Below, in pieces: positions 1 to 64,000 of a DNA stretch of 64,000 bases. This DNA is from SAR324 cluster bacterium (GTDB lineage Bacteria; SAR324; XYD2-FULL-50-16): the NCBI GenBank assembly GCA_028282885.1, contig JANQGX010000024.1, forward strand, positions 1 through 64,000, in the 5' to 3' direction. The notes beneath the pieces were generated by a model, which was not told where the DNA came from, ran no database searches, and saw only the letters and a program-made list of their open reading frames with translations. Every line of letters starts with the position of its first letter. Positions within the stretch are counted from its first letter, which is position 1. The position numbers and the translations under genes were made by a program.

Positions 1-170
1 CAGCGTCGCTTCGCTCCGATGAGTGGGCGATGCTGATCAGGTAAAAAAGGAAGAAAAAAGTGGTAAGAAAAAACCGGAATCGATGGTAATCAAAATCGGT
101 TTGAATGGTAACCAAATCTCCGGATTAGGTGGTAAATGTCACCGGAATACGCAGACAAGACGGTCATCAG

Positions 171-693
171 ATGAAAAAAGCAACGATCACTGACTATAAA
201 AGAATTCCAAAAGAATTGCTTGAAGATGCCTGAAAAACAAGTACTGACTACTTGACGTTCTATAAAGCTGTGACTGACGAAAAGGATGCCAATCAGCGAA
301 TAGCCGACCTTGAGAAGTATATTAAATCTAAGGACAAACCAGTTGTTTTGAAAGGCAATCCTGTTTATGAGGAATGGGGTCATCAAGAGCTTAAAAAAGG
401 AGAATCATTTGGTGAGAAGTTCTCCCAGGAGTACAGGGATTTTTGTGTTGCTTTTGATAGAATTCTAAAACTGAGAGCAGTAAAAGAACTGGAACTACTA
501 ACAAAGGGCGATGACAGAGTTTTGTCCAAGCTCTTGAAGAGGAACAACTGTCAGTCTTACTTCCAAATGGAGTCGTCGAAATTGAAGACGACGAGCAGTC
601 TAATATTTCAGGAAAAAATGGACCAAAGAAAACCTACAAGAAAAGAGTTCACCAAGCGTTTTCATCTCCCCTCTCTGATATAATAATGTGAAT
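171..693 (+). pseudogene. Broken gene of unknown function
   Basis: An ATG at 171 opens a reading frame that meets TGA at 231-233. The same frame continues with protein-like, charged, helix-prone sequence to about 520. From about 530 the protein-like sequence shifts to the next frame (QALEEEQLSVLLPNG onward) and ends at TGA 691-693. One nonsense codon plus one frameshift is the simplest reading. I do not recognise the family. A real gene could instead start inside (codons from 252) and use only part of this stretch. It lies at the edge of an accessory region, which fits decay of a mobile-element or phage gene. Bases 1-170 contain no frame I can support. Confidence 0.4.
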
Positions 694-881
694 AACCTAG
701 ACTGAAAATAGTGACGAAAGGTCCTGAATTCAGAGTATTTGGAATACAGAGAGGATCAATGTTAATTTTTGGAAGAAATTCACAATCGACTGACAAAATT
801 CCAATTCATATAGTTTTCCTGAGAATAGTTTAAAAAGCATACTACAAATAGATTCTTAGCAAGCTGATAAAGGCGAATTAA
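694..881. other. Gap downstream of the four-gene operon
   Basis: This short AT-rich stretch separates the broken gene (plus strand) from the convergent end of the four-gene operon (minus strand). I see no clear terminator hairpin with a T tract and no further coding sequence. Confidence 0.4.
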
Positions 882-1790
882 TTAAACTTTCACTGTAAAG
901 GAGACTATTTTACCATTGGCCTCTTTTTGGGAAGGCTCTTCTTGGTCTTTGGAAGAAACCCTCCAAATTGGTAACTTAGAATTGAGTTCATGGCTTAATA
1001 CGACAGAGATTGCACATAAAATTTTAGGACCTAATGGTAAAATTACTGGGCGCTTTGTTGTTTCTAAACCAAGCACAATTGATTTTAAATCTCCATAGAG
1101 AATAATAGGATTGTGTACGTCGTAAAAAAATTGATTTCTTATAGGGATGTCCTTAAGTAATGAATAGTTGTTTTTCATTACTATTGGTTCGAACTTTGGT
1201 TCATTACTTCTTGGAATCAATGCCCAGACTTCACCTGGATCTATATAATTTACTGCTCCGAGTGCTTTGTCTTTTTCGTATCCAAGTCCAACAATACAGC
1301 ACGTGGGTTTATTCAAATCTCCAGGTATTCCTGCGAGCCGTGGTGAAATAGGTTCGATTATTTTAACTGGAGGAGCAATCTTCGGTGGCGATACGAATTT
1401 TGAAACCGAGTATTTTATCGTTAGACTTGAGCCCTTTTTAAGTCTCCTTAAAATCAGCAATATCAGTGTTGAAAAACGAAAACGACTCATGCTTGTTATA
1501 TCTAACAATATGCTGACTTTTTCAAACTGTTCTATTTTCGGAAGGACCTCTGACTCAAATTTTTTGATTAACTCTCTTTCTCGTATTGTGAAATGCTCAA
1601 TATCATTTGTATTTAAAAAGCTCAGGTTATCTTCATATGAGAGTTTGTTATTATACCGATATCCAAAAGCAATTTTCTGAGAGCATTTCTTTAGGTATTT
1701 TTGAGGGATGTGTATCGATCTCGCTTCATAGCCTAATGCAAATAACGCAACATCAAACTCTGTTTCCTCTGAGGACGGTCCAATTATCAT
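882..1790 (-). CDS. Unrecognised protein, last gene of a putative defence operon
   Basis: About 302 residues, not recognised. A TTG at 1811 would give a slightly longer protein, but an AGGAGG ribosome site sits just before the ATG at 1790, so that start is preferred. The sequence reads as two Rossmann-like halves. The first has strand-rich segments FDVALFALGYEARS near the N terminus and ILLDITSMSRF about 95 residues in. The second begins with CCIVGLGYEKDKALGAVNYIDP around residue 165. GYE occurs in both halves, suggesting an internal duplication. No catalytic motif, membrane segment or signal peptide is evident. It follows the ATPase gene by 17 bases and so is almost certainly co-transcribed with ATPase, phosphoesterase and methylase. 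A role as sensor or effector of that module is inference from position only. Confidence 0.8.
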   Translation of the reverse strand: MIIGPSSEETEFDVALFALGYEARSIHIPQKYLKKCSQKIAFGYRYNNKLSYEDNLSFLNTNDIEHFTIRERELIKKFESEVLPKIEQFEKVSILLDITSMSRFRFSTLILLILRRLKKGSSLTIKYSVSKFVSPPKIAPPVKIIEPISPRLAGIPGDLNKPTCCIVGLGYEKDKALGAVNYIDPGEVWALIPRSNEPKFEPIVMKNNYSLLKDIPIRNQFFYDVHNPIILYGDLKSIVLGLETTKRPVILPLGPKILCAISVVLSHELNSKLPIWRVSSKDQEEPSQKEANGKIVSFTVKV

Positions 1791-1807
1791 TCTACCTCCT
1801 GTCTTTT

Positions 1808-3592
1808 TCAACTACCTTGATCTTGTATATAACTATCAATTGAAATTGGATCATTTCCTGGTGGTAAACTATCTCTAAATATCTCATGTAGGCTGATCTC
1901 TTTCATTACCTGCAAGGGTAAACTGAAATCATGAGCAAACAAAAACGAGAGACGAAATCGTGAGTTTCTGATTGAACAAATATTTGATTCAACCCCTTTT
2001 TGCGAAATCTTAATCAAGGCTCCGGCATTTAGCGCACGACCGATTGTTTCATCTAGCTCTAGAGCAACCTCATCCCCGATCGAAAATGATCCAACTGGTT
2101 CACCATTGAACTCACTTCCAACAATACCCTCTCTGAAATGTTTTCCTATAATATCAATGAATCCCTTGACAGTCTTACACGATAGATATTTTGATCTCAA
2201 TGTGTTCAGTAGTGACGTCAAAGTAATTTTACTGTTTTGTATCGCCTCAATCTGAGCAAAAATCTCAATTTGTTTTTTGCTTTTGCCTAAGCCACTTAAT
2301 AACTCATTCATAGTTGAGGTTAGCATTCGAGGGTTATACTCTAACGATTTTGCCAAATTATCGAAACCACCATAGTAATTATGCGGTCTTCTAAGTGTTC
2401 TTTTACTCATATCGGACTTGAATACATGATTTCTTAGCAATGCAACATATTCAATTTTTCTGATCGTTGGTCGTTTGTTTTTTTCTTTATAACCTTCAAC
2501 ATGTTTTGCATCAATGCCGTTTTTTTCGAGATATTCTTTAAAACTATTATCTTTACCAGCGAGTTGAACAAATACTTTTTCTGGCGATGGGCCTTCTGGT
2601 ATTTTGAATCTAGTCTCCAAACTCCCCTCATAACCTTTTGCTTCATATAATTGCTGGCAAAGCTGAACTGCAAAAACTTTTCCTGACTTTTTCTTTCGTC
2701 CAGATGTTAAATCAATATAATTGAAATCATCTTTTTCGGAATGACCAAGAGGATCGCCGCCAATTTTAAGATCTTTATGATATGGTGACAAAGATAGCTT
2801 AAGAATTATATTGTCTGGACCTCCTCTTAATGAGTCAATAAGAGGTTGGATTATCTGTTCTGGAGCCAACTCTAACTCATCAAATAATAATGCCCACTTT
2901 TTACCATGTTCATTTATGTAAGAATTAATTATAGAAACTCCACTTGATGCTGTGTGCAACAAATCAGTAAAGGTGTTTGTTTGAAAAAGTTCATTTAATT
3001 CAATATTCTCTTCAAGAACCCTATTGGTGTTGTTGATTAATTCCTGAATTTTGAAATTTACAGAAGCTTTTAATGATCTGATAGTGGGAAGAATTGGTTT
3101 GACATGCCAAATATGAGATAATTCAAGTACAAGTTCCTTCTCATCTTTTTTTTCAATATTTACGGCTCTAAATTTATATTTCTTTGATACATTTCTATTT
3201 ACTCTAAACTCAAGAGTACCGGTAATTTGCTCTAAAGTATGATAAATGAACACTTCAGTAACAAGTTTTTTGGCAAGCTCTTTATTTTTAATTTGGCTAA
3301 TGATCGACTCAAATTGTTGTTTCCAAATGATGTCAGTTGAAATAAAAACTCCCGAATATTCAATACTGTTTCTATACTGATCAGCTTTAGTATGCATCCA
3401 GATTTCCATAGCCTCAACTTGGAGCATCTTCATAAGTGTTGTTTTTCCGCTTCCTCTTGGACCAACAAGCAAACTGTTACCCTGACCAGACAGCTTGGAA
3501 AAATGCTCGGTAATTATGAACCTATCACAAATCTGCTTAGTTGAGAGGGTTTTAGCGTTATAAGCTTCATGGATGCTATGTATTCTATTCAT
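1808..3592 (-). CDS. ORC/Cdc6-like P-loop AAA ATPase
   Basis: 594 residues. The Walker A loop GPRGSGKTT is at residues 44-52 and a Walker B strand WALLFDE at 233-239, followed by a sensor-like ILKLSLSP strand about 30 residues later. The N-terminal layout (short lead, then a compact P-loop) matches large bacterial ORC/Cdc6-like ATPases, a group often found next to other defence genes. The C-terminal half, from about residue 400, has no motif I recognise and may hold a winged-helix or recognition region. The start overlaps the metallophosphoesterase stop by 8 bases, indicating translational coupling. Within the operon it is the natural energy-using or trigger-sensing subunit; that role is inferred. 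Local base composition is much more AT-rich than the genes after 10,240. Confidence 0.85.
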   Translation of the reverse strand: MNRIHSIHEAYNAKTLSTKQICDRFIITEHFSKLSGQGNSLLVGPRGSGKTTLMKMLQVEAMEIWMHTKADQYRNSIEYSGVFISTDIIWKQQFESIISQIKNKELAKKLVTEVFIYHTLEQITGTLEFRVNRNVSKKYKFRAVNIEKKDEKELVLELSHIWHVKPILPTIRSLKASVNFKIQELINNTNRVLEENIELNELFQTNTFTDLLHTASSGVSIINSYINEHGKKWALLFDELELAPEQIIQPLIDSLRGGPDNIILKLSLSPYHKDLKIGGDPLGHSEKDDFNYIDLTSGRKKKSGKVFAVQLCQQLYEAKGYEGSLETRFKIPEGPSPEKVFVQLAGKDNSFKEYLEKNGIDAKHVEGYKEKNKRPTIRKIEYVALLRNHVFKSDMSKRTLRRPHNYYGGFDNLAKSLEYNPRMLTSTMNELLSGLGKSKKQIEIFAQIEAIQNSKITLTSLLNTLRSKYLSCKTVKGFIDIIGKHFREGIVGSEFNGEPVGSFSIGDEVALELDETIGRALNAGALIKISQKGVESNICSIRNSRFRLSFLFAHDFSLPLQVMKEISLHEIFRDSLPPGNDPISIDSYIQDQGS

Positions 3593-4832
3593 ATTTGTTT
3601 TTAAGTCCGATTTCTACAATATTCCCTTTTTCGATGGTTACAGCAATATTGCATAATTCTAATTGATCTTTAAAAATCTTTCGATCTGCCGGTGTAAAAT
3701 AAACATAATCATTTAAATATTCTTTTAACTCATCTTCTTTCATTAACGGCTCACTGGGTGTTAGTAGACTTTCAAACTTGCTTGCTAACTGATACGGATT
3801 TTCATTTGCTCCAAACCCACCTCTAGCTGGAATATCTTCAATTGGAGAGAGTTCCCAACCACTTCCTAGCGTCCAAGTGTGTGTATTAAATATCCCTACA
3901 GGAGTGCTTTTGTTTTTAGTTTTAATAAGATCAATATCGAGAATTTGGAATTGATTCCTAAGTTCATCTCCATCTTCTTGTTTATGGGAATAATCTTCTT
4001 GTGATTCTTGATCTAAGACCTTGTCCAATCTTTTCGATAAGCTTCCTGCTGATATTATAACCGGTTGGGTATGTGCTCGACATGGAGCGTATTGAACTGC
4101 TGGTTTATGCCTATGCCCATGGATTATCAACCATGCTCCCTTTTGTTTTTGGAGAAGGTTCTCGAACAAATTGGCAGCCCCTTCCATGAACTGTCTATCA
4201 CCCCCTGGTGTATTCATGGGTGTAGGATGGTGATGGCAAATTACTATATTCAGATGTTTATTTTTAAACTTTCTAGAATCAACATATTCGTTTATTTGAT
4301 CACTGATTTTTGGTGCTATCCTTCCATGTTTATACTCATCATTAATTCCATGATAAGCGCTAGAGTTAATCAGAATTACATTGAAAATATCACCTTGAAT
4401 ATGACACCAATGCCACGCCCAAAAATGTGTATTTACACTATGATGCGAAAAAGGGAATTTCGGCGACGCATGTTGGAGAAAATACTTCGGATCAAAATCA
4501 ACTTGTGAGGTTCTAGACTTGTGATCATGATTACCTGGCACACTGAAAAGGTGTTTTGCTTTGGTTGCTTTTTTTAATTCATTTAAGCATTTCCAACCAA
4601 AATCGAAATTTTCTTCTTTGGCTTTATTTCCTATGTCTCCGGGGCAGATTATTATGTCGGGTTGAAGGCTAGATTCTTCTACATAATTTAAGAATGTTTG
4701 GAAAAACTCACTGCTATGACTGTCGTTTTTTATTAAGTGCGAATCAAGATCAATATGATCACAATCAAAGCATGCAATTGCATGCAGATCGGAAACAATC
4801 ATGATCTCTAAACTGTTTTTTTGATTAGCCAT
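3585..4832 (-). CDS. Calcineurin-like metallophosphoesterase
   Basis: 415 residues. The two-metal phosphoesterase motifs are all present in order: SDLH (D15, H17), GDIGN (D66), GNHD (N101, H102), HHHP (H200-H202) and GHRH (H240, H242). The catalytic domain fills roughly residues 8-270. The remaining 145 residues carry no recognisable domain and could contact the ATPase or nucleic acid. No signal peptide is seen, so it should act in the cytoplasm. Proteins of this fold cleave phosphodiesters in nucleotides or DNA (SbcD/Mre11 is one branch), but this one has no SbcC partner beside it. The ATG at 4832 overlaps the methylase stop by 8 bases. A nuclease or nucleotide-hydrolase role in a defence complex is inference. 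Confidence 0.9.
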   Translation of the reverse strand: MANQKNSLEIMIVSDLHAIACFDCDHIDLDSHLIKNDSHSSEFFQTFLNYVEESSLQPDIIICPGDIGNKAKEENFDFGWKCLNELKKATKAKHLFSVPGNHDHKSRTSQVDFDPKYFLQHASPKFPFSHHSVNTHFWAWHWCHIQGDIFNVILINSSAYHGINDEYKHGRIAPKISDQINEYVDSRKFKNKHLNIVICHHHPTPMNTPGGDRQFMEGAANLFENLLQKQKGAWLIIHGHRHKPAVQYAPCRAHTQPVIISAGSLSKRLDKVLDQESQEDYSHKQEDGDELRNQFQILDIDLIKTKNKSTPVGIFNTHTWTLGSGWELSPIEDIPARGGFGANENPYQLASKFESLLTPSEPLMKEDELKEYLNDYVYFTPADRKIFKDQLELCNIAVTIEKGNIVEIGLKNKYE

Positions 4833-5637
4833 AATTTCTTACAATGATCTCCTTAGCTTTCTGCCATGAATCCTTGAAACCGGCTATATGTCTTGGCACC
4901 GTCAAATCTAAAACATTGAATTTAGACCCAAGTAATCGTGCAATATCCCCGCAAGCACGATAAGATAACATGAATTTAGCATTCAATTTATCGATCCTTT
5001 CAAGTTCTGCAATTAAGGTTGGTAATTCACGGTAACTGAAGCTGTTCAATCCATATTCTCCTGTAAACTTATCCGTTTTTGAATATGGCGGATCCAAATA
5101 AACAAAATCATCGCTTTTTATCCGCTTCAGAGTTTTTTTATAGTCGCAACACACAATTCTCGCATTATGGAGTTTTTCTGCAGCATAATCGAAGCTTTCT
5201 TGGTTCGGAATCCCCCCAGTTCGAGTCCCCATTGGAACATTGAATTGACCTTCCTGATTAGTTCGATAAACCCCATTAAAACAATACCGATTGAGGTAAA
5301 GGAAACGGACTGCTCTCTCGTTCTTTGTTAGTTTTTTGGTATCAAGCTTTCTTATTTGATAATAGTTGTTTTTCGAATGATGAATTGATTCAAGCTTTTT
5401 TCTAATATCGTTGTCGTGTTTTATCTGATTCCAGGTATTTATCAATTCCTGATTCACATCTGATAAAAGAGCTCTATTTGGCAACAAGTGGAAAAAAAGA
5501 GATGCTGAACCACAGAAAGGCTCAACATACCTTTTGAAACTCGGAGCAGACAGTTCCACTAGCAAAGGTATTATCTTTCTTTTACTGCCAGCCCACCTGA
5601 TAATAGGTGTTTTCCTGGTAATAGGCTTTTCAGTCAT
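4825..5637 (-). CDS. Dam-like DNA adenine-N6 methyltransferase (D12 class)
   Basis: 270 residues. RWAGSK at residues 14-19 and FCGSAS at 41-46 form the SAM-binding motif X/I region, and DPPY at 182-185 is the catalytic motif IV of D12-class adenine methylases. Length equals that of Dam, which methylates A in GATC, but specificity cannot be read from sequence. A TTG codon directly precedes the ATG at 5637; the ATG is preferred. It is the first gene of the operon and has a good promoter about 55-80 bases upstream. No cognate restriction endonuclease of a known family follows, so the three downstream genes may supply the restriction or sensing arm. An orphan phage-type Dam is the alternative. 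Confidence 0.9.
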   Translation of the reverse strand: MTEKPITRKTPIIRWAGSKRKIIPLLVELSAPSFKRYVEPFCGSASLFFHLLPNRALLSDVNQELINTWNQIKHDNDIRKKLESIHHSKNNYYQIRKLDTKKLTKNERAVRFLYLNRYCFNGVYRTNQEGQFNVPMGTRTGGIPNQESFDYAAEKLHNARIVCCDYKKTLKRIKSDDFVYLDPPYSKTDKFTGEYGLNSFSYRELPTLIAELERIDKLNAKFMLSYRACGDIARLLGSKFNVLDLTVPRHIAGFKDSWQKAKEIIVRNYG

Positions 5638-5690
5638 CAAACGATGTTTCTTTAGTGAGAATCCGAATAATTACCTAAATAATTTCAGCG

Positions 5691-5720
5691 AGAATACTAC
5701 TATCAATCTCCATTTGTCAA
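5691..5720 (-). promoter_or_regulatory. Sigma70-like promoter of the four-gene operon
   Basis: Read on the minus strand, a perfect TTGACA (5715-5720) is followed after 18 bases by TATTCT (5691-5696). This places a transcript start near 5684, about 45 bases before the methylase ATG. It is the only strong promoter seen ahead of the four overlapping genes. Confidence 0.55.
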
Positions 5721-5900
5721 AACAGCATAAAACACTTAAGAGTTGATTTATCGGGATAATACGATGAATCAAATTCAACTTGACCCGGGGAAGTGGGGGC
5801 GGTATTGTGTTTATGTAATTTGATTGTTCCTTTGGGGACCGTTCTTTCATTGGGTTTTGAGAATTCTGCGACCACGGGATTCGCCGGACTGCCAATCCAC

Positions 5901-6000
5901 AAAACGCGAGGTGAAATGAGAAGGGCCCAGAGGTTTGGCTACGATGAGGTTGGCGCCTCGTCTTATGGTGTGTCAGCACCGCCAGGCTTCTGGGCTTTTC
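5901..6000 (+). ncRNA. C4-type phage antisense RNA
   Basis: The stretch contains the hallmarks of the C4 antisense RNA known from phages P1/P7 and widespread in proteobacterial prophages. A CGAGG (5907-5911) can pair with CCTCG (5956-5960) around a GGTTTGGCTACGATGAGG core, and a CCCAGA (about 5926) can pair with TCTGGG (about 5988), followed by CTTTTC. C4 RNAs normally sit immediately upstream of an antirepressor gene and block its translation. Here an antirepressor-like gene starts at 6063, exactly the expected context. Boundaries are approximate. I recognise the motif from memory of the family; a covariance-model search would settle it. Confidence 0.65.
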
Positions 6001-6062
6001 TCATTTTTGGGGAAGGGCTCCAGCCTAGTGGTTACCTTAATCTCTGTTCTGGAGATTACACC

Positions 6063-6569
6063 ATGACTGATAAAAACACGGCTGTACTCGTCAAGAGTCT
6101 CGTCTACGCGGAGCGACCGCTCCATGTTTTCCTGTACAATGAAAGGATTGCATTTCTCACCCGGGAGGTGGGTGCCATTCTCGATATTCCGGAACCAACC
6201 GGATCCATGAACCGATCCAGAACCCTGGAGACCGATTTTGATTACGACATCATTCCTGCGGCTTCGTTTCCCGATCGGGAAGGATTGAACCTCGCCGGCG
6301 TGAATCATGTCAGCATTCTTTATCTCTCCGGCTTCTTCAGCTTCGTCATCCGGTCCAGGGTCTCTCTCGTTATGCCCTTCATCCGCTGGGCGATCCTGGA
6401 GATCCCCCTGACTTATCCTTCGGAATGCTTTTCAGACCTGATCCGTGGCACCAGGCGTCTGCTAAGACTTTCCATCGAACAAAGCCAGGGTATGGATCAG
6501 AACATGCTCCTTGCGAGTCAATTGCTGATTGACCAGGGATACCTCGATGCAGATCCCGAAGCCGGTTAA
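6063..6569 (+). CDS. Phage antirepressor-like protein (BRO/Ant N-terminal type)
   Basis: 168 residues from ATG 6063; the frame is open further upstream, but that part overlaps the C4 RNA and does not look like protein. A GGAG lies about 11 bases before the ATG. The first 60 residues (LHVFLYNERIAFLTREVGAILDIP, then RSRTLETDFDYDI) resemble the BRO-N/antirepressor domain, which binds DNA or repressor. The rest is short, with none of the long C-terminal domain of P1 Ant. It is the protein partner expected of the preceding C4 RNA. It may be a surviving prophage regulator or a domesticated copy. Confidence 0.65.
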   Translation: MTDKNTAVLVKSLVYAERPLHVFLYNERIAFLTREVGAILDIPEPTGSMNRSRTLETDFDYDIIPAASFPDREGLNLAGVNHVSILYLSGFFSFVIRSRVSLVMPFIRWAILEIPLTYPSECFSDLIRGTRRLLRLSIEQSQGMDQNMLLASQLLIDQGYLDADPEAG

Positions 6570-6619
6570 CCAGATTGTGGCAGAAATGCCCAGGGAGGTG
6601 ATCATATCCAAAACTAATT

Positions 6620-6841
6620 ATGGATATCATCGACCTGGAGGATCATCTGCTCAAACTGAAGCTGCAGCTCGATTTCATTCTGAGAGCCTTCGCCGCCATG
6701 GCAGTCGACACCACCGACACCGGCTTACAACCCACAACAGACGAAGCGTTTCGGGGGATGGAATTGGGCCAAACGATCGCCCAGGAGATAGTGGAGATAA
6801 CAATTGATTCTCTGAAGTCTGGTCGCCAGTTGCCTGGTTGA
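6620..6841 (+). CDS. Small hypothetical protein
   Basis: 73 residues, predicted as two or three helices (LEDHLLKLKLQLDFILRAF, then TIAQEIVEITIDSLKSG). It follows the antirepressor-like gene by 50 bases on the same strand. A GGAGGTGAT lies about 17 bases before the ATG, further than usual, so the start is not certain. I do not recognise the family. Small helical proteins next to C4/ant units may be co-regulators, but nothing here proves it. Confidence 0.45.
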   Translation: MDIIDLEDHLLKLKLQLDFILRAFAAMAVDTTDTGLQPTTDEAFRGMELGQTIAQEIVEITIDSLKSGRQLPG

Positions 6842-6890
6842 TTACCCTAAAAGGCCCGGCTCAACCGGACTTTACATATCGAAAAGCCAA

Positions 6891-7181
6891 TTAGTTATTC
6901 GCAACTACTTTGATCTCAAGATGGCAATCCAAAGCGTCCGCGTATTTTTTGATAGTGGCAAGAGACGGGGAATGTTTCCCGCTGCTCAAAGAGGATTCCA
7001 GCCTGGTAACGGCGGGTGGTTTGGTACCCATTCGTTCTGCAACTTCCGCCTGGCTAAGTCCAGCCCTTTGTCTGGCTTTCAACAATTCACGAAGTAGTTT
7101 GAACTCAGGCTCCAGCGCGTCGTATTCCGCTTTTACCTTCTTATTCTTCAATGCTTTTGCTTTCAGTTCAGAATGCTTCAT
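6891..7181 (-). CDS. HigA-like XRE antitoxin
   Basis: 96 residues. A helix-turn-helix of the XRE/Cro type spans about residues 36-70 (RAGLSQAEVAERMGTKPPAVTRLE), and the tail ALDCHLEIKVV is typical of HigA-type antitoxins encoded after the toxin. The gene starts 14 bases inside the toxin gene, so the two are translated as a coupled pair in toxin-first order. The protein should neutralise the toxin and repress the operon at the palindrome at 7513-7528. Confidence 0.85.
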   Translation of the reverse strand: MKHSELKAKALKNKKVKAEYDALEPEFKLLRELLKARQRAGLSQAEVAERMGTKPPAVTRLESSLSSGKHSPSLATIKKYADALDCHLEIKVVANN

Positions 7182-7503
7182 CTTTCAGTACCTCCTTCAT
7201 TCGTGATTTAGCTATGTTGATTTCCTTTTTAGGAGTTTTCTGAGTTTTCTTGATAATTGAATGAAGCATGATGATTTTCTTACCAATCTTGAGGCAAAAG
7301 AAAACTCTGGCAGTTCCTTCTTTACCTTTTACACGTAGCTCGAACAACCCGGAGTCTATCGGTTTTGTGTGTGGCAGCCCGAGGTTTGCGCCGAACTTGA
7401 GCATCATGTCTGTCAATCGCAAGTAACGAGCCAGCAATCCATCCGGAAGTTTGAGGATCTCCTCTTCAAGTTTCTGACTGTAGTATTTTACATGCCACTT
7501 CAT
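7168..7503 (-). CDS. HigB-like RelE-superfamily toxin (Gp49/DUF891 type)
   Basis: 111 residues. The fold signature runs LPDGLLARYLRLTDMM, then PHTKPIDSGLFELRVKGKEGTARVFFCLKIGKKIIMLHSIIKKTQKTP, which is the Gp49-like/HigB pattern including the conserved ELR and the late lysine cluster. Such toxins cleave mRNA at the ribosome. The gene precedes its antitoxin. No ribosome binding site is visible before the ATG, and the predicted transcript start falls on or next to it, so the message may be leaderless. Confidence 0.85.
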   Translation of the reverse strand: MKWHVKYYSQKLEEEILKLPDGLLARYLRLTDMMLKFGANLGLPHTKPIDSGLFELRVKGKEGTARVFFCLKIGKKIIMLHSIIKKTQKTPKKEINIAKSRMKEVLKDEAF

Positions 7504-7509
7504 AAATCG

Positions 7510-7539
7510 AATATAACAAATTTGTTATGTAAGACGCAA
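7510..7539 (-). promoter_or_regulatory. HigBA promoter with palindromic operator
   Basis: A perfect 16-base palindrome ATAACAAATTTGTTAT lies at 7513-7528. On the minus strand it is flanked by a TTGCGT (7534-7539) and overlaps a TATATT (7510-7515), 18 bases apart. The palindrome therefore sits in the spacer and -10 of the toxin-antitoxin promoter, the standard position for autorepression by HigA. Confidence 0.6.
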
Positions 7540-7954
7540 GCAGATTTCTCTGTTTAGAATTCCTGGAAACCCGGGTGAAAGTACTTCCCCACTTGCGTGA
7601 TAAGACGATCGCCTAAGAGATTATGAAAATTGCATACAGCTCTCTGGAGCCTATACTCAAATGGCTGGTTGGGGGAGAGAAGTGTAGCAAGTGATTTAGA
7701 ATGTGGGTCAGGAAATATCAATTTCGCTTATTTCGATACATGGTATGGCAAATCACCTTTCTATTCAAAAATAAGACTCGCCATACCGCTAAACATTATG
7801 CTTATCGAACAATATCCTCATAAATAAAAGCTGTTAAATTGTAGACAAGATTGTTCAGTTTTTGAGCTAAACCCCAACCTCCTTTTCTGTCATTTACTTC
7901 AACCACAACTCTGTAGATCTCTTCTTGTCAGGCAGAGGTCAGGAATGCTATTGC
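7540..7954. other. Non-coding stretch, left part
   Basis: About 400 bases with no frame that has both a plausible start and protein-like composition. A 65-codon frame at 7630-7827 was considered and dropped. The sequence looks like eroded intergenic DNA inside the accessory region. Confidence 0.4.
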
Positions 7955-7982
7955 GTGAACTGCCGCACAGGCAGCTCAGAAG
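7955..7982 (+). repeat. Solitary type I-F CRISPR repeat-like unit
   Basis: Twenty-eight bases begin GTGAACTGCC and end GGCAGCTCAGAAG. They match the length and layout of type I-F repeats, which run GTTCACTGCC, five loop bases, then GGCAGCTNAGAAA. The invariant hairpin CTGCC-GCACA-GGCAG is intact at 7960-7974, and the tail AGCTCAGAA is conserved. No second copy occurs 60 bases up- or downstream, where an array would place it, and no cas gene is in the window. A partial echo CAGGCAG occurs at 7929-7935. It could be the relic of an array or a phage-borne single repeat. A chance hairpin is the alternative. Confidence 0.5.
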
Positions 7983-8542
7983 GCGTACACTGAGACAAAT
8001 GGTATCATCTCCGTTCTCAAGTCCATACAATTCCACCAGTGTGTTTTTCATCTTTTTTTGTCATTGTGCCTCTATTTTTATGGTTGATTTTATGCAAATT
8101 GGGAAGTTCTCAAACTTTCCGTCTTTCCTGAATAAACTTCACACATAAGTAAAAAATAAAATCTATCCCTCCGCCTTAAAATCAACTCTGAATATCTTTG
8201 AAAGGCGATGGTAACGTTAGATACGAATGTTTTATTTATTGTATGACCGTAGAAAAAAGATAAGTTTATAATCATTCTCTTGGACATTCTCTATTTTTTA
8301 ATGTCAGTTTTTGGGCAAAAATAGCATTTAGGAATGAACAATAATGAAATCGATCGATAAATTCTGGCCTTTACTGCATATCTATAAACACTAGATAAAC
8401 TTTTTAACTAAACATAAAACGAATTTTGAATCTATCCTTTAAGGGAAAACGAATTAGATATATGCATGAATTCCTTTAAAAAAAAGGTGTTACGAACAAA
8501 CAACTTCTTCACTTTGATAGAAGAAAGATAAAATTATACTAA
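7983..8542. other. Non-coding stretch, right part
   Basis: About 560 very AT-rich bases without a supported gene. Several oligo-T and oligo-A runs occur. It ends in the strong promoter of the XRE-ImmA gene. Confidence 0.4.
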
Positions 8543-8570
8543 TTGACAGTGTTTTGATAATTGGTATACT
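8543..8570 (+). promoter_or_regulatory. Strong sigma70-like promoter of the XRE-ImmA gene
   Basis: Perfect TTGACA (8543-8548), 16 bases, then TATACT (8565-8570). The transcript would start near 8577, and an AAAAGGAGG ribosome site (8582-8590) precedes the ATG at 8595. Confidence 0.7.
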
Positions 8571-8594
8571 TTTATTGAACAGAAAAGGAGGAAT

Positions 8595-9713
8595 ATGACC
8601 ATGAACATACAATTACTTGCACAAAACGTAAGGCGACTTAGGAATGCGAAGCATTTTAGCCAGCAGAATCTTGCGCAAGCTTCCGGTCTTTCCTTACCTG
8701 CCATAAAAAAACTGGAAGGAGGAAATGTTGAACCCAGGATGAATACTTTGCGTTTGATTGCAGAAGCCTTGGAGGTTCAACTGCAGGAACTGTTTTATCC
8801 AGTGCGTGAGCTTAATACCGTACGATTTCGATCGAAAAAACGCATGAGAAACAGAGAAAACATGCTGGCCAATATTGGTAGATGGCTTGATGATTTTAAC
8901 TTTCTTGAAGAGATTTTGAATGATCATCCCCCCTTCAAGCTGGAAAGCTTGAAGAATGAGATTTCTACTGATGATATTAAGAATGCTGCCAGATTATCCC
9001 GAAAAACTCTCAAGTTGAAGGGAACTGAGCCTATATATGATATTTGCGGATTGATGCAAAGTGCCGGTGTTAAATTGGCTCCCGTTTCAATCTCTTCAGA
9101 AGATTTTTTTGGCCTATCAGTAGGAAAAGAGGACGGTGGTCCTGCTATTGTGGTTAACACCTGGAATAGGATTCCTGTTGAACGTCGGATATTCTCTACT
9201 GTTCACGAGCTTGGCCATTTACTACTTCACAGCAATGCATACGATGTTAGTCAAACCGAAGAAAACAAAAACGAAGAGAAAGAAGCTGATTTATTTTCTG
9301 GGCATTTTCTCATGCCTAATAAGGGATTCCAAAAAGAATGGGATTCTACCTACGGAATGTCTTTGGTCGATAGGGTATTTAAAGTAAAACGGATTTTTCG
9401 TGTTAGCTATAAAGCTGTACTTCACAGGTTGATTGAATTGGAGTTTGCTGGAAATGAGATCTGGGGTAAATTTAATTGGGCTTATCAACAAAGATACAAG
9501 AGAAAATTGAACTTCAAAGAGGAACCCAAAACCGGGGCTCTTAGTGAACCCGCCCAAATGCTACAGTTTGAATTCTTTGAAGACAGACTCAGCAAACTCA
9601 CCCGAAAGGCAATTGAAAAAGATAAAATCTCCCTAAGTAGAGGAGCAGAAATTTTGGGCATGAGCATTATGAAAATGCGAGAACTTCTGGTTGACTGGAA
9701 GGCTGTATCATGA
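8595..9713 (+). CDS. XRE-family regulator fused to ImmA/IrrE metallopeptidase
   Basis: 372 residues. An XRE helix-turn-helix occupies about residues 8-65 (FSQQNLAQASGLSLPAIKKLEGGN). An ImmA/IrrE (COG2856) zinc peptidase domain follows from about 150 to 270, with the active-site HELGH near residue 206 and the distal EEKEADLFSGHFLMP helix. The C-terminal part (KLTRKAIEKDKISLSRGAEILGMS) looks like a second DNA- or protein-binding helix pair. Such fusions act as antitoxins or repressors controlled by proteolysis. The stop overlaps the ATG of the next gene, which encodes a PIN fragment, matching known XRE-ImmA/PIN toxin-antitoxin pairs. Confidence 0.88.
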   Translation: MTMNIQLLAQNVRRLRNAKHFSQQNLAQASGLSLPAIKKLEGGNVEPRMNTLRLIAEALEVQLQELFYPVRELNTVRFRSKKRMRNRENMLANIGRWLDDFNFLEEILNDHPPFKLESLKNEISTDDIKNAARLSRKTLKLKGTEPIYDICGLMQSAGVKLAPVSISSEDFFGLSVGKEDGGPAIVVNTWNRIPVERRIFSTVHELGHLLLHSNAYDVSQTEENKNEEKEADLFSGHFLMPNKGFQKEWDSTYGMSLVDRVFKVKRIFRVSYKAVLHRLIELEFAGNEIWGKFNWAYQQRYKRKLNFKEEPKTGALSEPAQMLQFEFFEDRLSKLTRKAIEKDKISLSRGAEILGMSIMKMRELLVDWKAVS

Positions 9714-9727
9714 AGAAAGGTGAGCCA

Positions 9728-9994
9728 ATGTTCATGATAATGGATGCCTGTGTGCTAATTGATTATCTAAAAACAGATAAATCTGTTCTAAGACTATTTG
9801 TCGAGTTCATTGGTCCTGTTCATGTTGTCAGTCCGATAGTTGCAGAAGTAAAAGACATCGAAAATGAAGATGAGCTAATGGAGCTTGGACTGATAATCGT
9901 TGAACCGGAGCTTGAAGATGCTTTTGAAGCTGCAGAACTAATAGGATCCACTTCTTTCCAAGATAACCTCTGTCTTCTTACAGCCAAACGTTAG
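9728..9994 (+). pseudogene. PIN-domain toxin, truncated at the C terminus
   Basis: About 88 residues from ATG 9728, which has AAAGGTGAG just upstream; an ATG at 9710 overlaps the preceding stop. The N terminus MDACVLIDYLK carries the first PIN aspartate and SPIVAEVKDIE the next acidic residues. FQDNLCLLTAKR is the start of the segment that normally leads to the final NDxxLR acidic motif. The frame stops there, so the last third of the usual 150-170 residues and at least one metal ligand are missing. It is probably inactive RNase, with the XRE-ImmA gene left intact. A short functional variant cannot be excluded. Confidence 0.6.
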
Positions 9995-10061
9995 ATTTAT
10001 CAAATAAGCCAACATTTTTGATTCTCTAGCCTTATCGCCAATTAAGCGGCCTGGAATCCTT

Positions 10062-10131
10062 CCGAGAAATTGACTGCTCATCTCGGTAGCACGGGAAGCG
10101 TGTCTGTATAATCACGGACTGTAAGCTTCCC
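10062..10131. other. Two adjacent hairpins downstream of the PIN fragment
   Basis: CCGAGA (10062-10067) can pair with TCTCGG (10081-10086), and GGGAAGC (10093-10099) with GCTTCCC (10125-10131). No T tract follows either, so ordinary termination is not obvious. They lie between the accessory region and the convergent kefC gene and may be termination or recombination relics. Confidence 0.35.
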
Positions 10132-10241
10132 TGGGCAAAATAACAGGCGGTAGATTTAACGTAGTTGAAATATCGAGATTTATACTTATGGGAGGTAGGC
10201 TTGAGAGATATTTCGGCCTCTGGGGGGCGGTATTTTTTTGA

Positions 10242-12164
10242 TTAACTACGATCCTGGATTTTATCAGTGTATTTTTTCGGGGGAGGTGTCCAACCGCGTT
10301 CGGTTTTTGAATGAGCGTCGCTTCGGTCCCACTCCATTGCTTCAGAGATTAATTTTTCCAGCTTCAGAAACATAGCACGGTATTGATTATTAAAACCTCC
10401 TTCTTCAGCAGCAACCTTCCATGCTTGAAACATCTCTTCATGTTGCTCCTGCTCCGTTTCATTGAAAACAGCCTTCATATGTTCAGCTTTAAAAGGATGA
10501 ATACCCAAATGTGTTAGTGCGGTTTTACCTATTTCAAGTGCCGAATAAAAGGTCTCGCTAACGATGACATCCGCCCCTGCATCTTTCAATTCGTAGGTAT
10601 GGACCCGATCAAACGCCCTGGTTAGTATTCTGACCTCAGGAAAAGCATGTTTGATATATTTAACTAATTCCACGGTTTGGGGTCGATCATCGATAGCAAT
10701 TATCACTAACTTGGCTTGTTCAATGCCTGCAGAATGAAGAAGGTCAGGCCGGGTGGCGTCTCCGTAAAAACTTTTGATATTAACGCGCCTGAGTCTATCG
10801 ATCTGATTTGGCTGATGATCCAAGACCACCGTTTTGATGCCGTTTGCAATCAGCATTCTGTTGATAATCTGACCGAAGCGGCCGATCCCCGCAATAATAA
10901 CAGATCCCTGTTCATCTATTTTATCCTCTTCCCTCATGTTTTTCACTTTCTCATACCAGGGCAGGATGATTTTATCGTAGAAAATGAATAACCCCGGGGT
11001 GAAAAACATCGAGAGGACGACAATCATTGAGAGGGGTTGCGCAATTTCGGCAGGAAGCACATGATTCTGCACGGAGTAGTTTACCAGGACAATACCAAAA
11101 TAACCGGCCTGCGCCATGCTTAGCGAAAACAACCACCGGTTGTTGGCTTTTATTTTGAAAATCACGGCGAGAAGTGTTAGCACCAGGGCTTTCAGAATCA
11201 TGATTCCAAAGGTGAGTCCCAAGATCGGAAACAGATTTTTCGAGAGAACTGCAAAGTCAATTCCGGCACCTACGGTAATGAAAAACAGCCCGATCAACAA
11301 TCCTTTGAATGGTTCGATATCTGCTTCCAGTTCATGTCGAAACTCACTGGTTGCCAAAACGACACCTGAAAGAAAGGTGCCCAGAGCAGGTGAAAGTCCT
11401 ATCAGACTCATCAATGCAGCAATGCCGATAACCAGCATCAGGGCTGTTGCCGTAAAGATCTCCCTGATACCGGAATTGGCGACAAAACGAAACAGGGGCC
11501 GACTTAAATAGTGCCCAGCTACGATAACAGCAATAATGACAGAGATGACAACCAATGCGTGGGCCCAGCCAGGTAAATGGGCCACCAGGCTTAGCTGCCC
11601 GTGGTGTTCTCCTGCAGCCTTCAGGCCAGCTTGTGATTTTTCTCTTAAGACCGGAGAGGCCATCAGCGGGATTAAAGCCAGCATAGGGATAACAGCAATA
11701 TCCTGGAAGAGAAGAACAGAAAAGGCATTTTGACCCCCTTCCGTTTTGGTTAGCCCCTTCTCCTGAAAAGTTTGCAGGACCATTGCGGTTGAGGAGAGTG
11801 AAAAAATCAATCCTATCGTTAAGGCCATCATCCAGTGATAACCCAACAGGATGGATATGATCATAACAATAGCGGTGGTTAAACCCACCTGTAGTCCTCC
11901 CAATCCGATTAAACGATTTCGCATGGCCCAAAGCTTTTTGGGTTCCAACTCCAAACCAATCAGAAAGAGCATCATCACAACGCCAAATTCAGCGAAATGT
12001 TGAATGTCTACCGTTTCTTTTCCAACAATCCCGATGATTGGACCAATGACAACTCCTGCGATCAAATAACCCAATACCGAGCCCAAACCAAGTCTTTTTG
12101 CTATTGGTACGGCGACAACAGCGGCGCAGAGATAGATAAACGCCTGAATAAAATATATGGTCAT
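10242..12164 (-). CDS. kefC: KefB/KefC-type potassium-proton antiporter (CPA2)
   Basis: 640 residues. The first 380 form about 12-13 membrane helices with the CPA2 pattern (VPIAKRLGLGSVLGYLIAGVVIGP, later FSLSSTAMVLQ and ALGTFLSGVVLATSEFRHELEADIEPFKGLLIGLFFITVG). From about residue 410 a TrkA-N Rossmann domain follows (VIIAGIGRFGQIINRMLIANG, FYGDATRPDLL). Such proteins sit in the inner membrane and release K+ in exchange for H+, protecting the cell from electrophiles, with glutathione adducts as the trigger in KefC. Its start overlaps the flavodoxin-fold partner gene by 4 bases, as in kefF-kefC. Confidence 0.9.
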   Translation of the reverse strand: MTIYFIQAFIYLCAAVVAVPIAKRLGLGSVLGYLIAGVVIGPIIGIVGKETVDIQHFAEFGVVMMLFLIGLELEPKKLWAMRNRLIGLGGLQVGLTTAIVMIISILLGYHWMMALTIGLIFSLSSTAMVLQTFQEKGLTKTEGGQNAFSVLLFQDIAVIPMLALIPLMASPVLREKSQAGLKAAGEHHGQLSLVAHLPGWAHALVVISVIIAVIVAGHYLSRPLFRFVANSGIREIFTATALMLVIGIAALMSLIGLSPALGTFLSGVVLATSEFRHELEADIEPFKGLLIGLFFITVGAGIDFAVLSKNLFPILGLTFGIMILKALVLTLLAVIFKIKANNRWLFSLSMAQAGYFGIVLVNYSVQNHVLPAEIAQPLSMIVVLSMFFTPGLFIFYDKIILPWYEKVKNMREEDKIDEQGSVIIAGIGRFGQIINRMLIANGIKTVVLDHQPNQIDRLRRVNIKSFYGDATRPDLLHSAGIEQAKLVIIAIDDRPQTVELVKYIKHAFPEVRILTRAFDRVHTYELKDAGADVIVSETFYSALEIGKTALTHLGIHPFKAEHMKAVFNETEQEQHEEMFQAWKVAAEEGGFNNQYRAMFLKLEKLISEAMEWDRSDAHSKTERGWTPPPKKYTDKIQDRS

Positions 12165-12799
12165 GCCTGCTCCCTGATTAGAATTGAAAGATCTTCATTG
12201 AGCTTTGGAAGCGCTTTGGTTTGCGTTAAATCCAGATTATCATCGCGTAAGGCTTTGAGAATCATTTTCCAGTCATTGATATGCTGATCCAACTTTCCAT
12301 CTTCCACTGCGGTTCTAGCTCCGAAGAGAGCAAACGGAGGCAGGTATTGCATCCCGGTGAGCATAGCTGTCTGTTCAAGCGGCTGCAGCAGCTCGTTGAT
12401 GGTAAAGTGGTTGTAACCATCAGCTCGATAAGCGTTTTCGGCCCCACCCGCAGTCAGTGCACAAAGAAAGGTTTTGCCGTGCAGGGCTTTCCCGTCCCTG
12501 CCGTAGGCAAAACCGTATTCCAGTACCAGATCCTGCCACTCCTTGAGAATGGCAGGTGTTGAATACCAATAAAGTGGAAACATAAAAATGATGATATCGT
12601 GTTCAAGTATTCGTTGCTGCTCCTTGTCGATATTTATCCTGTAGGTCGGATACTCTCCATAAAGGTCAACGGTTGTAACGTTTTCAATGGATTGAGATGC
12701 TTTGAAAAGGGGGACATTAACCTCTGATCGTTCAGGAGAAGGATGAGCGAACAGGATCAGAATTCTCTTTTGATTTGCGGCCATATTTTTTTCAGTCAC
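12161..12799 (-). CDS. kefF: KefF/KefG-type flavodoxin-fold NAD(P)H oxidoreductase
   Basis: 212 residues. RILILFAHPSPERSEVNVPL is the FMN/FAD-binding start of the Flavodoxin_2 family. DIIIFMFPLYWYSTPAILKEWQDLVLEYGFAYG and LCALTAGGAENAYRADG are the conserved flavin and dimer loops. Family members are the soluble ancillary subunit that activates the Kef antiporter and can reduce quinones. The start is GTG at 12799 or ATG at 12784; neither has a clear ribosome site. First gene of a two-gene operon with the antiporter. Whether it is KefF or KefG in type cannot be decided here. Confidence 0.85.
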   Translation of the reverse strand: MTEKNMAANQKRILILFAHPSPERSEVNVPLFKASQSIENVTTVDLYGEYPTYRINIDKEQQRILEHDIIIFMFPLYWYSTPAILKEWQDLVLEYGFAYGRDGKALHGKTFLCALTAGGAENAYRADGYNHFTINELLQPLEQTAMLTGMQYLPPFALFGARTAVEDGKLDQHINDWKMILKALRDDNLDLTQTKALPKLNEDLSILIREQA

Positions 12800-13448
12800 T
12801 TTTGCTTCTGATGCGGTTCAAAACTGAGAAACGAAATATCGTTCTATCTTCTTATACTTATGTAGATTCTGCCAATCTTTATCTCAATCAGTTTGTGGTA
12901 TATCGAGGAGATGATTTCCAAGAAGAGAGAGCTTGATCCAATGCTTAAATTCTGCCAGTAAAAAATCGGTTTAGATCCAAAAGTTTTGCCTGGTATGCGA
13001 TTGAACGGATTTACGACCGGTTGAACATCACCAGGGTGGTGAAAAAGCTGTTGGGTAATTCCATCGGGATTTTTCCATGGATCTGCATTCCCTATCAGTC
13101 TTTGATGCCACATGTTTTTGTCATCTTCAATGGACGACAACTGGATCTGTGTTGAGCAGCCTCCAGTGGTTATGGATCACTCGGATGGTCGTCCGTTGAC
13201 GCAAGTCTATCAAGAAACGACATTGGCTGATCACCTATAAATCTCATTTCACAGTTTGATTTTGTTTCCCGATGTTGCTATTTTCTGAGCTGGAAAGCGT
13301 CAACAGAACAGATAAATACCTGTATTAAGCTTTGAATACTTTATCAGTTTCATGTTCGATTCCATTTATCGCGTGTTGACCTCCCATAGCCTGCATGGAT
13401 CGACTATGAGAGGTCAAAGCTCTTCCTTAATATCAATGAGGACAAGTA
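12800..13448. other. Intergenic stretch between divergent kef operon and hydrolase
   Basis: About 650 bases. Protein-like scraps occur on the plus strand near 12965-13155 (reading FAWYAIERIYDRLN) but lack a start and are followed by stops, so they may be a gene remnant. The GAGGA just before the ATG at 13449 serves the hydrolase. Confidence 0.3.
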
Positions 13449-14384
13449 ATGAGCCCATCTGCATCTCCGTTTTCTTATCTATTCAAGGAAACCGAACAAT
13501 TTGAAAACAGGGAAGGTCTTTCCTTACGGTATATATCCCTCAGAACCTCGGCTGGAAAACCCAGGGGAACCGTAATACTGCTGAATGGTTGGACTGAGTT
13601 TATAGAAAAGTACGGCGAGCCTGCTTCCAGGATCCTGGAAAAAGGTTTTGATGTTTTCATGATGGATTGGCGAGGGCAGGGGCTTTCAACCAGGGTGCTT
13701 CCTAACCGTCAGAAAGGATACATAAAAGATTTCAGCGATTTTGTGGGTGATTTGCATGAGTTTACGGAGCATATTGTGAAACCCAACGCGATTGCGCCTT
13801 ATATTCTGATGGCTCATTCCATGGGCGGTAACATCAGTCTGCAATACCTGCATGATCATCCTGACATGATTCAAAAAGCGATTCTGTGCTGTCCGATGTT
13901 GGATTTGGCAGTTCCCTTGGCTGTGAAGGTCGGTTTCGGAATACTGGCAAACGGAGCACGTCTGTTGGGCAAAGATACAGCCTATGTACTGGGAAGGGGG
14001 GATTGGAATGAAACCCCTTTCGAAGAAAATCAGGTAACTTCAGATTCGGTACGATTTGCCCACGATCAGGAATTACTACAACAGAATCCGGATTTCAGGG
14101 TCGGCGGTCAGACCTATGCGTGGGTCTCGGCGGCACTGAAGGCAATTAAAAGAGTCAATGATAAGACCTTTTTGAAAAACGTGAAGATACCGATTATGAT
14201 GTTCAGCGCTACTGATGATCAATTGATTCCCGCTTCGGCACTGATGAATATCAGCCGTCAATTACCGCAATGTGAGTTGGTCAGTATTCAGGGTCAGCAC
14301 GAATTGCTGCGGGAAAAAGACGAGATTCAGGCAAAACTTTGGGAACACTTCGACCGTTTTCTGGCAGAAGTTAAGAGAGGTTAA
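13449..14384 (+). CDS. Alpha/beta hydrolase, lysophospholipase-like (Hydrolase_4)
   Basis: 311 residues. After a short lead comes the oxyanion strand VILLNGWTEFIEKYGE, then DVFMMDWRGQGLSTR, and the nucleophile elbow HSMGG at about 127-131 (AHSMGGNISLQYL). A late DDQLIPASALM supplies the acid and GQHELLREKDE the catalytic histidine. This order is that of the PldB/monoacylglycerol-lipase group, which cleaves lysophospholipids or monoacylglycerols. No signal peptide. GAGGA precedes the ATG. The AraC-type regulator gene follows by 57 bases on the same strand. Confidence 0.88.
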   Translation: MSPSASPFSYLFKETEQFENREGLSLRYISLRTSAGKPRGTVILLNGWTEFIEKYGEPASRILEKGFDVFMMDWRGQGLSTRVLPNRQKGYIKDFSDFVGDLHEFTEHIVKPNAIAPYILMAHSMGGNISLQYLHDHPDMIQKAILCCPMLDLAVPLAVKVGFGILANGARLLGKDTAYVLGRGDWNETPFEENQVTSDSVRFAHDQELLQQNPDFRVGGQTYAWVSAALKAIKRVNDKTFLKNVKIPIMMFSATDDQLIPASALMNISRQLPQCELVSIQGQHELLREKDEIQAKLWEHFDRFLAEVKRG

Positions 14385-14441
14385 GTCATACCATGGTAAG
14401 ACGGGCTTCCTGCTATTATCCTTCAAGAAACTGGAGCAAAA

Positions 14442-15329
14442 ATGGCCGGAAAGAAAAACAGGGCTAAAACCGTCACCGGGGATGGGAAGGAAGATTGCGC
14501 CGACTATAAAATCATCAAAAATCCTTTTGAAATTGAGGTTTTAGCGGCGTCCTTCAGTTCTCATCACTTCAGTACCCATCTTCATGATGCGTATACTTTT
14601 GGCTTCATTGTTGATGGTGCGGGTGGTTTCCGATATCTGAAAGAGAAGTGTTATGCCCCTTCCGGCTGTTTGACTGCATTGAATCCGTTCGAACCCCACG
14701 ACGGATTTGTTTGTGAGAATTCCCATTGGACATACAGAACTCTTTACCTTCATCCGGAAGCAATGAAAAAGCTTCTGGAGGATTTGTCTCATCACAACTC
14801 ATCCCTGCCCAGTTTTCAGACCAATCCCATTTTATTTGATCCGGATATTTATTATCTGTTCAAACGATTTTACCGGGGCTGGGATAATTCGGCCGATGAA
14901 GCGGCAGTCGAAAGTCAGCTGCTGGAGATACTGGCTATGCTCATCCATCGTTATTCCGATTCCAGTTTGCGTTTACATCCCATCGGAAAAGAACCCCGTT
15001 TAATACAAGCACTATTTGAGTATCTGCAGGACAATTACAATCAGAAAATTACCCTGTCTGCCCTCAGTTCTCTGACCGGACGAGATAAATTCAATGTGGT
15101 TCGCACCTTTCGCAGGCACACCGGGATGTCCCCCCATGAATACCTGAACCAGGTTCGGCTTCTACATGTTAAGCGTAATCTGCGCAATCAAAAGCCGATT
15201 ATCGACGTTGCACTGGAATCCGGGTACTACGATCAGAGTCATCTGAACAAAAGCTTTAAGGGAAGTTTTGGAATCACCCCGGGGCAATATTCCAAGTCGT
15301 TCAATATTTTACAAGACAACAGGATTTAG
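14442..15329 (+). CDS. AraC-family transcriptional regulator
   Basis: 295 residues. The N-terminal cupin (about residues 25-110, HLHDAYTFGFIVDGAGGFRY and LNPFEPHDG) is an AraC-type ligand or dimer domain. The C-terminal about 100 residues carry two helix-turn-helix motifs: ITLSALSSLTGRDKFNVVRTFRRHTGMSP and PIIDVALESGYYDQSHLNKSFKGSFGITPGQY. GGAG precedes the ATG. It lies directly upstream of the PLP decarboxylase gene and could control it; a 10-base inverted repeat lies between the two genes. Confidence 0.9.
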   Translation: MAGKKNRAKTVTGDGKEDCADYKIIKNPFEIEVLAASFSSHHFSTHLHDAYTFGFIVDGAGGFRYLKEKCYAPSGCLTALNPFEPHDGFVCENSHWTYRTLYLHPEAMKKLLEDLSHHNSSLPSFQTNPILFDPDIYYLFKRFYRGWDNSADEAAVESQLLEILAMLIHRYSDSSLRLHPIGKEPRLIQALFEYLQDNYNQKITLSALSSLTGRDKFNVVRTFRRHTGMSPHEYLNQVRLLHVKRNLRNQKPIIDVALESGYYDQSHLNKSFKGSFGITPGQYSKSFNILQDNRI

Positions 15330-15333
15330 ACTT

Positions 15334-15414
15334 ATATAGCCTTAAAATGAAGAAACCGCGATTTACTTAACCGGTTTTGGGTCCGTGAAACCAATTTAGG
15401 ATCAAAGGCTATAT
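15334..15414 (+). promoter_or_regulatory. Inverted repeat spanning the decarboxylase leader
   Basis: ATATAGCCTT (15334-15343) and AAGGCTATAT (15405-15414) are perfect 10-base complements 61 bases apart. The right arm covers the presumed ribosome site (AAAGG) and the first base pair of the ATG at 15413. In RNA the arms could fold and hide the start. In DNA they could be half-sites for the neighbouring AraC regulator. Confidence 0.45.
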
Positions 15415-16852
15415 GGAAATGTTGCGAAAACTGGAACTGAAATCAAGAAAGCTTGAGATTGACTCAGTCGATAGAAATGAAATGACCGCCCGGGTGATGA
15501 ATTATGTTAACTCGTTTTACGATGAACTCCCGAATCAACCCGGCATATTTGGGGGTGATCTTCCCGAAGAGCGCTCAATAGATCTGGATATAGATAGTTG
15601 CGGCAAAGATATTGAGTCAATTCTTGGAGACTTGAAACGCCATGTAGATTCAACGGGGATCAACCTGCCTTCGGGTAAATACATGGGATACATTCCGGGA
15701 GGCGGGCTGTACGGCGCTGCGTTGGGAGATTATTTGGCCGCCGTGACCAACCGGTACGCCGGTCTTTATTATGTAAGTCCGGGAGCGGTTAAAATCGAGA
15801 ATATATTGGTACGCTGGATGGCTGATGTAGTTGGATATCCCGAATCTTCGGGCGGAACATTGACTTCCGGCGGAAGCATATCAAATTTGATTGCAATGGT
15901 CACGGCTCGCGACGCGCTAACCGTCGACCTCAATCAAACCAAAAAAGCGGTCATTTACCTGACGGATCAGACCCACCATTCCGTCAACAAAGCAATCCAC
16001 ATTGCCGGAATGTCGGATTTCTCGGTTCGGGTCGTCAGGGTCGATTCAGAATATCGAATGGATGCGGCACACCTTGTTCAAACCGTTCAGGAAGATATTC
16101 GCAACGGCAAACGCCCTTTTATGGTTATTGGAACTGCGGGAACAACAAATACCGGAACCGTTGATCCATTAACGGAAATTGCACACATTGCTGGAGAAAA
16201 CGGCCTCTGGTTCCATATCGACGGTGCATACGGCGGATTATTCAACTTATGTCCGGAAGGTCGTGAGGTTTTGCAAGGCATTGAACTGTCGGATTCGGTT
16301 TCCCTTGACCCTCACAAAACCCTGTTTCTTCCCTACGGAACAGGTGCAATCCTGGTTAGAGACCGGAAAAAGCTTTTTTCTTCGTTTAATGCCTCAGCCG
16401 ATTATCTGCTTGATTACCCCGACATGAATTCAGAATGGTCGCCGGCCGATCTGTCTCCGGAATTAACGCGCCATTTCAGGGGGTTAAGGTTGTGGATGCC
16501 TTTACAACTGCACGGGACCGATCCCTTTAGCGCGGCGCAATCTGAAAAAATCCGACTGGCTCGATATTTCCACGATCAGATCCAAAGCATTGATGGGCTG
16601 GAATCCGGCGGTTATCCCGACTTATCAATCGTAACTTATCGCTACGTCCCAAAGTCTGGAGATCCTAATGTCTACAACGACAGACTTATGAAAGCCGTGA
16701 ACGCTTCGAGAAACGCCTTTATCAGCTCTACACGCCTCAACGGCAATCAGGTGTTGCGTGCCGCCGTGCTGAATTTCAGAACTCACCGGGAGCATATAGA
16801 CCTTTTTCTCGAAACCTTAAAAGAAGAAACTGCTAAGCTGAACTGTGTTTAA
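15413..16852 (+). CDS. PLP-dependent group II amino-acid decarboxylase
   Basis: 479 residues. HIDGAYGG at 268-275 holds the PLP-binding aspartate, and DPHK at 299-302 holds Schiff-base lysine K302. SGGTLTSGGSISNL and TAGTTNTGTVDPL are the cofactor-phosphate and substrate loops. This is the aromatic-L-amino-acid decarboxylase/DDC fold. Substrate may be an aromatic amino acid or another L-amino acid; it cannot be chosen from sequence. A second ATG at 15419 is possible. The start region lies in the arm of an inverted repeat, which suggests translational or AraC-mediated control. Confidence 0.88.
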   Translation: MEMLRKLELKSRKLEIDSVDRNEMTARVMNYVNSFYDELPNQPGIFGGDLPEERSIDLDIDSCGKDIESILGDLKRHVDSTGINLPSGKYMGYIPGGGLYGAALGDYLAAVTNRYAGLYYVSPGAVKIENILVRWMADVVGYPESSGGTLTSGGSISNLIAMVTARDALTVDLNQTKKAVIYLTDQTHHSVNKAIHIAGMSDFSVRVVRVDSEYRMDAAHLVQTVQEDIRNGKRPFMVIGTAGTTNTGTVDPLTEIAHIAGENGLWFHIDGAYGGLFNLCPEGREVLQGIELSDSVSLDPHKTLFLPYGTGAILVRDRKKLFSSFNASADYLLDYPDMNSEWSPADLSPELTRHFRGLRLWMPLQLHGTDPFSAAQSEKIRLARYFHDQIQSIDGLESGGYPDLSIVTYRYVPKSGDPNVYNDRLMKAVNASRNAFISSTRLNGNQVLRAAVLNFRTHREHIDLFLETLKEETAKLNCV

Positions 16853-17093
16853 CTTGAAGATAATCTCCAAACCGCAGTTATTTGCAGACCAGGCAGATGT
16901 TTGTATCTTGGTCACCCTGTTGGGGTCGCCCCGGAGTCTGGTTTCCTGGGACGTTTCTTTTGGCAGGATAGACGCGCCTTATACCTGGACGACACTGATA
17001 TGCACTGATTTCATGGCGTTATTTTTATAATCGCTTTTTCTTTACAGGCAATCTATAGCATGTCCCCCTTTTATGTTTTTTGGGAATGGTGGT

Positions 17094-17876
17094 TTAGTCG
17101 GGGAAGTAAAGGTATTGTTGGTCGATTGGAGGTTCTGTGATAAGCTTGATTGAGTGCAGGGTGAGGATTGGTTTTTTATCACCTTCGGATTTCTTCAGGT
17201 GGTATACTCCTTCGACTTCCACCCAGACGTCGTTTTCGAATTTTCTTTCACCAATACCGTTGATGAATACTCCGACCGGTCGGGCATCAGCAGCGCAGCA
17301 GGTGATGTAAAAACGATAAAGGACGGCATCGGCAAACTTCAAATTCTCAGGGAAAAACAGTTTGCCGTAGGCTTTTACCTGACGATTCTTATATTGTTTT
17401 GATTTCATTAAGAGGTGGCTGATGCTAACCGCAGTGTAGTGCTTGACGGCGCCTTTTTGGTCGAGAGGGGATTCTTGCAGGTGTGCATCAACACCTTCGG
17501 GATTTTCCCCAAACTCATCCGAATCGGGTGCTTGCTTCACTTCAGCGTCCAGGATTCGATTGGCAAATGCTTTTGAACCCAAACCGGTGTCCAGGGAGCT
17601 AAATAGAAAAAAGATCGGCAACAACAGAATAAGTGCCGGTAGGATCGAACCGATCTGGTGGTGAGGGGAATGCTGTTTTCCGAACAGCAGGGAAACGGCA
17701 AAGAGGATAAATACAACACTTGAGAAAACAACCAGAATACCAAACTTGGGCTGCAAATAGGCGAGATACTGATTACTAACAAACAGCCAAAAACTGATGA
17801 TGGCCCAGGTCAAAAACAGCATCGCCTGTACCAGTCCGGACATCCCTATTTTTTTATACAGGTTTGGTTTTTTCAT
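17094..17876 (-). CDS. TIGR03943-family putative permease subunit
   Basis: 260 residues. Two hydrophobic helices near the N terminus (SGLVQAMLFLTWAIISFWLF and FGILVVFSSVVFILFAVSLLF) and a third (ILPALILLLPIFFLF) are followed by a soluble C-terminal domain containing the family mark RFYITCCAADARPVGV with a CC pair and WVEVEGVY. The gene shares its start with the stop of the DUF318-type permease gene (TAATG), the usual pairing. The pair is thought to move or handle a metal or small ligand across the inner membrane; the CC and the partner's His cluster fit a metal. The exact substrate is unknown. Confidence 0.8.
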   Translation of the reverse strand: MKKPNLYKKIGMSGLVQAMLFLTWAIISFWLFVSNQYLAYLQPKFGILVVFSSVVFILFAVSLLFGKQHSPHHQIGSILPALILLLPIFFLFSSLDTGLGSKAFANRILDAEVKQAPDSDEFGENPEGVDAHLQESPLDQKGAVKHYTAVSISHLLMKSKQYKNRQVKAYGKLFFPENLKFADAVLYRFYITCCAADARPVGVFINGIGERKFENDVWVEVEGVYHLKKSEGDKKPILTLHSIKLITEPPIDQQYLYFPD

Positions 17877-18919
17877 TACCCCAGTAATTGCAGAATGAGC
17901 ATTGATAGGCCTACGAAAAGAAAGGTAAGCGTTGATAGAACCAGTATTAATCTTTTTCTGAATAACCCGAGGTACATTAGAATCAATTTCAAATCAAGCA
18001 TCGGACCTAATACCATGAAGGCCATCTGACCGGAAAAAACGATTCCTGCCGAACGAAAGGAGGCGGCAATAAAAGCATCCGCCTCACTGCACAGATTCAG
18101 CAAAATCGCCAGAATCATCATGATCAGGATAGACAGGTCGGGCGATTGTGCAAGCTGGGTGAATACTTGTCTTGAGATAAAGGTCTGCAGCAGACCTGCC
18201 ACAAAAGCGCCGACAATCAGAAATCGGGTAACGTCGTAAAAATCCTGGGCCGCGTGATGAACAGCGCTTCTAAGTTTTCGGATCGTTCCGGTTTCATGGT
18301 CCGAATGATGGCACCCATCGCAACAGTCATGGTGGTGGTGATCAGACGATTCGCTAATGAGCGCTTGTTTTTTTGAAAACAGCAGGCCTATCAAAATCGC
18401 TACGGAAGCAGCTATTACGTACCCGAATGCCAGTCGCGTGATCATCACCTGCCAGGAAAATGCATAGGCAATATAGGTCGAGGCTCCAACGATGGGATTG
18501 ACGATCGGTCCACCCAATAGATAGGCAATGGCAGCACTCAGCGGTACGCCCTTGCGTAGAAAACGCCTGACAACCGGAACCACCGCACATTCGCACACAG
18601 GAAAGATCAAACCGATTCCTGCACCGATGAGTACCGCCAGCCATTTTCGCCTGGGCATTAAACCGGCAATCCGATCCCGTGAGACAAAAACCTCTATTAA
18701 GCCGCTGACGAGACTTCCAATCAACATAAAAGGCAATGCTTCCAGAACAATAGCAAAGAAAATGATGGAGAAGGTGTTTAGTGACTCTGTGTTTCTGAGC
18801 GAAAATAAAAAGACCAAAGCTATAAAGATAAAAATGAACTGTAAAATGGCTCCGGCCCGCAACTGAATAACAAAGTCTGATTCGCGGTTGGCGTTGGCGG
18901 ATTTTATATGTGAATCCAT
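17876..18919 (-). CDS. DUF318/ArsP-type permease with His-Cys cluster
   Basis: 347 residues with about eight membrane helices. The family signature FPVCECAVVPVVRRFLRKG begins at residue 106 and is followed by PLSAAIAYLLGGPIVNP. A cytoplasmic or periplasmic loop at residues 193-209 is very rich in His and Cys (DHHHHDCCDGCHH), a probable metal-binding loop. Relatives include ArsP (organoarsenical efflux) and YraQ-like permeases. Co-transcribed with the TIGR03943 partner and divergent from znuA. A palindrome at 19094-19108 lies upstream and resembles the one before znuA, suggesting shared zinc control. Confidence 0.85.
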   Translation of the reverse strand: MDSHIKSANANRESDFVIQLRAGAILQFIFIFIALVFLFSLRNTESLNTFSIIFFAIVLEALPFMLIGSLVSGLIEVFVSRDRIAGLMPRRKWLAVLIGAGIGLIFPVCECAVVPVVRRFLRKGVPLSAAIAYLLGGPIVNPIVGASTYIAYAFSWQVMITRLAFGYVIAASVAILIGLLFSKKQALISESSDHHHHDCCDGCHHSDHETGTIRKLRSAVHHAAQDFYDVTRFLIVGAFVAGLLQTFISRQVFTQLAQSPDLSILIMMILAILLNLCSEADAFIAASFRSAGIVFSGQMAFMVLGPMLDLKLILMYLGLFRKRLILVLSTLTFLFVGLSMLILQLLG

Positions 18920-19093
18920 ATTCAGGAAAAATTTCAGTGGGGTTTTTTCTACTCTTTTGAAACAGACTTGATGAATGAGTACTTTCTCTATCCGGCGTCA
19001 TAAATTATATACTCAGGATAAGGATCTCTGGCAAATCAATTGTTCTTAAATCATTACAGTATCGGTGTTTGGAGTGTTATGTTTTCAAATTCA

Positions 19094-19108
19094 TGCAAAT
19101 TAATTGCA
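19094..19108. promoter_or_regulatory. Palindrome TGCAAATTAATTGCA, possible Zur-like operator
   Basis: A 15-base near-perfect dyad in the divergent region between the permease and znuA genes. It shares TGCAA and TTAATT with the second dyad 160 bases away. Two like sites between two metal-linked transcription units suggest one regulator acting on both. Confidence 0.45.
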
Positions 19109-19250
19109 CAAGTCGGATTCAAGAGTTAAAATAGTAATTGTTAAGTACTTATCACTAATTGATTGAAGAAAACATGTTGGGATTTTTCACATTGCATTGT
19201 GTGGTGTGGATGAAAGCTTTTCCGCTGATAATAATAAACAGGGGAGGATT

Positions 19251-19271
19251 GAATGCAATTAATTTGCGTTC
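19251..19271. promoter_or_regulatory. Palindrome around TGCAATTAATTTGC upstream of znuA
   Basis: The 21-base dyad has arms GAATGCAA and TTGCGTTC and lies 42 bases before the znuA ATG. Eight of ten arm positions pair. It is a candidate Zur/Fur-family operator for znuA. Confidence 0.45.
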
Positions 19272-19313
19272 GCCAGAATTGGTAAACTTTTTTTATTTTT
19301 AAGGAGATGAAAG

Positions 19314-20384
19314 ATGCGTGACTTAATCAAAGGATTTCTGATTTCAGGAGTATTGATTCTGGTTTTTATCGGTTCCGCTTTGGCAGAATCAAAGATTCCT
19401 GTTTTTGTGAGTATTCTGCCGCAAAAATGGTTCGTGGAAAAAATCGGGGGTGAGTTGGTGGATGTCAAGGTGATGGTCCTGCCAGGTGCCAGTCCTCATA
19501 CTTTTGAACCAAAGCCGAGACAGATGGTTTCCATCTCAAAAGCCAAACTCTATTTCTCAATCGGGGTTGAATTTGAGGAGGTCTGGTTGAAAAAATTCGC
19601 TGAACTGAATCCGAGCATGAAGCTGGTTCATACTGACGAAGGAATTCATAAAATCTCAATGGTGGAACATCATCATGGCGAGGGACATCATCATCATGAA
19701 GAAGGTCACCATGAGGAGGGGCATGATCATCATGAAGAGGGGCATGATCATCATGAAGAAGATCACCATAAAGAGGGGCATGATCATCATGAGGAGGGTC
19801 ACCATGAGGAGGGGCATGAACATCATGAGGAGGGTCACCATGAGCATGATCACCATGGTGATCATGACGAAGATCATTCCGGGGAGGGTCACGCGGAAGG
19901 TCTGGATCCTCATATCTGGTTATCTCCCTCCCTGGTCAAGCATCAGGCAGAGAAGATGGTCAAAGCCCTGCAACAGGTTGATCCTTCCAATCGAGGAGTT
20001 TACCAATCCAATTACAATCAGTTCATTAAAGAGATAGATCTACTTGACCGGGAACTGAAGTTAATTCTTAAAGGAAAAGAGGGACTGCAATTTCTTGTTT
20101 TCCATCCGTCATGGGGCTATTTTGCCAAGGATTACGGATTAAAGCAGATTCCTATTGAAATCGAAGGCAAAGATCCCAAGCCGGCCCAATTGAAAGAACT
20201 GATTGAACATGCTCGAGAAGAGGGGATCAGGGTGGTCTTTGCTCAACCTCAGTTTTCAAAGCGAAACGCTCGATTGGTGGCAAAAGAAATCCGTGGAGAA
20301 GTGATTTTGATCGATCCTTTGGCTGAAAACTGGACAAAAAACCTGCGGCATATTGCCGAACAATTCAAAACCGCATTAAAATAG
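19314..20384 (+). CDS. znuA: Zinc ABC transporter substrate-binding protein, His-rich
   Basis: 356 residues. Signal peptide about 1-25 (GVLILVFIGSALA). Zinc ligands expected of ZnuA are seen: H62 in GASPHTFEP, H200 in DPHIWLSP and H264 in FHPSWGYF. Between them residues 119-193 form an unusually long loop of HHEEGHD-type repeats, about twice the length of the E. coli loop, which can hold extra zinc. The protein is periplasmic and delivers Zn2+ to ZnuBC; no znuB or znuC gene is in this window. AAGGAG precedes the ATG, an operator-like palindrome lies upstream, and a strong hairpin follows, so the gene seems to be a single-gene transcript. Confidence 0.92.
   Translation: MRDLIKGFLISGVLILVFIGSALAESKIPVFVSILPQKWFVEKIGGELVDVKVMVLPGASPHTFEPKPRQMVSISKAKLYFSIGVEFEEVWLKKFAELNPSMKLVHTDEGIHKISMVEHHHGEGHHHHEEGHHEEGHDHHEEGHDHHEEDHHKEGHDHHEEGHHEEGHEHHEEGHHEHDHHGDHDEDHSGEGHAEGLDPHIWLSPSLVKHQAEKMVKALQQVDPSNRGVYQSNYNQFIKEIDLLDRELKLILKGKEGLQFLVFHPSWGYFAKDYGLKQIPIEIEGKDPKPAQLKELIEHAREEGIRVVFAQPQFSKRNARLVAKEIRGEVILIDPLAENWTKNLRHIAEQFKTALK
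19665..19893 (+). repeat. In-frame degenerate tandem repeat coding the ZnuA His loop
   Basis: Many variants of GGGCATGATCATCATGAA and GGTCACCATGAGGAG occur head to tail. The unit is in multiples of 3, so expansion or contraction changes loop length without a frameshift. Confidence 0.75.
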
Positions 20385-20388
20385 TACT

Positions 20389-20417
20389 CATGAATCCCCT
20401 TTCCGAAGGGGTTCATG
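20389..20417 (+). terminator. Hairpin terminator after znuA
   Basis: CATGAATCCCC and GGGGTTCATG pair around TTTCCGAA with one mismatch. It begins 5 bases after the znuA stop. Only a weak T/A tract follows. Confidence 0.6.
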
Positions 20418-20640
20418 TAAAATCAGCCTTAAAGGTTTTCGACAGATCTTGTTATTCCATGTTGAACACCTCGCTTTTCACGCTGATTTCCAAAACCCGG
20501 TTAGGGATGCAATCTGCCCGGGTTAGAATGGAATAGAGACCTGCTTTTCTGCAATATCAAGGCCCGTCGCAACCTTACCGATTTGAATCCGATAACATAA
20601 CCTTACCAACTGTATTGCTGAATACGGTTTGAGAGCAGCA

Positions 20641-20662
20641 TCCATCTCCTTTCGGAGATGGA
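20641..20662. terminator. Hairpin downstream of the DUF1428 gene
   Basis: TCCATCTCC (20641-20649) and GGAGATGGA (20654-20662) are perfect complements with a 4-base loop. It lies 38 bases past the stop of the minus-strand DUF1428 gene. No T run follows on either strand. Confidence 0.45.
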
Positions 20663-20699
20663 CTTCATGCCCTGTTTCAAGTCGTTGATGACTGTTTGC

Positions 20700-21053
20700 C
20701 TATTCTTCAACAATCACTTCAAATCCGCCATAAATCACCCGTTTGCCATCGAAGGGCATTGGATTCTTATCCGGAGCCATTCTCGGGTCTTCCATTGTTT
20801 TTTTCATTCCCTCATCCCTGATTTCTTTGGACGGCCAGATTACCCAGGAAAACACCACGGTTTCATCAGGTTCACATTTCACTGCCATGGGAAAAGAGGT
20901 GACTTCACCGTCGGGAACGTCATCACCCCAGCATTCAACCTGCTTTAGAGCACCGTACTCCTTGAATACTTCTGCCGCATCTTTCGCATGTTTGATAAAA
21001 GCCTCCTTGTTTGCGTTCGGTACTGCAGCAACGAATCCATCTACGTATGACAT
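20700..21053 (-). CDS. DUF1428 (YbaA-like) family protein
   Basis: 117 residues, the family's full length. MSYVDGFVAAVP, then CWGDDVPDGEVTSFPMAVKC and VFSWVIWPSKEIRDEGMKKTMEDPRM, and MPFDGKRVIYGGFEVIVE are the conserved blocks. It is a small ferredoxin-like dimeric alpha-beta barrel protein of unknown biochemical role. GGAG precedes the ATG. It appears to be a single-gene unit. Confidence 0.92.
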   Translation of the reverse strand: MSYVDGFVAAVPNANKEAFIKHAKDAAEVFKEYGALKQVECWGDDVPDGEVTSFPMAVKCEPDETVVFSWVIWPSKEIRDEGMKKTMEDPRMAPDKNPMPFDGKRVIYGGFEVIVEE

Positions 21054-21413
21054 TTGATTTCTCCTGTTTTGAGATTTCGCTTTCTCGTTTGATTAAAGTA
21101 TAGCCCGTTATTTCCGTTGCTCTGAATCCGGAATGTCCGCTCGAACCTTATGCACCGAACTCAATTACTGAATCGATAATTTGCGGTCCAGTCTCGATAG
21201 TTGGTGCTTGCGAAATATCAGACTTCGTATAAATGTAATAGTGCCTTTCTATTTTACTAAATCAATTCCGGCTAAACAAGGTTCATTTATTTTTATGTTT
21301 GGATCGGGGCCGAAAAAAGAGAATCAACAGAGCCGGTCCGGATCTGGAAAATCCGTAAATGTCGGTATCATTACTCAACCCGGAGACCTTGAGAGGCTGT
21401 TGTCAATGACGTT
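21054..21413. other. Intergenic stretch
   Basis: About 360 bases without a supported gene; it should hold the promoter of the DUF1428 gene on the minus strand. An 89-codon frame here has no protein-like composition. Confidence 0.35.
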
Positions 21414-21548
21414 ATGCTCTCTATCGTGTTTATCTTACTCATGTTTTTGAGTATCTGTTTCCTTACCAATTGTTCAGGGGGCGGCGCGAGCAGTGCTGAC
21501 TCAGTTGACAACTCCGGAGACCATCAAGTTTTGGAAAACGAAAGGTAA
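21414..21548 (+). CDS. Tiny lipoprotein-like peptide or lipoprotein remnant
   Basis: 44 codons from ATG 21414 to TAA 21546-21548. The peptide has a hydrophobic stretch (MLSIVFILLMFLSICFL) then TNCSGGGASS, a plausible lipobox with C20 followed by a Gly-Ser linker. Such a beginning is typical of outer-membrane lipoproteins hundreds of residues long, but here the frame stops 24 residues on. No clear ribosome site. It may be a remnant of a larger gene or a true small lipoprotein. It ends 7 bases before the convergent TetR gene. Confidence 0.4.
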   Translation: MLSIVFILLMFLSICFLTNCSGGGASSADSVDNSGDHQVLENER

Positions 21549-21554
21549 TAATTG

Positions 21555-22283
21555 CTAGGCAGAGGGAACGGAAATGGTTTTCCAGAAGACATCGAAGAAA
21601 TGACCGACAGTTTCGGCAAGCTTGGTGTTCTTGCGTCGATAGCACCAGCGTTGAATTTGTCGGTGACAGTACATGAAGTAAAGATCGATAATCTGCTCGT
21701 CTGTTATGTTCGGGTCGATCTCGCGGTGTTTTCTGCCGTGATCGATGATGCTTCCGATAACCTGGTACGCATCTTTTCGTCGATAACTTCCTTCCTCCAT
21801 CCAGGCGTGCATGGGAGCTGTTACAATATTGGCGACTGCCATGCCGGGAACACTGTCATAATGGTTCAGGGTAACCCAGAACAGCTTTCTGAACATCTCG
21901 CGGGTGCTTTCCATACCCTGCAGGTGCATTGCCACTAGACCTGCCAGTTCGCTTAGTTTTTCATCAAGAATGGAAAAGAGGAGCTTTTCCTTGGAAGGAT
22001 AATAGCGGTAAATTGTGGTGGTACTTATTCCCGACAATTTACTGATCTCCCGAATACTGACCTGGTGAAAGTCCTTGGTTGAAAACAACTCAAGTACAAT
22101 TGGATAGAGTTTGTTTTTCTGTTTATCCGGCAGGCTGGCTGCTGATTTATCGGTATTGGAGTTCATGTCGCAATTAACAGTTTGTAAGCTTTCAGGGCTA
22201 AAGGTCTGTTCCTCAAGCGTTTTACCCAATGGGCTTGTGTTTGACTTGCGCATTAATCCATCCCCGGAGCTTGGCTTGGTCAT
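21555..22283 (-). CDS. TetR-family transcriptional regulator
   Basis: 242 residues from ATG 22283; an internal ATG at about 22163 (MNSNTDKSAASL) is also plausible, since the first 40 residues look unstructured. The DNA-binding helices are FHQVSIREISKLSGISTTTIYRYYPSKEKLLFSIL. The C-terminal part is a ligand-binding helical domain. It lies 180 bases downstream of the liv-type operon on the same strand and may control it in response to an acyl-CoA or transported substrate; that link is inferred. Confidence 0.88.
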   Translation of the reverse strand: MTKPSSGDGLMRKSNTSPLGKTLEEQTFSPESLQTVNCDMNSNTDKSAASLPDKQKNKLYPIVLELFSTKDFHQVSIREISKLSGISTTTIYRYYPSKEKLLFSILDEKLSELAGLVAMHLQGMESTREMFRKLFWVTLNHYDSVPGMAVANIVTAPMHAWMEEGSYRRKDAYQVIGSIIDHGRKHREIDPNITDEQIIDLYFMYCHRQIQRWCYRRKNTKLAETVGHFFDVFWKTISVPSA

Positions 22284-22462
22284 CCTTCAGCCTGAGCTTA
22301 AGTCGCTTGCACACAGCCTGTCCCTAGACTGACAAAGCACGCCAACTTATCTCAGAGCATTGAAACAGGGGTGGCGGATTTGAAATTCGATACCTGACAA
22401 AACCTGGCAACCAAGTGAACTGCACTCCTCTGGTTGCAAGGTTTCAATTGAATTCCAGAGTT

Positions 22463-23650
22463 CTATCGATAAGACAGAATCTCCTTTTTTCCATCCGGGG
22501 AAAGCCATCTGCCGTCTTTAATCCGATAAAGCACAGATTCATCTGATCCAATATGGTTATCCGCACTGAAATTTATTACAGGGCCCCCGAAAGGATGCTG
22601 ATATCCCTTAATGGATTCCAACGCTTTGATGAAGTTATCCACGGTCAGGTCCTTTCCGGTTTTCTGAAGAGCGATAACTGCCAGATCGGCGCTGAAATAA
22701 CCATGCAGGGCAACTTCCGAAGGAACCTTATCATAGCGCTTTTTGAATTTTTCAAAGAAAGCCTTGGCATCCCCGGTAGCCTGATCTTCATACAAAACCG
22801 GAATCGAGGTGACGGCATACAATCCTTCCACGGCTTTTCCTCCCTTGGAAGCGACAATACTGTTGCAGGCAGCGGTCTGGCCTACCATGTCGACTTTCCA
22901 ACCCATCTTGGCCGCTGTAGCAACAGGGATGATAGTATCCTGGATGATGGTTCCCAGGAATACGATATCACATTCAGCTTTTCTAAGTTTGGTGATGGCG
23001 CCGACAAAGTTTGTCTCTGAAGCCTTATGACTGGTTGAAGCGACAAGCTCAACGCCATGGACCTTGAGCTGATGATCAACGGCATCGACGGTTTCCTGGC
23101 CGAAGTCGGTGTCAACATACATCATACAAGGTCGTTTCCTGCCTTTCTCTTCGATAAAGTACTTTACGGCCGCTCTCATATTGGCGTAGTACGTCGTGAG
23201 ATTGGCAAACTTCAGTTTATGAAGCGGTTCGGCCATGGAACGGGCTGCTGTATAAGGAAAAAGGTTCGGAACATCTTTCTTTTCCAGCATTTTGAAGACA
23301 GCATTGTTGTGAGGCGTTCCGATACTACCGATCAGAAAGAAAACCTTGTCCCGATTGACCAGCTTATTAGCCTTTTGTACAGCAATGGGAACCCGGTATT
23401 GCGAGTCTTCCACAATGTACTCGATTTTACGTCCTAATATACCGCCCTCTGCATTGGCTTCTTCAAATCGAAGGCGGATACCACGGGTTGCATCAATTCC
23501 CCAACCGGCCACAGGTCCGCTCAGGGCCGTGTGGGTTCCGACCACAATCTTGTTTTTTGTCACACCACGAGTGGCGGCATAGGCAATGCTCATCATCCCC
23601 ATCACCAGGGATAAGCTCAAAAATAGCGTCAACGATCTTTTCCTGTTCAT
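22463..23650 (-). CDS. Liv-type ABC transporter periplasmic binding protein
   Basis: 395 residues from ATG 23650, which has AAAGGAG in front; an upstream TTG would add 8 residues but covers the ribosome site. Signal peptide about residues 1-25 (LFLSLSLVMGMMSIAYA). The mature part starts TRGVTKNKIVVGTHTALSGPVAGWGIDATRGIRLRFEEAN, the Peripla_BP_6 pattern. It delivers a branched-chain amino acid, an aromatic acid or a similar ligand to the LivHMGF-type permease encoded upstream. The ligase between them favours a carboxylic acid ligand. Confidence 0.9.
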   Translation of the reverse strand: MNRKRSLTLFLSLSLVMGMMSIAYAATRGVTKNKIVVGTHTALSGPVAGWGIDATRGIRLRFEEANAEGGILGRKIEYIVEDSQYRVPIAVQKANKLVNRDKVFFLIGSIGTPHNNAVFKMLEKKDVPNLFPYTAARSMAEPLHKLKFANLTTYYANMRAAVKYFIEEKGRKRPCMMYVDTDFGQETVDAVDHQLKVHGVELVASTSHKASETNFVGAITKLRKAECDIVFLGTIIQDTIIPVATAAKMGWKVDMVGQTAACNSIVASKGGKAVEGLYAVTSIPVLYEDQATGDAKAFFEKFKKRYDKVPSEVALHGYFSADLAVIALQKTGKDLTVDNFIKALESIKGYQHPFGGPVINFSADNHIGSDESVLYRIKDGRWLSPDGKKEILSYR

Positions 23651-23907
23651 TCTTATCTCCTTTCTTTTGTTCAATTCTCACCTTACCCGGTTGTTGGGCA
23701 ATAGTGATGAATTGTTCGGGTTAACGTCACCATTCAATACTATTTCTTTGATGCGGGACGGTGTTGACTGGTGACGGTTTGGGTTAAAAACAACACAGGT
23801 TTGGAAAATACTGCTCGTCATGGATCGAAATCCCTGGCGAGCCTCCACAGTCGGTGTATATTGCGTCCGGAACAGCCGTCTCTGCGGAAAATGATGGTAA
23901 CCTTTGG

Positions 23908-25737
23908 CTAATACATCGATGCAATCAGCTCTTCATACTTTTTGTTCACAAATTTTCGTTTCAGTTTCATGGTCGGGGTCAGTTCATCGTCCTCTGCTGT
24001 CAGCAATTGGTCGATGAGACGGATTTTCTTGATCTGCTCCACCCGTGCAAACTTCTTGTTGACCTTGACTGTCTCCCCCCAAATAAGATCGACCACTTCT
24101 TCCGCCTTGCATAGACTGGCGAAATTCGTGTAAGGAATGTTGTGATCCTGGGCGTATTTCTCTACATTCTCCTGGTCAATCATGATCAGGCAGGTCAGGT
24201 ATTTTTTGCGATCACCTATCACCACCGCGTCGGTGATATAGGGAGAAAACTTCAATTGATTTTCAATTTCACTGGGAGATATATTTTTACCTCCAGCGGT
24301 AATGATAATATCTTTCAGTCGATCGGTTATGGTAATATAGCCTTCTTCATCCCTGATCCCAACATCACCGGTGTGCAGCCATCCGTCAACAACGGTCTCT
24401 TTGGTTTTTTCAGGCTGGTTATAATATCCCAAAAAAACACTGGGCCCCTTGATCAGGATCTCTCCTTCCTCCGAAGTTTGCATCTCCGTTCCGGGAATGG
24501 CTTTGCCGACAGTACCGAGCTTTGCATCACCAATCGGGTTGGTACTGGCAACTGCCGTGCATTCCGTCTGCCCGTATGCTTCAAACATTTCGACTCCCAT
24601 GGCCAGATACCAACGAATCAGATCAGGCGAGATAGGAGCGGCGCCTGTTGCTGCCCAGCGAAGACGATCCAGGCCCATCATACGCAGAATATTGTTTAAT
24701 ATCAACTTTTTGGTTACCCAGTAAATCATGGAGAGGCCAACCGGTATTGATTCTCTTCGGATTTTATAATCCGCTGCTTTTTCTCCGATTCCGACAGCAA
24801 GGTGATAAAACCATTTTCCGAATCGGGTGGCATCCTTAACCTGGAGTTGGATGGCCGAATAGAATTTCTCCCAGATTCGCGGTACAGCAATAAAGATGGT
24901 TGGGGAGAGTTCCCGGATATTCTCGGGGACCGTATCCGAGCCTTCAACAAAGTTTATGGTGCCGCAGGATTTAAGTGGGATCAAGATAGTTACCAGTCGT
25001 TCCAGAATATGGCAGAGGGGCAAAAAAGATAGCTGTTCATCTCGATCACTGAGTTCCGTAACTTTGTCAAAGGTTTCAATTTGAAACATGCAGTTGCGGT
25101 GGCTGATCATCGCGCCTTTGGGCGGTCCTGTTGTTCCGGAGGTGTAGATCAGAATCATCAGGTCTTCCGGGTCGGACTTATCGATCTCCCGGTCCCAGCA
25201 CTCCGGATGTTCTTTTTCATAAGCGCGCCCCAGATCGTAGAGATCCTCGATCATGATGACGTTATCATCCTGGAACTCATGCAGGCCTTCCGGATTAAAT
25301 ACAATGACTTTTTTAACATCTGGCAATTTATCCCTTACTTCCAGATATTTATCAAGCTGCTCTTCGTTTTCCACAAAAAGAAAGCGGGTGTTTGAGTCGG
25401 AGACCAGATACTGGAGCTGGTTACTGGAGTCGGTCGTGTAAACTCCACTGGTTACACCTCCGCTTCCCAAAATCCCCATGTCTGTATAGAGCCACTCTTT
25501 GTTGTTTTCACTGAGAATGGAACAGACGTCGCCACGCTTCAGACCAAGTGAAATCAATCCCATCCCGATCTCGCGCGCCTTTTTGCCATATTCCTCCCAG
25601 GTGAAAGACTCCCAGATACCAAAGTTTTTCTCCCGCATGGCTACTTTCTTCCCAAGCTGCCGGACGCGATACCTGAAAAGTTTGATAATCGTGTCGCAAC
25701 CTTCAATCACTACAGGTTCATAGACTGGTTTGCTCAT
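23908..25737 (-). CDS. Long-chain acyl-CoA synthetase (AMP-forming)
   Basis: 609 residues. The AMP-binding motif LIYTSGTTGPPKGAMISHRN lies near residue 170, and YGQTECTA, DGWLHTGDVG and ITDRLKDIIITAGGKNISPSEIE are the later adenylate-forming motifs. The family is the FACL/FadD15 type that activates fatty or other carboxylic acids to CoA thioesters. Position inside a liv-type transport operon suggests it activates the imported acid. No membrane segment is needed. It lies 195 bases after livF. Confidence 0.9.
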   Translation of the reverse strand: MSKPVYEPVVIEGCDTIIKLFRYRVRQLGKKVAMREKNFGIWESFTWEEYGKKAREIGMGLISLGLKRGDVCSILSENNKEWLYTDMGILGSGGVTSGVYTTDSSNQLQYLVSDSNTRFLFVENEEQLDKYLEVRDKLPDVKKVIVFNPEGLHEFQDDNVIMIEDLYDLGRAYEKEHPECWDREIDKSDPEDLMILIYTSGTTGPPKGAMISHRNCMFQIETFDKVTELSDRDEQLSFLPLCHILERLVTILIPLKSCGTINFVEGSDTVPENIRELSPTIFIAVPRIWEKFYSAIQLQVKDATRFGKWFYHLAVGIGEKAADYKIRRESIPVGLSMIYWVTKKLILNNILRMMGLDRLRWAATGAAPISPDLIRWYLAMGVEMFEAYGQTECTAVASTNPIGDAKLGTVGKAIPGTEMQTSEEGEILIKGPSVFLGYYNQPEKTKETVVDGWLHTGDVGIRDEEGYITITDRLKDIIITAGGKNISPSEIENQLKFSPYITDAVVIGDRKKYLTCLIMIDQENVEKYAQDHNIPYTNFASLCKAEEVVDLIWGETVKVNKKFARVEQIKKIRLIDQLLTAEDDELTPTMKLKRKFVNKKYEELIASMY

Positions 25738-25931
25738 TGCTTTGTGGTTAAGAGGGTAATATTTACGTGTTTACCAGAGTCAAGGAGGTTGTGATTTGAA
25801 CCCTTGACAACAGGAAGTTTTCATGGAGCCCCAAGGACGGGTTCATGCGTGTTTTAAATCATAACCTCCATTACCGAGGCAACTTTAGATGACGCACTAT
25901 TTAAGAACATAGCTATCAAATTGTGTATCGA

Positions 25932-26705
25932 TCAGCGCCAGGTCTTTCTCTTCTTCCAGCGTCTCTTCCCGCGCACCCCTTCATCCTTGATACCCATGTA
26001 AAACTCCCGTATATCTTCACTAGCCATCAGGTTTTGGCAGGTATCTTCCATCACGATTCTACCGTTTTCCAGCACATAACCATAGTCGCCATGCTTCAAT
26101 GCCATGTTGGCATTTTGCTCTACCAGCAGCATGGTCATTTGTTGTTCCTGGTTCAGCCGGCGAATGATTTCAAAAATATCCTGCACGAAAAGCGGGGAGA
26201 GACCCAATGAAGGCTCATCCAGGAGCATCAACCTGGGTCGTGACATTAATGCCCTCCCGAGTACCAGCATTTGTTGCTGCCCGCCGGAAAGGTATCCCGC
26301 CTTTTGTTTGATTCGTTCCTTGAGAATAGGGAAGTAGGTGTAAACCAGATCCAAATCGTTTTTTATCCCCTGTTTGTCTTTTCGACCATAAGCTCCCATC
26401 ATCAGGTTTTCCTGAACGGTGAGCAGAGGGAAAACCTCCCTGCCTTCGGGGACATGGGCGATGCCCATTCTTGCTACTTTGTCCGGATCAGTTTTCTGGA
26501 TCTCCTTGCCCAGAAAACTGATTTTGCCTTTTTGAGGGTCCATGGCGCCGCACAGGGTTTTTAAAATGGTGGTTTTGCCTGCACCATTGGCTCCAAGGAC
26601 CGTGACGATTCTTCCCGCCGGGACATCCAGGCTGATGCCCTTGATGGCGAGGATCGGACCATAATAGGTCTCCACATTCCGCAGAGTGAGTATGTTACCT
26701 GACAT
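25932..26705 (-). CDS. livF: Liv-type ABC transporter ATPase
   Basis: 257 residues from ATG 26705 (MSGNILTLRNVETYYG); a longer frame to 26756 adds a poor leader inside livG. Walker A GANGAGKTT, signature LSGGQQQ, Walker B LMLLDEPSLGLSP and the switch histidine region LLVEQNA are all present. The C-terminal 30 residues are basic and somewhat longer than typical LivF. It is the second ATPase subunit of the importer on the inner face of the membrane. Confidence 0.92.
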   Translation of the reverse strand: MSGNILTLRNVETYYGPILAIKGISLDVPAGRIVTVLGANGAGKTTILKTLCGAMDPQKGKISFLGKEIQKTDPDKVARMGIAHVPEGREVFPLLTVQENLMMGAYGRKDKQGIKNDLDLVYTYFPILKERIKQKAGYLSGGQQQMLVLGRALMSRPRLMLLDEPSLGLSPLFVQDIFEIIRRLNQEQQMTMLLVEQNANMALKHGDYGYVLENGRIVMEDTCQNLMASEDIREFYMGIKDEGVRGKRRWKKRKTWR

Positions 26706-27465
26706 CTTCCTCCCCCAGGTAGGCTTTGATAACTTCGGGATTTTCCTGAACTTCACGCGGACTCCCTTCCGCCAAAACCTTGCCGTAATTTATTGCCAGA
26801 ACCCGGTCAGAAACCTGTGAAACCAGGCTCATGTTATGTTCCACCATGATAACTGTAATACCGAGTAGTTTTTTGATATCGTCAATCCAGAAAGCCATAT
26901 CTTCAGTTTCATCAACATTCAAGCCTGAAGCGGGCTCGTCGAGAAGGACCATTTTCGGATCGGTGCAAAGCGCCCTACCCAACTCAACAATCTTGCGGAC
27001 TCCGTATGGCAGATTCTGAATGAGCTGGTCCCTGTAGTGTTGCAGATCCAAAAAATCGATAACATCTTCCACCCGTCTTCGGTGTTCCAACTCCATTCGT
27101 TTTACCGAAGGCAGGAAAAAAAGATCCGAGAGGAGCCCCGATTTGCAGTGTATATGTCTTCCGATTAACAGATTATGCAACACCGTGGCATGATCAAAAA
27201 GCTCAATATTTTGGAAAGTCCGGGCAATTCCCCTGCTAACGACCTGGTGCGTGGGGAGATGTGTGATATCCTGGTCTTCGAAGGTGATTTTTCCACTGGT
27301 CAGGTTATAGATCCGGCTGATGATATTGAAAATTGTGGTCTTTCCCGCCCCGTTTGGTCCCACGATAGTATAAATGGATCCCTTATCAACGTCGAAACTG
27401 ACATTGTCAACAGCCCTGATACCGCCAAACTCAATGGATATTCCCTTTGCGCTGAAAAACGTCAT
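26695..27465 (-). CDS. livG: Liv-type ABC transporter ATPase
   Basis: 256 residues. Walker A GPNGAGKTT, the LivG-specific insert around HIHCKSGLLSDLFFLPSVKRMELEHRRRVEDVIDFLDL, a degenerate signature LPYGVRK and Walker B MVLLDEPASGLNVDET. The start overlaps the livM stop by 4 bases, and the stop overlaps livF. First ATPase subunit of the importer. Confidence 0.92.
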   Translation of the reverse strand: MTFFSAKGISIEFGGIRAVDNVSFDVDKGSIYTIVGPNGAGKTTIFNIISRIYNLTSGKITFEDQDITHLPTHQVVSRGIARTFQNIELFDHATVLHNLLIGRHIHCKSGLLSDLFFLPSVKRMELEHRRRVEDVIDFLDLQHYRDQLIQNLPYGVRKIVELGRALCTDPKMVLLDEPASGLNVDETEDMAFWIDDIKKLLGITVIMVEHNMSLVSQVSDRVLAINYGKVLAEGSPREVQENPEVIKAYLGEEDVR

Positions 27466-28538
27466 TGCACACGCTCCGTTTTAAGGTAGCTCTTCTGTCG
27501 TTTAAAGGTGGCCTTGCGATAGAGTGGGAACATTTCCAAAAAGAGCTTGAATTTAATCCATCTGCCGTACAGTCCCATGGGTTCGAATACAATGAATAAT
27601 ACCAGGATAACTCCGAAAAGACCCGGTTCCAGGCCCGGAAATTCACCTATGAAAGGTGGAAGGTAATCCTTGGCGATGGCAATGGCTTGGGGTAACAGCC
27701 CAACAAATATCGCTCCAAGGATAGCTCCATGCACGGTTCCCAGCCCGCCGACAACAACCATCATCAACAATTGAATAGACAGCAGGAAATTGAATGCATC
27801 GGGAGCCAGATAAGCCAGGCGGTGAGCAAACAATGCACCGGCCAGACCTGTAAACAGCCCGCTGATGGCAAAGGACTTTATTTTGTAATAAGAGAGATTG
27901 ATACCCATGCTTTCGGCGGAGATCTCCGAATCACGAATCGCAATAAAAGCCCTTCCCGAGGGGGAGCGAATCAGGTTTAAGGTGCCGAGCAAAACCAGGA
28001 GCAACACAATCAGACAGATAAAATAAAACTGCCAGGTTTCCCCCATTTCAAATCCAAGAATGACGGGATAATCAACGGCCAGCCCTCCCAGTCCTCCAGT
28101 GACTGATTCCCAATGAACAATGATCTCTTCAACAATAATAGCAAAGGCGAGTGTGGCGATGGCGAAATAGATTCCGGTCATTCGTTTCAGTGGCACGGCA
28201 ATTAATCCACCGACAAGCGAGCTGATGATTCCGGCCAGGGCGACAGATAACAAAAAGGAATAACCACTGCTCAGCAGGTAGGCATTGGTGTAAGCACCTA
28301 TCGCCATGAAAGCGGCGTGGCCAAGCGAAGGAAGCCCCGTGAATCCGACCGGGATCATCAAGCCTAATCCGGCAATGGCGTAAATAAAGATAAAGGCCAT
28401 TTCACCGATATAGAACTCGTCCAGGAGCAGGGGAGCCAATAGAATGGCTATCAACAACAGGCCGTACCAGAAAACATAGCCATTGTGTTTTAAAAGCCTG
28501 ATGTCCTGAAGATAACTGGTTTTAAAAATGAATCGCAT
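27462..28538 (-). CDS. livM: Liv-type ABC transporter permease
   Basis: 358 residues with about nine membrane helices and the LivM motif GLGGLAVDYPV and GLARAFNF-type loops (LTGLAGALFAHRLAYLAPDAFNF, VVVGGLGTVHGAILGAIFVGLLPQ). Second permease subunit, inner membrane. It begins 44 bases after livH. Confidence 0.9.
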   Translation of the reverse strand: MRFIFKTSYLQDIRLLKHNGYVFWYGLLLIAILLAPLLLDEFYIGEMAFIFIYAIAGLGLMIPVGFTGLPSLGHAAFMAIGAYTNAYLLSSGYSFLLSVALAGIISSLVGGLIAVPLKRMTGIYFAIATLAFAIIVEEIIVHWESVTGGLGGLAVDYPVILGFEMGETWQFYFICLIVLLLVLLGTLNLIRSPSGRAFIAIRDSEISAESMGINLSYYKIKSFAISGLFTGLAGALFAHRLAYLAPDAFNFLLSIQLLMMVVVGGLGTVHGAILGAIFVGLLPQAIAIAKDYLPPFIGEFPGLEPGLFGVILVLFIVFEPMGLYGRWIKFKLFLEMFPLYRKATFKRQKSYLKTERVQ

Positions 28539-28582
28539 GATGTTGTCTCATTCTAAATTCGCCTGATCGGCAAACCGAGTAA

Positions 28583-29452
28583 TCAAACCTTTTTTTGTTG
28601 GATTTGGGTAAACAGTCCTTGCGGGCGCAAGGTCAAAACCAGAAACATAATCAAATAGGCGGTGACTTTCTGAAACCCGGGTGGGAGATAACTCCCTGCC
28701 AATTGTTCGGAACAGCCGATGATTAATCCTCCGATCAGCGCCCCGGGCAGACTCCCAAAACCGCCGATGACTGCCGCCGCAAAGGCTTTGATACCGATAA
28801 ACCCCATCTCGGGACTGACCAGCGAAATAGGGGCCATCAAAGTTCCTGCCACACCCGATACCAAGGCGCTGATGGCCCAAATCAGTGAAAACACCCGTTT
28901 TACGGGAATACCCATGTAATAGGCCGCAAGCTGATTTTGTGATGCAGCCTGCATTGCGATTCCGAGACTCGAATGTCGAAAAAACAGAAACAGTGCCAAG
29001 GACAGAACAATTGTTCCTGCAATAACCACCAGGTATTCCTGACTGATCATCAATCCGTAAATATTGGCCATTTCACCGGAATAAGGTGTTTCCAGGGCTA
29101 ACAGGTCATTACCCCAGATCCCTCCCGCGACGGAACGCAAAATAAAACCGATGCTGATCGTCAGAATAATGACGGAAAACTGGGATTCACCTATCATGGA
29201 GCGGATGATCAATTTGTCCAATAAATACCCGAATACCGCCATAGCCAGCAGAGTGGTCAAGAGACCCAATCCGAAAGGTAGTTTCATAATGCCGATAAAC
29301 GTGACACCAAAAAAGGCTCCCATCATCAGCAAATCCCCCTGGGCGAAATTAACGATCTCCGTTGCCTTGTAAATTAAAACAAATCCCAGGGCGATCAGAC
29401 CGTAAAGGCAGCCCTGGCCAAGCCCGGTGATTAATACCTGTAGAAGTTCCAA
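28583..29452 (-). CDS. livH: Liv-type ABC transporter permease
   Basis: About 289 residues from a TTG at 29452, which has GGGAG 8 bases upstream; the frame is open to 29581, but the extra 43 residues do not resemble LivH. The protein begins LELLQVLITGLGQGCLYGLIALGFVLIYKATEIVNFAQGD, the family start, and has eight helices, with AVIGGFGSLPGALIGGLIIGCSEQL near the end. First gene of the liv-type operon. Confidence 0.88.
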   Translation of the reverse strand: MELLQVLITGLGQGCLYGLIALGFVLIYKATEIVNFAQGDLLMMGAFFGVTFIGIMKLPFGLGLLTTLLAMAVFGYLLDKLIIRSMIGESQFSVIILTISIGFILRSVAGGIWGNDLLALETPYSGEMANIYGLMISQEYLVVIAGTIVLSLALFLFFRHSSLGIAMQAASQNQLAAYYMGIPVKRVFSLIWAISALVSGVAGTLMAPISLVSPEMGFIGIKAFAAAVIGGFGSLPGALIGGLIIGCSEQLAGSYLPPGFQKVTAYLIMFLVLTLRPQGLFTQIQQKKV

Positions 29453-29590
29453 ACGAGATCTCCCATTGTCTGGTGCGAAAATCGTAAACTCACTTCTGCT
29501 GCCGAACAAATAGAATGTATGCCAAAAGATTGGTAAACCGGGCAACAGAATTTCGTAACTAAATGGGAACGGGTGACCCATTTATTCTAA

Positions 29591-29633
29591 AATGTACAAT
29601 GGTCGGTTACATTAAAAAACTGATATGTGTCAA
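29591..29633 (-). promoter_or_regulatory. Candidate promoter and dyad upstream of livH
   Basis: On the minus strand TTGACA (29628-29633) is followed after 16 bases by TGTAAC (29606-29611). A loose dyad AATGTA...TACATT (29591-29613) overlaps the -10 and start site and could be the binding site of the TetR regulator at the operon's far end. Confidence 0.35.
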
Positions 29634-30242
29634 TAAAAAAAATTGTCCCGACCTCTTTTATAATCTCACTATTCCCGTGTAACGACCGTATGGACCTGCC
29701 ATGGGACATTGACCAAGATTTATCGGCTATTTGGGATTGAATGCCAATGTGTGGTGATGACACACTAAGCATGTTGCACACGGAAACAACATTTTCGGTG
29801 AGTAATTCTGCCGGGATCAGACTGAATGGAGGATAGACAGCGTCGTTGTCAATATCGTCGTTACTTGTCACAAACCTACAACATCATCATTAAGCTTGGA
29901 TTGTTTATCCGGTCGCAACATTTATTGAGAGAGACCTTCGTTACTTACCGAGCTGTCGCCACTGGAACAGGAGATCAGCAGCAAGTTGAGAAGACCGGCA
30001 ATAGTGATGAGAGCGGCAGGGTGCCTTTTCATGGTTTTAAACGAAAAGTGATGGCTTTTTTCATTTCAGGCAAATGCTATCGGTCTTGTTCGATAATGAG
30101 CGGTTTTGCAATGAATGATGCGGAGATAGCTTGAGGTGGATTGGCAACAGGTGGAGTCTGGTCCCAATCCGGTTGAAATGGCAAGTTGACGAGTTCAGGA
30201 TAGCTTGGAGAGGTTCCCCGGTGAAATTTGGCCATACCGAAG
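29634..30242. other. Intergenic stretch
   Basis: About 600 bases between the response regulator gene and the liv promoter. Frames up to about 100 codons are present but none has a ribosome site or family resemblance. No terminator hairpin stands out. Confidence 0.35.
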
Positions 30243-31163
30243 TCAGTTCGTGGAAACACCGGATGCAGGTTGATTGGGAGATCCGGAAGCATCCATTAGA
30301 ATTCCCCTGATGCCAACCGGCTCTCCTTTATGCATGATCCGAATCGCATATAACACCACCGGGAATCGGCTGCCGTCCTTTTTCAGCAACTGGTATCTGT
30401 TTCCTTTGATAACTTCGCCTTCGAGTATCCGTTTAAAATCTTCCTGTGCATGGGTTATATACTCGGGAGCAACCATATCCAGCGGATTTAATCCCTTTTC
30501 AAAATCATTCTGCTGATATTGGAAAAGATCGAATGCGATGTTATTGGCAAAGGTAAGAATGGATGAAGTGTCCATTTCAAAAACAACCTGGGGTAGGGCG
30601 TTAACAAACTCCCGGTAACGCTCTTCGCTTTTGATCAGTTCCGAAACCGTCTCCTTGTGCTCCTCGATCTCCTTTTTCAAGGACAGGTTGAGGGCTTCCA
30701 ATGCCTTGGTTCGTTCCACGACAGCCATTTCCAGATTTTCCTTTGCCTTTCTCAAAGCCTCTTCAGCAGATTTCCGTTTCTTCTCTTCCTTGGTCAATCG
30801 CAGGAATACGTTGATTTTTGCAAGTAACTCTTCGTGCTGATAGGGTTTGGTTACATAATCATCAGCTCCGGACTCATAACCTTTCAGCTTTTCATCCAAC
30901 ATGGCTCTTGCAGTGACAAGGATTATTTTGATGGATGAAAGGGTTTCGTCGTTGCGAACTTGTTTTAATACCTCATAGCCATCGATTCCGGGCAGCATAA
31001 GATCCAGCAGTAAAATATCCGGGTCGAACTGACGAACACTGTCCAGGGCTTCTTCACCCGTACCGGCCAAGGATAGTTCATAGTCAGATTCCAGTACTTC
31101 TGACATGTATATCAGGTTAGATTGGTCATCATCAACAATCATGATTCTGGGTTTTGATTTCAT
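30243..31163 (-). CDS. Response regulator with coiled coil and PAS output domain
   Basis: 306 residues. The receiver domain (1-120) has DD at 11-12, phospho-acceptor D54 in LLLDLMLPG, T84 and K106 in TKPYQ. A coiled coil follows to about 180 (EEKKRKSAEEALRKAKENLEMAVVERTKALEAL), then a PAS domain (SEERYREFVNALPQVVFEMD through GIRGILMDAS). There is no DNA-binding or enzymatic output, so it probably works by protein contact or as an adaptor. It follows the sensor kinase by 35 bases. Confidence 0.88.
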   Translation of the reverse strand: MKSKPRIMIVDDDQSNLIYMSEVLESDYELSLAGTGEEALDSVRQFDPDILLLDLMLPGIDGYEVLKQVRNDETLSSIKIILVTARAMLDEKLKGYESGADDYVTKPYQHEELLAKINVFLRLTKEEKKRKSAEEALRKAKENLEMAVVERTKALEALNLSLKKEIEEHKETVSELIKSEERYREFVNALPQVVFEMDTSSILTFANNIAFDLFQYQQNDFEKGLNPLDMVAPEYITHAQEDFKRILEGEVIKGNRYQLLKKDGSRFPVVLYAIRIMHKGEPVGIRGILMDASGSPNQPASGVSTN

Positions 31164-31198
31164 GAAATCTCTTAAATGTATTCTTTGTTACCGGTAAT

Positions 31199-33133
31199 TT
31201 ATGTCGGATTCACATAGGTTTTTTGGGGTACTGTGAATCTAAAAATCGCTCCTCCCCGGGGATTGTTTTCGGCCCATATTCTTCCTTCATGATCCGTCAC
31301 GATGTGATCGCAGATGGACAACCCAAGCCCTGTTCCGCCTGCTCCGGTTTTAGTCTTACTGCTCTGCACGAATTTATCGAAAACAACCTCCAGCTCTTCA
31401 TCCGGAATTCCGACACCATTGTCAATGATGGAAAAAACCAGGTTGTCACCATCATTTTCTATTGACAGTCTGACCTCTCCCCCGACATGAGAAAACTTGA
31501 CGGCATTGGAGACCAGGTTGCTGATCACCTGCATCATTTTTTCCGCATCCATCAAACCGATATCCTGAAAAGGCGGTTTTTCAAATTGAATGACAATCGA
31601 TTTCTCCTTGATAATGGAATCCAGTTCCAGAAGGGTCATTTTGACCAACTCGGATAGTGAAGAGGGAGAAAAGTAGTAGGTGGCCCTGCCGGATTCAAGC
31701 TTGGAGAGGTCGAGAAGATCATTGAGCAGGTTTAACAAACGGTTGCCCGCAACTTGTATCTGATTGAGGTAATGAAGTTTTTTTTCTTGTGAAAGATGCT
31801 CGATTTTGGTCACAGTCAATCGTGAAAAACCAAGTATACTATGCATTGGGGTGCGTAGTTCGTGGCTCATGTTTGCCAGGAATTCCGATTTGGCAGCATT
31901 GGCAGCTTCAGCTTCCTGACGTGCCTTCTCGACTTCCAGGAGGCTCTGATTTAGTTCCCGGGTTCGCTCTGTCACCCTCAATTCAAGCTCGTCACGGTAT
32001 TTCTCTAACTCGTCATAGGCAATTTCCAGCTTTTTGTTTTTGTCTGTAATCTCTTCCAGGTACCTGTTGATGGACACATGCATATCGCGAAAGGTTCGAT
32101 TCAACAGCCCGAGTTCATCTTTTCGTTCGAAATTCAGATCGGTGGGAATACTCTGCCTGTTTTGAGTGGCTGATATGGCCAGGGTTAACTTGGTGATGGG
32201 ACGTGTCAGGTTGGCCAGGTATTTTTGAATGGTATAAAACAGTACCGCAAACAGCAGAACCAGAACCAGCGAGATGATTAGCATTACTTCCCTGAAGCCT
32301 TCACGCAGTTCGTTGGTCGGCATGAGAAGCCCAAAATTGAGGGGGATGCCATTGTAGTCAATTTGATCGATCAACATCTTGTACTGATTTGAGTCTATTT
32401 CCACCTCTGCCATCATCCCAACCGCGTGAACGGAAAGGTCATTCAAATGCTTGCTATCACTGAAGCTGCTGGCTACAAGGTCGTTTTCAACCCAAAAAAC
32501 GAAATCATCAATCAGTTTTTCTCGCAGATGATTTTTAAAATCTGGATCTGAGAGACCGACTGCGCCGGTAAGTTTGCCGATGATTCGGGCCTCCTTAACG
32601 ATGTTACGACTCAGACAAAGATAAACTTCGTCGCCGGATCTTACCAGTGATGTCTGAGGACAGTGTTCAACCGGGAGCTGTTTTCCGACCTTCGTGGAGA
32701 TTGTATCGCTTCCGTTATCGGCTTCTATATAAAGGTAGGAGAGCTTTAGCCCCTTGATTTGTCTGTCAAGATATTTGGTAAGCTGGGGGAGTATTTTTAA
32801 TTCAAGGGTAATTTGAAGTGTGTTATCTAGCATCAGTTTGCTGACTGATCGTTCGAGTTCGTTTTCTTTATTGGTGAGAATCAGCGAAAACGTCTCCAGC
32901 TCCGCCACAAGTCTATTACGGTACAATCCCTGGAGATTACGTTCAAGCATGACGATGATGATACCGATGGAGACTATCAATGGAACCAGGACAGCAATCA
33001 CCACGATAATACTGAGTTTGCCCTTAAAAGTTGAAAAGTACTGAACGACTTTGGATGTTTTCAAGCCTGGTAGCATAAATGCCGATCGCTGAATTTGAGA
33101 TTTAAGTGTTGAATATATTCGATAATTCAACAC
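31199..33133 (-). CDS. Membrane sensor histidine kinase
   Basis: Up to 644 residues from GTG 33133; ATG 33076 (MLPGLK) is a plausible later start because a 9-base dyad covers 33106-33133. Two membrane helices (about 40-62 and 283-303) bracket a periplasmic sensor region; HAMP follows, then a coiled coil, HisKA with H424 in [15 protein letters not shown], and an HATPase_c with [17 protein letters not shown] and GTGLGLS. No receiver domain is attached. It is encoded between a periplasmic ABC-type binding protein and a response regulator, so ligand sensing through the binding protein is likely. Confidence 0.9.
33106..33133. promoter_or_regulatory. Perfect 9-base dyad at the sensor kinase start
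   Basis: GTGTTGAAT (33106-33114) and ATTCAACAC (33125-33133) with a 10-base spacer. Either an operator upstream of the real kinase start at 33076 or a hairpin in the message. Confidence 0.4.
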
Positions 33134-33206
33134 GATGCATCAACGCACCCTTGTATTTCAACTTGTTTTATCATTTTTTGGGGGATGAATCTACCAGTAC
33201 CTTTGA

Positions 33207-34259
33207 TTATTTATAGACATGATCCGCTGCGGTTAAAAGTGGCAGGGGAATCTCAATTCCAAGCGACTTTGCCCTGTTCAAATTAAAAACGATTGCATAT
33301 TCGGGTGCGTCTTCAATGGGTATGTCCCCGGCATCGGAACCGTTGAGTATCTTTCCTGCTTTTTTTCCTGCTAAAAATCCCATGGCTCGAAAATCAACTG
33401 CCGCACCACCGAAAAGTCCTATTTGGGAAAAGTAGTAGTTGAGAGCCATTTCGGGTTTTTTGCTGTGGTGAATGGTCCAGTCAAATATCTCCGGGGCAGT
33501 ATAGGTTTTGTTGTCGGGTGTCATCAGCGTCAGGGCCACGGGGTATATTGCTTTCACCTGCTCGTCCCGGTTAATCAGGTTGATCAGGTCAGTATACTCC
33601 TGCCAGTTTTTCACTCTTCTGATTTCCCAGCTCAATCCTTCAGGAACGGTCGCCAGCTCAATCTGAAACTGCTTGGTTATTGCGTTACCTGTTGGCGAGT
33701 AATCGGTAATGCCGATATATTTACTACCTTTTGTTCCGCCAACAGATCTCTGGATGACGTCCAGTGATCTTTTTATATAGAGTTTCTCATAAACACCGGT
33801 GATATTTCCGCCGGGTGATTTCCGGCTTCCCATGAAAGGCTGCAGTTGGTTATAAAACTCCGGTTGGTCGTTCAAGCCGGAGAAAACCACGGAGATGTTT
33901 TTCTCACCTGCCAATGTTAAGGCCACTTCGCGAAAGGCATTGTCGTCAATGGTTATAAGCACCTGCGGCTTAAAATCCTTGATTCTGTCAATGACCAATT
34001 TGGCTTCAGCCTGCATGCTTTCTGGAGTATTGTTTTTTCTTTTGGTGTCCATATAATAAAACTCGACCTCCAGGTTGAGGTCCCTGAACCAACCCTCTCT
34101 GGACAGCCCACTGATTATCCCCGATTCCTGGGGACCCCCGCAGACATGATTCTCTTCATAACTGGCTAACAGGAAGACCCGTTTTTTTACCTCTGCATTT
34201 GCGAGTCCGTTCAACCCGATGAAGGTTGAAATCAGTAAGATGAACAGTGTGTATTGCAT
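33207..34259 (-). CDS. ABC-type periplasmic binding protein (ABC_sub_bind family)
   Basis: About 350 residues from ATG 34259; an ATG at 34298 would add 13 polar residues ahead of the signal peptide (YTLFILLISTFIGLNGLANA). The mature protein starts KKRVFLLASYEENHVCGGPQESGI and contains PQVLITIDDNAFREVAL and NISVVFSGLNDQP, the two-lobed PF04392-type pattern. It sits 74 bases before the kinase gene and no permease or ATPase genes are near. It is therefore likely a ligand receptor for the kinase rather than a transport subunit. That is inference from context. Confidence 0.82.
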   Translation of the reverse strand: MQYTLFILLISTFIGLNGLANAEVKKRVFLLASYEENHVCGGPQESGIISGLSREGWFRDLNLEVEFYYMDTKRKNNTPESMQAEAKLVIDRIKDFKPQVLITIDDNAFREVALTLAGEKNISVVFSGLNDQPEFYNQLQPFMGSRKSPGGNITGVYEKLYIKRSLDVIQRSVGGTKGSKYIGITDYSPTGNAITKQFQIELATVPEGLSWEIRRVKNWQEYTDLINLINRDEQVKAIYPVALTLMTPDNKTYTAPEIFDWTIHHSKKPEMALNYYFSQIGLFGGAAVDFRAMGFLAGKKAGKILNGSDAGDIPIEDAPEYAIVFNLNRAKSLGIEIPLPLLTAADHVYK

Positions 34260-34298
34260 ATGGTTTCCGATATTATCAGGTTTTTGTCGGGAGAACAT

Positions 34299-34800
34299 AG
34301 TAAATTGTTTAATTTTGTAAAATCCTGGGAATGAAGCAACGATCTGACCAATTCTCAGGAACTGTTTGAGCGCAGATAATAATAGAACTTAGGTGCTTAT
34401 ACAAGCCCAATTTTACTGATCCCAGTTCCCCGGGCCATGTCGTGGTTCCGCTAAGATTTGAATTCAAAAGGATCAAAGTCTATTATGATACGGTCCGATT
34501 AACGGCAGTTTTTCACCGGTAAGATACTCTATTTCGGGCCGAGTTTCAAGTTAATTAGCCATATTGCCCTTTTAATTTAATGACTTGATGCTGCTATTTA
34601 AATTCGAACATATGAACACAAAACACTGGTTTTTTAAATCTGTTGGTAACCGTAGAATCAGGTCGCCGGGGCAGAACGATGGTTCCGGTTGAGAGGGAAA
34701 GGTAACAGGATTGATAGAGCGTCTGCTATTGCTGAAAGAAAGGATTTACTGCTGTACAGCGATAGGCAATCACTGAAGGATGGTGGAAGCCTTGAGTTAT
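34299..34800. other. Intergenic stretch
   Basis: About 500 bases with no supported gene. It must hold the promoter of the binding protein-kinase-regulator unit (minus strand). Confidence 0.35.
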
Positions 34801-34827
34801 AAAAAGCGGGCGCGAATCCCGCTTTTT
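34801..34827 (-). terminator. Rho-independent terminator of the iorAB-lyase operon
   Basis: AAAAAGCGGG (34801-34810) and CCCGCTTTTT (34818-34827) pair perfectly around 7 bases, and the T run is present on both strands. It begins 9 bases past the lyase stop. Confidence 0.85.
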
Positions 34828-34835
34828 GAAGAGTT

Positions 34836-35999
34836 CTAAAACGAGGTTGTCTGAGTGTAGATGCAGAGAATTCCGTTCTGCTTATTGATTTCTGCCCTGG
34901 TTTGCCTGCCGTTGGCAACTTCGCTTACCAGGGTCATAATACTTTCCCCCACATCGTTAATGCTTTTCCCTTCCAAAACAATGCCTGCATTTATATCAAT
35001 ATCATCTTGCAGGTGATTGTATGTCTGGCTGGTGCTGACTACCTTGATTACGGGAACCACGGGGAAACCGATGGGATTTCCCATGCCGGTGGAAAAAAGA
35101 ATAACCTGCGCTCCTGCAGCGGCAAGGCCCGTCATCGATTCGGTATCGTAACCGGGACCATCCATGACGATCAATCCTTTCTCACTGGGTATTTCTCCAT
35201 AAGCGGTAACCTGATTGATAGTGCTTGAACCTGCTTTGGCGATGCAGCCGAGAGCCTTTTCCCGGATACAGCTCATACCGCCGTCCATATTACCGGGCGA
35301 AATGGCCTGTTTGGCAAGGGCGCCCAAAACATCATTTGCCTTTTTTTCCTGTCCCTCTATCAGTTCGACCAATTGATTGGAGATCTCTTCGTTTTTGGCT
35401 CTGGAGGAGAGAATGTGGGCCGTACCAATCATCTCTGTGGTTTCGGTTAAGATTACAGTCGCTCCCAGGCTTACCAATTTATCTGATGCGGCGCCAACAC
35501 CAGGATTGGCAGTAATACCCGAGAAGGCGTCTGACCCTCCACACTCCAGGCCAACCACCAATCGGTCCATGGGAAAGTCCTTCTTTTCTATTCCGTTCGC
35601 ATATTCCAGCAACTCTCTGGCAATCCTGATACCTTTTTCAGTTGCTTTCCGGGAGCCTCCCTCTTCCTGGATCATGATTCTCTCAACCCGGCGATTGGCA
35701 AATGCCGACATCATAGCCACCCCTTCGGCGGAAACGACTTCACACCCCAATCCGATCACCAGAAGGGCTGCGATATTAGGGTTTTTACCGATATTCTGCA
35801 GTGCTACACTTTGGGCCATCAAGTCACAGCCACCCCGACCACAGCCGTTGCTATGCAGCAGGGGTACGACGCCCGAGACCTCCCGAGCAATGGCCTCTGC
35901 TACAGGATTAGCGCAGGAGACAGAAGGTAATATCGCAACATAGTTCCTGATACCAATCGTACCGTCGCCTCTTTCATATCCCTTGAAAGTCTGTGTCAT
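34836..35999 (-). CDS. UxaA/SuyB-family lyase large subunit
   Basis: 387 residues from ATG 35999, with GGAGG just before it. GYERGDGTIGIRNYVAILPSVSC, then HSNGCGRGG, GLGCEV and GLECGGSDAFSGITANPGVG are the conserved Cys-rich motifs of the altronate/galactarate dehydratase C-terminal family, which binds iron. The protein lacks the N-terminal SAF domain, which is encoded separately by the previous gene. This split arrangement is that of (2R)-sulfolactate sulfo-lyase SuyAB and several uncharacterised hydroxyacid dehydratases. Substrate here is unknown; the neighbouring IorAB suggests a hydroxy- or oxo-acid pathway. Confidence 0.88.
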   Translation of the reverse strand: MTQTFKGYERGDGTIGIRNYVAILPSVSCANPVAEAIAREVSGVVPLLHSNGCGRGGCDLMAQSVALQNIGKNPNIAALLVIGLGCEVVSAEGVAMMSAFANRRVERIMIQEEGGSRKATEKGIRIARELLEYANGIEKKDFPMDRLVVGLECGGSDAFSGITANPGVGAASDKLVSLGATVILTETTEMIGTAHILSSRAKNEEISNQLVELIEGQEKKANDVLGALAKQAISPGNMDGGMSCIREKALGCIAKAGSSTINQVTAYGEIPSEKGLIVMDGPGYDTESMTGLAAAGAQVILFSTGMGNPIGFPVVPVIKVVSTSQTYNHLQDDIDINAGIVLEGKSINDVGESIMTLVSEVANGRQTRAEINKQNGILCIYTQTTSF

Positions 36000-36000
36000 A

Positions 36001-36264
36001 TTATTCCTCCAGGTTGAGATTGTGGGTATGGACAGTATCTCCTTTCCGGGCATCGCGGTTCATGGTTGCGATAATTTCACCGTACTTGATAATCGGGTCG
36101 CCTTGTTGTACATCTGCAAGCAGAATTTTATGGCTGTAGCCGATGTCTGACAGTGCCTCAATTTTAGTACCATCCGGAAGTATCGCAGGATTTCCTGCCT
36201 TGATGTCTTCGAGGCAGACGGCAACGTTGTCACCGGGATTTATCAAAATGGCGTTGTGCTTCAT
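36001..36264 (-). CDS. UxaA/SuyA-family lyase small subunit (SAF domain)
   Basis: 87 residues, one SAF domain: NAILINPGDNVAVCLEDIKAG, then GHSHKILL-like GYSHKILLADVQQGDPIIKYGEIIATM. This corresponds to the N-terminal part of UxaA or to SuyA. GAGGAG precedes the ATG. It ends 1 base before the large subunit start, so the two are certainly co-expressed. Confidence 0.88.
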   Translation of the reverse strand: MKHNAILINPGDNVAVCLEDIKAGNPAILPDGTKIEALSDIGYSHKILLADVQQGDPIIKYGEIIATMNRDARKGDTVHTHNLNLEE

Positions 36265-36436
36265 TTCTAACTCTCCTCTATTTCCTGGCTATTGTATGGG
36301 ATTTGGTTATGCAGCACTCAACAGGATGAATAACCAAAAGACATATCAATTTCAAAATCCGGGACATCTGCAAATCTTTGGATTGTCCCTGTTTTTCCGA
36401 GTAATGCGGTTCCGAAACCCTGTCAAACCGTCGGTT

Positions 36437-37060
36437 TCAGTTTTCGGCAATCATAGCGTAACCGAGATCATAAGCCTCCAGGTTAATTCCGATTTTGCTT
36501 TCCGGCAGGCTTTTCTCAATCACGGCTTCGAAATCCTCCCGTTCCAACGGAACAGAACCAGTGGCGGCAAGAGCTCCCAGCATAATGATATTGCCGAAGA
36601 TGGGATTTTTCATGCGGCTTAGTGCTTCATCAGTAGCATCGATAAACCAGACCTCTCCCGCATATTCACATATCCACTCCTGCAACTGATCCATTTCCGG
36701 ATAGGTTTGTTCGCCGGAAATAACACCACCGGAATAGATGGGACGCTTGTTACAGAGGATCTTGACGTTTTCATTGCCATAACCTGACAATACACGCAGT
36801 GCCTCTGTGGGTTCCAAGGCCACAATCAAATGGGCCTGACCTTTTGCAATCTGTGGTGATAAAACCGATTCGGATGAAATTCGCAGGTGACTCATGACGG
36901 ATCCGCCTCTCTGTGATGCGCCAAAGGTTTCACCGATGGTGACGGTATAGCCTTTGGCGGAAAAGATGTTTCCCAGTACCCGGGAAGCCATCACATTACC
37001 CTGTCCACCAACTCCCGTGATAATCAGGTTGTAGGGATCATATTTAATCCTGTCTTTCAT
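36437..37060 (-). CDS. iorB: Indolepyruvate:ferredoxin oxidoreductase beta subunit
   Basis: 207 residues. YNLIITGVGGQGNVMASRVLGNIFSAKGYTVTIGETFGASQRGGSVMSHLRIS is the POR gamma-type domain of IorB. AGGAGGTGA lies before the ATG, which overlaps the iorA stop. With IorA it oxidatively decarboxylates aryl-pyruvates to aryl-acetyl-CoA and passes electrons to ferredoxin. Confidence 0.92.
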   Translation of the reverse strand: MKDRIKYDPYNLIITGVGGQGNVMASRVLGNIFSAKGYTVTIGETFGASQRGGSVMSHLRISSESVLSPQIAKGQAHLIVALEPTEALRVLSGYGNENVKILCNKRPIYSGGVISGEQTYPEMDQLQEWICEYAGEVWFIDATDEALSRMKNPIFGNIIMLGALAATGSVPLEREDFEAVIEKSLPESKIGINLEAYDLGYAMIAEN

Positions 37061-38997
37061 TGTGTCACCTCCTTTTTGCTGATTGCCCCGATCGGGCAGA
37101 TCTCAGAACAGATCCCGCATCCCGCACAAATCGCCTCATCGATTTTTGATGTTCCTTTTTCCTTATTCCAGAAAAGGCCGGGGCAACGAAAGATCCTGGT
37201 GCAAAGCCGATTACAGCCGCATTTCTCCCCTTTGCATCTGGATTCGTCAACAGCCATTTCAAACATCTTTTTGCCCTTTTTCTCCGGGCTCAAAGCACAG
37301 ATCTGCCTCAGGATCAAAACCTTGACACCGTCTTTCTTCTCCAGCATCTCGAATAAAACTTCCCTGGTGTTATCAAGATCAAAGGGGTCGCTCTCCTTGA
37401 CATAAGCGCCCATCGATTCGCAGACGGATTTTATATCGAGCTTGATTGCATCATTGCCTTCTGCATTGGCTTCAAGTCCGGGATGAGGTTGAAAACCGGT
37501 CATGGCGGTTCCGCTGTTATCCAGCACCACCATGGTGATGTCGGATTTGTTGTGGACAGCATTGACCAGGGCAGGCATGGCAGCATGAAAAAAGGTGGAA
37601 TCCCCACAGACGGAAAGCACGGGTTGCTTCATTCCAAAGGGTTTTAGTTTGCCGAAGCCACTGGCAATACCGGTCCCTGATCCCATCGAGTGTAATGTTT
37701 TCAGGGTGCTGAAGCCGCTGGGCAGGGTACCGATGGTATAACATCCGATATCACCGCAGACAAAGCCCTGGTTATTGTCCAGCTTGAGCACCTGGTTGAT
37801 GCTCCAGTACGAAGCCCGATGAGGACAGCCGGGACAAAATATCCATTCCCTCACGGGAGCACCAAAAAAAGTTTTTTGCAGGGTTCCCGTTGCATACTCT
37901 TCCGGTACCGCCTGATACTCAATTCCCAGAATTTTAGAGATGGCATTGATGACGAGATCCGGGTTCAGTTCATTGACCATCGGCAGGTATCCATCCCGTT
38001 TTCCCATCAGGGTTTTTTGTCCGATTTGTGGTGCAAGCTCCTGGGCAAGCATCTTTAAATTCTCTTCCATAAAGGGAATGACCTCTTCCACAATGAGAAT
38101 TTTCTCACATTTTTTAAGGTGCTCAGCGACCAGCTTTTCGGGCAATGGCCAGGTGGTGCCCAATTTCAGAATTCCGACCCGGTCTTTTACGTCCAGTATA
38201 TTTATGGCCTCACGGCTGTAAAGATTGCATGCCGAACTGGTGATAACCAGTAACTCCGGTGACTCCGGTCCGGTATAGGTGTTGAAAGGACTGGTTTCAA
38301 ATTTTTCAACGGCTTTTTTGACCTTTTCCTGTTGCTGACTGTGTTTAATCTCTACCGGTGCACTGGACACAATTCCTTCGTTAGGATCGAGCAAGAAGCC
38401 CTCATGCCTGAACTCGGCTTTGGCTCCGAACTCCGGCAAATCGCCAAGGACAACACTGCCGCTGGCATGAGAAAGACGGGTTACGCTTCTCATCATGATG
38501 ACGGTCTGTAGTTCTTCGGATAGCTCAAGGGCCCATTTGGTCATATCTTTTGCTTCCTGAAAGTCTCCCGGTTCCAGCAACGGAATTTCAAGCAATCTGG
38601 CGAAATGACGGGTATCCCCTTCATTAATGCTGGAAAGTGCCCCGGGATCATCACACGGAATAATCACCATACCACCCCGCACACCGGAACCTGCTAAATG
38701 AAGGAGGAAATCCGACGCCACATTGAGACCGTTTTGCTTCAATACGCAGATTGAACGTAATCGAGCGAATGAGGCGGCCGCAGCGACTTCCATGGCCACC
38801 TTTTCGTTAGTCGACCACTCAACGTAAAGATGATGATCTTTAGAAATCTTTGCCAGGCTTTCGATTATCTCGGAGGAGGGGGTGCCGGGATAGCCTGCGG
38901 CAACGCTGATGCCTCCTTCCAAAGCGCCTCTGGCAATAGCCTCGTTTCCCATCAAAAGGTGGCGCGATCCTTTTTCCCCGGTTGATAAAATGTTCAT
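37057..38997 (-). CDS. iorA: Indolepyruvate:ferredoxin oxidoreductase alpha subunit
   Basis: 646 residues. The N-terminal pyrimidine-binding domain starts LLMGNEAIARGALEGGISVAAGYPGTPSSEI. The TPP-binding part has CGDIGCYTIGTLP and CGDSTFFHAAMPALVNAVHNKSDITMVVLDNSGTAMTG. Two C-terminal ferredoxin-like clusters follow (CKGEKCGCNRLCTRIFRC and CAGCGICSEICPIGAI). It uses TPP and Fe-S centres to oxidise 2-oxo acids from aromatic (or branched) amino acids. GAGGAGG precedes the ATG, and the start overlaps the FrhB-like stop by 4 bases. Confidence 0.93.
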   Translation of the reverse strand: MNILSTGEKGSRHLLMGNEAIARGALEGGISVAAGYPGTPSSEIIESLAKISKDHHLYVEWSTNEKVAMEVAAAASFARLRSICVLKQNGLNVASDFLLHLAGSGVRGGMVIIPCDDPGALSSINEGDTRHFARLLEIPLLEPGDFQEAKDMTKWALELSEELQTVIMMRSVTRLSHASGSVVLGDLPEFGAKAEFRHEGFLLDPNEGIVSSAPVEIKHSQQQEKVKKAVEKFETSPFNTYTGPESPELLVITSSACNLYSREAINILDVKDRVGILKLGTTWPLPEKLVAEHLKKCEKILIVEEVIPFMEENLKMLAQELAPQIGQKTLMGKRDGYLPMVNELNPDLVINAISKILGIEYQAVPEEYATGTLQKTFFGAPVREWIFCPGCPHRASYWSINQVLKLDNNQGFVCGDIGCYTIGTLPSGFSTLKTLHSMGSGTGIASGFGKLKPFGMKQPVLSVCGDSTFFHAAMPALVNAVHNKSDITMVVLDNSGTAMTGFQPHPGLEANAEGNDAIKLDIKSVCESMGAYVKESDPFDLDNTREVLFEMLEKKDGVKVLILRQICALSPEKKGKKMFEMAVDESRCKGEKCGCNRLCTRIFRCPGLFWNKEKGTSKIDEAICAGCGICSEICPIGAISKKEVTQ

Positions 38998-40037
38998 TGA
39001 ACCTCCTCATGCTTGGCGTTGTCTGCTCTTTTTTTCTTGTTGCCGGCTCCCTGGATCAGATGGTCAAGACTCTCGTCCGGGAGGTCATCCAAAACAAGAT
39101 ATCCGGCTTCCACTGCCGCATTGACCCACTCTTCACCTTTTTGACTCCTGATAATTACGGTATTCCATCCCGGTTTGCCTTCAAACGCACCGACGGATAC
39201 ATCAGCCCATTCGGCAGTCATGTCCGGGCAGGTCGCACAAGCCTCCTGTGTCATTTCCCTGATTTCGGAAAGGGGAAGTTCCAGCTCACCGTTTTCGGTT
39301 TTTATAACGAAGATCTCAGCCGGGGGAGGGGGAACATCCATGGAGATAACCTGCTCCCGACCAACCCTGCTTTTCAGATAATCAAGAAACTCTCTCGTAT
39401 CCAGGGACCAGGTGCAAAACAGTCCCAGTGACAATGCAATAGCATCTTTATATTCATCCTTATTCATGGGATTGGATCGAATGGATGCTGATGCCTTCAT
39501 CTGGCAGCCTGTCCCAACTACTCCCAGCTTCTTTCGTCCCTCCCTGGCGGATTTGTTTACCAGGGACAGGGTTGGTGTGGCCATATATTTGGTGGTACCG
39601 CATTTGGCAATGTCTTCACTGCTATCCGCCATGACAGGTTCAGGTACAAGTTCTTTGCTGCCCGTGAGAACAGCGGAATCAATCCATTTCTCCTCCAGGG
39701 CAAACATCATCAGGGCTGATACGGTTCCCCCGTTTTGGAAGTTGCCTTTGATGATTTTGTCGGTTGCTTTTGCGGATTTAACCGAGCGATAGTGTCCCAA
39801 GGGGAGATTTTGAAATGGCACCTGAAACATCAATTCCGACAGTTCATTGGCATCAAACTCTGTTTGCGGACAAACTGCGAAACACTGGCCCTGCGCGATA
39901 TCACAATCGAAGGTCAGCGCGATCCTGCCCTTGTGTGATTGGTGATATGGACAAATATCCACACAAGCACCACAGGTAGTGCACAGTCCCTTGCTCCGCA
40001 CCTGTTCCATCAGTTCTTTGGATCCCAATATCTCCAT
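38994..40037 (-). CDS. FrhB-like 4Fe-4S coenzyme F420/ferredoxin oxidoreductase
   Basis: 347 residues from ATG 40037, which has AAGGAG in front; a TTG 21 bases earlier would include that site. CTTCGACVDICPYH near residue 18 is a 4Fe-4S motif. The middle (KGNFQNGGTVSALMMFALEEKWIDSAVLTG and GVVGTGCQMKASASIR) is the FrhB N/C pattern. Such proteins reduce F420 or a flavin with ferredoxin. Encoded just upstream of iorA, it probably takes electrons from IorAB. In this organism the acceptor need not be F420. Confidence 0.86.
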   Translation of the reverse strand: MEILGSKELMEQVRSKGLCTTCGACVDICPYHQSHKGRIALTFDCDIAQGQCFAVCPQTEFDANELSELMFQVPFQNLPLGHYRSVKSAKATDKIIKGNFQNGGTVSALMMFALEEKWIDSAVLTGSKELVPEPVMADSSEDIAKCGTTKYMATPTLSLVNKSAREGRKKLGVVGTGCQMKASASIRSNPMNKDEYKDAIALSLGLFCTWSLDTREFLDYLKSRVGREQVISMDVPPPPAEIFVIKTENGELELPLSEIREMTQEACATCPDMTAEWADVSVGAFEGKPGWNTVIIRSQKGEEWVNAAVEAGYLVLDDLPDESLDHLIQGAGNKKKRADNAKHEEVQ

Positions 40038-40807
40038 AAATCTACTCCTTATTGTCAAAGTGTTTGGGAGTTGTTTGTACCACGTGGTTTTTCGGTTCTA
40101 ACATTTTGTCGTTAAAACATGAACCATGATATCACCGGTTTCAGATTTGATCGTTTTATTCCTGTCCATTTGTGTGGATTTTACCCGCTTCTCCGTTCAA
40201 GCGGAAAAGATCAATAAAAATTAAGAGGTTTAACTTTCGGCATATTATTGCCAGGATTTTTCCAGGAAAGCAATCATCTTTTTGATTCCCAAGTAGCTGG
40301 GAAAAATATTTAAATCCATGGAACTGGCTGTTAATATAAAATATTTTGTATTAAGCTGAAAAACCGACGGTTTTTACTTTATCCCGAAATCTCCCCCCAT
40401 CTATCTCAATCACACCTAAAAGATCGATATCATATACTTCGTTTGTCCAAACGACCTTTGTAGTTGAGAACGCAATCCCTTTTATCTTGTGGAGGATTCT
40501 TCGGAATAAGTTACTAAATGCAGATAGTTAGAGAATAAAGGCAGAGAAGTGATGCAAAGACAACTTCACCTGCTGCCAGCTTTTTCAGTTGACAGACTTT
40601 TTGAAAATAATGCAATAAAAGTAGAACGTAGAACTTTTAGATAGATTTGCCATTTCCACGAGATTCCGGATGTGGTGATCGAACCGGACGGTCTTGGACG
40701 GCTTTACAACATGACCCAAGGACAGTCCCGGTGACTCCACGCCGCATTGCCCCAACAGCAGAACTGTTACCAGTATACGGGCTGACGGGTTTGATACTTT
40801 GAATAAT
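40038..40807. promoter_or_regulatory. Divergent regulatory region between two catabolic operons
   Basis: About 750 bases with no gene. It separates the minus-strand frhB-iorAB-lyase operon from the plus-strand deacylase-aminotransferase operon, so both promoters must lie here. A short dyad TTCCCA...TGGGAA is at 40286-40303. No regulator gene lies in either operon. Confidence 0.5.
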
Positions 40808-42184
40808 ATGAATCTTGAGATTTTTGAGCCAACAGGCACCAAAGATGAGTTTTCCGGACTTTTTTATGCGGAAGCGGTGCGTCTGTTATCAGAATACATT
40901 AAAATCCAAACCCTTAACCCACCAGGAAACGACAGGGGAGGAGCAAGATTCCTGCAAAAGGTATTGGAGGACTATGGACTCGAAACCCGAATCATTGAAA
41001 CCCACCCCGGACGGGAAGCGCTGCTTTCATCCATTCCGGGGTCCGAGCCTGGGCTGAAACCGGTTGTTCTCGCAGGGCACATTGATGTGGTACCTGCTGA
41101 TGAAGACAATTGGGAGATCCCCCCGTTCTCAGGAACAGTAAAGGATGGCTATATATGGGGCAGGGGTGCCCTGGACATGAAAGGCATGGGTATTATGGAG
41201 TTGATGGCGTTCTTAGCCGTGTTTCATCGTAAAGATCCCCTTAAACGGGGTGTATCCTTTTTGGCCCTGCCTGACGAGGAAAATGCGGGGGAGCACGGGG
41301 CCAGGGTTATTGCCGAAAAGTACCTGCCTGAGCTGAAACCGGCCCTGATGATTAATGAGGGGGGGTATGGTATTAGAAATATGATGTTCAAGGGGGTTGT
41401 TTTTCCGATAGTCATCGCTGAAAAACTCTCCATGAAAGTAAAACTGACCACCAAGGGAAATCCCGGGCATTCCAACCAACCGGGTCCGGAGTCGGCATTG
41501 ACCAGGCTGGTTGATGGACTAGCCAGGATAAATAAACTCAAATATCCCATGACTATCCACCCCATCGTTAGAGAAACACTGAAACGATTGGCTGGAAAAA
41601 AGTCGTTCCCCGAATCCTTGATTCTGAAGCATCCGAATCTTCCGTTACTCAGAGGTCTGCTAAACAAGGAGTTTTCCGGCGATTCGACCCTGAACGCCAT
41701 GACCAGAAACACGATCTGTATGACGGTGGTTAAAGCGGGTGAGGCAAACAATGCCATACCGGGGCAGGCCGAAGCATGTCTGGATCTCCGTCTACTGCCC
41801 GGAACCGATTACCATGACATCATCAAGGATATAAAAAAGACGGTGAAGGGCCTGGATATCGAGGTTAAACCTTTGAACGAACCGATACCCGCCGAACCAA
41901 CCTCTTACAAAACCAACACCTTTTCCATTCTGGAAGAGGAACTATTAGCCGAGGTTCCCGATGCCCTGGTCATGCCGTTACTGGATGTCGGCGGCACCGA
42001 TTCCAAGCACTTCAGGCCACATGGTATCCCGTGTTATGATATTATTCCCTGTGTGATTGATCCCGGGGATTTAAAACGAATTCATGGAATCAATGAAAGG
42101 ATATCCATCGATAATCTGAAATTCGGCATTCGGGTTCTCTATCGTGTTTTGCGACGGTTATGTAATGAGCCTGTTTTACCCTGA
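40808..42184 (+). CDS. M20-family metallopeptidase/deacylase
   Basis: 458 residues from ATG 40808 (a TTG at 40799 is also possible; neither has a strong ribosome site). LAGHIDVVPAD holds the first zinc histidine and aspartate. WGRGALDMKGMG, the catalytic glutamates PDEENAGEHG, and the late DVGGTDSKHFRPHGIPCYDI are all conserved. The dimerisation domain in between is complete. This is the ArgE/DapE/carboxypeptidase group, which removes an acyl or amino-acid group. Cytoplasmic. First gene of the plus-strand catabolic operon. Confidence 0.9.
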   Translation: MNLEIFEPTGTKDEFSGLFYAEAVRLLSEYIKIQTLNPPGNDRGGARFLQKVLEDYGLETRIIETHPGREALLSSIPGSEPGLKPVVLAGHIDVVPADEDNWEIPPFSGTVKDGYIWGRGALDMKGMGIMELMAFLAVFHRKDPLKRGVSFLALPDEENAGEHGARVIAEKYLPELKPALMINEGGYGIRNMMFKGVVFPIVIAEKLSMKVKLTTKGNPGHSNQPGPESALTRLVDGLARINKLKYPMTIHPIVRETLKRLAGKKSFPESLILKHPNLPLLRGLLNKEFSGDSTLNAMTRNTICMTVVKAGEANNAIPGQAEACLDLRLLPGTDYHDIIKDIKKTVKGLDIEVKPLNEPIPAEPTSYKTNTFSILEEELLAEVPDALVMPLLDVGGTDSKHFRPHGIPCYDIIPCVIDPGDLKRIHGINERISIDNLKFGIRVLYRVLRRLCNEPVLP

Positions 42185-42222
42185 ATGCCAGACTAAATGG
42201 AGTAACAAAAAAGGAGTAGATA

Positions 42223-42354
42223 ATGATGAGTATCGGAAAGCTGGCTTTTGGTACCAAAATGGTGATGGGGACGGGAGAGATCCCGAATGTCATAGCTTAT
42301 TCGGTAGTGAGGAGTTGGAAACCAGAAAGGCTGTTGTTAATTGAATATAAGTGA
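42223..42354 (+). CDS. 43-residue protein of unknown function
   Basis: A frame from ATG 42223 (or 42226) to TGA 42352-42354. AAAAGGAG lies 7-14 bases ahead, better than for most neighbours. The peptide begins MMSIGKLAFGTKMVMGTG and ends KPERLLLIEYK. I know no family. It sits between the deacylase and the ornithine-cyclodeaminase-like gene in the operon. It could be a remnant of a longer gene or a genuine small protein. Confidence 0.45.
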   Translation: MMSIGKLAFGTKMVMGTGEIPNVIAYSVVRSWKPERLLLIEYK

Positions 42355-42384
42355 GTTTTTTTGCAAATAATCACTTGAACTGAC

Positions 42385-43401
42385 ATGTACGACAAAGGAA
42401 CCCTTTTATTAAAACGTAGTGACATTGAATCCCTCATGACCTGGGAGGATTATATTAACGGAATGGAAACGGCCTTCGGTATGATTGCGGAAGGCAGATC
42501 ATTCGGTTCCGGTATGCTGCATGCGGATGCCGAAGAATCCGAGTTTCATATCAAATCAGGAGGTCTGCACCTGTCCCGGCCTTATTTGGCGATCAAGTCG
42601 AACGGGAGTTGTTATACCAATATGAGCCGATTCGGTTTGCCTAACATGATGGGCACCATCATGCTGTTTGACGCCGAAAATGCCTTTCCCCTGGCCATTC
42701 TGGATTCCATTGATATCACCCGCAAGAGAACCGGGGCTACAACCGCCGTCGCCGCCACGTATCTGGCACGGCAAAACTCAAAAACAGTTCTGATCTGTGG
42801 ATGTGGGAACCAGGGACGTATCCAGCTTACTGCTCTCAAGGAGGTGATTTCTCCCGAGACGGTTTATGCCTGGAGCAGAAATCCTGAAACCGGGGAGGAT
42901 TTTGTGGAGGAAATGGAAACCTTTGCCGAAGAGATGAGCAGTGCACTCTCCCTGGATGTAAGACCAGCTCCGGATTTAAAATCCGTTGCAAGGGGCAGCG
43001 ATATTATCGTGACCTGCACGCCTTCCAGAAAGACCTATCTATACGCAGACTGGATCAGGCCGGGAACCTTTATCTCCGCCATCGGTGCGGACAGCCCTGA
43101 CAAGCAGGAGAATGATCCGCAGCTACTGGCGAAAGGCAAAGTGATCGTGGACCTGCCGGAGCAGTGCGCGCGGGTGGGTGAACTTCATCACGCCCTTGAA
43201 GCCGGTCTGATGACCGTTGATGATATTGCAGGAACCTTGGGGGAGGTGATTACAGGTCAGGTGAAGGGTCGGATTTCTGATGAAGAGACCATCATTTTTG
43301 ACGCCACGGGAACAGCCATACAGGATGCCGCCGGTGCGGCGCTCTGTTATGAGAAGGCTGCAGAGAAAGGCGTTGGGCAGTTTGTTGACCTGAACTCGTG
43401 A
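42385..43401 (+). CDS. Ornithine cyclodeaminase/mu-crystallin family protein
   Basis: 338 residues. SGGLHLSRPYLAIKSN and LPNMMGTIMLFDAENAFPLAILDSIDITRKRTGATTAVAATYLAR precede a Rossmann domain with GCGNQGRIQLTAL. DIIVTCTPSRKTYL and later DATGTAIQDAAGA complete the family. Relatives deaminate ornithine, reduce imines or dehydrogenate alanine. Operon position suggests deamination or imine reduction of an amino-acid intermediate. Confidence 0.88.
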   Translation: MYDKGTLLLKRSDIESLMTWEDYINGMETAFGMIAEGRSFGSGMLHADAEESEFHIKSGGLHLSRPYLAIKSNGSCYTNMSRFGLPNMMGTIMLFDAENAFPLAILDSIDITRKRTGATTAVAATYLARQNSKTVLICGCGNQGRIQLTALKEVISPETVYAWSRNPETGEDFVEEMETFAEEMSSALSLDVRPAPDLKSVARGSDIIVTCTPSRKTYLYADWIRPGTFISAIGADSPDKQENDPQLLAKGKVIVDLPEQCARVGELHHALEAGLMTVDDIAGTLGEVITGQVKGRISDEETIIFDATGTAIQDAAGAALCYEKAAEKGVGQFVDLNS

Positions 43402-43434
43402 GAAGCGGAGTAATATAATTTTAAAAGAGGAAGC

Positions 43435-44850
43435 ATGAATTTTGACGATATTTATCTTAAAGCCGGGGAGTTGATAAACCAACCCATCTATTCAGTACCA
43501 CCGGATTTGCTGCAGAATGCAGTTGAGACCATCAGGAGAAAAACACCAAAGTCGGCTGAGCAGTTTGAAAGGGCAAAACAGCTCATCCCGGGCGGTTCCC
43601 AGCATATGATGACCTGTAAAGATCCCCACTCCATCACCATCAAACGCAGCCTGGGAGCGGAGATGTGGGACTTAGACGGCAATCGTTACCTGGATTATCT
43701 GATGACGCTGGGACCTGTCATCCTGGGTCACGGGTATCCTCAATTAATGGAGGAAATCTCTAACGTCATTCTGGAAGAGGGTTCGGCGACAGGGTTGACA
43801 TCCGAATGGGAAATCAAGGCTTGTGAGCAAATTGTGAGACATGTCAAATCTGTGGACAAGGTTCGCTACTTCCAATCCGGAACAGAGGCGAATCTGGCTG
43901 CAGTTCGGTTGGCACGTGCCTATACCGGTAAAAAGAAGATAATCCGCATAGGAGGCGCCTATCACGGTTGGAGTGATGAATTCGTATACGACATGCAAAT
44001 TCCCTTTTCCGGAGCATTTCAGGCTGCGGGGATACCGGAAGAGCACTTTGCCAATGTTATCGGCGTGGGGCCGAACGATGTGCCTGCCCTGGAAAAGGCG
44101 TTCGAAGAAGCTGAAAAGAACGGTGGGGCGGCAGCGTTGATTGTGGAACCGACCGGACCTGAGACGGGAGCTTTGCCGGTGCATCCTGATTTTAATAAAA
44201 CCGCCAGGGAGCTTTGCGACCGATTTGAAGCCTTGTTGATTTTTGACGAGGTGGTTACCGGTTTCCGCATGGCGATGGGAGGAGCCCAGGAGATCTATGG
44301 CATCGATGCCGACCTGACGGTTTTTGGAAAACTGATTACCCACGGCTTTCCATCCTCTGGCGCACTGGGAGGAAGAAAGGAAGTCATGGATTGTCTGGCC
44401 GGCCTGGTTGAAGGCAAGCCAAAACCATTTGTGGCCGGAACGGTTGCGGGCAGCTCTCTTACCTCTGCCGCCACTTACTGGTCATTGAAGTTTATCGAGG
44501 AAGAGAACGCCATTGAGAAGGCTAACGAAAAGGCCTCTCAATTGTGCAAGGGCTTGAACGGGCTTTTTGATCAACTGAGTTTACCTTTTTTCTCACATAC
44601 CTGCGCTTCATTGGTGCACTTCGAAATTACGGCACCGCTTTATGTGGATATCAGAAATCCTGACAACATCATGGAGGCGCTGGCCCGAAAACAGGCAGTT
44701 GACGACCTGTCAACGGTCTTCCTGGCTGAAGGCATACAAACCAAATACGGAGCCAGGGCTTTCTTATCCATGGCCCACACCGAAGAACACATTGAAGAGA
44801 CATTGACTGTTTTTGAAAAAGTTTTGAAACAGTTGGTTCAGCAATCATAA
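43435..44850 (+). CDS. Class III PLP aminotransferase (GSAM/HemL-like)
   Basis: 471 residues. FQSGTEANLAAVRLARAYTGKKKIIRIGGAYHGWSDEF is the PLP-phosphate part, IFDEVVTGFRMAMGGAQ carries the PLP-binding aspartate, and FGKLITHGFPSSGALGGR the Schiff-base lysine. GAGGAAG precedes the ATG. Most similar in layout to glutamate-1-semialdehyde aminomutase, but such genes inside catabolic operons usually act as omega- or amino-acid transaminases. The product could feed the adjacent TPP decarboxylase. Confidence 0.88.
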   Translation: MNFDDIYLKAGELINQPIYSVPPDLLQNAVETIRRKTPKSAEQFERAKQLIPGGSQHMMTCKDPHSITIKRSLGAEMWDLDGNRYLDYLMTLGPVILGHGYPQLMEEISNVILEEGSATGLTSEWEIKACEQIVRHVKSVDKVRYFQSGTEANLAAVRLARAYTGKKKIIRIGGAYHGWSDEFVYDMQIPFSGAFQAAGIPEEHFANVIGVGPNDVPALEKAFEEAEKNGGAAALIVEPTGPETGALPVHPDFNKTARELCDRFEALLIFDEVVTGFRMAMGGAQEIYGIDADLTVFGKLITHGFPSSGALGGRKEVMDCLAGLVEGKPKPFVAGTVAGSSLTSAATYWSLKFIEEENAIEKANEKASQLCKGLNGLFDQLSLPFFSHTCASLVHFEITAPLYVDIRNPDNIMEALARKQAVDDLSTVFLAEGIQTKYGARAFLSMAHTEEHIEETLTVFEKVLKQLVQQS

Positions 44851-44866
44851 TCAGAGGAGATGAACT

Positions 44867-46561
44867 ATGGAATACCCAGTCAGGCTGTTGTTTGCCGATA
44901 TTCTAATTGAAGCCGGAATCGATCACGTTTTCGGTATTCCCGGGGGAAACACCCCATTTGTTTTTGACGGATTTGTGGATAAAAAGGACAAGATCAAAAC
45001 CTACCTGGTTCGCCATGAAGGTGGTGCGGCCGTCATGGCGGACATGTACGCCAGGATGACAGGAAGGCCTGCAGTCCTGGTGGGCCAGGGGCCGTTTATC
45101 GCAACCAGTGGAGGTTTTGGAATTGTGGAGTCGTTTTATTCCGGATTGCCCATGATTATCATTTGCGATACCAGTGATTACTATTCCTTGCCCCTGCACG
45201 GACCTTACCAGAATGGAACCGGCGATTACGGGGCTGTGGATGTTCCCGCCATGCTTAAATCAATGACCAAATTTACCACGGTTGCCACCAATCCCATCGA
45301 ATTCATGCAGGGGCTGCAACTCGCCATCAAACATGCCACCACCGGACGACCGGGACCGGCTGCAGTTGCCATACGCTGGAATATCCCCTTCGAAAATATC
45401 GATCTGGAGAATACAAATCCAAAGTATTTCCCTGTTTCCGGGTATTTGAAGAACTCCCCGCCTCATATTTCCAAAGAGGATGCAACCCGGGCAGCGGAGC
45501 TGTTGGTGAAAGCGAAGAATCCCGTGATGGTTATTGGACAGGGGATTCGCACAGCGAAGGCTGACGGTGAAGTGACGGAAATTGCAGAGCTGTTGGGAAT
45601 GCCTGTGGCAACCAGTTATCTTGGCAAAAGTGCCATTGCGGAAACCCATGACTGTGCTATCGGAATGATGGGAGCTACGGCGCAGAAGATCACCAATGCC
45701 AGGATTACGGGAGCGGATGTGCTTTTTGCCGTAGGTACATCGCTGGCACCCGATAATACCAAGTGGTTATCCAAAGACTACATTGATGCGGAACGACAGA
45801 AAATCATTCACGTTGATATCGAACCGCTCAACGCCGGTTGGACCTATCCCGTTGAAATGGGAATCACATCGGATGCGGGAATCGCTTTGAGAGAGATTAT
45901 TGCAGCCGTAAAAGAGCAAAAACTTGATTTCGATGCCCGGGCCAGGATCAAAACACTGCTGGAGGAAAAAGAGGCTGCAGCCTACTTCAACGAGGAACCG
46001 ATTCGTTCGGATGAAATTCCCATAGCTCCTGAGAGAGTGGTGAAGGAGGTGAATGAAATTCTGGGCGAAGATGATCTGCTGGTTCTGGATGCCGGAAACA
46101 GCAGATTATGGTGCTGTCGTCATTTCCAATCGAAAAAAGCGGGTCAGGTTCTTGCCGGTGGAGGTGCCGCAGCAATCGGCTATGGGGTTCCGGGAGCAGT
46201 GGCTGCACAAATTGCAGAACCGGACAAGAAAATCATTGCCATCTGTGGGGATGGTGGGTTTTCCACCCAGCTTTACGCACTGGAGCATGTGAAAGATCTG
46301 AATTTGCCGCTGACCTATGTGATTCTCAACAATTCCTGCCTGGGTAATATACATGATTACCAGGCGCCGGACCGCAAGATTGCCTCCGAATACTCCACCA
46401 TGAACTGTGCCGATATCGCCCGGGGATTTGGGCTGAAAGGTATAAGGGTGGAAGATCCGGGCCAACTGAAACCGGCCTTGCAGGAAGCGTATAACAGCAG
46501 TGAACCCTATCTGGTTGAAGTGATCACCAAAAACGATCCGCATTTCAAACTCATGGGATAA
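44867..46561 (+). CDS. TPP-dependent decarboxylase (acetolactate synthase/benzoylformate decarboxylase-like)
   Basis: 564 residues. The TPP-activating glutamate is E51 in VRHEGGAAVMADMYARMTGRP, and the TPP-Mg motif is CGDGGFSTQLYALEHVKDLNLPLTYVILNNS near the C terminus. Three-domain layout and length match the POX/ALS family. It probably decarboxylates a 2-oxo acid to an aldehyde, or condenses. GAGGAG precedes the ATG; the gene is 16 bases after the aminotransferase. An aldehyde product would suit a tungsten aldehyde oxidoreductase, and tupABC is in the window though no such enzyme gene is. Confidence 0.88.
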   Translation: MEYPVRLLFADILIEAGIDHVFGIPGGNTPFVFDGFVDKKDKIKTYLVRHEGGAAVMADMYARMTGRPAVLVGQGPFIATSGGFGIVESFYSGLPMIIICDTSDYYSLPLHGPYQNGTGDYGAVDVPAMLKSMTKFTTVATNPIEFMQGLQLAIKHATTGRPGPAAVAIRWNIPFENIDLENTNPKYFPVSGYLKNSPPHISKEDATRAAELLVKAKNPVMVIGQGIRTAKADGEVTEIAELLGMPVATSYLGKSAIAETHDCAIGMMGATAQKITNARITGADVLFAVGTSLAPDNTKWLSKDYIDAERQKIIHVDIEPLNAGWTYPVEMGITSDAGIALREIIAAVKEQKLDFDARARIKTLLEEKEAAAYFNEEPIRSDEIPIAPERVVKEVNEILGEDDLLVLDAGNSRLWCCRHFQSKKAGQVLAGGGAAAIGYGVPGAVAAQIAEPDKKIIAICGDGGFSTQLYALEHVKDLNLPLTYVILNNSCLGNIHDYQAPDRKIASEYSTMNCADIARGFGLKGIRVEDPGQLKPALQEAYNSSEPYLVEVITKNDPHFKLMG

Positions 46562-46684
46562 TAGGACCTTTTTTCCCAAAAGGCCCTTAAAAGAAGGGAG
46601 AGTAGCGTTCCCGGAAGCCGACGGTATCATGATATCCAAAGGATTCCGGGAGCGATCCTGAAAAACCGCAAAAAGGAGGAAAAA

Positions 46685-47962
46685 ATGACGAGCGCTGCTG
46701 CAAAAACAGGTTATGTGCCGGGATTACGATGGCAACTGCCATTTGTATTGCTGGTGACGGTTCTGATTTCTTATTTCGATCGAATGAATATCACTTATGC
46801 CATTGCCAAGATTGGAGCGGAGTATGGCTGGACCACCAAGGAGATCGGACAATATGGTGGATTGCTGATGAGCGTTTTTTATGTCGGCTACGGTCTTGCC
46901 AATATGTTTTTAAGCCCCATCGGTGCGCGGTTTGGCCCTCGCAAGAGTCTGATGGTGATTATCGTGCTCTTCTCGCTGTTTACGGTGCTTAGCGCCCCTG
47001 TAGCCATGATGTTCACCCTCTTTATTTTTGTCCGAATTTGCCTGGGATTGAGTGAAGGGATCCACTTCCCCATGTTGAATATCCTTACCCGCAACTGGTT
47101 TCCGGCTCATGAACGATCCCGCGCCAACAGCATCTGGTTGTTGGGACTGTTTCTTTCCATGGTGCTGGCACCTTTTATCGTGGTTCCCATCATCGAGAAC
47201 CTGGGCTGGCGAGCCATGTTTTATATCCTGGGTGTGGTTGGCATGCTGATTTCGGTTCCTTTTGTCTTCCTCTTTGTCAGGGATACTCCACAGGAATCCG
47301 ATAAAATCACGCCAGCGGAGCTTAACTACATAGAATCCGGTATGGAACCGGAAGAGCCGCTGACCGATTCCATCTGGGAGGGGTACAAATCGTTTTTCAG
47401 GAAGAGGGCATACTGGGTAGCCATACTGGCCGGAATTTGCAACAACATGGTTGCTTTCGGGCTGTTGAGCTGGTTACCAACCTTTTTCGTTGAGGGAAAA
47501 GGCATTCCATTTTCGAGCCTGACCTGGGCCACCTCCATACCTTACTCACTATCTCTGGTTGGTCTGATGCTTTGGTCATATGTTGGGGATAAAACCAACA
47601 AGAGAGCTTATTTGGCCGGCATGGGATTTTTTGGCGCCGGGATTTGTGCCTATTTTGCCACAACCGCGGCCAATATTTATGTGGCGGTAGCTATCTTCAC
47701 CGTCACCATCTTCATCAAGGTTACCTATGCCTGCAACGAGTTTGCTATCATGCAGCGAATCGTTCCCAAACAGAATCTGGCAGCAGGTGTGGGATTTTAT
47801 AACGGGTTTACCATGATGCTTGGCGGCGGCCTGGGGCCGGTAATTGTCGGGCAGGTACTGGCCGCGACAGGGAGTTATACCTCTGCCATTCTCTCTATCA
47901 CCTTTCTCTGTGCAATCGGCGGAGTGATCATGCTGATTCTGGGTAGAATGATCAAATATTGA
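46685..47962 (+). CDS. MFS transporter, anion:cation symporter type
   Basis: 425 residues, 12 membrane helices. FDRMNITYAIAKIG in helix 1, then YVGYGLANMFLSPIGARFGPRKSLM, and RICLGLSEGIHFPMLNILTRNWFPAHERSRANSIW are typical of the ACS (organic anion) branch. AAAGGAGG precedes the ATG. It likely imports the carboxylated substrate of the operon. Confidence 0.88.
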   Translation: MTSAAAKTGYVPGLRWQLPFVLLVTVLISYFDRMNITYAIAKIGAEYGWTTKEIGQYGGLLMSVFYVGYGLANMFLSPIGARFGPRKSLMVIIVLFSLFTVLSAPVAMMFTLFIFVRICLGLSEGIHFPMLNILTRNWFPAHERSRANSIWLLGLFLSMVLAPFIVVPIIENLGWRAMFYILGVVGMLISVPFVFLFVRDTPQESDKITPAELNYIESGMEPEEPLTDSIWEGYKSFFRKRAYWVAILAGICNNMVAFGLLSWLPTFFVEGKGIPFSSLTWATSIPYSLSLVGLMLWSYVGDKTNKRAYLAGMGFFGAGICAYFATTAANIYVAVAIFTVTIFIKVTYACNEFAIMQRIVPKQNLAAGVGFYNGFTMMLGGGLGPVIVGQVLAATGSYTSAILSITFLCAIGGVIMLILGRMIKY

Positions 47963-48027
47963 TTTTCAGGAATGCATCACACCTCCCGTGATGGATAACG
48001 ACTATAACCAAGTGACGGAGCTGGAAA

Positions 48028-49458
48028 TTGAAAATACCGGAAATAGGATTGAACAGGGATGAAGTTCTAAAACGCCTGGAAGCGTATCGTGAAGGAGATT
48101 TGAATTGGAAGGAGGGCAAAGCATTTGCCTTTGCTTACGATCCCGGAAAAGAGATCAGGGAAGTGATCAAGGAAGCCTATATGAGCTTTCTTTCCGAGAA
48201 TACGCTCTATGCTGATGTTTATCCAAGTCTCCTTGCCCTGGAAAATGATCTGGTTTCCATGTGTATTGAACACCTGAACGGCGACCAGCAGGTTTCCGGA
48301 AATTTTACAGCTGGCGGGACCGAGAGCAACATGCTGGCATTAAAGACAGCCCGGGATAACATGCGGGTGAAAAAACCTCAAATTGTAAATCCCGAAGTTA
48401 TTCTTCCGGATACGGCCCATGGTTCACTACACAAGGCAATTGAATTCCTGGGGATTGAAAAGAGGATTGTGCCTGTGAATCGGAAGACGTTCAGGGCAGA
48501 TGTCGAGGCAACCCGCAGGGTTATCTCTGCCAACACGATTTTGCTTGTCGGTTCAGCTACTTCCTTTGCTCATGGTGTTGTGGATCCAGTTGACGCATTG
48601 GGTCAGTTAGCTGTGGAACACGACCTGCTGCTTCACGTTGATGGCTGTATCGGAGCCTTTATCCTCCCCTATTTCAGAAGACTGGGTGTTTCGGTGCCCA
48701 GTTTCGATTTCACTGTCCCTGGCGTCAGTTCCATTTCCATGGATCTTCACAAGTTTGCCTATGCCGCCAAAGGGGCCTCGGTGATCATGTATCGAAACAA
48801 GGAGCTGCGGCGCCATCAATTGTACGCCTGTGCAGAATGGACCGGTTATACCCATATCAACACCACTCTGCTGAGCAGCAAGACTGCAGGTCCCCTGGCA
48901 GCGGCCTGGGCAGTTTTGAGCCATATCGGTGACAAGGGATACCTGGAGATGTTCCAGGAGGTGTTGAACGCCCGGGACAAAATCATCCGCGCCATAGAGG
49001 AGATCGATGAGCTTTTCGTGGAAGGGACGCCGGATACCAATATGCTGGCCATTGCTTCCCATGATATTAATGTTTTTGCTCTTTGGGACGAACTTAAGGA
49101 GTGCGATTGGCATCTGCAGGCCCAGTTCGGTTACGAGGATACCTGCAAGCATCTTCATATATCGGTGATGATCGGGAATACCAAATGGGTGGATCAGTTT
49201 ATTGCGGATCTGAAAGACTGTGTGGAAAAAGCGAAATCCGCGAACCTGGACGAGGTGGGTGAAAAGACCCGGAGCTTTGCCGCCGCACTTAACCCGGATG
49301 ATCTCAATATGGAGACCTTTCTTAAGTTTTTGGAAATCGCGGGCGTCGATGGCGGTCTTCCGGATCGCTGGGGGAAGATTAATGAAATGATGAACGCCAT
49401 GGCGCCTGATCAAAGAGAGTGGTTGTTGAAAGAATACGTTAATCTCCTCTATCGATAG
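48028..49458 (+). CDS. PLP-dependent decarboxylase/lyase (group II, SPL-like)
   Basis: 476 residues from a TTG at 48028 with GGAG 11 bases ahead. HVDGCIGAF at 203-211 has the PLP aspartate, and MDLHK at 238-242 the Schiff-base K242. GNFTAGGTESNMLALKTARD is the phosphate site. It belongs with glutamate decarboxylase and sphingosine-phosphate lyase rather than the aromatic decarboxylase at 15413. The substrate is unknown. It is followed after 8 bases by the C45 gene. Confidence 0.86.
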   Translation: MKIPEIGLNRDEVLKRLEAYREGDLNWKEGKAFAFAYDPGKEIREVIKEAYMSFLSENTLYADVYPSLLALENDLVSMCIEHLNGDQQVSGNFTAGGTESNMLALKTARDNMRVKKPQIVNPEVILPDTAHGSLHKAIEFLGIEKRIVPVNRKTFRADVEATRRVISANTILLVGSATSFAHGVVDPVDALGQLAVEHDLLLHVDGCIGAFILPYFRRLGVSVPSFDFTVPGVSSISMDLHKFAYAAKGASVIMYRNKELRRHQLYACAEWTGYTHINTTLLSSKTAGPLAAAWAVLSHIGDKGYLEMFQEVLNARDKIIRAIEEIDELFVEGTPDTNMLAIASHDINVFALWDELKECDWHLQAQFGYEDTCKHLHISVMIGNTKWVDQFIADLKDCVEKAKSANLDEVGEKTRSFAAALNPDDLNMETFLKFLEIAGVDGGLPDRWGKINEMMNAMAPDQREWLLKEYVNLLYR

Positions 49459-49466
49459 GAGGTCAT

Positions 49467-50936
49467 TTGAATCCAAAGATCTCCGAAAAACAGGGGGGAT
49501 TTCTGATTGAACGACCGGACTTGCTTCATTTCCCATGGATACTGGGCGTTCAGGGAACTCCCTTGCAGATGGGTTATCAGCAGGGGATTCTGTTAAGCGA
49601 TCTCATCCGAAAGACAGCGTCCGGTTTTTTAACACCGATTTTTGCGCAGTTTGGTGGTTGGCAACCCGGTTCGGGAGAGTCTCCGACGATGAAACAAATT
49701 CATTCCGGGCGGGAGGCGCTGTTATCGGTTATGCAGTCTTACTTTATTCCGGCATTGGAAGATCAGGCTCCCGATTTGCTGGATGAGATGAAAGGAATAG
49801 CAGCCGGACTCGGGGAAGCGGGGGTGGAGATTCCGGAAGAAGACATTTTGATTGGAAACTGCGTTCCTGAAATCACGGAACTCCAGTTTTATCTCCCGGG
49901 AAACGCCGACAATGCTGTTGAGAACAAAGGTTGCAGCGATTGCGTAGCCTGGGGCAGGGCGACAGAAAATGGTGGATTAATCCATGGAACCAACTACGAC
50001 TATGCCACATTCAATGTTCTGCATAAGGGGATCGGTATGGTTGTCGCCCGGCCGGATTCCGGTTACCCATTTATGGCCCAGTGTCTTGCCGGTACAGTGG
50101 GATTTTACCGTGGTATAAACCTGAAACGAATAACAACCGGTGAACTCACATCGGAATCCTCGGATCGTAACATCAAGGATCATCCGCGTATCCCACACGC
50201 CATGCATATGAGAAAAATGCTGCAATTTGCATCTTCTACGGCAAGTGCAGTTGATATGATGAAGAAACTGGGGGGAACCACCGGGTACAATCACATGATT
50301 AGCGATGCTAAAATGCCGGGTGCCCTCGTCATAGAAGCTTCCTGCAACAAAATGGCTGTTGTGAACCCGAATGCCGATATTGATGCATTGTGATCCACCA
50401 ACCATTTCTTATCCTTTCCCGGGTATCGATCATACGATGGATCGGACTTGGCACTGGATCAACTGCAGTATTGGGGAGTTTCAGCCGATCAGGCCGATGC
50501 GGTTGAAAAATGGGAATCGCTGGTACGTGAAGAGACGGATAAAAGGTCGCTATCCTGGCAGAGGGGAGAAAAAATCAAGTCTCTCGTAAATGAAAACTAT
50601 GGTTCGATTGATATTGATTGTATGATCAACATTTTGTCAGCGTACCCCTTGCAAAGACCCGTACAGGATCTTGGACAGTTTTCGGAATCATGTGAACAGC
50701 TTTACGGATTAAATGGTCCAATCGGAGATAAGAAACTGGCTTCCATCTTCAGTGCAGTGTTTGATACAGAGGAATTGACCGCCTGGGCAGCGGTCGGTGC
50801 GGAACCGGCCCAATCCGGAGTGTACTGGCCTTTCAACCTGCCGGATTACCTTGAATTGTTTGAGTCTCGAAACCTGAAGGAGGCAGTTCCGGAAATAAAG
50901 GCTTCTGATGGTAAAGTCTGTAAACAAACGGATTAA
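49467..50936 (+). pseudogene. C45-type acyltransferase/amidohydrolase with one in-frame TGA
   Basis: Reading from TTG 49467 gives 308 residues and TGA at 50391-50393. The same frame then continues for 180 residues to 50936, and the joined product reads as one C45 (isopenicillin-N acyltransferase-like) enzyme. The N-terminal nucleophile loop NKGCSDCVAWG has C156. After the stop comes STNHFLSFPG, which matches the conserved TNHF region, and later GAEPAQSGVYWPFNLPDYLELF, the family's C-terminal motif. A single nonsense mutation is the simplest explanation; recoding as selenocysteine is possible but no hairpin of the usual form is obvious just after the TGA. A ribosome could also restart at TTG 50448. 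Confidence 0.7.
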
Positions 50937-50953
50937 TCCAAACAGAGAATAAA

Positions 50954-52387
50954 ATGACTTCACAAAACAACGGCAAAGAAACCGGCGGACGACTGACCTT
51001 TTTCAACAAATTTTTCTTCGGTGTGGGAGAGATTCCTATAACCACGGCTAAAACCGCACTGGGTGTGATCTTTATGATTTACCTGACCGATGTGGTGGGG
51101 CTGATTCCAGCTTTGGCAGGGTCAGTCTTCATGATTGGTCGGGCCTGGGACGGTTTTTCCGATCCCATCATGGGCTTTTTATCCGATCGAACCCGGACCC
51201 GTTGGGGCAGACGACGACCTTATTTTCTCATTGCAGCCATTCCCATGGCCTTTGTCTTCTACTTTATGTTTTTTCCCATGACACTGGGTTCCCAGGCCCA
51301 GAAAATGCTGGTCTATTCCAGCCTGTATGTTCTGTTCATGACTTTTATTACCGTGTACGGGGTTCCCTATCTGACCATGATGACGGAAATGACTGATGAT
51401 TATAGTCAAAGAACCAGCATGGCCAATTTCAGAATGTTCTTCTCCCTGGTTTTCGGATTGTTTGCGGTGGTAGTGCCGGAAATGATTGCCAAATCATATG
51501 TGCCCAAGGAACTGAAACAAGCGGTTAAGGATGGGCTGGAGTCTGCCGAGGCTATGGTACCCTATCTTCAGGAGGGTTACTCACTGGCAGGAACGATTAT
51601 CGCTGTCATGTTGCTGGTCTTCCCCTTTGTTTTATTCGCCACAACAAAGGAGCGTTACAAGGATGTCAAAAAGAACCCGAGGTTGGAAGTGTTCAAGGAG
51701 CTGAAACAACTGGTGAAGAACCGACCTTTTCTGTTATTGCTGGTCATTTATGTTGGCTGTTTTGCGGCAATCAACGTTATTGAAGGATTTGTGCTATACT
51801 ACATCAAATACTGGATTCAGGATAAAAGTGTTTTCGAAATCCTGATGGTGACGGTCGTATTGGTCAGTGTGGTCTCCCTGCCCCTCTGGACCTTTATGAC
51901 AAAGAAAATAGGCAAGCGGGTAACCACGATTGTGGCATTGACTTTTTGGGCTGTGACCCAGATGGGATGGATGCTGATCGATGGTGAGACGCCCCATATT
52001 ATCATTTACCTGACCGGAGCTATAATAGGTCTGGGTTATGGCGCAGCACATACCATGCCTTGGGCTATTTTCCCGGATGTGATGGATCTGGACGAACTGG
52101 AAACAGGTAAAAGAAGGGAGGGCATCTATGCCGGTCTAATGATGTTAACCATGAAAACCGGAAACGCCCTGGCCATGTTTCTGATTGGTGTTACCTTGTC
52201 AGCAGTTGGCTATATCGCCAATCAACCCCAAACCGGGTTGGCCTTGGAAGCCATGCGGGGAATCATGACTTTTGGTCCCTGGGTGTTTATCGTACCTGCA
52301 CTGATAGCTGCATGGTTTTTCCCGATTACACCGGAGCGTTACAAGGAGATTTGGGCGGATCTTGTCAAAATGCGTGAAACGGCGTGA
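50954..52387 (+). CDS. GPH/MelB-type sodium symporter (MFS_2)
   Basis: 477 residues, 12 membrane helices. The GPH signature is seen in VFMIGRAWDGFSDPIMGFLSDRTRTRWGRRRPYFLIAAIPM. The second half has PWAIFPDVMDLDELETGKRREGIYAGLM. Such proteins import glycosides, sugars or other neutral compounds with Na+ or H+. It is the last gene of the plus-strand operon and converges with the SDR gene with a 2-base gap, leaving no room for a normal terminator. Confidence 0.88.
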   Translation: MTSQNNGKETGGRLTFFNKFFFGVGEIPITTAKTALGVIFMIYLTDVVGLIPALAGSVFMIGRAWDGFSDPIMGFLSDRTRTRWGRRRPYFLIAAIPMAFVFYFMFFPMTLGSQAQKMLVYSSLYVLFMTFITVYGVPYLTMMTEMTDDYSQRTSMANFRMFFSLVFGLFAVVVPEMIAKSYVPKELKQAVKDGLESAEAMVPYLQEGYSLAGTIIAVMLLVFPFVLFATTKERYKDVKKNPRLEVFKELKQLVKNRPFLLLLVIYVGCFAAINVIEGFVLYYIKYWIQDKSVFEILMVTVVLVSVVSLPLWTFMTKKIGKRVTTIVALTFWAVTQMGWMLIDGETPHIIIYLTGAIIGLGYGAAHTMPWAIFPDVMDLDELETGKRREGIYAGLMMLTMKTGNALAMFLIGVTLSAVGYIANQPQTGLALEAMRGIMTFGPWVFIVPALIAAWFFPITPERYKEIWADLVKMRETA

Positions 52388-52389
52388 CA

Positions 52390-53175
52390 TCAGATTTCGG
52401 CTTTTTCCTGAACAATCCCCCCGCCATCGACAACGAACTCCTGGCCGGTGATAAAGCTCGAGTTATCCGAAGCCAGGAATGCGCATAGCTGACCGATATC
52501 TTCCACGGTACCGATTCGCTTTGATGGATTGCTTACTGCCAGCCTTTTGCGGGCTTCTGTTACACTGATTCCCAGATCTTCAGCCAGTGGATTTATCAAT
52601 GGCGTATCGATAAATCCCGGCAAAACGGCATTCACCGTGATTCCCTTTTCTGCCAGTTCAATGGCCAGATTGCGTGTAAATCCGGATATGGCTCCCTTGG
52701 AAGCAGCATAGGCGCAAAGGCCCGGATCACCAACACGTGGCCCGGTAACCGAAGCGATATTGATGATCCGGCCCTTTCCTTTTTTGATCATTCCCGGTAC
52801 CACCGCCTTGGCACAATTCCAGGTACCGTTAAAATTGACATCCATCACAGCATCGCGATCTGCTCTTGTAGCTTCAATAAAGGATGAAAATCTGGCTATT
52901 CCCGCATTATTGACAAGAATATCGATGCTTTCGGGATGATTAAGGGATTCCCCAAGCAACTGTATGATTCCCTTAAAGTCGGTAACATCGGCTTGCTGGG
53001 GAGTAACCTGGTATCCGGATTTTCGAAGTTTTTCAGCATAGGATATAACCTCCGGATTGATATCCCACAAGATCACTCTCGCTCCGGATTCAGCCAATGT
53101 CCTGGCTATTCCTGCACCGATTCCCCGGGCAGCACCAGTGACCAGGGCCAGTTTATCTTTCAGGTTTGGCATCAT
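52390..53175 (-). CDS. Short-chain dehydrogenase/reductase
   Basis: 261 residues. ALVTGAARGIGAGIARTLAESG is the NAD(P) motif TGxxxGxG. NNAGIARFSSF and the catalytic set N, S (IASVTGPRVG), Y and K in YAASKGAISG follow. FITGQEFVVDGGGIVQ is the classical SDR C terminus. AAAGGA precedes tandem ATGs at 53175 and 53172. It may oxidise or reduce an alcohol of the adjacent pathway; the substrate is not evident. Confidence 0.9.
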   Translation of the reverse strand: MMPNLKDKLALVTGAARGIGAGIARTLAESGARVILWDINPEVISYAEKLRKSGYQVTPQQADVTDFKGIIQLLGESLNHPESIDILVNNAGIARFSSFIEATRADRDAVMDVNFNGTWNCAKAVVPGMIKKGKGRIINIASVTGPRVGDPGLCAYAASKGAISGFTRNLAIELAEKGITVNAVLPGFIDTPLINPLAEDLGISVTEARKRLAVSNPSKRIGTVEDIGQLCAFLASDNSSFITGQEFVVDGGGIVQEKAEI

Positions 53176-53486
53176 TCAGTCCTTTTTTCGTTTTTCATCA
53201 GACAATACTCATTGGGGATCTGGGCTGAGGTATCAGTTCAGGGAGCATTTTTGCGATAACCCGACAATGGATAGCACACTCGAAAGAGTTCCATTGATAA
53301 AAACTGGTTCGTCGGAATCTTAAAAACCTTGATTTGATCCAATAAACTGAATTTATGGATTTACCATTTTCATAAAAAATGGATATGCTGTCACCTGATT
53401 TTACGATTTGGCGCATCCACATGATGTTGTGGGGATGCCGATTCATCATTGTATAGCCCCTTCTTCTTCAATTAATGGAGATCTGT

Positions 53487-55466
53487 ATGAAAAGCAAGTG
53501 TCTGTTTTTCGTTTTTCTTCTGTTATGGACTGCCTTTTCCGGCACAGCAGCAGATGCCGAAACACGTTTGACCATTCTGCACACCAACGACCTTCATTCG
53601 CAATTTCTGGGATTGGCTCCCAACAGTGACTATACCCCGATGAAAACAGGTGATGACAAAACAGTCGGGGGTTGGGCACGAATTGCTACGGTTATAAAAG
53701 AAGAAAGAAACAGTCGGGAGAACCCGGTACTGGTGCTGGATGCCGGGGATTTTTTGATGGGATCTCTTTTTCATATGGTCAGTCGGGAAGAGGCTTATGA
53801 ACTGGTTTTGATGAAGGAGATGGGTTTTGATATTACCACCCTGGGCAACCATGAGTTTGATCTCAAACCGGAAGGTTTAGCTCGGATTCTGGCATCAGCG
53901 GCCCGCAAAGGCAAATTACCCGATATAGTCGCATCGAATGTCTTGTTCAGCGAAACCGATAAGCGGGATGACGGTCTTGAGACGTTGTTCAGAAAAGGGC
54001 CGGTTAAACCGTACATTGTCCTGCAAAAAGCTGATTTGAAGATTGGTATTTTCGGTTTGGTCGGAACAGATGCAGCAGGTGTGGCCCCTTTTGCCTCACC
54101 GGTTAAGTTCGAAGATCCGGTGGAAGCAGCACGGAAAATGGTTAATACCTTAAGAAATGAAGAAAAGGTTGATCTGGTCATCTGCCTGTCCCATAGCGGT
54201 TTAAGAGAGATTGAGACAAAATCCGAGGATGAGATATTATCGGAAGCTGTTGCCGGTATAGACATTATCGTCAGCGGACATACCCATACCCGGCTTCATA
54301 ATCCGATAGTCAAAAATGACACGATCATCGTCCAGGCATGGGAATATGGCAAGGAGATGGGATTACTTGAAATCGGTGTGGATCAGGGTAAGGTCAGTCT
54401 TGTGGATTACAGGACTATTGTTATCGATGACAGTATCCAGGGAGATCCCGAAATTCATGCAGCGGTCAATACCGCCATCGATACGGTGAACAAAAAGGTG
54501 TTACAACCATATGGGCTGGAATTTGACAAGGTGTTGGTTGAAACCGCATTTGATCTTCCAATTGAACAAAAGGAGACCAGCCTGGGTAATCTGATTACCG
54601 ATGCCACCCGATGGGCGGTTGATAAGGCAGAATATGATCCTTCAGATCCGATTAGCAGGGTGAACATCTCCATTCAATCCAATGGAGTAATTCGGGATAA
54701 TATTCTGGTCGGCAATACCGGTCAGGTGACGGTCGCCGATCTGTTCAGAATCGTCCCCCTTGGGATTGGTTGGGATGGCAGCATGAGTTATCCCCTGGTA
54801 TCTTTTTATATCACGGCAGCGGAAATCAAAAAGGCTTGTGAAATCCTGACAACCGTCTATCCCCTGAAAGGGAGTGACTATTTCCTCCAGTTTTCAGGTG
54901 CAAGGGTGATTTACAATCCGAACCGGATGCTGTTTGACCGTGTGACCGGGATATATCTTGAGGACGAAAAGGGTGTTCTCCAACCGTTGGATTACTCCGG
55001 GGCTGACAAACGTCTCTACAAGACCGTTTCCAACATCTACAATGCAACATTTATCAAGGTTATTGGCGATTTTACCTATGGGATATTGACCATTGTTCCC
55101 AAAGACAGGGAGGGAAATCCCATTAGTGATCTGGCTGACTTCCGCGTGGACGGTGATCACGAGCAACCCGGGGTACAGGAGATCAAGGATTGGACAGCCT
55201 TGATGTCCTATGTCGGATCCTTTGCGGATAAAGACGGGAACGGTATTCCGGATATTCCGGACAGATATCGAGATATTGAGCGCAGGCTGGTTGTGGAAGC
55301 CAGCCTGAACCCGGTTCGGTTGCTTTCGGGCGGCAGTTATGTAACCTGGATTGCCTTTGCCGTTCTGATCGTTGTCCTGGTTATCCTGGTATTCGCCGGT
55401 TACCTGCCGATTCGAATCATCAGGAAAAGAAAACGAAACAGGATACACTCTCTTCAAAGAAAATAA
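53487..55466 (+). CDS. Secreted 5'-nucleotidase/2',3'-cyclic phosphodiesterase, membrane-anchored
   Basis: 659 residues from ATG 53487; an ATG at 53475 covers the GGAG site and is disfavoured. Signal peptide about 1-24 (CLFFVFLLLWTAFSGTAADA). The metallophosphatase domain has LHTNDLHSQF, DAGDFLMGS, TLGNHEFD and SGHTHTRLHN. The 5_nucleotid_C domain follows (ETSLGNLITDATRWAV, SIQSNGVIRDN). A final membrane helix (YVTWIAFAVLIVVLVILVFAGYLPI) plus a basic tail anchors it. It would release phosphate and nucleosides in the periplasm. Confidence 0.9.
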   Translation: MKSKCLFFVFLLLWTAFSGTAADAETRLTILHTNDLHSQFLGLAPNSDYTPMKTGDDKTVGGWARIATVIKEERNSRENPVLVLDAGDFLMGSLFHMVSREEAYELVLMKEMGFDITTLGNHEFDLKPEGLARILASAARKGKLPDIVASNVLFSETDKRDDGLETLFRKGPVKPYIVLQKADLKIGIFGLVGTDAAGVAPFASPVKFEDPVEAARKMVNTLRNEEKVDLVICLSHSGLREIETKSEDEILSEAVAGIDIIVSGHTHTRLHNPIVKNDTIIVQAWEYGKEMGLLEIGVDQGKVSLVDYRTIVIDDSIQGDPEIHAAVNTAIDTVNKKVLQPYGLEFDKVLVETAFDLPIEQKETSLGNLITDATRWAVDKAEYDPSDPISRVNISIQSNGVIRDNILVGNTGQVTVADLFRIVPLGIGWDGSMSYPLVSFYITAAEIKKACEILTTVYPLKGSDYFLQFSGARVIYNPNRMLFDRVTGIYLEDEKGVLQPLDYSGADKRLYKTVSNIYNATFIKVIGDFTYGILTIVPKDREGNPISDLADFRVDGDHEQPGVQEIKDWTALMSYVGSFADKDGNGIPDIPDRYRDIERRLVVEASLNPVRLLSGGSYVTWIAFAVLIVVLVILVFAGYLPIRIIRKRKRNRIHSLQRK

Positions 55467-55467
55467 A

Positions 55468-55511
55468 AAAAACAGGTGGTGCGGACCTCTGAACAGTCCG
55501 AACCCTGTTTT
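55468..55511. terminator. Bidirectional terminator between nucleotidase and chemoreceptor genes
   Basis: A-rich start, then AACAGG...GCGGAC pairs with GTCCG...CCTGTTTT around a 9-base loop with small internal mismatches. Runs of A and T on both sides allow it to end both convergent transcripts. Confidence 0.65.
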
Positions 55512-55522
55512 GAGCTATCCGA

Positions 55523-57064
55523 TCAGAACCTCTTTTTCAACCGGAACCTCTGCATGGTTTGCTGGAGGCTGAGAGACTGATTCTTCAGGTCTTGTGAAGC
55601 GGATGAGGTCTGTTCCGAAATGGCAGAATTTTGTTGAACAATGTCATTGACCTGGTCAATGGCTTTTGCCATCTCCTCGATTCCGTTTCGTTGTTCTTCC
55701 GACCCTGAGGCGATATCATTCACCAGTCCGTTGACCTGGTCCACACCCTCCATAATCTCGCCAAGCATTTTTGCTGTGGTGTCAACTCTTTCCACGCCTC
55801 TTTCCATCTCTTTGATCGAAGTTTCGACCAGTTCTGTGGTGTTCTTGGCAGCTTCGGCGCTCCGACCCGCCAGGTTTCTGACCTCTTCTGCCACAACTGA
55901 AAATCCTTTTCCATATTTTCCGGCCCTGGCGGCTTCCACTGCCGCATTCAAGGCGAGCAAGTTGGTTTGAAAGGCGATTTCATCAATTACTTTTACAATT
56001 TTAGTGATATCGTGTCCGGTTTTCGCGATGGTGTTCATAGCGGTTACCATCTCTTCCATCTCTTGATTCCCTGAATTAACGATATCAAGGGTGGAACGGG
56101 TCAATCTTTTCGATTCACCGGCTTTTTGATTGTTGTCCCTGGTGAGGTTTTCGATCTCGTTCATGGAAGAAGAGATCTGTTCAAGGCTTGCCGCCTGGGT
56201 GGAGGTTCCATCTGCGAGTGTTTTTGCTGAATCGGACAGGTTTTGGGCACCGGTATGGATCAGCGAGCTGGTATCAACAGCGTCCAAAACGGTCCGGCTT
56301 AGCAACTCAATGGCATTATTGACACTTGATTTCATCCGCTCCAGCTCGCCGTCCAGTTGATAAGAGATGCGCTCGGAAAGATCACTCTCGGAGACCGCCT
56401 TCATCACCCGGTTCACATTTTCCAAGGCTTCCATCAACTGCGCGTTGGCTTGCCTGAATTGCTCTTCAGCCCGGTTGAACTTGAGAAAGTTACCATTGCT
56501 GTTGTTTTCAAATATCCCTCCCAGTATTGTAACAAACACGACCAGCACGCTGTAGGTAACCAGGTTGTATTTATCCAGTGCATTACCTGAAAGCTCTTGA
56601 ACCGGCAGCTCCATGCCGGTTTGTTTGAGGGAGTAAATCAAAATCATTGCAGTCGTGGAGAGAACTCCCCAGACAATGCCGGTTTTCAGTCCCAGCATGA
56701 TCATGGCGCATAAGGAAACAATAGCAAGATAGGAAGTGATGGTGCTGGTCATTCCGCCTCGCATAATGACCACCACGGAAGCCAGTATGAAGAGACCGGC
56801 CAGTACCCAGTTGGCCGATAAAGCACGAGACCCTGTCCATTTCATAAGAAAAGGGCCAATAATCACAAAAGTACCAAATCCGATAACAGCAAATCCGACA
56901 ACGAGGTTGACATTGATGAGCAGGCTTCGCACACTTTGCAGCAGAACCACCAGTCCGATCAACAGACCTATCCCTACGGTCATTTTCGCTCTACCGAACT
57001 GCAGAATATCATTTTTTATCTCTTCGGGTATAAACCAGTCGAATATCTTATTGTACCAACTCAC
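55523..57064 (-). CDS. Methyl-accepting chemotaxis protein with multi-helix membrane domain
   Basis: 513 residues. The N-terminal half has about six hydrophobic helices ([34 protein letters not shown] and others, to about 190) with no large periplasmic loop. A HAMP-like linker follows ([25 protein letters not shown]), then the signalling domain with the hairpin-tip sequence [23 protein letters not shown] and [15 protein letters not shown]. It signals to CheA/CheW. Lack of a ligand-binding pocket suggests it senses membrane state, an energy signal, or a partner. Confidence 0.9.
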
Positions 57065-57292
57065 GGCTCTCCTCTCCTTAAAACAGGTCCTGTCCTTGAC
57101 CCAGGAACGTTAGGTGTATCTAAATGAACTATCACGACTGAAGTTTGAATCGTTAATTCTTACGATATTGTCTGATTCAGTCAATGCTGTCTGAAGAGCT
57201 CCATGTTCCAGTTACGGTTTAATAGGGGTCGGATGGATTCAGACAGCCGTCTTTTTATTGAATTTTGCCACAATTGCGGATAAAGTGATGCA

Positions 57293-57868
57293 ATGAGCGA
57301 CTATTATGAAAAGAATTTCGAAAAATACTATAAAGCAACAGTAGATCTCGATCCTTCCTCATTTTTAAATCCCTTGAAGGAAAGATTAGAGCCTGGAGCA
57401 ACCATACTGGACATAGGCTGTGGTTCGGGCAGGGATCTGCTGTGGCTAAAAAAGAGGGGATTTCAGCCCTATGGCCTGGAAAAGGCGGAGAACCTGGCAC
57501 ATCTCGCCCGTGATGTGTCCGGCTGCCAGGTGATGACAGGGGATGTCCTCAATTTTGATTTTTCCCACCTCGTGTTTGATGCACTGTTATTGATCGGTTC
57601 CCTGGTTCATTTTGAAACTGCTGAAGTGGAAAAGGTCCTGCTGCGCATTCAGAAAGCACTGACACCCAATGGTTTGATTCTGCTGACCCTGAAAGAAGGA
57701 GTTGGCCGAAAACAAGGAGAAGATGGCAGGGTCTTTGTGCTTTGGCAGGAATCTCTCCTGCGTTCCCTGGCCCCGAAACTCGGCCTCCGGATTCTGGAAC
57801 TTAATCGGCAGACGTCGCTATTGGAAAACGGCGAACCATGGCTCGGTCTTTTGCTTGCCCGGGTCTGA
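57293..57868 (+). CDS. SAM-dependent methyltransferase (Methyltransf_11/25 type)
   Basis: 191 residues. ATILDIGCGSGRDLLWLKKRG is the SAM motif I, YGLEKAENL the ribose-binding acidic loop, and GDVLNFDF with FDALLLIGSLVHF the later motifs. The small size and KRAL-like layout fit thiopurine/tellurite or small-molecule methylases. Substrate unknown; it stands alone between a chemoreceptor and tup genes. Confidence 0.82.
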   Translation: MSDYYEKNFEKYYKATVDLDPSSFLNPLKERLEPGATILDIGCGSGRDLLWLKKRGFQPYGLEKAENLAHLARDVSGCQVMTGDVLNFDFSHLVFDALLLIGSLVHFETAEVEKVLLRIQKALTPNGLILLTLKEGVGRKQGEDGRVFVLWQESLLRSLAPKLGLRILELNRQTSLLENGEPWLGLLLARV

Positions 57869-58439
57869 TCCCAAACTCCAACCGGACTGTTATTTCTGTT
57901 AAGGAGATTCTTTTTTGCCGAACGCTTGTCTATAAAAGCATGATGACTGACGATCTTGTCGTTGAATCATGAAAGATGTTAGTTTTTTGGTATTATTGGT
58001 TTGTTTGAGTCATTATTAACTGTTGACAGAGTGTTGCAGAAAACAGATGATTTTAATCAGTCTTCATCAGATCAGGCGTTGGCTTAAGGGATTGTTAGAT
58101 TTGGAGTCGGTTGGATTTTCCATACTTTTCGAAAACTCGGCAATCTGTTTTTACTATCCGGAATCGATATTCAGGGCAAGGTATTTCAGATAGATAAGTC
58201 GGATTAACGGATACAGACTGATAAGTTAATCGGGGACTAGATTTCGAAAAGTAACTAAAACGACTATGAAATAACTAAAGATAACAACAAAACCTTGAAA
58301 GAAATGATCTGATAAGGCCATTACACTGGGTTGAGAACTCCTGTTTTCATCAGGACAGCGGGTTGCGGGAGGGCATCTATCAGTGGCAAATCTTAAATAA
58401 TATGAGGGAGATCACCCGAATTAATTAGAGGAGAATCAA
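57869..58439. other. Intergenic region upstream of tupA
   Basis: About 570 bases without a gene. It holds the tupA promoter; the GAGGAG ribosome site is at 58428-58433. I looked for a molybdenum/tungsten-cofactor riboswitch and saw no convincing match. Confidence 0.4.
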
Positions 58440-59333
58440 ATGATCCGAGTCAAAAACCTAACAATCGGTTTGTTTTTATCCATGTTTGTTATAGGATTGA
58501 TGTGTACCCAGACGTTAGGGGAAACACTGAAGATGTCGACCACAACCAGTACCCAGGCTTCGGGTTTGTTGGATGTACTGCTGCCCGAACTTGAGAAAGA
58601 TACGGGGATCAGAATCAAAGTGATTGCCAAGGGAACTGGCGCTGCCATCAGGGATGGTATCGATGGAAACGTGGATGTGATCTTTGTCCATGCCAAGGCC
58701 AGGGAAGAGAAATTTGTGGCTGACGGATTCGGGACCAAGCGCTATGCCGTCATGCACAATGATTTCGTCATCCTGGGGCCGGCCAGCGATCCTGCTGGAA
58801 TTAAAGGAATGAAGGATGCCGCAACAGCCCTGGCCAGGATAGCCGCATCCGGCTCCATGTTCATTTCACGCGGAGACGACAGTGGAACCCATACCAAGGA
58901 ACAGGCCCTGTGGAAAAGCTCGGGGGTCAAACTGAAGCAGACCACTCAATCCATCGTCAAAAAAGGGAAGAAAACGCAGATCAGTTTTTTCCAACCTGAA
59001 GGGGCGAGCTGGTATCGATCCATCGGGCAGGGGATGGGTAAAACCCTGACCTTCGCTGACGAGAAGCAAGCATATACTTTGGCTGACAGGGGCACCTATA
59101 TCAAATATAAATTTGGCAGGGAAGTTCCCGTAGACCTGGAGGTGCTCTCCGAGGGTGATGAACTGCTTAGTAATCCGTACGGAGTTATCCCGATCAACCC
59201 GAAGACCCATCCGCATGTGAAGTTTGCGGTGGCCAGGCAATTTGCCGAGTGGCTGGTTTCCAAAAGGGGCCAGGATCTGATTGGTGGATATCGCCTCTTG
59301 GGAAAACAGCTCTTCTATCCGGATGCTCTGTAG
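58440..59333 (+). CDS. tupA: Tungstate ABC transporter substrate-binding protein
   Basis: 297 residues. Signal peptide about 1-27. The TupA pattern is complete: LKMSTTTSTQASGLLDVLLPELEKDTGIRIKVIAKGTGAAIRDGIDGNVDVIFVHAKAREE, then YAVMHNDFVILGP, SRGDDSGTHTKE and LADRGTYIKY. The TTTST and RGDDSGTH loops bind the oxyanion. Periplasmic tungstate capture for TupBC. It is separated from tupB by 148 bases holding an inverted repeat. Confidence 0.93.
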   Translation: MIRVKNLTIGLFLSMFVIGLMCTQTLGETLKMSTTTSTQASGLLDVLLPELEKDTGIRIKVIAKGTGAAIRDGIDGNVDVIFVHAKAREEKFVADGFGTKRYAVMHNDFVILGPASDPAGIKGMKDAATALARIAASGSMFISRGDDSGTHTKEQALWKSSGVKLKQTTQSIVKKGKKTQISFFQPEGASWYRSIGQGMGKTLTFADEKQAYTLADRGTYIKYKFGREVPVDLEVLSEGDELLSNPYGVIPINPKTHPHVKFAVARQFAEWLVSKRGQDLIGGYRLLGKQLFYPDAL

Positions 59334-59375
59334 GATACCAAGCAAGGGATTGATTAACATTTAGTTACACTGTTT

Positions 59376-59421
59376 CCGGTGAAAAGCCGAAGTGAAATAT
59401 GGGGAATGGCCTTTTCACCGG
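59376..59421 (+). promoter_or_regulatory. Inverted repeat between tupA and tupB
   Basis: CCGGTGAAAAG (59376-59386) and CTTTTCACCGG (59411-59421) are perfect 11-base complements with a 24-base loop. In RNA this would be a stable stem after tupA and could slow decay of, or partly end, the tupA message, giving more binding protein than permease. Confidence 0.55.
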
Positions 59422-59481
59422 ATTGGTTTGAAGCGGTTTCTGGGGGATCTGTCCCGGAGATAATTTTTATATGAGTGTATC

Positions 59482-60177
59482 ATGGGTTTTTTGACAGATA
59501 GCCTGGTTTCGGCTGTCCTTCTGGCTATCTCCCTGGACAGGGAGTTGATGGAAATCGTTATGGTTTCCTTGCGGGTTTCCGCCAGTTCGACATTGATTGC
59601 CAGCATTCTCGGCATCCCCCTGGGTATTGTCGTTGCGTTTGAAACCTTCCCCGGTAAACGATTCGTTATCACTATCCTCAATACATTGCTGGCCCTGCCA
59701 ACCGTAGCCATCGGGCTCTTTGTCTATGCCTTGATTGCGCGCAGAGGGATTTTTGGTCCCCTGGATCTTCTTTACAGCCAGAAGGCCATTATCATTGGCC
59801 AGGTCATCCTCATTATTCCTGTCATTATCACCTTTACCATTGCTGCCATTAATCATATTGACGATCGCTATCACAAGACTGCGATGACCCTTGGAGCTAA
59901 TCGCAGACAGACTGCGCTGGTGATCTTCAGGGAAGCCCGGTACGGAATTGTGGCGGCTGTCATTGCCGCTTTCGGGAGGGTTGTTTCCGAGGTGGGAATC
60001 AGCATGATGCTGGGCGGCAATGCCCGTGGTTTTACCCGAACCATAACCACTGCCATGGCATTGGAATATGACAAAGGGGAATTCGTTCTGGCTGTTGCGC
60101 TGGGAATCATCCTGATATCAATCAGTTTTGGTCTGAATCTGCTTTTCCACCTGATGCAGGGAAGGGGGAAAAAATGA
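59482..60177 (+). CDS. tupB: Tungstate ABC transporter permease
   Basis: 231 residues, about five membrane helices. The permease loop is GRVVSEVGISMMLGGNARGFTRTITTAMALEYDKGEF, near the C terminus. MVSLRVSASSTLIASILGIPLGIVVAF and NTLLALPTVAIGLFVYALIARRGIFGPLDLLYS are typical of TupB. The stop overlaps the tupC start. Confidence 0.92.
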   Translation: MGFLTDSLVSAVLLAISLDRELMEIVMVSLRVSASSTLIASILGIPLGIVVAFETFPGKRFVITILNTLLALPTVAIGLFVYALIARRGIFGPLDLLYSQKAIIIGQVILIIPVIITFTIAAINHIDDRYHKTAMTLGANRRQTALVIFREARYGIVAAVIAAFGRVVSEVGISMMLGGNARGFTRTITTAMALEYDKGEFVLAVALGIILISISFGLNLLFHLMQGRGKK

Positions 60178-61196
60178 TGATTTATTCGGCCGCAAACCTG
60201 GTAAGGCGTTTTGGGGAGAGAACAGTTCTGAATGTTGACCGGTTGGAGGTCGAGAAAGGATATATCTACGCTTTGCTGGGACCCAACGGATCCGGGAAAA
60301 CCACCCTTCTTAACATCATGGGATTTTTGGATCAACCAACAAGCGGTGAAATGAGGTTTCGGGAAAGAGAGGTAAATTTTCAGGAAAGAACCCTTCACAA
60401 ACTGCGACAGAGTGTGGTGATGGTGCAGCAGAATCCCATTCTTTTCAGCACATCGGTCTACAAAAATCTGGAATTTGGTCTCAAGATCAGAAACATTCCA
60501 GTCAGACTGCGCCAGAGGGTAATTGAAGAGTCACTGGATCTTGTAGGAATGCGTCATCTGATCAATGATCCGGCACACAAACTTTCCGGTGGCGAAACCC
60601 AAAGAGTGGTTTTGGCGCGTGCCCTGGCGTTATCGCCGGAGGTTATTCTTTGTGATGAGCCGACGGCCAGTGTGGACCTGGAGAACCAGGTAACGATTAC
60701 ACGGCTATTGAAGGATATTAATGCTGAAAAAGGAATCACCCTTGTTTTTACCTCTCATGATGAGAATCAGGCTGCCTCCCTGCCACACTTCAAGCTTTTT
60801 CTGGAGCAGGGAAGGATCTCCGATATCTCATATGAAAACACCTTTCCTGCCAGTATCACACCGCTGAGTGATCAGCAGTCGTGTTGCCGGATTCTGAATG
60901 AACTTGAGTTGAATATCGCCCGCGAAGCGGAAGGACTCTGTCGCTTAAAAATTGAGCCGTGCCGGATTAAACTGTCCAGGTTGTTCGAGGAGGAACTGCC
61001 ACAGAATTGTGTTGAGGGGAGAGTTCAAAAGGTCAGTGAAGATGTCAGGGGGATCAATATCGGTCTTGATTGTGGTGTTTCACTGACGGCGCTGATTTCA
61101 AATGCCGAATACAGGGAACTCAATCTACTGGTAGGCGATTCGGTCAGGATTAAAATCCCGCCCGAGGCGGTTTCTGTCCTGGATTACAGAAATTGA
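60174..61196 (+). CDS. tupC: Tungstate ABC transporter ATPase with C-terminal Mop-like domain
   Basis: 340 residues. Walker A GPNGSGKTT, Q-loop MVQQNPILF, signature LSGGETQR, Walker B VILCDEPTASVD and H-loop TSHDENQA. After the ATPase (to about 220) a further 70-80 residue domain (VEGRVQKVSEDVRGINIGLDCGVSLTALI to VRIKIPPEAVSVL) resembles a Mop/TOBE oxyanion-binding module, as in ModC, which may allow feedback by cytoplasmic oxyanion. Confidence 0.92.
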   Translation: MMIYSAANLVRRFGERTVLNVDRLEVEKGYIYALLGPNGSGKTTLLNIMGFLDQPTSGEMRFREREVNFQERTLHKLRQSVVMVQQNPILFSTSVYKNLEFGLKIRNIPVRLRQRVIEESLDLVGMRHLINDPAHKLSGGETQRVVLARALALSPEVILCDEPTASVDLENQVTITRLLKDINAEKGITLVFTSHDENQAASLPHFKLFLEQGRISDISYENTFPASITPLSDQQSCCRILNELELNIAREAEGLCRLKIEPCRIKLSRLFEEELPQNCVEGRVQKVSEDVRGINIGLDCGVSLTALISNAEYRELNLLVGDSVRIKIPPEAVSVLDYRN

Positions 61197-61238
61197 CCGG
61201 AGTGCTCAGACGAAACGCTCCGGATTCGCGGCTGTCGC

Positions 61239-62192
61239 CTAGGGAGCCTTTGTGATTGAAAAGGTGGCGGTGTAAGTCATACCGGATTCAGTTTTTTGTA
61301 TCGCTTCTCCCCGGATCTGATTATCGGCTGTCAACTCACCTTTGAACTCCACGAACGCAGAGCCTTCGCCGCTTTTAAGATATACGGAATCTCCTTTCAA
61401 ACTCCCGGTCAATGTTCGATCATCTTCCGGATTTTTAATAGTCAGATGACCTGCCGATTCGCGGATGATAACTTCTTTAGGCTGATTTCCGGTTTTGGAA
61501 GAAAGCTTGTTTGAGGAAACAGTCATCAGAAAGTTGCCGCTTTCCAGTCTGAACTCCCCCAACGGGACAGTAATACTGGGCTTCCTGCCCTCAACCCTTT
61601 GCATCACGGAAGCAACCTGCGATTTGCTGCCCAGGAGAGATTCCAGGTTTTCATTGGCACCGAGCACCAATTGATTGGTAGAGAGCGTTTGATCCGTGTC
61701 CTTGTCCAGGTTTATGACAGTCAGTTCAACCCTGATCTGATCATCAACCACCAATCGGGAAGAGAGCTTTTGCACCAATGAAGATTTATGAACGAATGTC
61801 TCGTAGTTTCCCCTGTAGATTTTTACACTGATATCGAGATAGTCGTTTCTAAGAAGAAAGTAGGCGGGTATATTCCTGATAAAGGTCCGATCACTATCCG
61901 CTTCGAGCTTTACTGCCGCAGTTCCCCGCCAGCGTCTGGCATCTTTTGCTTCGAATACCACAATTGCGGCCAGTTTCTGTTCCGTGTAGGTGTTGTTATA
62001 TATGGTATATTCCGCCTCATACTGCATCAGTTCGTTATTCCAGCCGATTTTTAATGGTGAAACGCTGATTCTGTCGTTCGCTGATAGCACGGGGGGAAAG
62101 AAAACCAATATACATAGCACCAGGAGGAAGAACGGTGACAATGACTTAAGCTTACACACTGACCTATTGAGAACTAATTCCTGTATTTTCAT
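61239..62192 (-). CDS. Secreted protein of unknown function
   Basis: 317 residues. Signal peptide about 15-40 (LSPFFLLVLCILVFFPPVLSAND). The mature part alternates beta strands without a family I recognise. It begins with a segment like an immunoglobulin or bacterial extracellular domain (WNNELMQYEAEYTIYNNTYTEQKLAAIVVFEAKDARRWRGTAAVKLEADSDRTFI) and ends in a FKGELTADNQIRGEA repeat-like stretch. GGAG precedes the ATG. Periplasmic or outer-surface location. The neighbours give no functional clue. Confidence 0.7.
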   Translation of the reverse strand: MKIQELVLNRSVCKLKSLSPFFLLVLCILVFFPPVLSANDRISVSPLKIGWNNELMQYEAEYTIYNNTYTEQKLAAIVVFEAKDARRWRGTAAVKLEADSDRTFIRNIPAYFLLRNDYLDISVKIYRGNYETFVHKSSLVQKLSSRLVVDDQIRVELTVINLDKDTDQTLSTNQLVLGANENLESLLGSKSQVASVMQRVEGRKPSITVPLGEFRLESGNFLMTVSSNKLSSKTGNQPKEVIIRESAGHLTIKNPEDDRTLTGSLKGDSVYLKSGEGSAFVEFKGELTADNQIRGEAIQKTESGMTYTATFSITKAP

Positions 62193-62279
62193 TTGATCTC
62201 CTTCTAGTCGTTTTGGCCGTGCATCAATCTGATCGGAAAACCGACCGCTTTCGGTGGAAAATCGAATTAGGATATTAAT

Positions 62280-62291
62280 AGACTATAGTCT
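62280..62291. promoter_or_regulatory. 12-base palindrome AGACTATAGTCT
   Basis: A perfect palindrome in the gap between the GFA-fusion gene and the secreted-protein gene. It is 88 bases upstream of the secreted-protein ATG and could be an operator. It may be chance. Confidence 0.25.
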
Positions 62292-62371
62292 TCTCTTAAG
62301 CCGTTGTCTAGATTAGTTTTTACGCTCCCTTTCAGACAATGTGGGATTGAAAACGGTTGCTTTGAGGAAAA

Positions 62372-63259
62372 CTACGTATTGGTATAAGTCGTGTGATCCT
62401 GAAGAATCCTCCATCCCGAGCTTGTCAATCGGAATATGTTGGAAACTATGGCTTTCCGGCTCTGGCCTCCTATGGTAATCATTTCATCCGCGATAGCCCA
62501 GATATGTTGCGCATCGATTTCGTAAATTTTGATATCGTCTATGACCATTTGCAGATTCTCTACCTGATCGAGGTGCTCCCGCCAGTATGCTTCTAATTGT
62601 TTTTGCCCTCTTAGGACATTGCCGTTACTGATTTTGACCAGTTCATCGCTATCGACGAAATGGTTGAGTACGGATTCGATATCCAGTTTGCCGAAGGCTT
62701 CGCAAATACGCTGATAGGTCTCCCGGATGTCGTTTTCCAGCTCTTGATGATGGTTTAACCGGTCATTGTAAAGAGGTGAGCCCTGTTCAGGCCACCGGAC
62801 CGTTTCATGATCGGGATGTTGCCGATTGGATACTCTGATCGCTTCCACTCCCTCCGGATCGGATTCTGCCGTTGTTCCGAAATCCTTCAGGTCCGTCAAC
62901 TGATCAATTTGCGGGAGTCTTGCTTCCATGCCGAGTTGAAACTCAAGGGGAATTTGAGCCGGGTGATCAAATGATCCAATGGAAAGTGAAATATGTTGAT
63001 TGTGGAGATGTCTGAAAAAAAGTGGGGTTCCACAATCTGCGCAGAATCCCCTTTCCACCAGCTCAGAACTTTTGAACGTGCCGGGGTTGCCACGAGTCCA
63101 TTTGAAATCCTTTAACGGGACTCCCACAAGGGCCGCAAAGAAATTACCAACTGCTTTTTGACACATTCTGCAATGACAAACATGGGGATTGTCCAGCAGG
63201 CTGTCTGCTGAATATCGAATCTGTCCGCATTGACAGCCGCCGAAAATGGGGAAGTTCAT
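62372..63259 (-). CDS. GFA-domain protein fused to a SnoaL/DUF4440-like domain
   Basis: 295 residues. Residues 1-115 are a glutathione-dependent formaldehyde-activating (GFA) fold with zinc cysteines C9, C11, C28, C30, C33, C73 and C76 (GGCQCGQIRY, CHCRMCQ, CADCGTPL). Residues 175-290 form a SnoaL/SgcJ-like cone fold (ENDIRETYQRICEAFGKLDIESVLNHF to WRILQDHTTYT). The GFA part may bind glutathione adducts and the SnoaL part a small ligand. The fusion is unusual; the substrate is unknown. Confidence 0.82.
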   Translation of the reverse strand: MNFPIFGGCQCGQIRYSADSLLDNPHVCHCRMCQKAVGNFFAALVGVPLKDFKWTRGNPGTFKSSELVERGFCADCGTPLFFRHLHNQHISLSIGSFDHPAQIPLEFQLGMEARLPQIDQLTDLKDFGTTAESDPEGVEAIRVSNRQHPDHETVRWPEQGSPLYNDRLNHHQELENDIRETYQRICEAFGKLDIESVLNHFVDSDELVKISNGNVLRGQKQLEAYWREHLDQVENLQMVIDDIKIYEIDAQHIWAIADEMITIGGQSRKAIVSNIFRLTSSGWRILQDHTTYTNT

Positions 63260-63330
63260 ATATCGCTCTTGATTGGGTTTACAAGTCGAGTTTCATTCGA
63301 TTAATCAGGTGAAAAAACAAATCCGGATCG

Positions 63331-64000
63331 TCACTCCGTATACTTCCTGACAATACCGGCAACGATTCCGTCTTCCTTTAATTCGGATATGATCCTGTTG
63401 ATTTCAGGAATCTTTGCCACAAGTGGAGACTTTTTGCTGATTCCCATATAAAAGTCCCATTTTATAAATGCATTACGCGAGTGAATGAGTTTTCCCTGCA
63501 GTTCCGGATGCTTTTTGAACAGGGCTTTGGCCACGATTTCGTTGCCCGGGAAAATATCGATTCTGTGAAATAGCAGTTTTTTATAGTTACTGAGATCGGT
63601 CGTTGCCTTGTCTACTTTCATGACCTTGAGAATATCATCAAGTTCCTGACCGTAACTATACCCAATGGTGACCCCGATTCTGTAGGGAAGCAGATCTGTA
63701 AGTTGATCAAACTCAACCGCGCCACCAACTCTGTCTGCAGCAGTCCAGATCAGTCCTCTGACCGTCATGATTCGATCGGTATATTCAAGATAGACCGATC
63801 TTTCTTCGGTTTTTATGAGCGGAATGATCGCGTCTATCTGTCCGATTTCCAGGTAAAAAAGGGCACGTTTCAGGGGAAACATCTCTGTTTGGGTGTGGAA
63901 ATTCAGGCGATTGAATATTTCGTTTCCAATTTCGGTTGATATTCCCCGGATATTGTTGTCTTCCTCCCAATGAAACGGAGGATAGTCAAAAGCTCCCAGC
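63331..64000 (-). CDS. Periplasmic solute-binding protein (SBP_bac_3), 5' end beyond window
   Basis: The frame runs through to the right edge with no start in view, so the N terminus and signal peptide are missing. The visible part begins GAFDYPPFHWEEDNNIRGIST, the ligand-binding start of amino-acid-type binding proteins, and continues through IGQIDAIIPLIKTEERSVYLEYTD, the DxxIP box. It would bind a polar amino acid or similar compound. No permease gene is visible, so a role as a sensory receptor is also possible. Confidence 0.82.
   Translation of the reverse strand, partial: LGAFDYPPFHWEEDNNIRGISTEIGNEIFNRLNFHTQTEMFPLKRALFYLEIGQIDAIIPLIKTEERSVYLEYTDRIMTVRGLIWTAADRVGGAVEFDQLTDLLPYRIGVTIGYSYGQELDDILKVMKVDKATTDLSNYKKLLFHRIDIFPGNEIVAKALFKKHPELQGKLIHSRNAFIKWDFYMGISKKSPLVAKIPEINRIISELKEDGIVAGIVRKYTE

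Follow-up and report, generated by a model that had tools for sequence, protein, structure and literature searches.

A module of three genes, coding for a calcineurin-like metallophosphoesterase, an ORC/Cdc6-like ATPase and a CARF6-family protein, recurs in a single fixed order in at least seven bacterial phyla, usually preceded by a gene for a Dam-family DNA methyltransferase that can be missing where the host has a Dam of its own. It forms part of a four-gene operon in the stretch of DNA analysed here (64,000 nucleotides of contig JANQGX010000024.1 of a SAR324 cluster bacterium, hereafter the window). The operon is genuine, its genes are intact and it is conserved. We lean towards reading it as a mobile defence operon that follows the restriction-modification principle: Dam would mark self DNA, and the trio, as an unusual ‘restriction’ half, would act on unmarked DNA. 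A wider claim is put forward tentatively and with less than even confidence, namely that an ORC/STAND ATPase, a DNA-directed phosphoesterase and CARF6 together make up an obligate Dam-reading module, able to borrow the host Dam as self mark, and thereby an unnamed and widespread form of methylation-gated immunity.

Organization of the operon

The four genes lie on the minus strand, close to the left edge of the window, which is also the end of the contig. From upstream to downstream, they code for a Dam-family (D12) adenine DNA methyltransferase (4825-5640; TIGR00571, 207 bits, above the cut-off; PF02086, 164 bits), a calcineurin-like metallophosphoesterase (3585-4832; PF00149, 3.8e-12), an ORC/Cdc6-like ATPase of the AAA+/STAND clade (1808-3592; PF24389 ORC-CDC6-like, 320 bits for a gathering cut-off of 27) and a tandem Rossmann protein of the CARF6 family (882-1811; PADLOC PDLC01918, 300 bits). 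The tight arrangement described in an earlier note on this DNA was confirmed. All four open reading frames are intact, and the methylase/phosphoesterase and phosphoesterase/ATPase junctions are 8-base overlaps (ATGGCTAA and ATGAATAG, respectively). The methylase probably starts at the ATG at 5637. For the CARF6 gene, the most likely start is the ATG at 1790, which has a perfect AGGAGGT ahead of it and lies 17 bases past the ATPase stop.

Ahead of the methylase gene lies a promoter-like site (TTGACA-18 nt-TATTCT, 5691-5720, minus strand). It is a consensus match only, joint best among 23 such matches in the region for 19 expected by chance, so that the ‘one strong promoter’ proposed earlier is not established. 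The deviating composition was verified: the G+C content of the operon is 0.34-0.37, compared to 0.42-0.51 for the genes to the right. During a search for the empty site, the right flank of the operon turned out to be a repeat within its own genome. Finally, of the phage and toxin-antitoxin genes said to lie beside the locus, the toxin-antitoxin genes are indeed present (6891-7503, Gp49/HTH) but the phage genes were not confirmed.

The phosphoesterase-ATPase-CARF trio is conserved across phyla

An alignment of the ATPase was scanned against about 85,000 species genomes, and the open reading frames of the 70 loci obtained were searched with profiles. With the window and the plasmid loci included, and one plasmid counted twice, the complete trios also number 70. 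In 70/70 of them, the phosphoesterase, ORC and CARF genes follow one another in a single order, share a strand and have tight junctions. The hosts belong to Pseudomonadota, Bacteroidota, Actinomycetota, Acidobacteriota, Planctomycetota, Verrucomicrobiota and Gemmatimonadota at least. Repetition of the order in every locus rules out a chance cluster. The three proteins probably form one functional unit. A Dam gene lies directly upstream of the trio in 50 of the loci. The core is thus phosphoesterase-ATPase-CARF, to which the methylase is added as a fourth, modular component. The four families singled out earlier as a candidate set therefore do recur together, which leaves the proposed novelty standing on this point.

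Using tblastn against plasmids, five records were obtained with the ATPase and the identical five with the CARF protein. On the Methylobacterium, Cupriavidus and Sinorhizobium plasmids, the genes for Dam, the phosphoesterase, the ATPase and the CARF protein are arranged exactly as in the window, and a Pseudoalteromonas plasmid record carries, of the four, only the phosphoesterase, ATPase and CARF genes. Near-identical ATPases occur in distant hosts (Alteromonadaceae and a Nitrosomonadales MAG; Hephaestia and Mesorhizobium), which points to horizontal transfer. No relatives were detected in viral contigs searched with the CARF6 protein or in phage records searched with the ATPase. The trio was absent from both same-genus genomes searched, and a PF24389 survey of the bacterium's own lineage returned mostly unspecific P-loop hits; few genomes scored above the cut-off, none of them of the same genus.

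The loci lie mostly on non-plasmid contigs, in unrelated flanks where no fifth gene recurs widely across loci and no origin or partition gene is recurrent. Near the loci, 76 PADLOC families were counted against 17 in a far-flank control. As these are counts of overlapping families and not of proteins, we do not rely on the enrichment, and the placing of the loci in defence islands, envisaged in the earlier note, is only suggestive.

The methylase slot is complementary to host Dam

The window methylase carries the motifs RWAGSKR, DPPY and FNGVYRTN..FNVP, matches PADLOC MTase_II (4e-67) and is the sole Dam of its genome. Dam was searched for with TIGR00571 in 70 of the genomes. A local methylase is lacking at ten loci (L035, L038, L039, L040, L041, L047, L053, L072, L073 and L079), and in all ten cases a Dam is encoded elsewhere in the genome (277-314 bits). 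By comparison, a second Dam above the cut-off is present in only 5 of the 48 genomes with an operon Dam (L056, L094, L096, L100 and L104; Fisher's exact test, p ~6e-8). At L039 and L079, the sequence ahead of the phosphoesterase gene is just 642 and 496 bases long, but an adjacent Dam would still show there as a cut-off fragment. L104 has an operon Dam interrupted by a stop codon in addition to an intact Dam. The slot can also be filled differently: in three genomes devoid of any Dam (L042, L043 and L046), it is occupied by a divergent D12 methylase gene that overlaps the start of the phosphoesterase gene. At four loci (L070, L091, L092 and L102), a Dam is located within a few kb. No methylase at all was found for just two loci, L074 and L087, both of which begin 150-400 bases from a contig end.

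The methylases involved are diverse. Operon Dams fall into several clades of the Dam family, namely a large RWAGSKR clade, to which the window copy belongs, a Bacteroidota RWTGSK clade, a KWAGGK group and L084/L095. Of the ten genomes whose locus lacks a methylase, nine have a resident Dam with the signature NGLCRY(N/S)..FN(V/T)PFG, which we take to be associated with E. coli Dam; that of L053 is of the KWAGGK/NGLFRVN type. Since the slot is refilled by various Dams or by another D12 enzyme, or is left empty where the host has a Dam, the trio seems to need a methyl mark on the DNA rather than a particular methylase as its protein partner. The site methylated is probably GATC or a closely related one. 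A point of caution as to GATC is that operon Dams have an R in place of the K before the WAGxK motif, at the residue by which EcoDam contacts the first base.

On the ATPase tree, the methylase-less state is found in about four lineages. The first is a Vibrio/Pseudoalteromonas group nested among Teredinibacter, Zhongshania, Halomonas and the window, all with an operon Dam, the second comprises L072, L073 and L079 and adjoins the Dam-carrying Cellvibrio L071, and the two others are L047 and L053. The independent pairs that can be drawn from this tree all agree with complementarity (4/4), and with only four of them a phylogeny-aware sign test cannot go below the p of 0.125 obtained. In Vibrionales and Alteromonadales, a resident Dam is near-universal, so that two host groups account for most of the ten cases. 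Complementarity with host Dam is the strongest new result of this analysis, although much of the contrast lies between host groups.

Catalytic features of the phosphoesterase and the ATPase

Catalytic motifs were previously reported to be intact in the methylase, the phosphoesterase and the ATPase, and this was borne out for all three. The window phosphoesterase has the complete two-metal motifs (D15, H17, GD66, GNHD100-103, H200 and GHxH239-242), and the metal ligands are invariant in 48 orthologues. A C-terminal winged helix (PF24408, wHTH-Calcineurin_assc) is present in 41 of these 48 (best 2e-17), the match of the window copy being weak (0.028, below the cut-off). The nearest solved relatives by sequence, Lmo2642 and Rv0805, hydrolyse cyclic nucleotides rather than DNA. 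All 48 phosphoesterases also match the NCBIfam model DS9_1_antiphage below its cut-off (E up to 1e-5), the window copy with 55 bits for a cut-off of 420. In DS-9A, mutation of the catalytic residues of the phosphoesterase abolishes phage defence (PMC13092281).

The ATPase carries a Walker A motif GPRGSGKT (44-51), a Walker B motif DELE (238-241) and an NPR motif (420-422), both Walker motifs showing little or no variation among 43 orthologues. The folds nearest to its AlphaFold2 model (pLDDT 87.5) are BrxC of BREX (9zll) and ORC subunits. In addition, three ATPases of the family match the PADLOC CARF6-kinase-AAA fusion, a weak hint that this type of ATPase and CARF6 may work together.

A proposed model for methylation-gated defence

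The operon may serve in phage defence. In the first and well-supported step of the mechanism that we propose, adenine would be methylated across self DNA, probably in GATC or a related site, by the operon Dam or by the host Dam. The BrxC-related ATPase and the winged helix of the phosphoesterase would then engage DNA without the mark, and this engagement would license the two-metal phosphoesterase to cut DNA or to hydrolyse nucleotides. In the last and least certain step, the ligand of the tandem CARF6 protein might be of nucleotide type, perhaps a breakdown product, and its binding would set the threshold of the response. The methylase slot would be modular, the trio reading a DNA mark instead of binding one methylase. 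As for the outcome, selective cutting of foreign DNA is favoured over arrest of the infected cell because the DNA-binding domain sits on the effector phosphoesterase.

The earlier note had already proposed a self-marking methylase coupled to an ATPase/phosphoesterase module. The idea of Dam as self mark, with a response of the trio to unmarked DNA, fits the recurrence of the module, its complementarity with Dam and its kinship with DS-9. The proposal had to be amended in that the core consists of three genes and the methylase is exchangeable, or absent if the host supplies one.

The complementarity data would also be accounted for if the trio were an abortive-infection sensor guarding Dam methylation. 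Such a sensor would be silent as long as host DNA carries the mark. Once a phage has blocked Dam, or has brought in unmethylated DNA in large amounts, it would kill or arrest the cell, with no selective cutting of phage DNA. The ATPase belongs to the ORC/STAND clade used in NTP-switch immunity (PMC8195603), and a CARF sensor together with a phosphoesterase related to nucleotide hydrolases would suit an effector that depletes nucleotides or signals no less than they would a nuclease. Against this, the winged helix of the phosphoesterase favours direct action on DNA, and the core is devoid of any known toxin or membrane effector. We regard abortive infection as unlikely, though deserving serious attention.

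The CARF6 protein as a predicted sensor

In the fourth protein, the earlier note had recognized no motif. It can now be assigned to a family: the CARF6 profile that detects the window protein also matches 50/50 orthologues. The structural model (pLDDT 96) has two Rossmann-like halves. In both, strand 1 is followed by a conserved GYE, and in the second half strand 4 is followed by a GPK. Fold matches to the CARF domain of Csm6 and to the SAVED domain of Cap5 are weak (for Csm6, probability 0.93 but E 3.5e-3 and TM <0.4), and the ‘CARF’ assignment therefore rests on the profile match. We predict that the protein is a nucleotide-type sensor. A search of its own genome revealed no cyclase partner. 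Among trio genomes, a CD-NTase (SMODS) is found in only 10/50 and a search for Cas10 gave no convincing candidate, the palm model scoring 20-35 bits, at the level of diguanylate cyclases. The usual makers of CARF ligands are thus not consistent partners of the trio.

These data bear on the possibility of cyclic-nucleotide signalling, in which CARF6 would sense a cyclic oligonucleotide made elsewhere, the phosphoesterase would be the effector or a signal-cleaving off-switch and Dam would be a loosely coupled passenger. It would agree with the CARF6 assignment, with the Csm6 and Cap5 resemblances, weak as they are, and with the relatives of the phosphoesterase, which include CpdA in addition to Rv0805 and Lmo2642. 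We consider it improbable, given an operon without a nucleotide cyclase, the scarcity of SMODS and the low Cas10 palm scores; moreover, a passenger Dam conflicts with host-Dam complementarity. A non-defence role in replication, segregation or DNA repair, for instance Dam and an ORC-like ATPase in origin licensing of a mobile element, would accord with the ORC/Cdc6 kinship of the ATPase and the occurrence on plasmids, but is very improbable in view of the mostly non-plasmid contigs, the unrelated flanks in which neither a fifth gene nor an origin or partition gene recurs, the rare and patchy distribution across phyla and the phosphoesterase matches to DS-9.

Should defence gated by Dam methylation prove correct, an epigenetic defence present in at least seven bacterial phyla would so far have been catalogued only as scattered protein families. 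A housekeeping methylase would double as an immune password: the defence module could drop its own methylase and rely on host Dam, and this would add to the possible reasons for which some strains cannot do without Dam. A CARF protein would, moreover, be found in a context lacking Cas10 and CD-NTase, in which the ligand of CARF domains outside CRISPR and CBASS could be tested directly.

Comparison with known systems

We found no paper and no PADLOC 2.0 or NCBIfam 20 (2026) model that names the whole operon; an earlier mention in the CARF classification (10.1093/nar/gkaa635) or in 10.1128/JB.00365-20 is possible. Since Pfam has the ATPase and winged-helix families and PADLOC has CARF6, the parts have already been met by specialists. 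That the four-gene set lies outside the named defence systems, as first suggested from the window alone, is upheld by the comparisons below.

BREX likewise combines methylation with an ATPase of the ORC/Cdc6 clade, and BrxC is the best fold match of the window ATPase. However, PglZ, BrxB and PglX are missing from the operon, its methylase is of D12 and not of PglX type, and its ATPase is much shorter. With neither a PglZ nor a BrxC sequence match in the operon, the likeness to BrxC being at fold level only, membership of BREX was rejected. The mad1-8 set of MADS is not present, although the ATPase domain matches mad3 and mad8 weakly (E 9e-4 and 2e-3). Orc/Cdc6-family ATPases also occur in DNA-mark-based or mobile defence neighbourhoods, namely Ssp/Dnd-associated and HerA/FtsK-capture systems (PMC10853773), but the core of the window contains no phosphorothioate genes, HerA/FtsK or REase.

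With type III CRISPR CARF proteins and CBASS SAVED proteins, the operon shares the CARF-superfamily assignment and, as in SAVED, tandem Rossmann halves. In contrast to these systems, it has no Cas10 or CD-NTase, and neither is consistent in trio genomes. CBASS was thus rejected for want of a CD-NTase among the four genes and in most of the 50 trio genomes, and a type III CRISPR accessory for want of Cas10 in the operon and of any convincing Cas10 in trio genomes.

DS-8 and DS-9 (DefensePredictor) contain a related metallophosphoesterase whose catalytic function their phage defence requires. Its partner is a HAD phosphatase in DS-9 and a NACHT domain in DS-8, and both systems are without Dam and CARF (PMC13092281). 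No HAD gene is found among the four operon genes, and the phosphoesterase scores well below the DS-9 cut-off.

The operon resembles type II restriction-modification systems with a Dam/DpnM-like (D12) methylase in that a D12 adenine methylase is genetically coupled to a module, which may be unable to persist without the mark. Membership was rejected, as Pfam and PADLOC gave no endonuclease match in the three partner proteins of the methylase, although the phosphoesterase may act as a nuclease. In place of the restriction endonuclease stand an ATPase, a phosphoesterase and a CARF protein, a putative restriction half that has no counterpart among the named systems.

The region to the right of the operon

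To the right of the operon, the stretch at 5779-6804 of the window is found again elsewhere in the same genome, with further copies of 90, 80 and 78% identity on two other contigs (two on C46 and one on C78). Because it recurs in this way, the stretch is a repeated element. Two toxin-antitoxin-like modules are also carried by the window. The first (6891-7503) combines a Gp49/HigB-type gene with an HTH gene, and in the second (8595-9994) an HTH-IrrE(M78) protein precedes a short ORF whose beginning resembles a PIN domain.

The Dam position and neighbouring genes in relatives

In three relatives, the position directly upstream of the phosphoesterase-ATPase-CARF trio is occupied by a divergent D12 methylase (L042, 6653-8092; L043, 7408-8778; L046, 7465-8781). 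These proteins are 438-479 aa long and their genes overlap the start of the phosphoesterase gene. At L104, the operon Dam (7923-8771) is broken, with split ORFs and one internal TAG; a second, intact Dam is present in the same genome.

Other genes adjoin the trio. At L083, L086 and L089, resolvase/invertase-type recombinases, possibly mobility genes, lie ~0.9 kb upstream of it, just ahead of the operon. On a Methylobacterium plasmid (L032, 12475-15947), a second metallophosphoesterase adjoins a CHAT-domain protein just downstream of the operon. In Pseudoalteromonas (L031, 5904-7748), a 614-aa protein encoded directly upstream of the trio gave no Pfam match; inspected by eye, its C-terminal part looks like a PD-(D/E)xK nuclease. 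Finally, four alphaproteobacteria (L034, L042, L043 and L062) have in common a gene pair flanking the trio on either side, which by visual inspection appears FMN-oxidoreductase-like and dCTP-deaminase-like; dCTP deaminases are known anti-phage genes.
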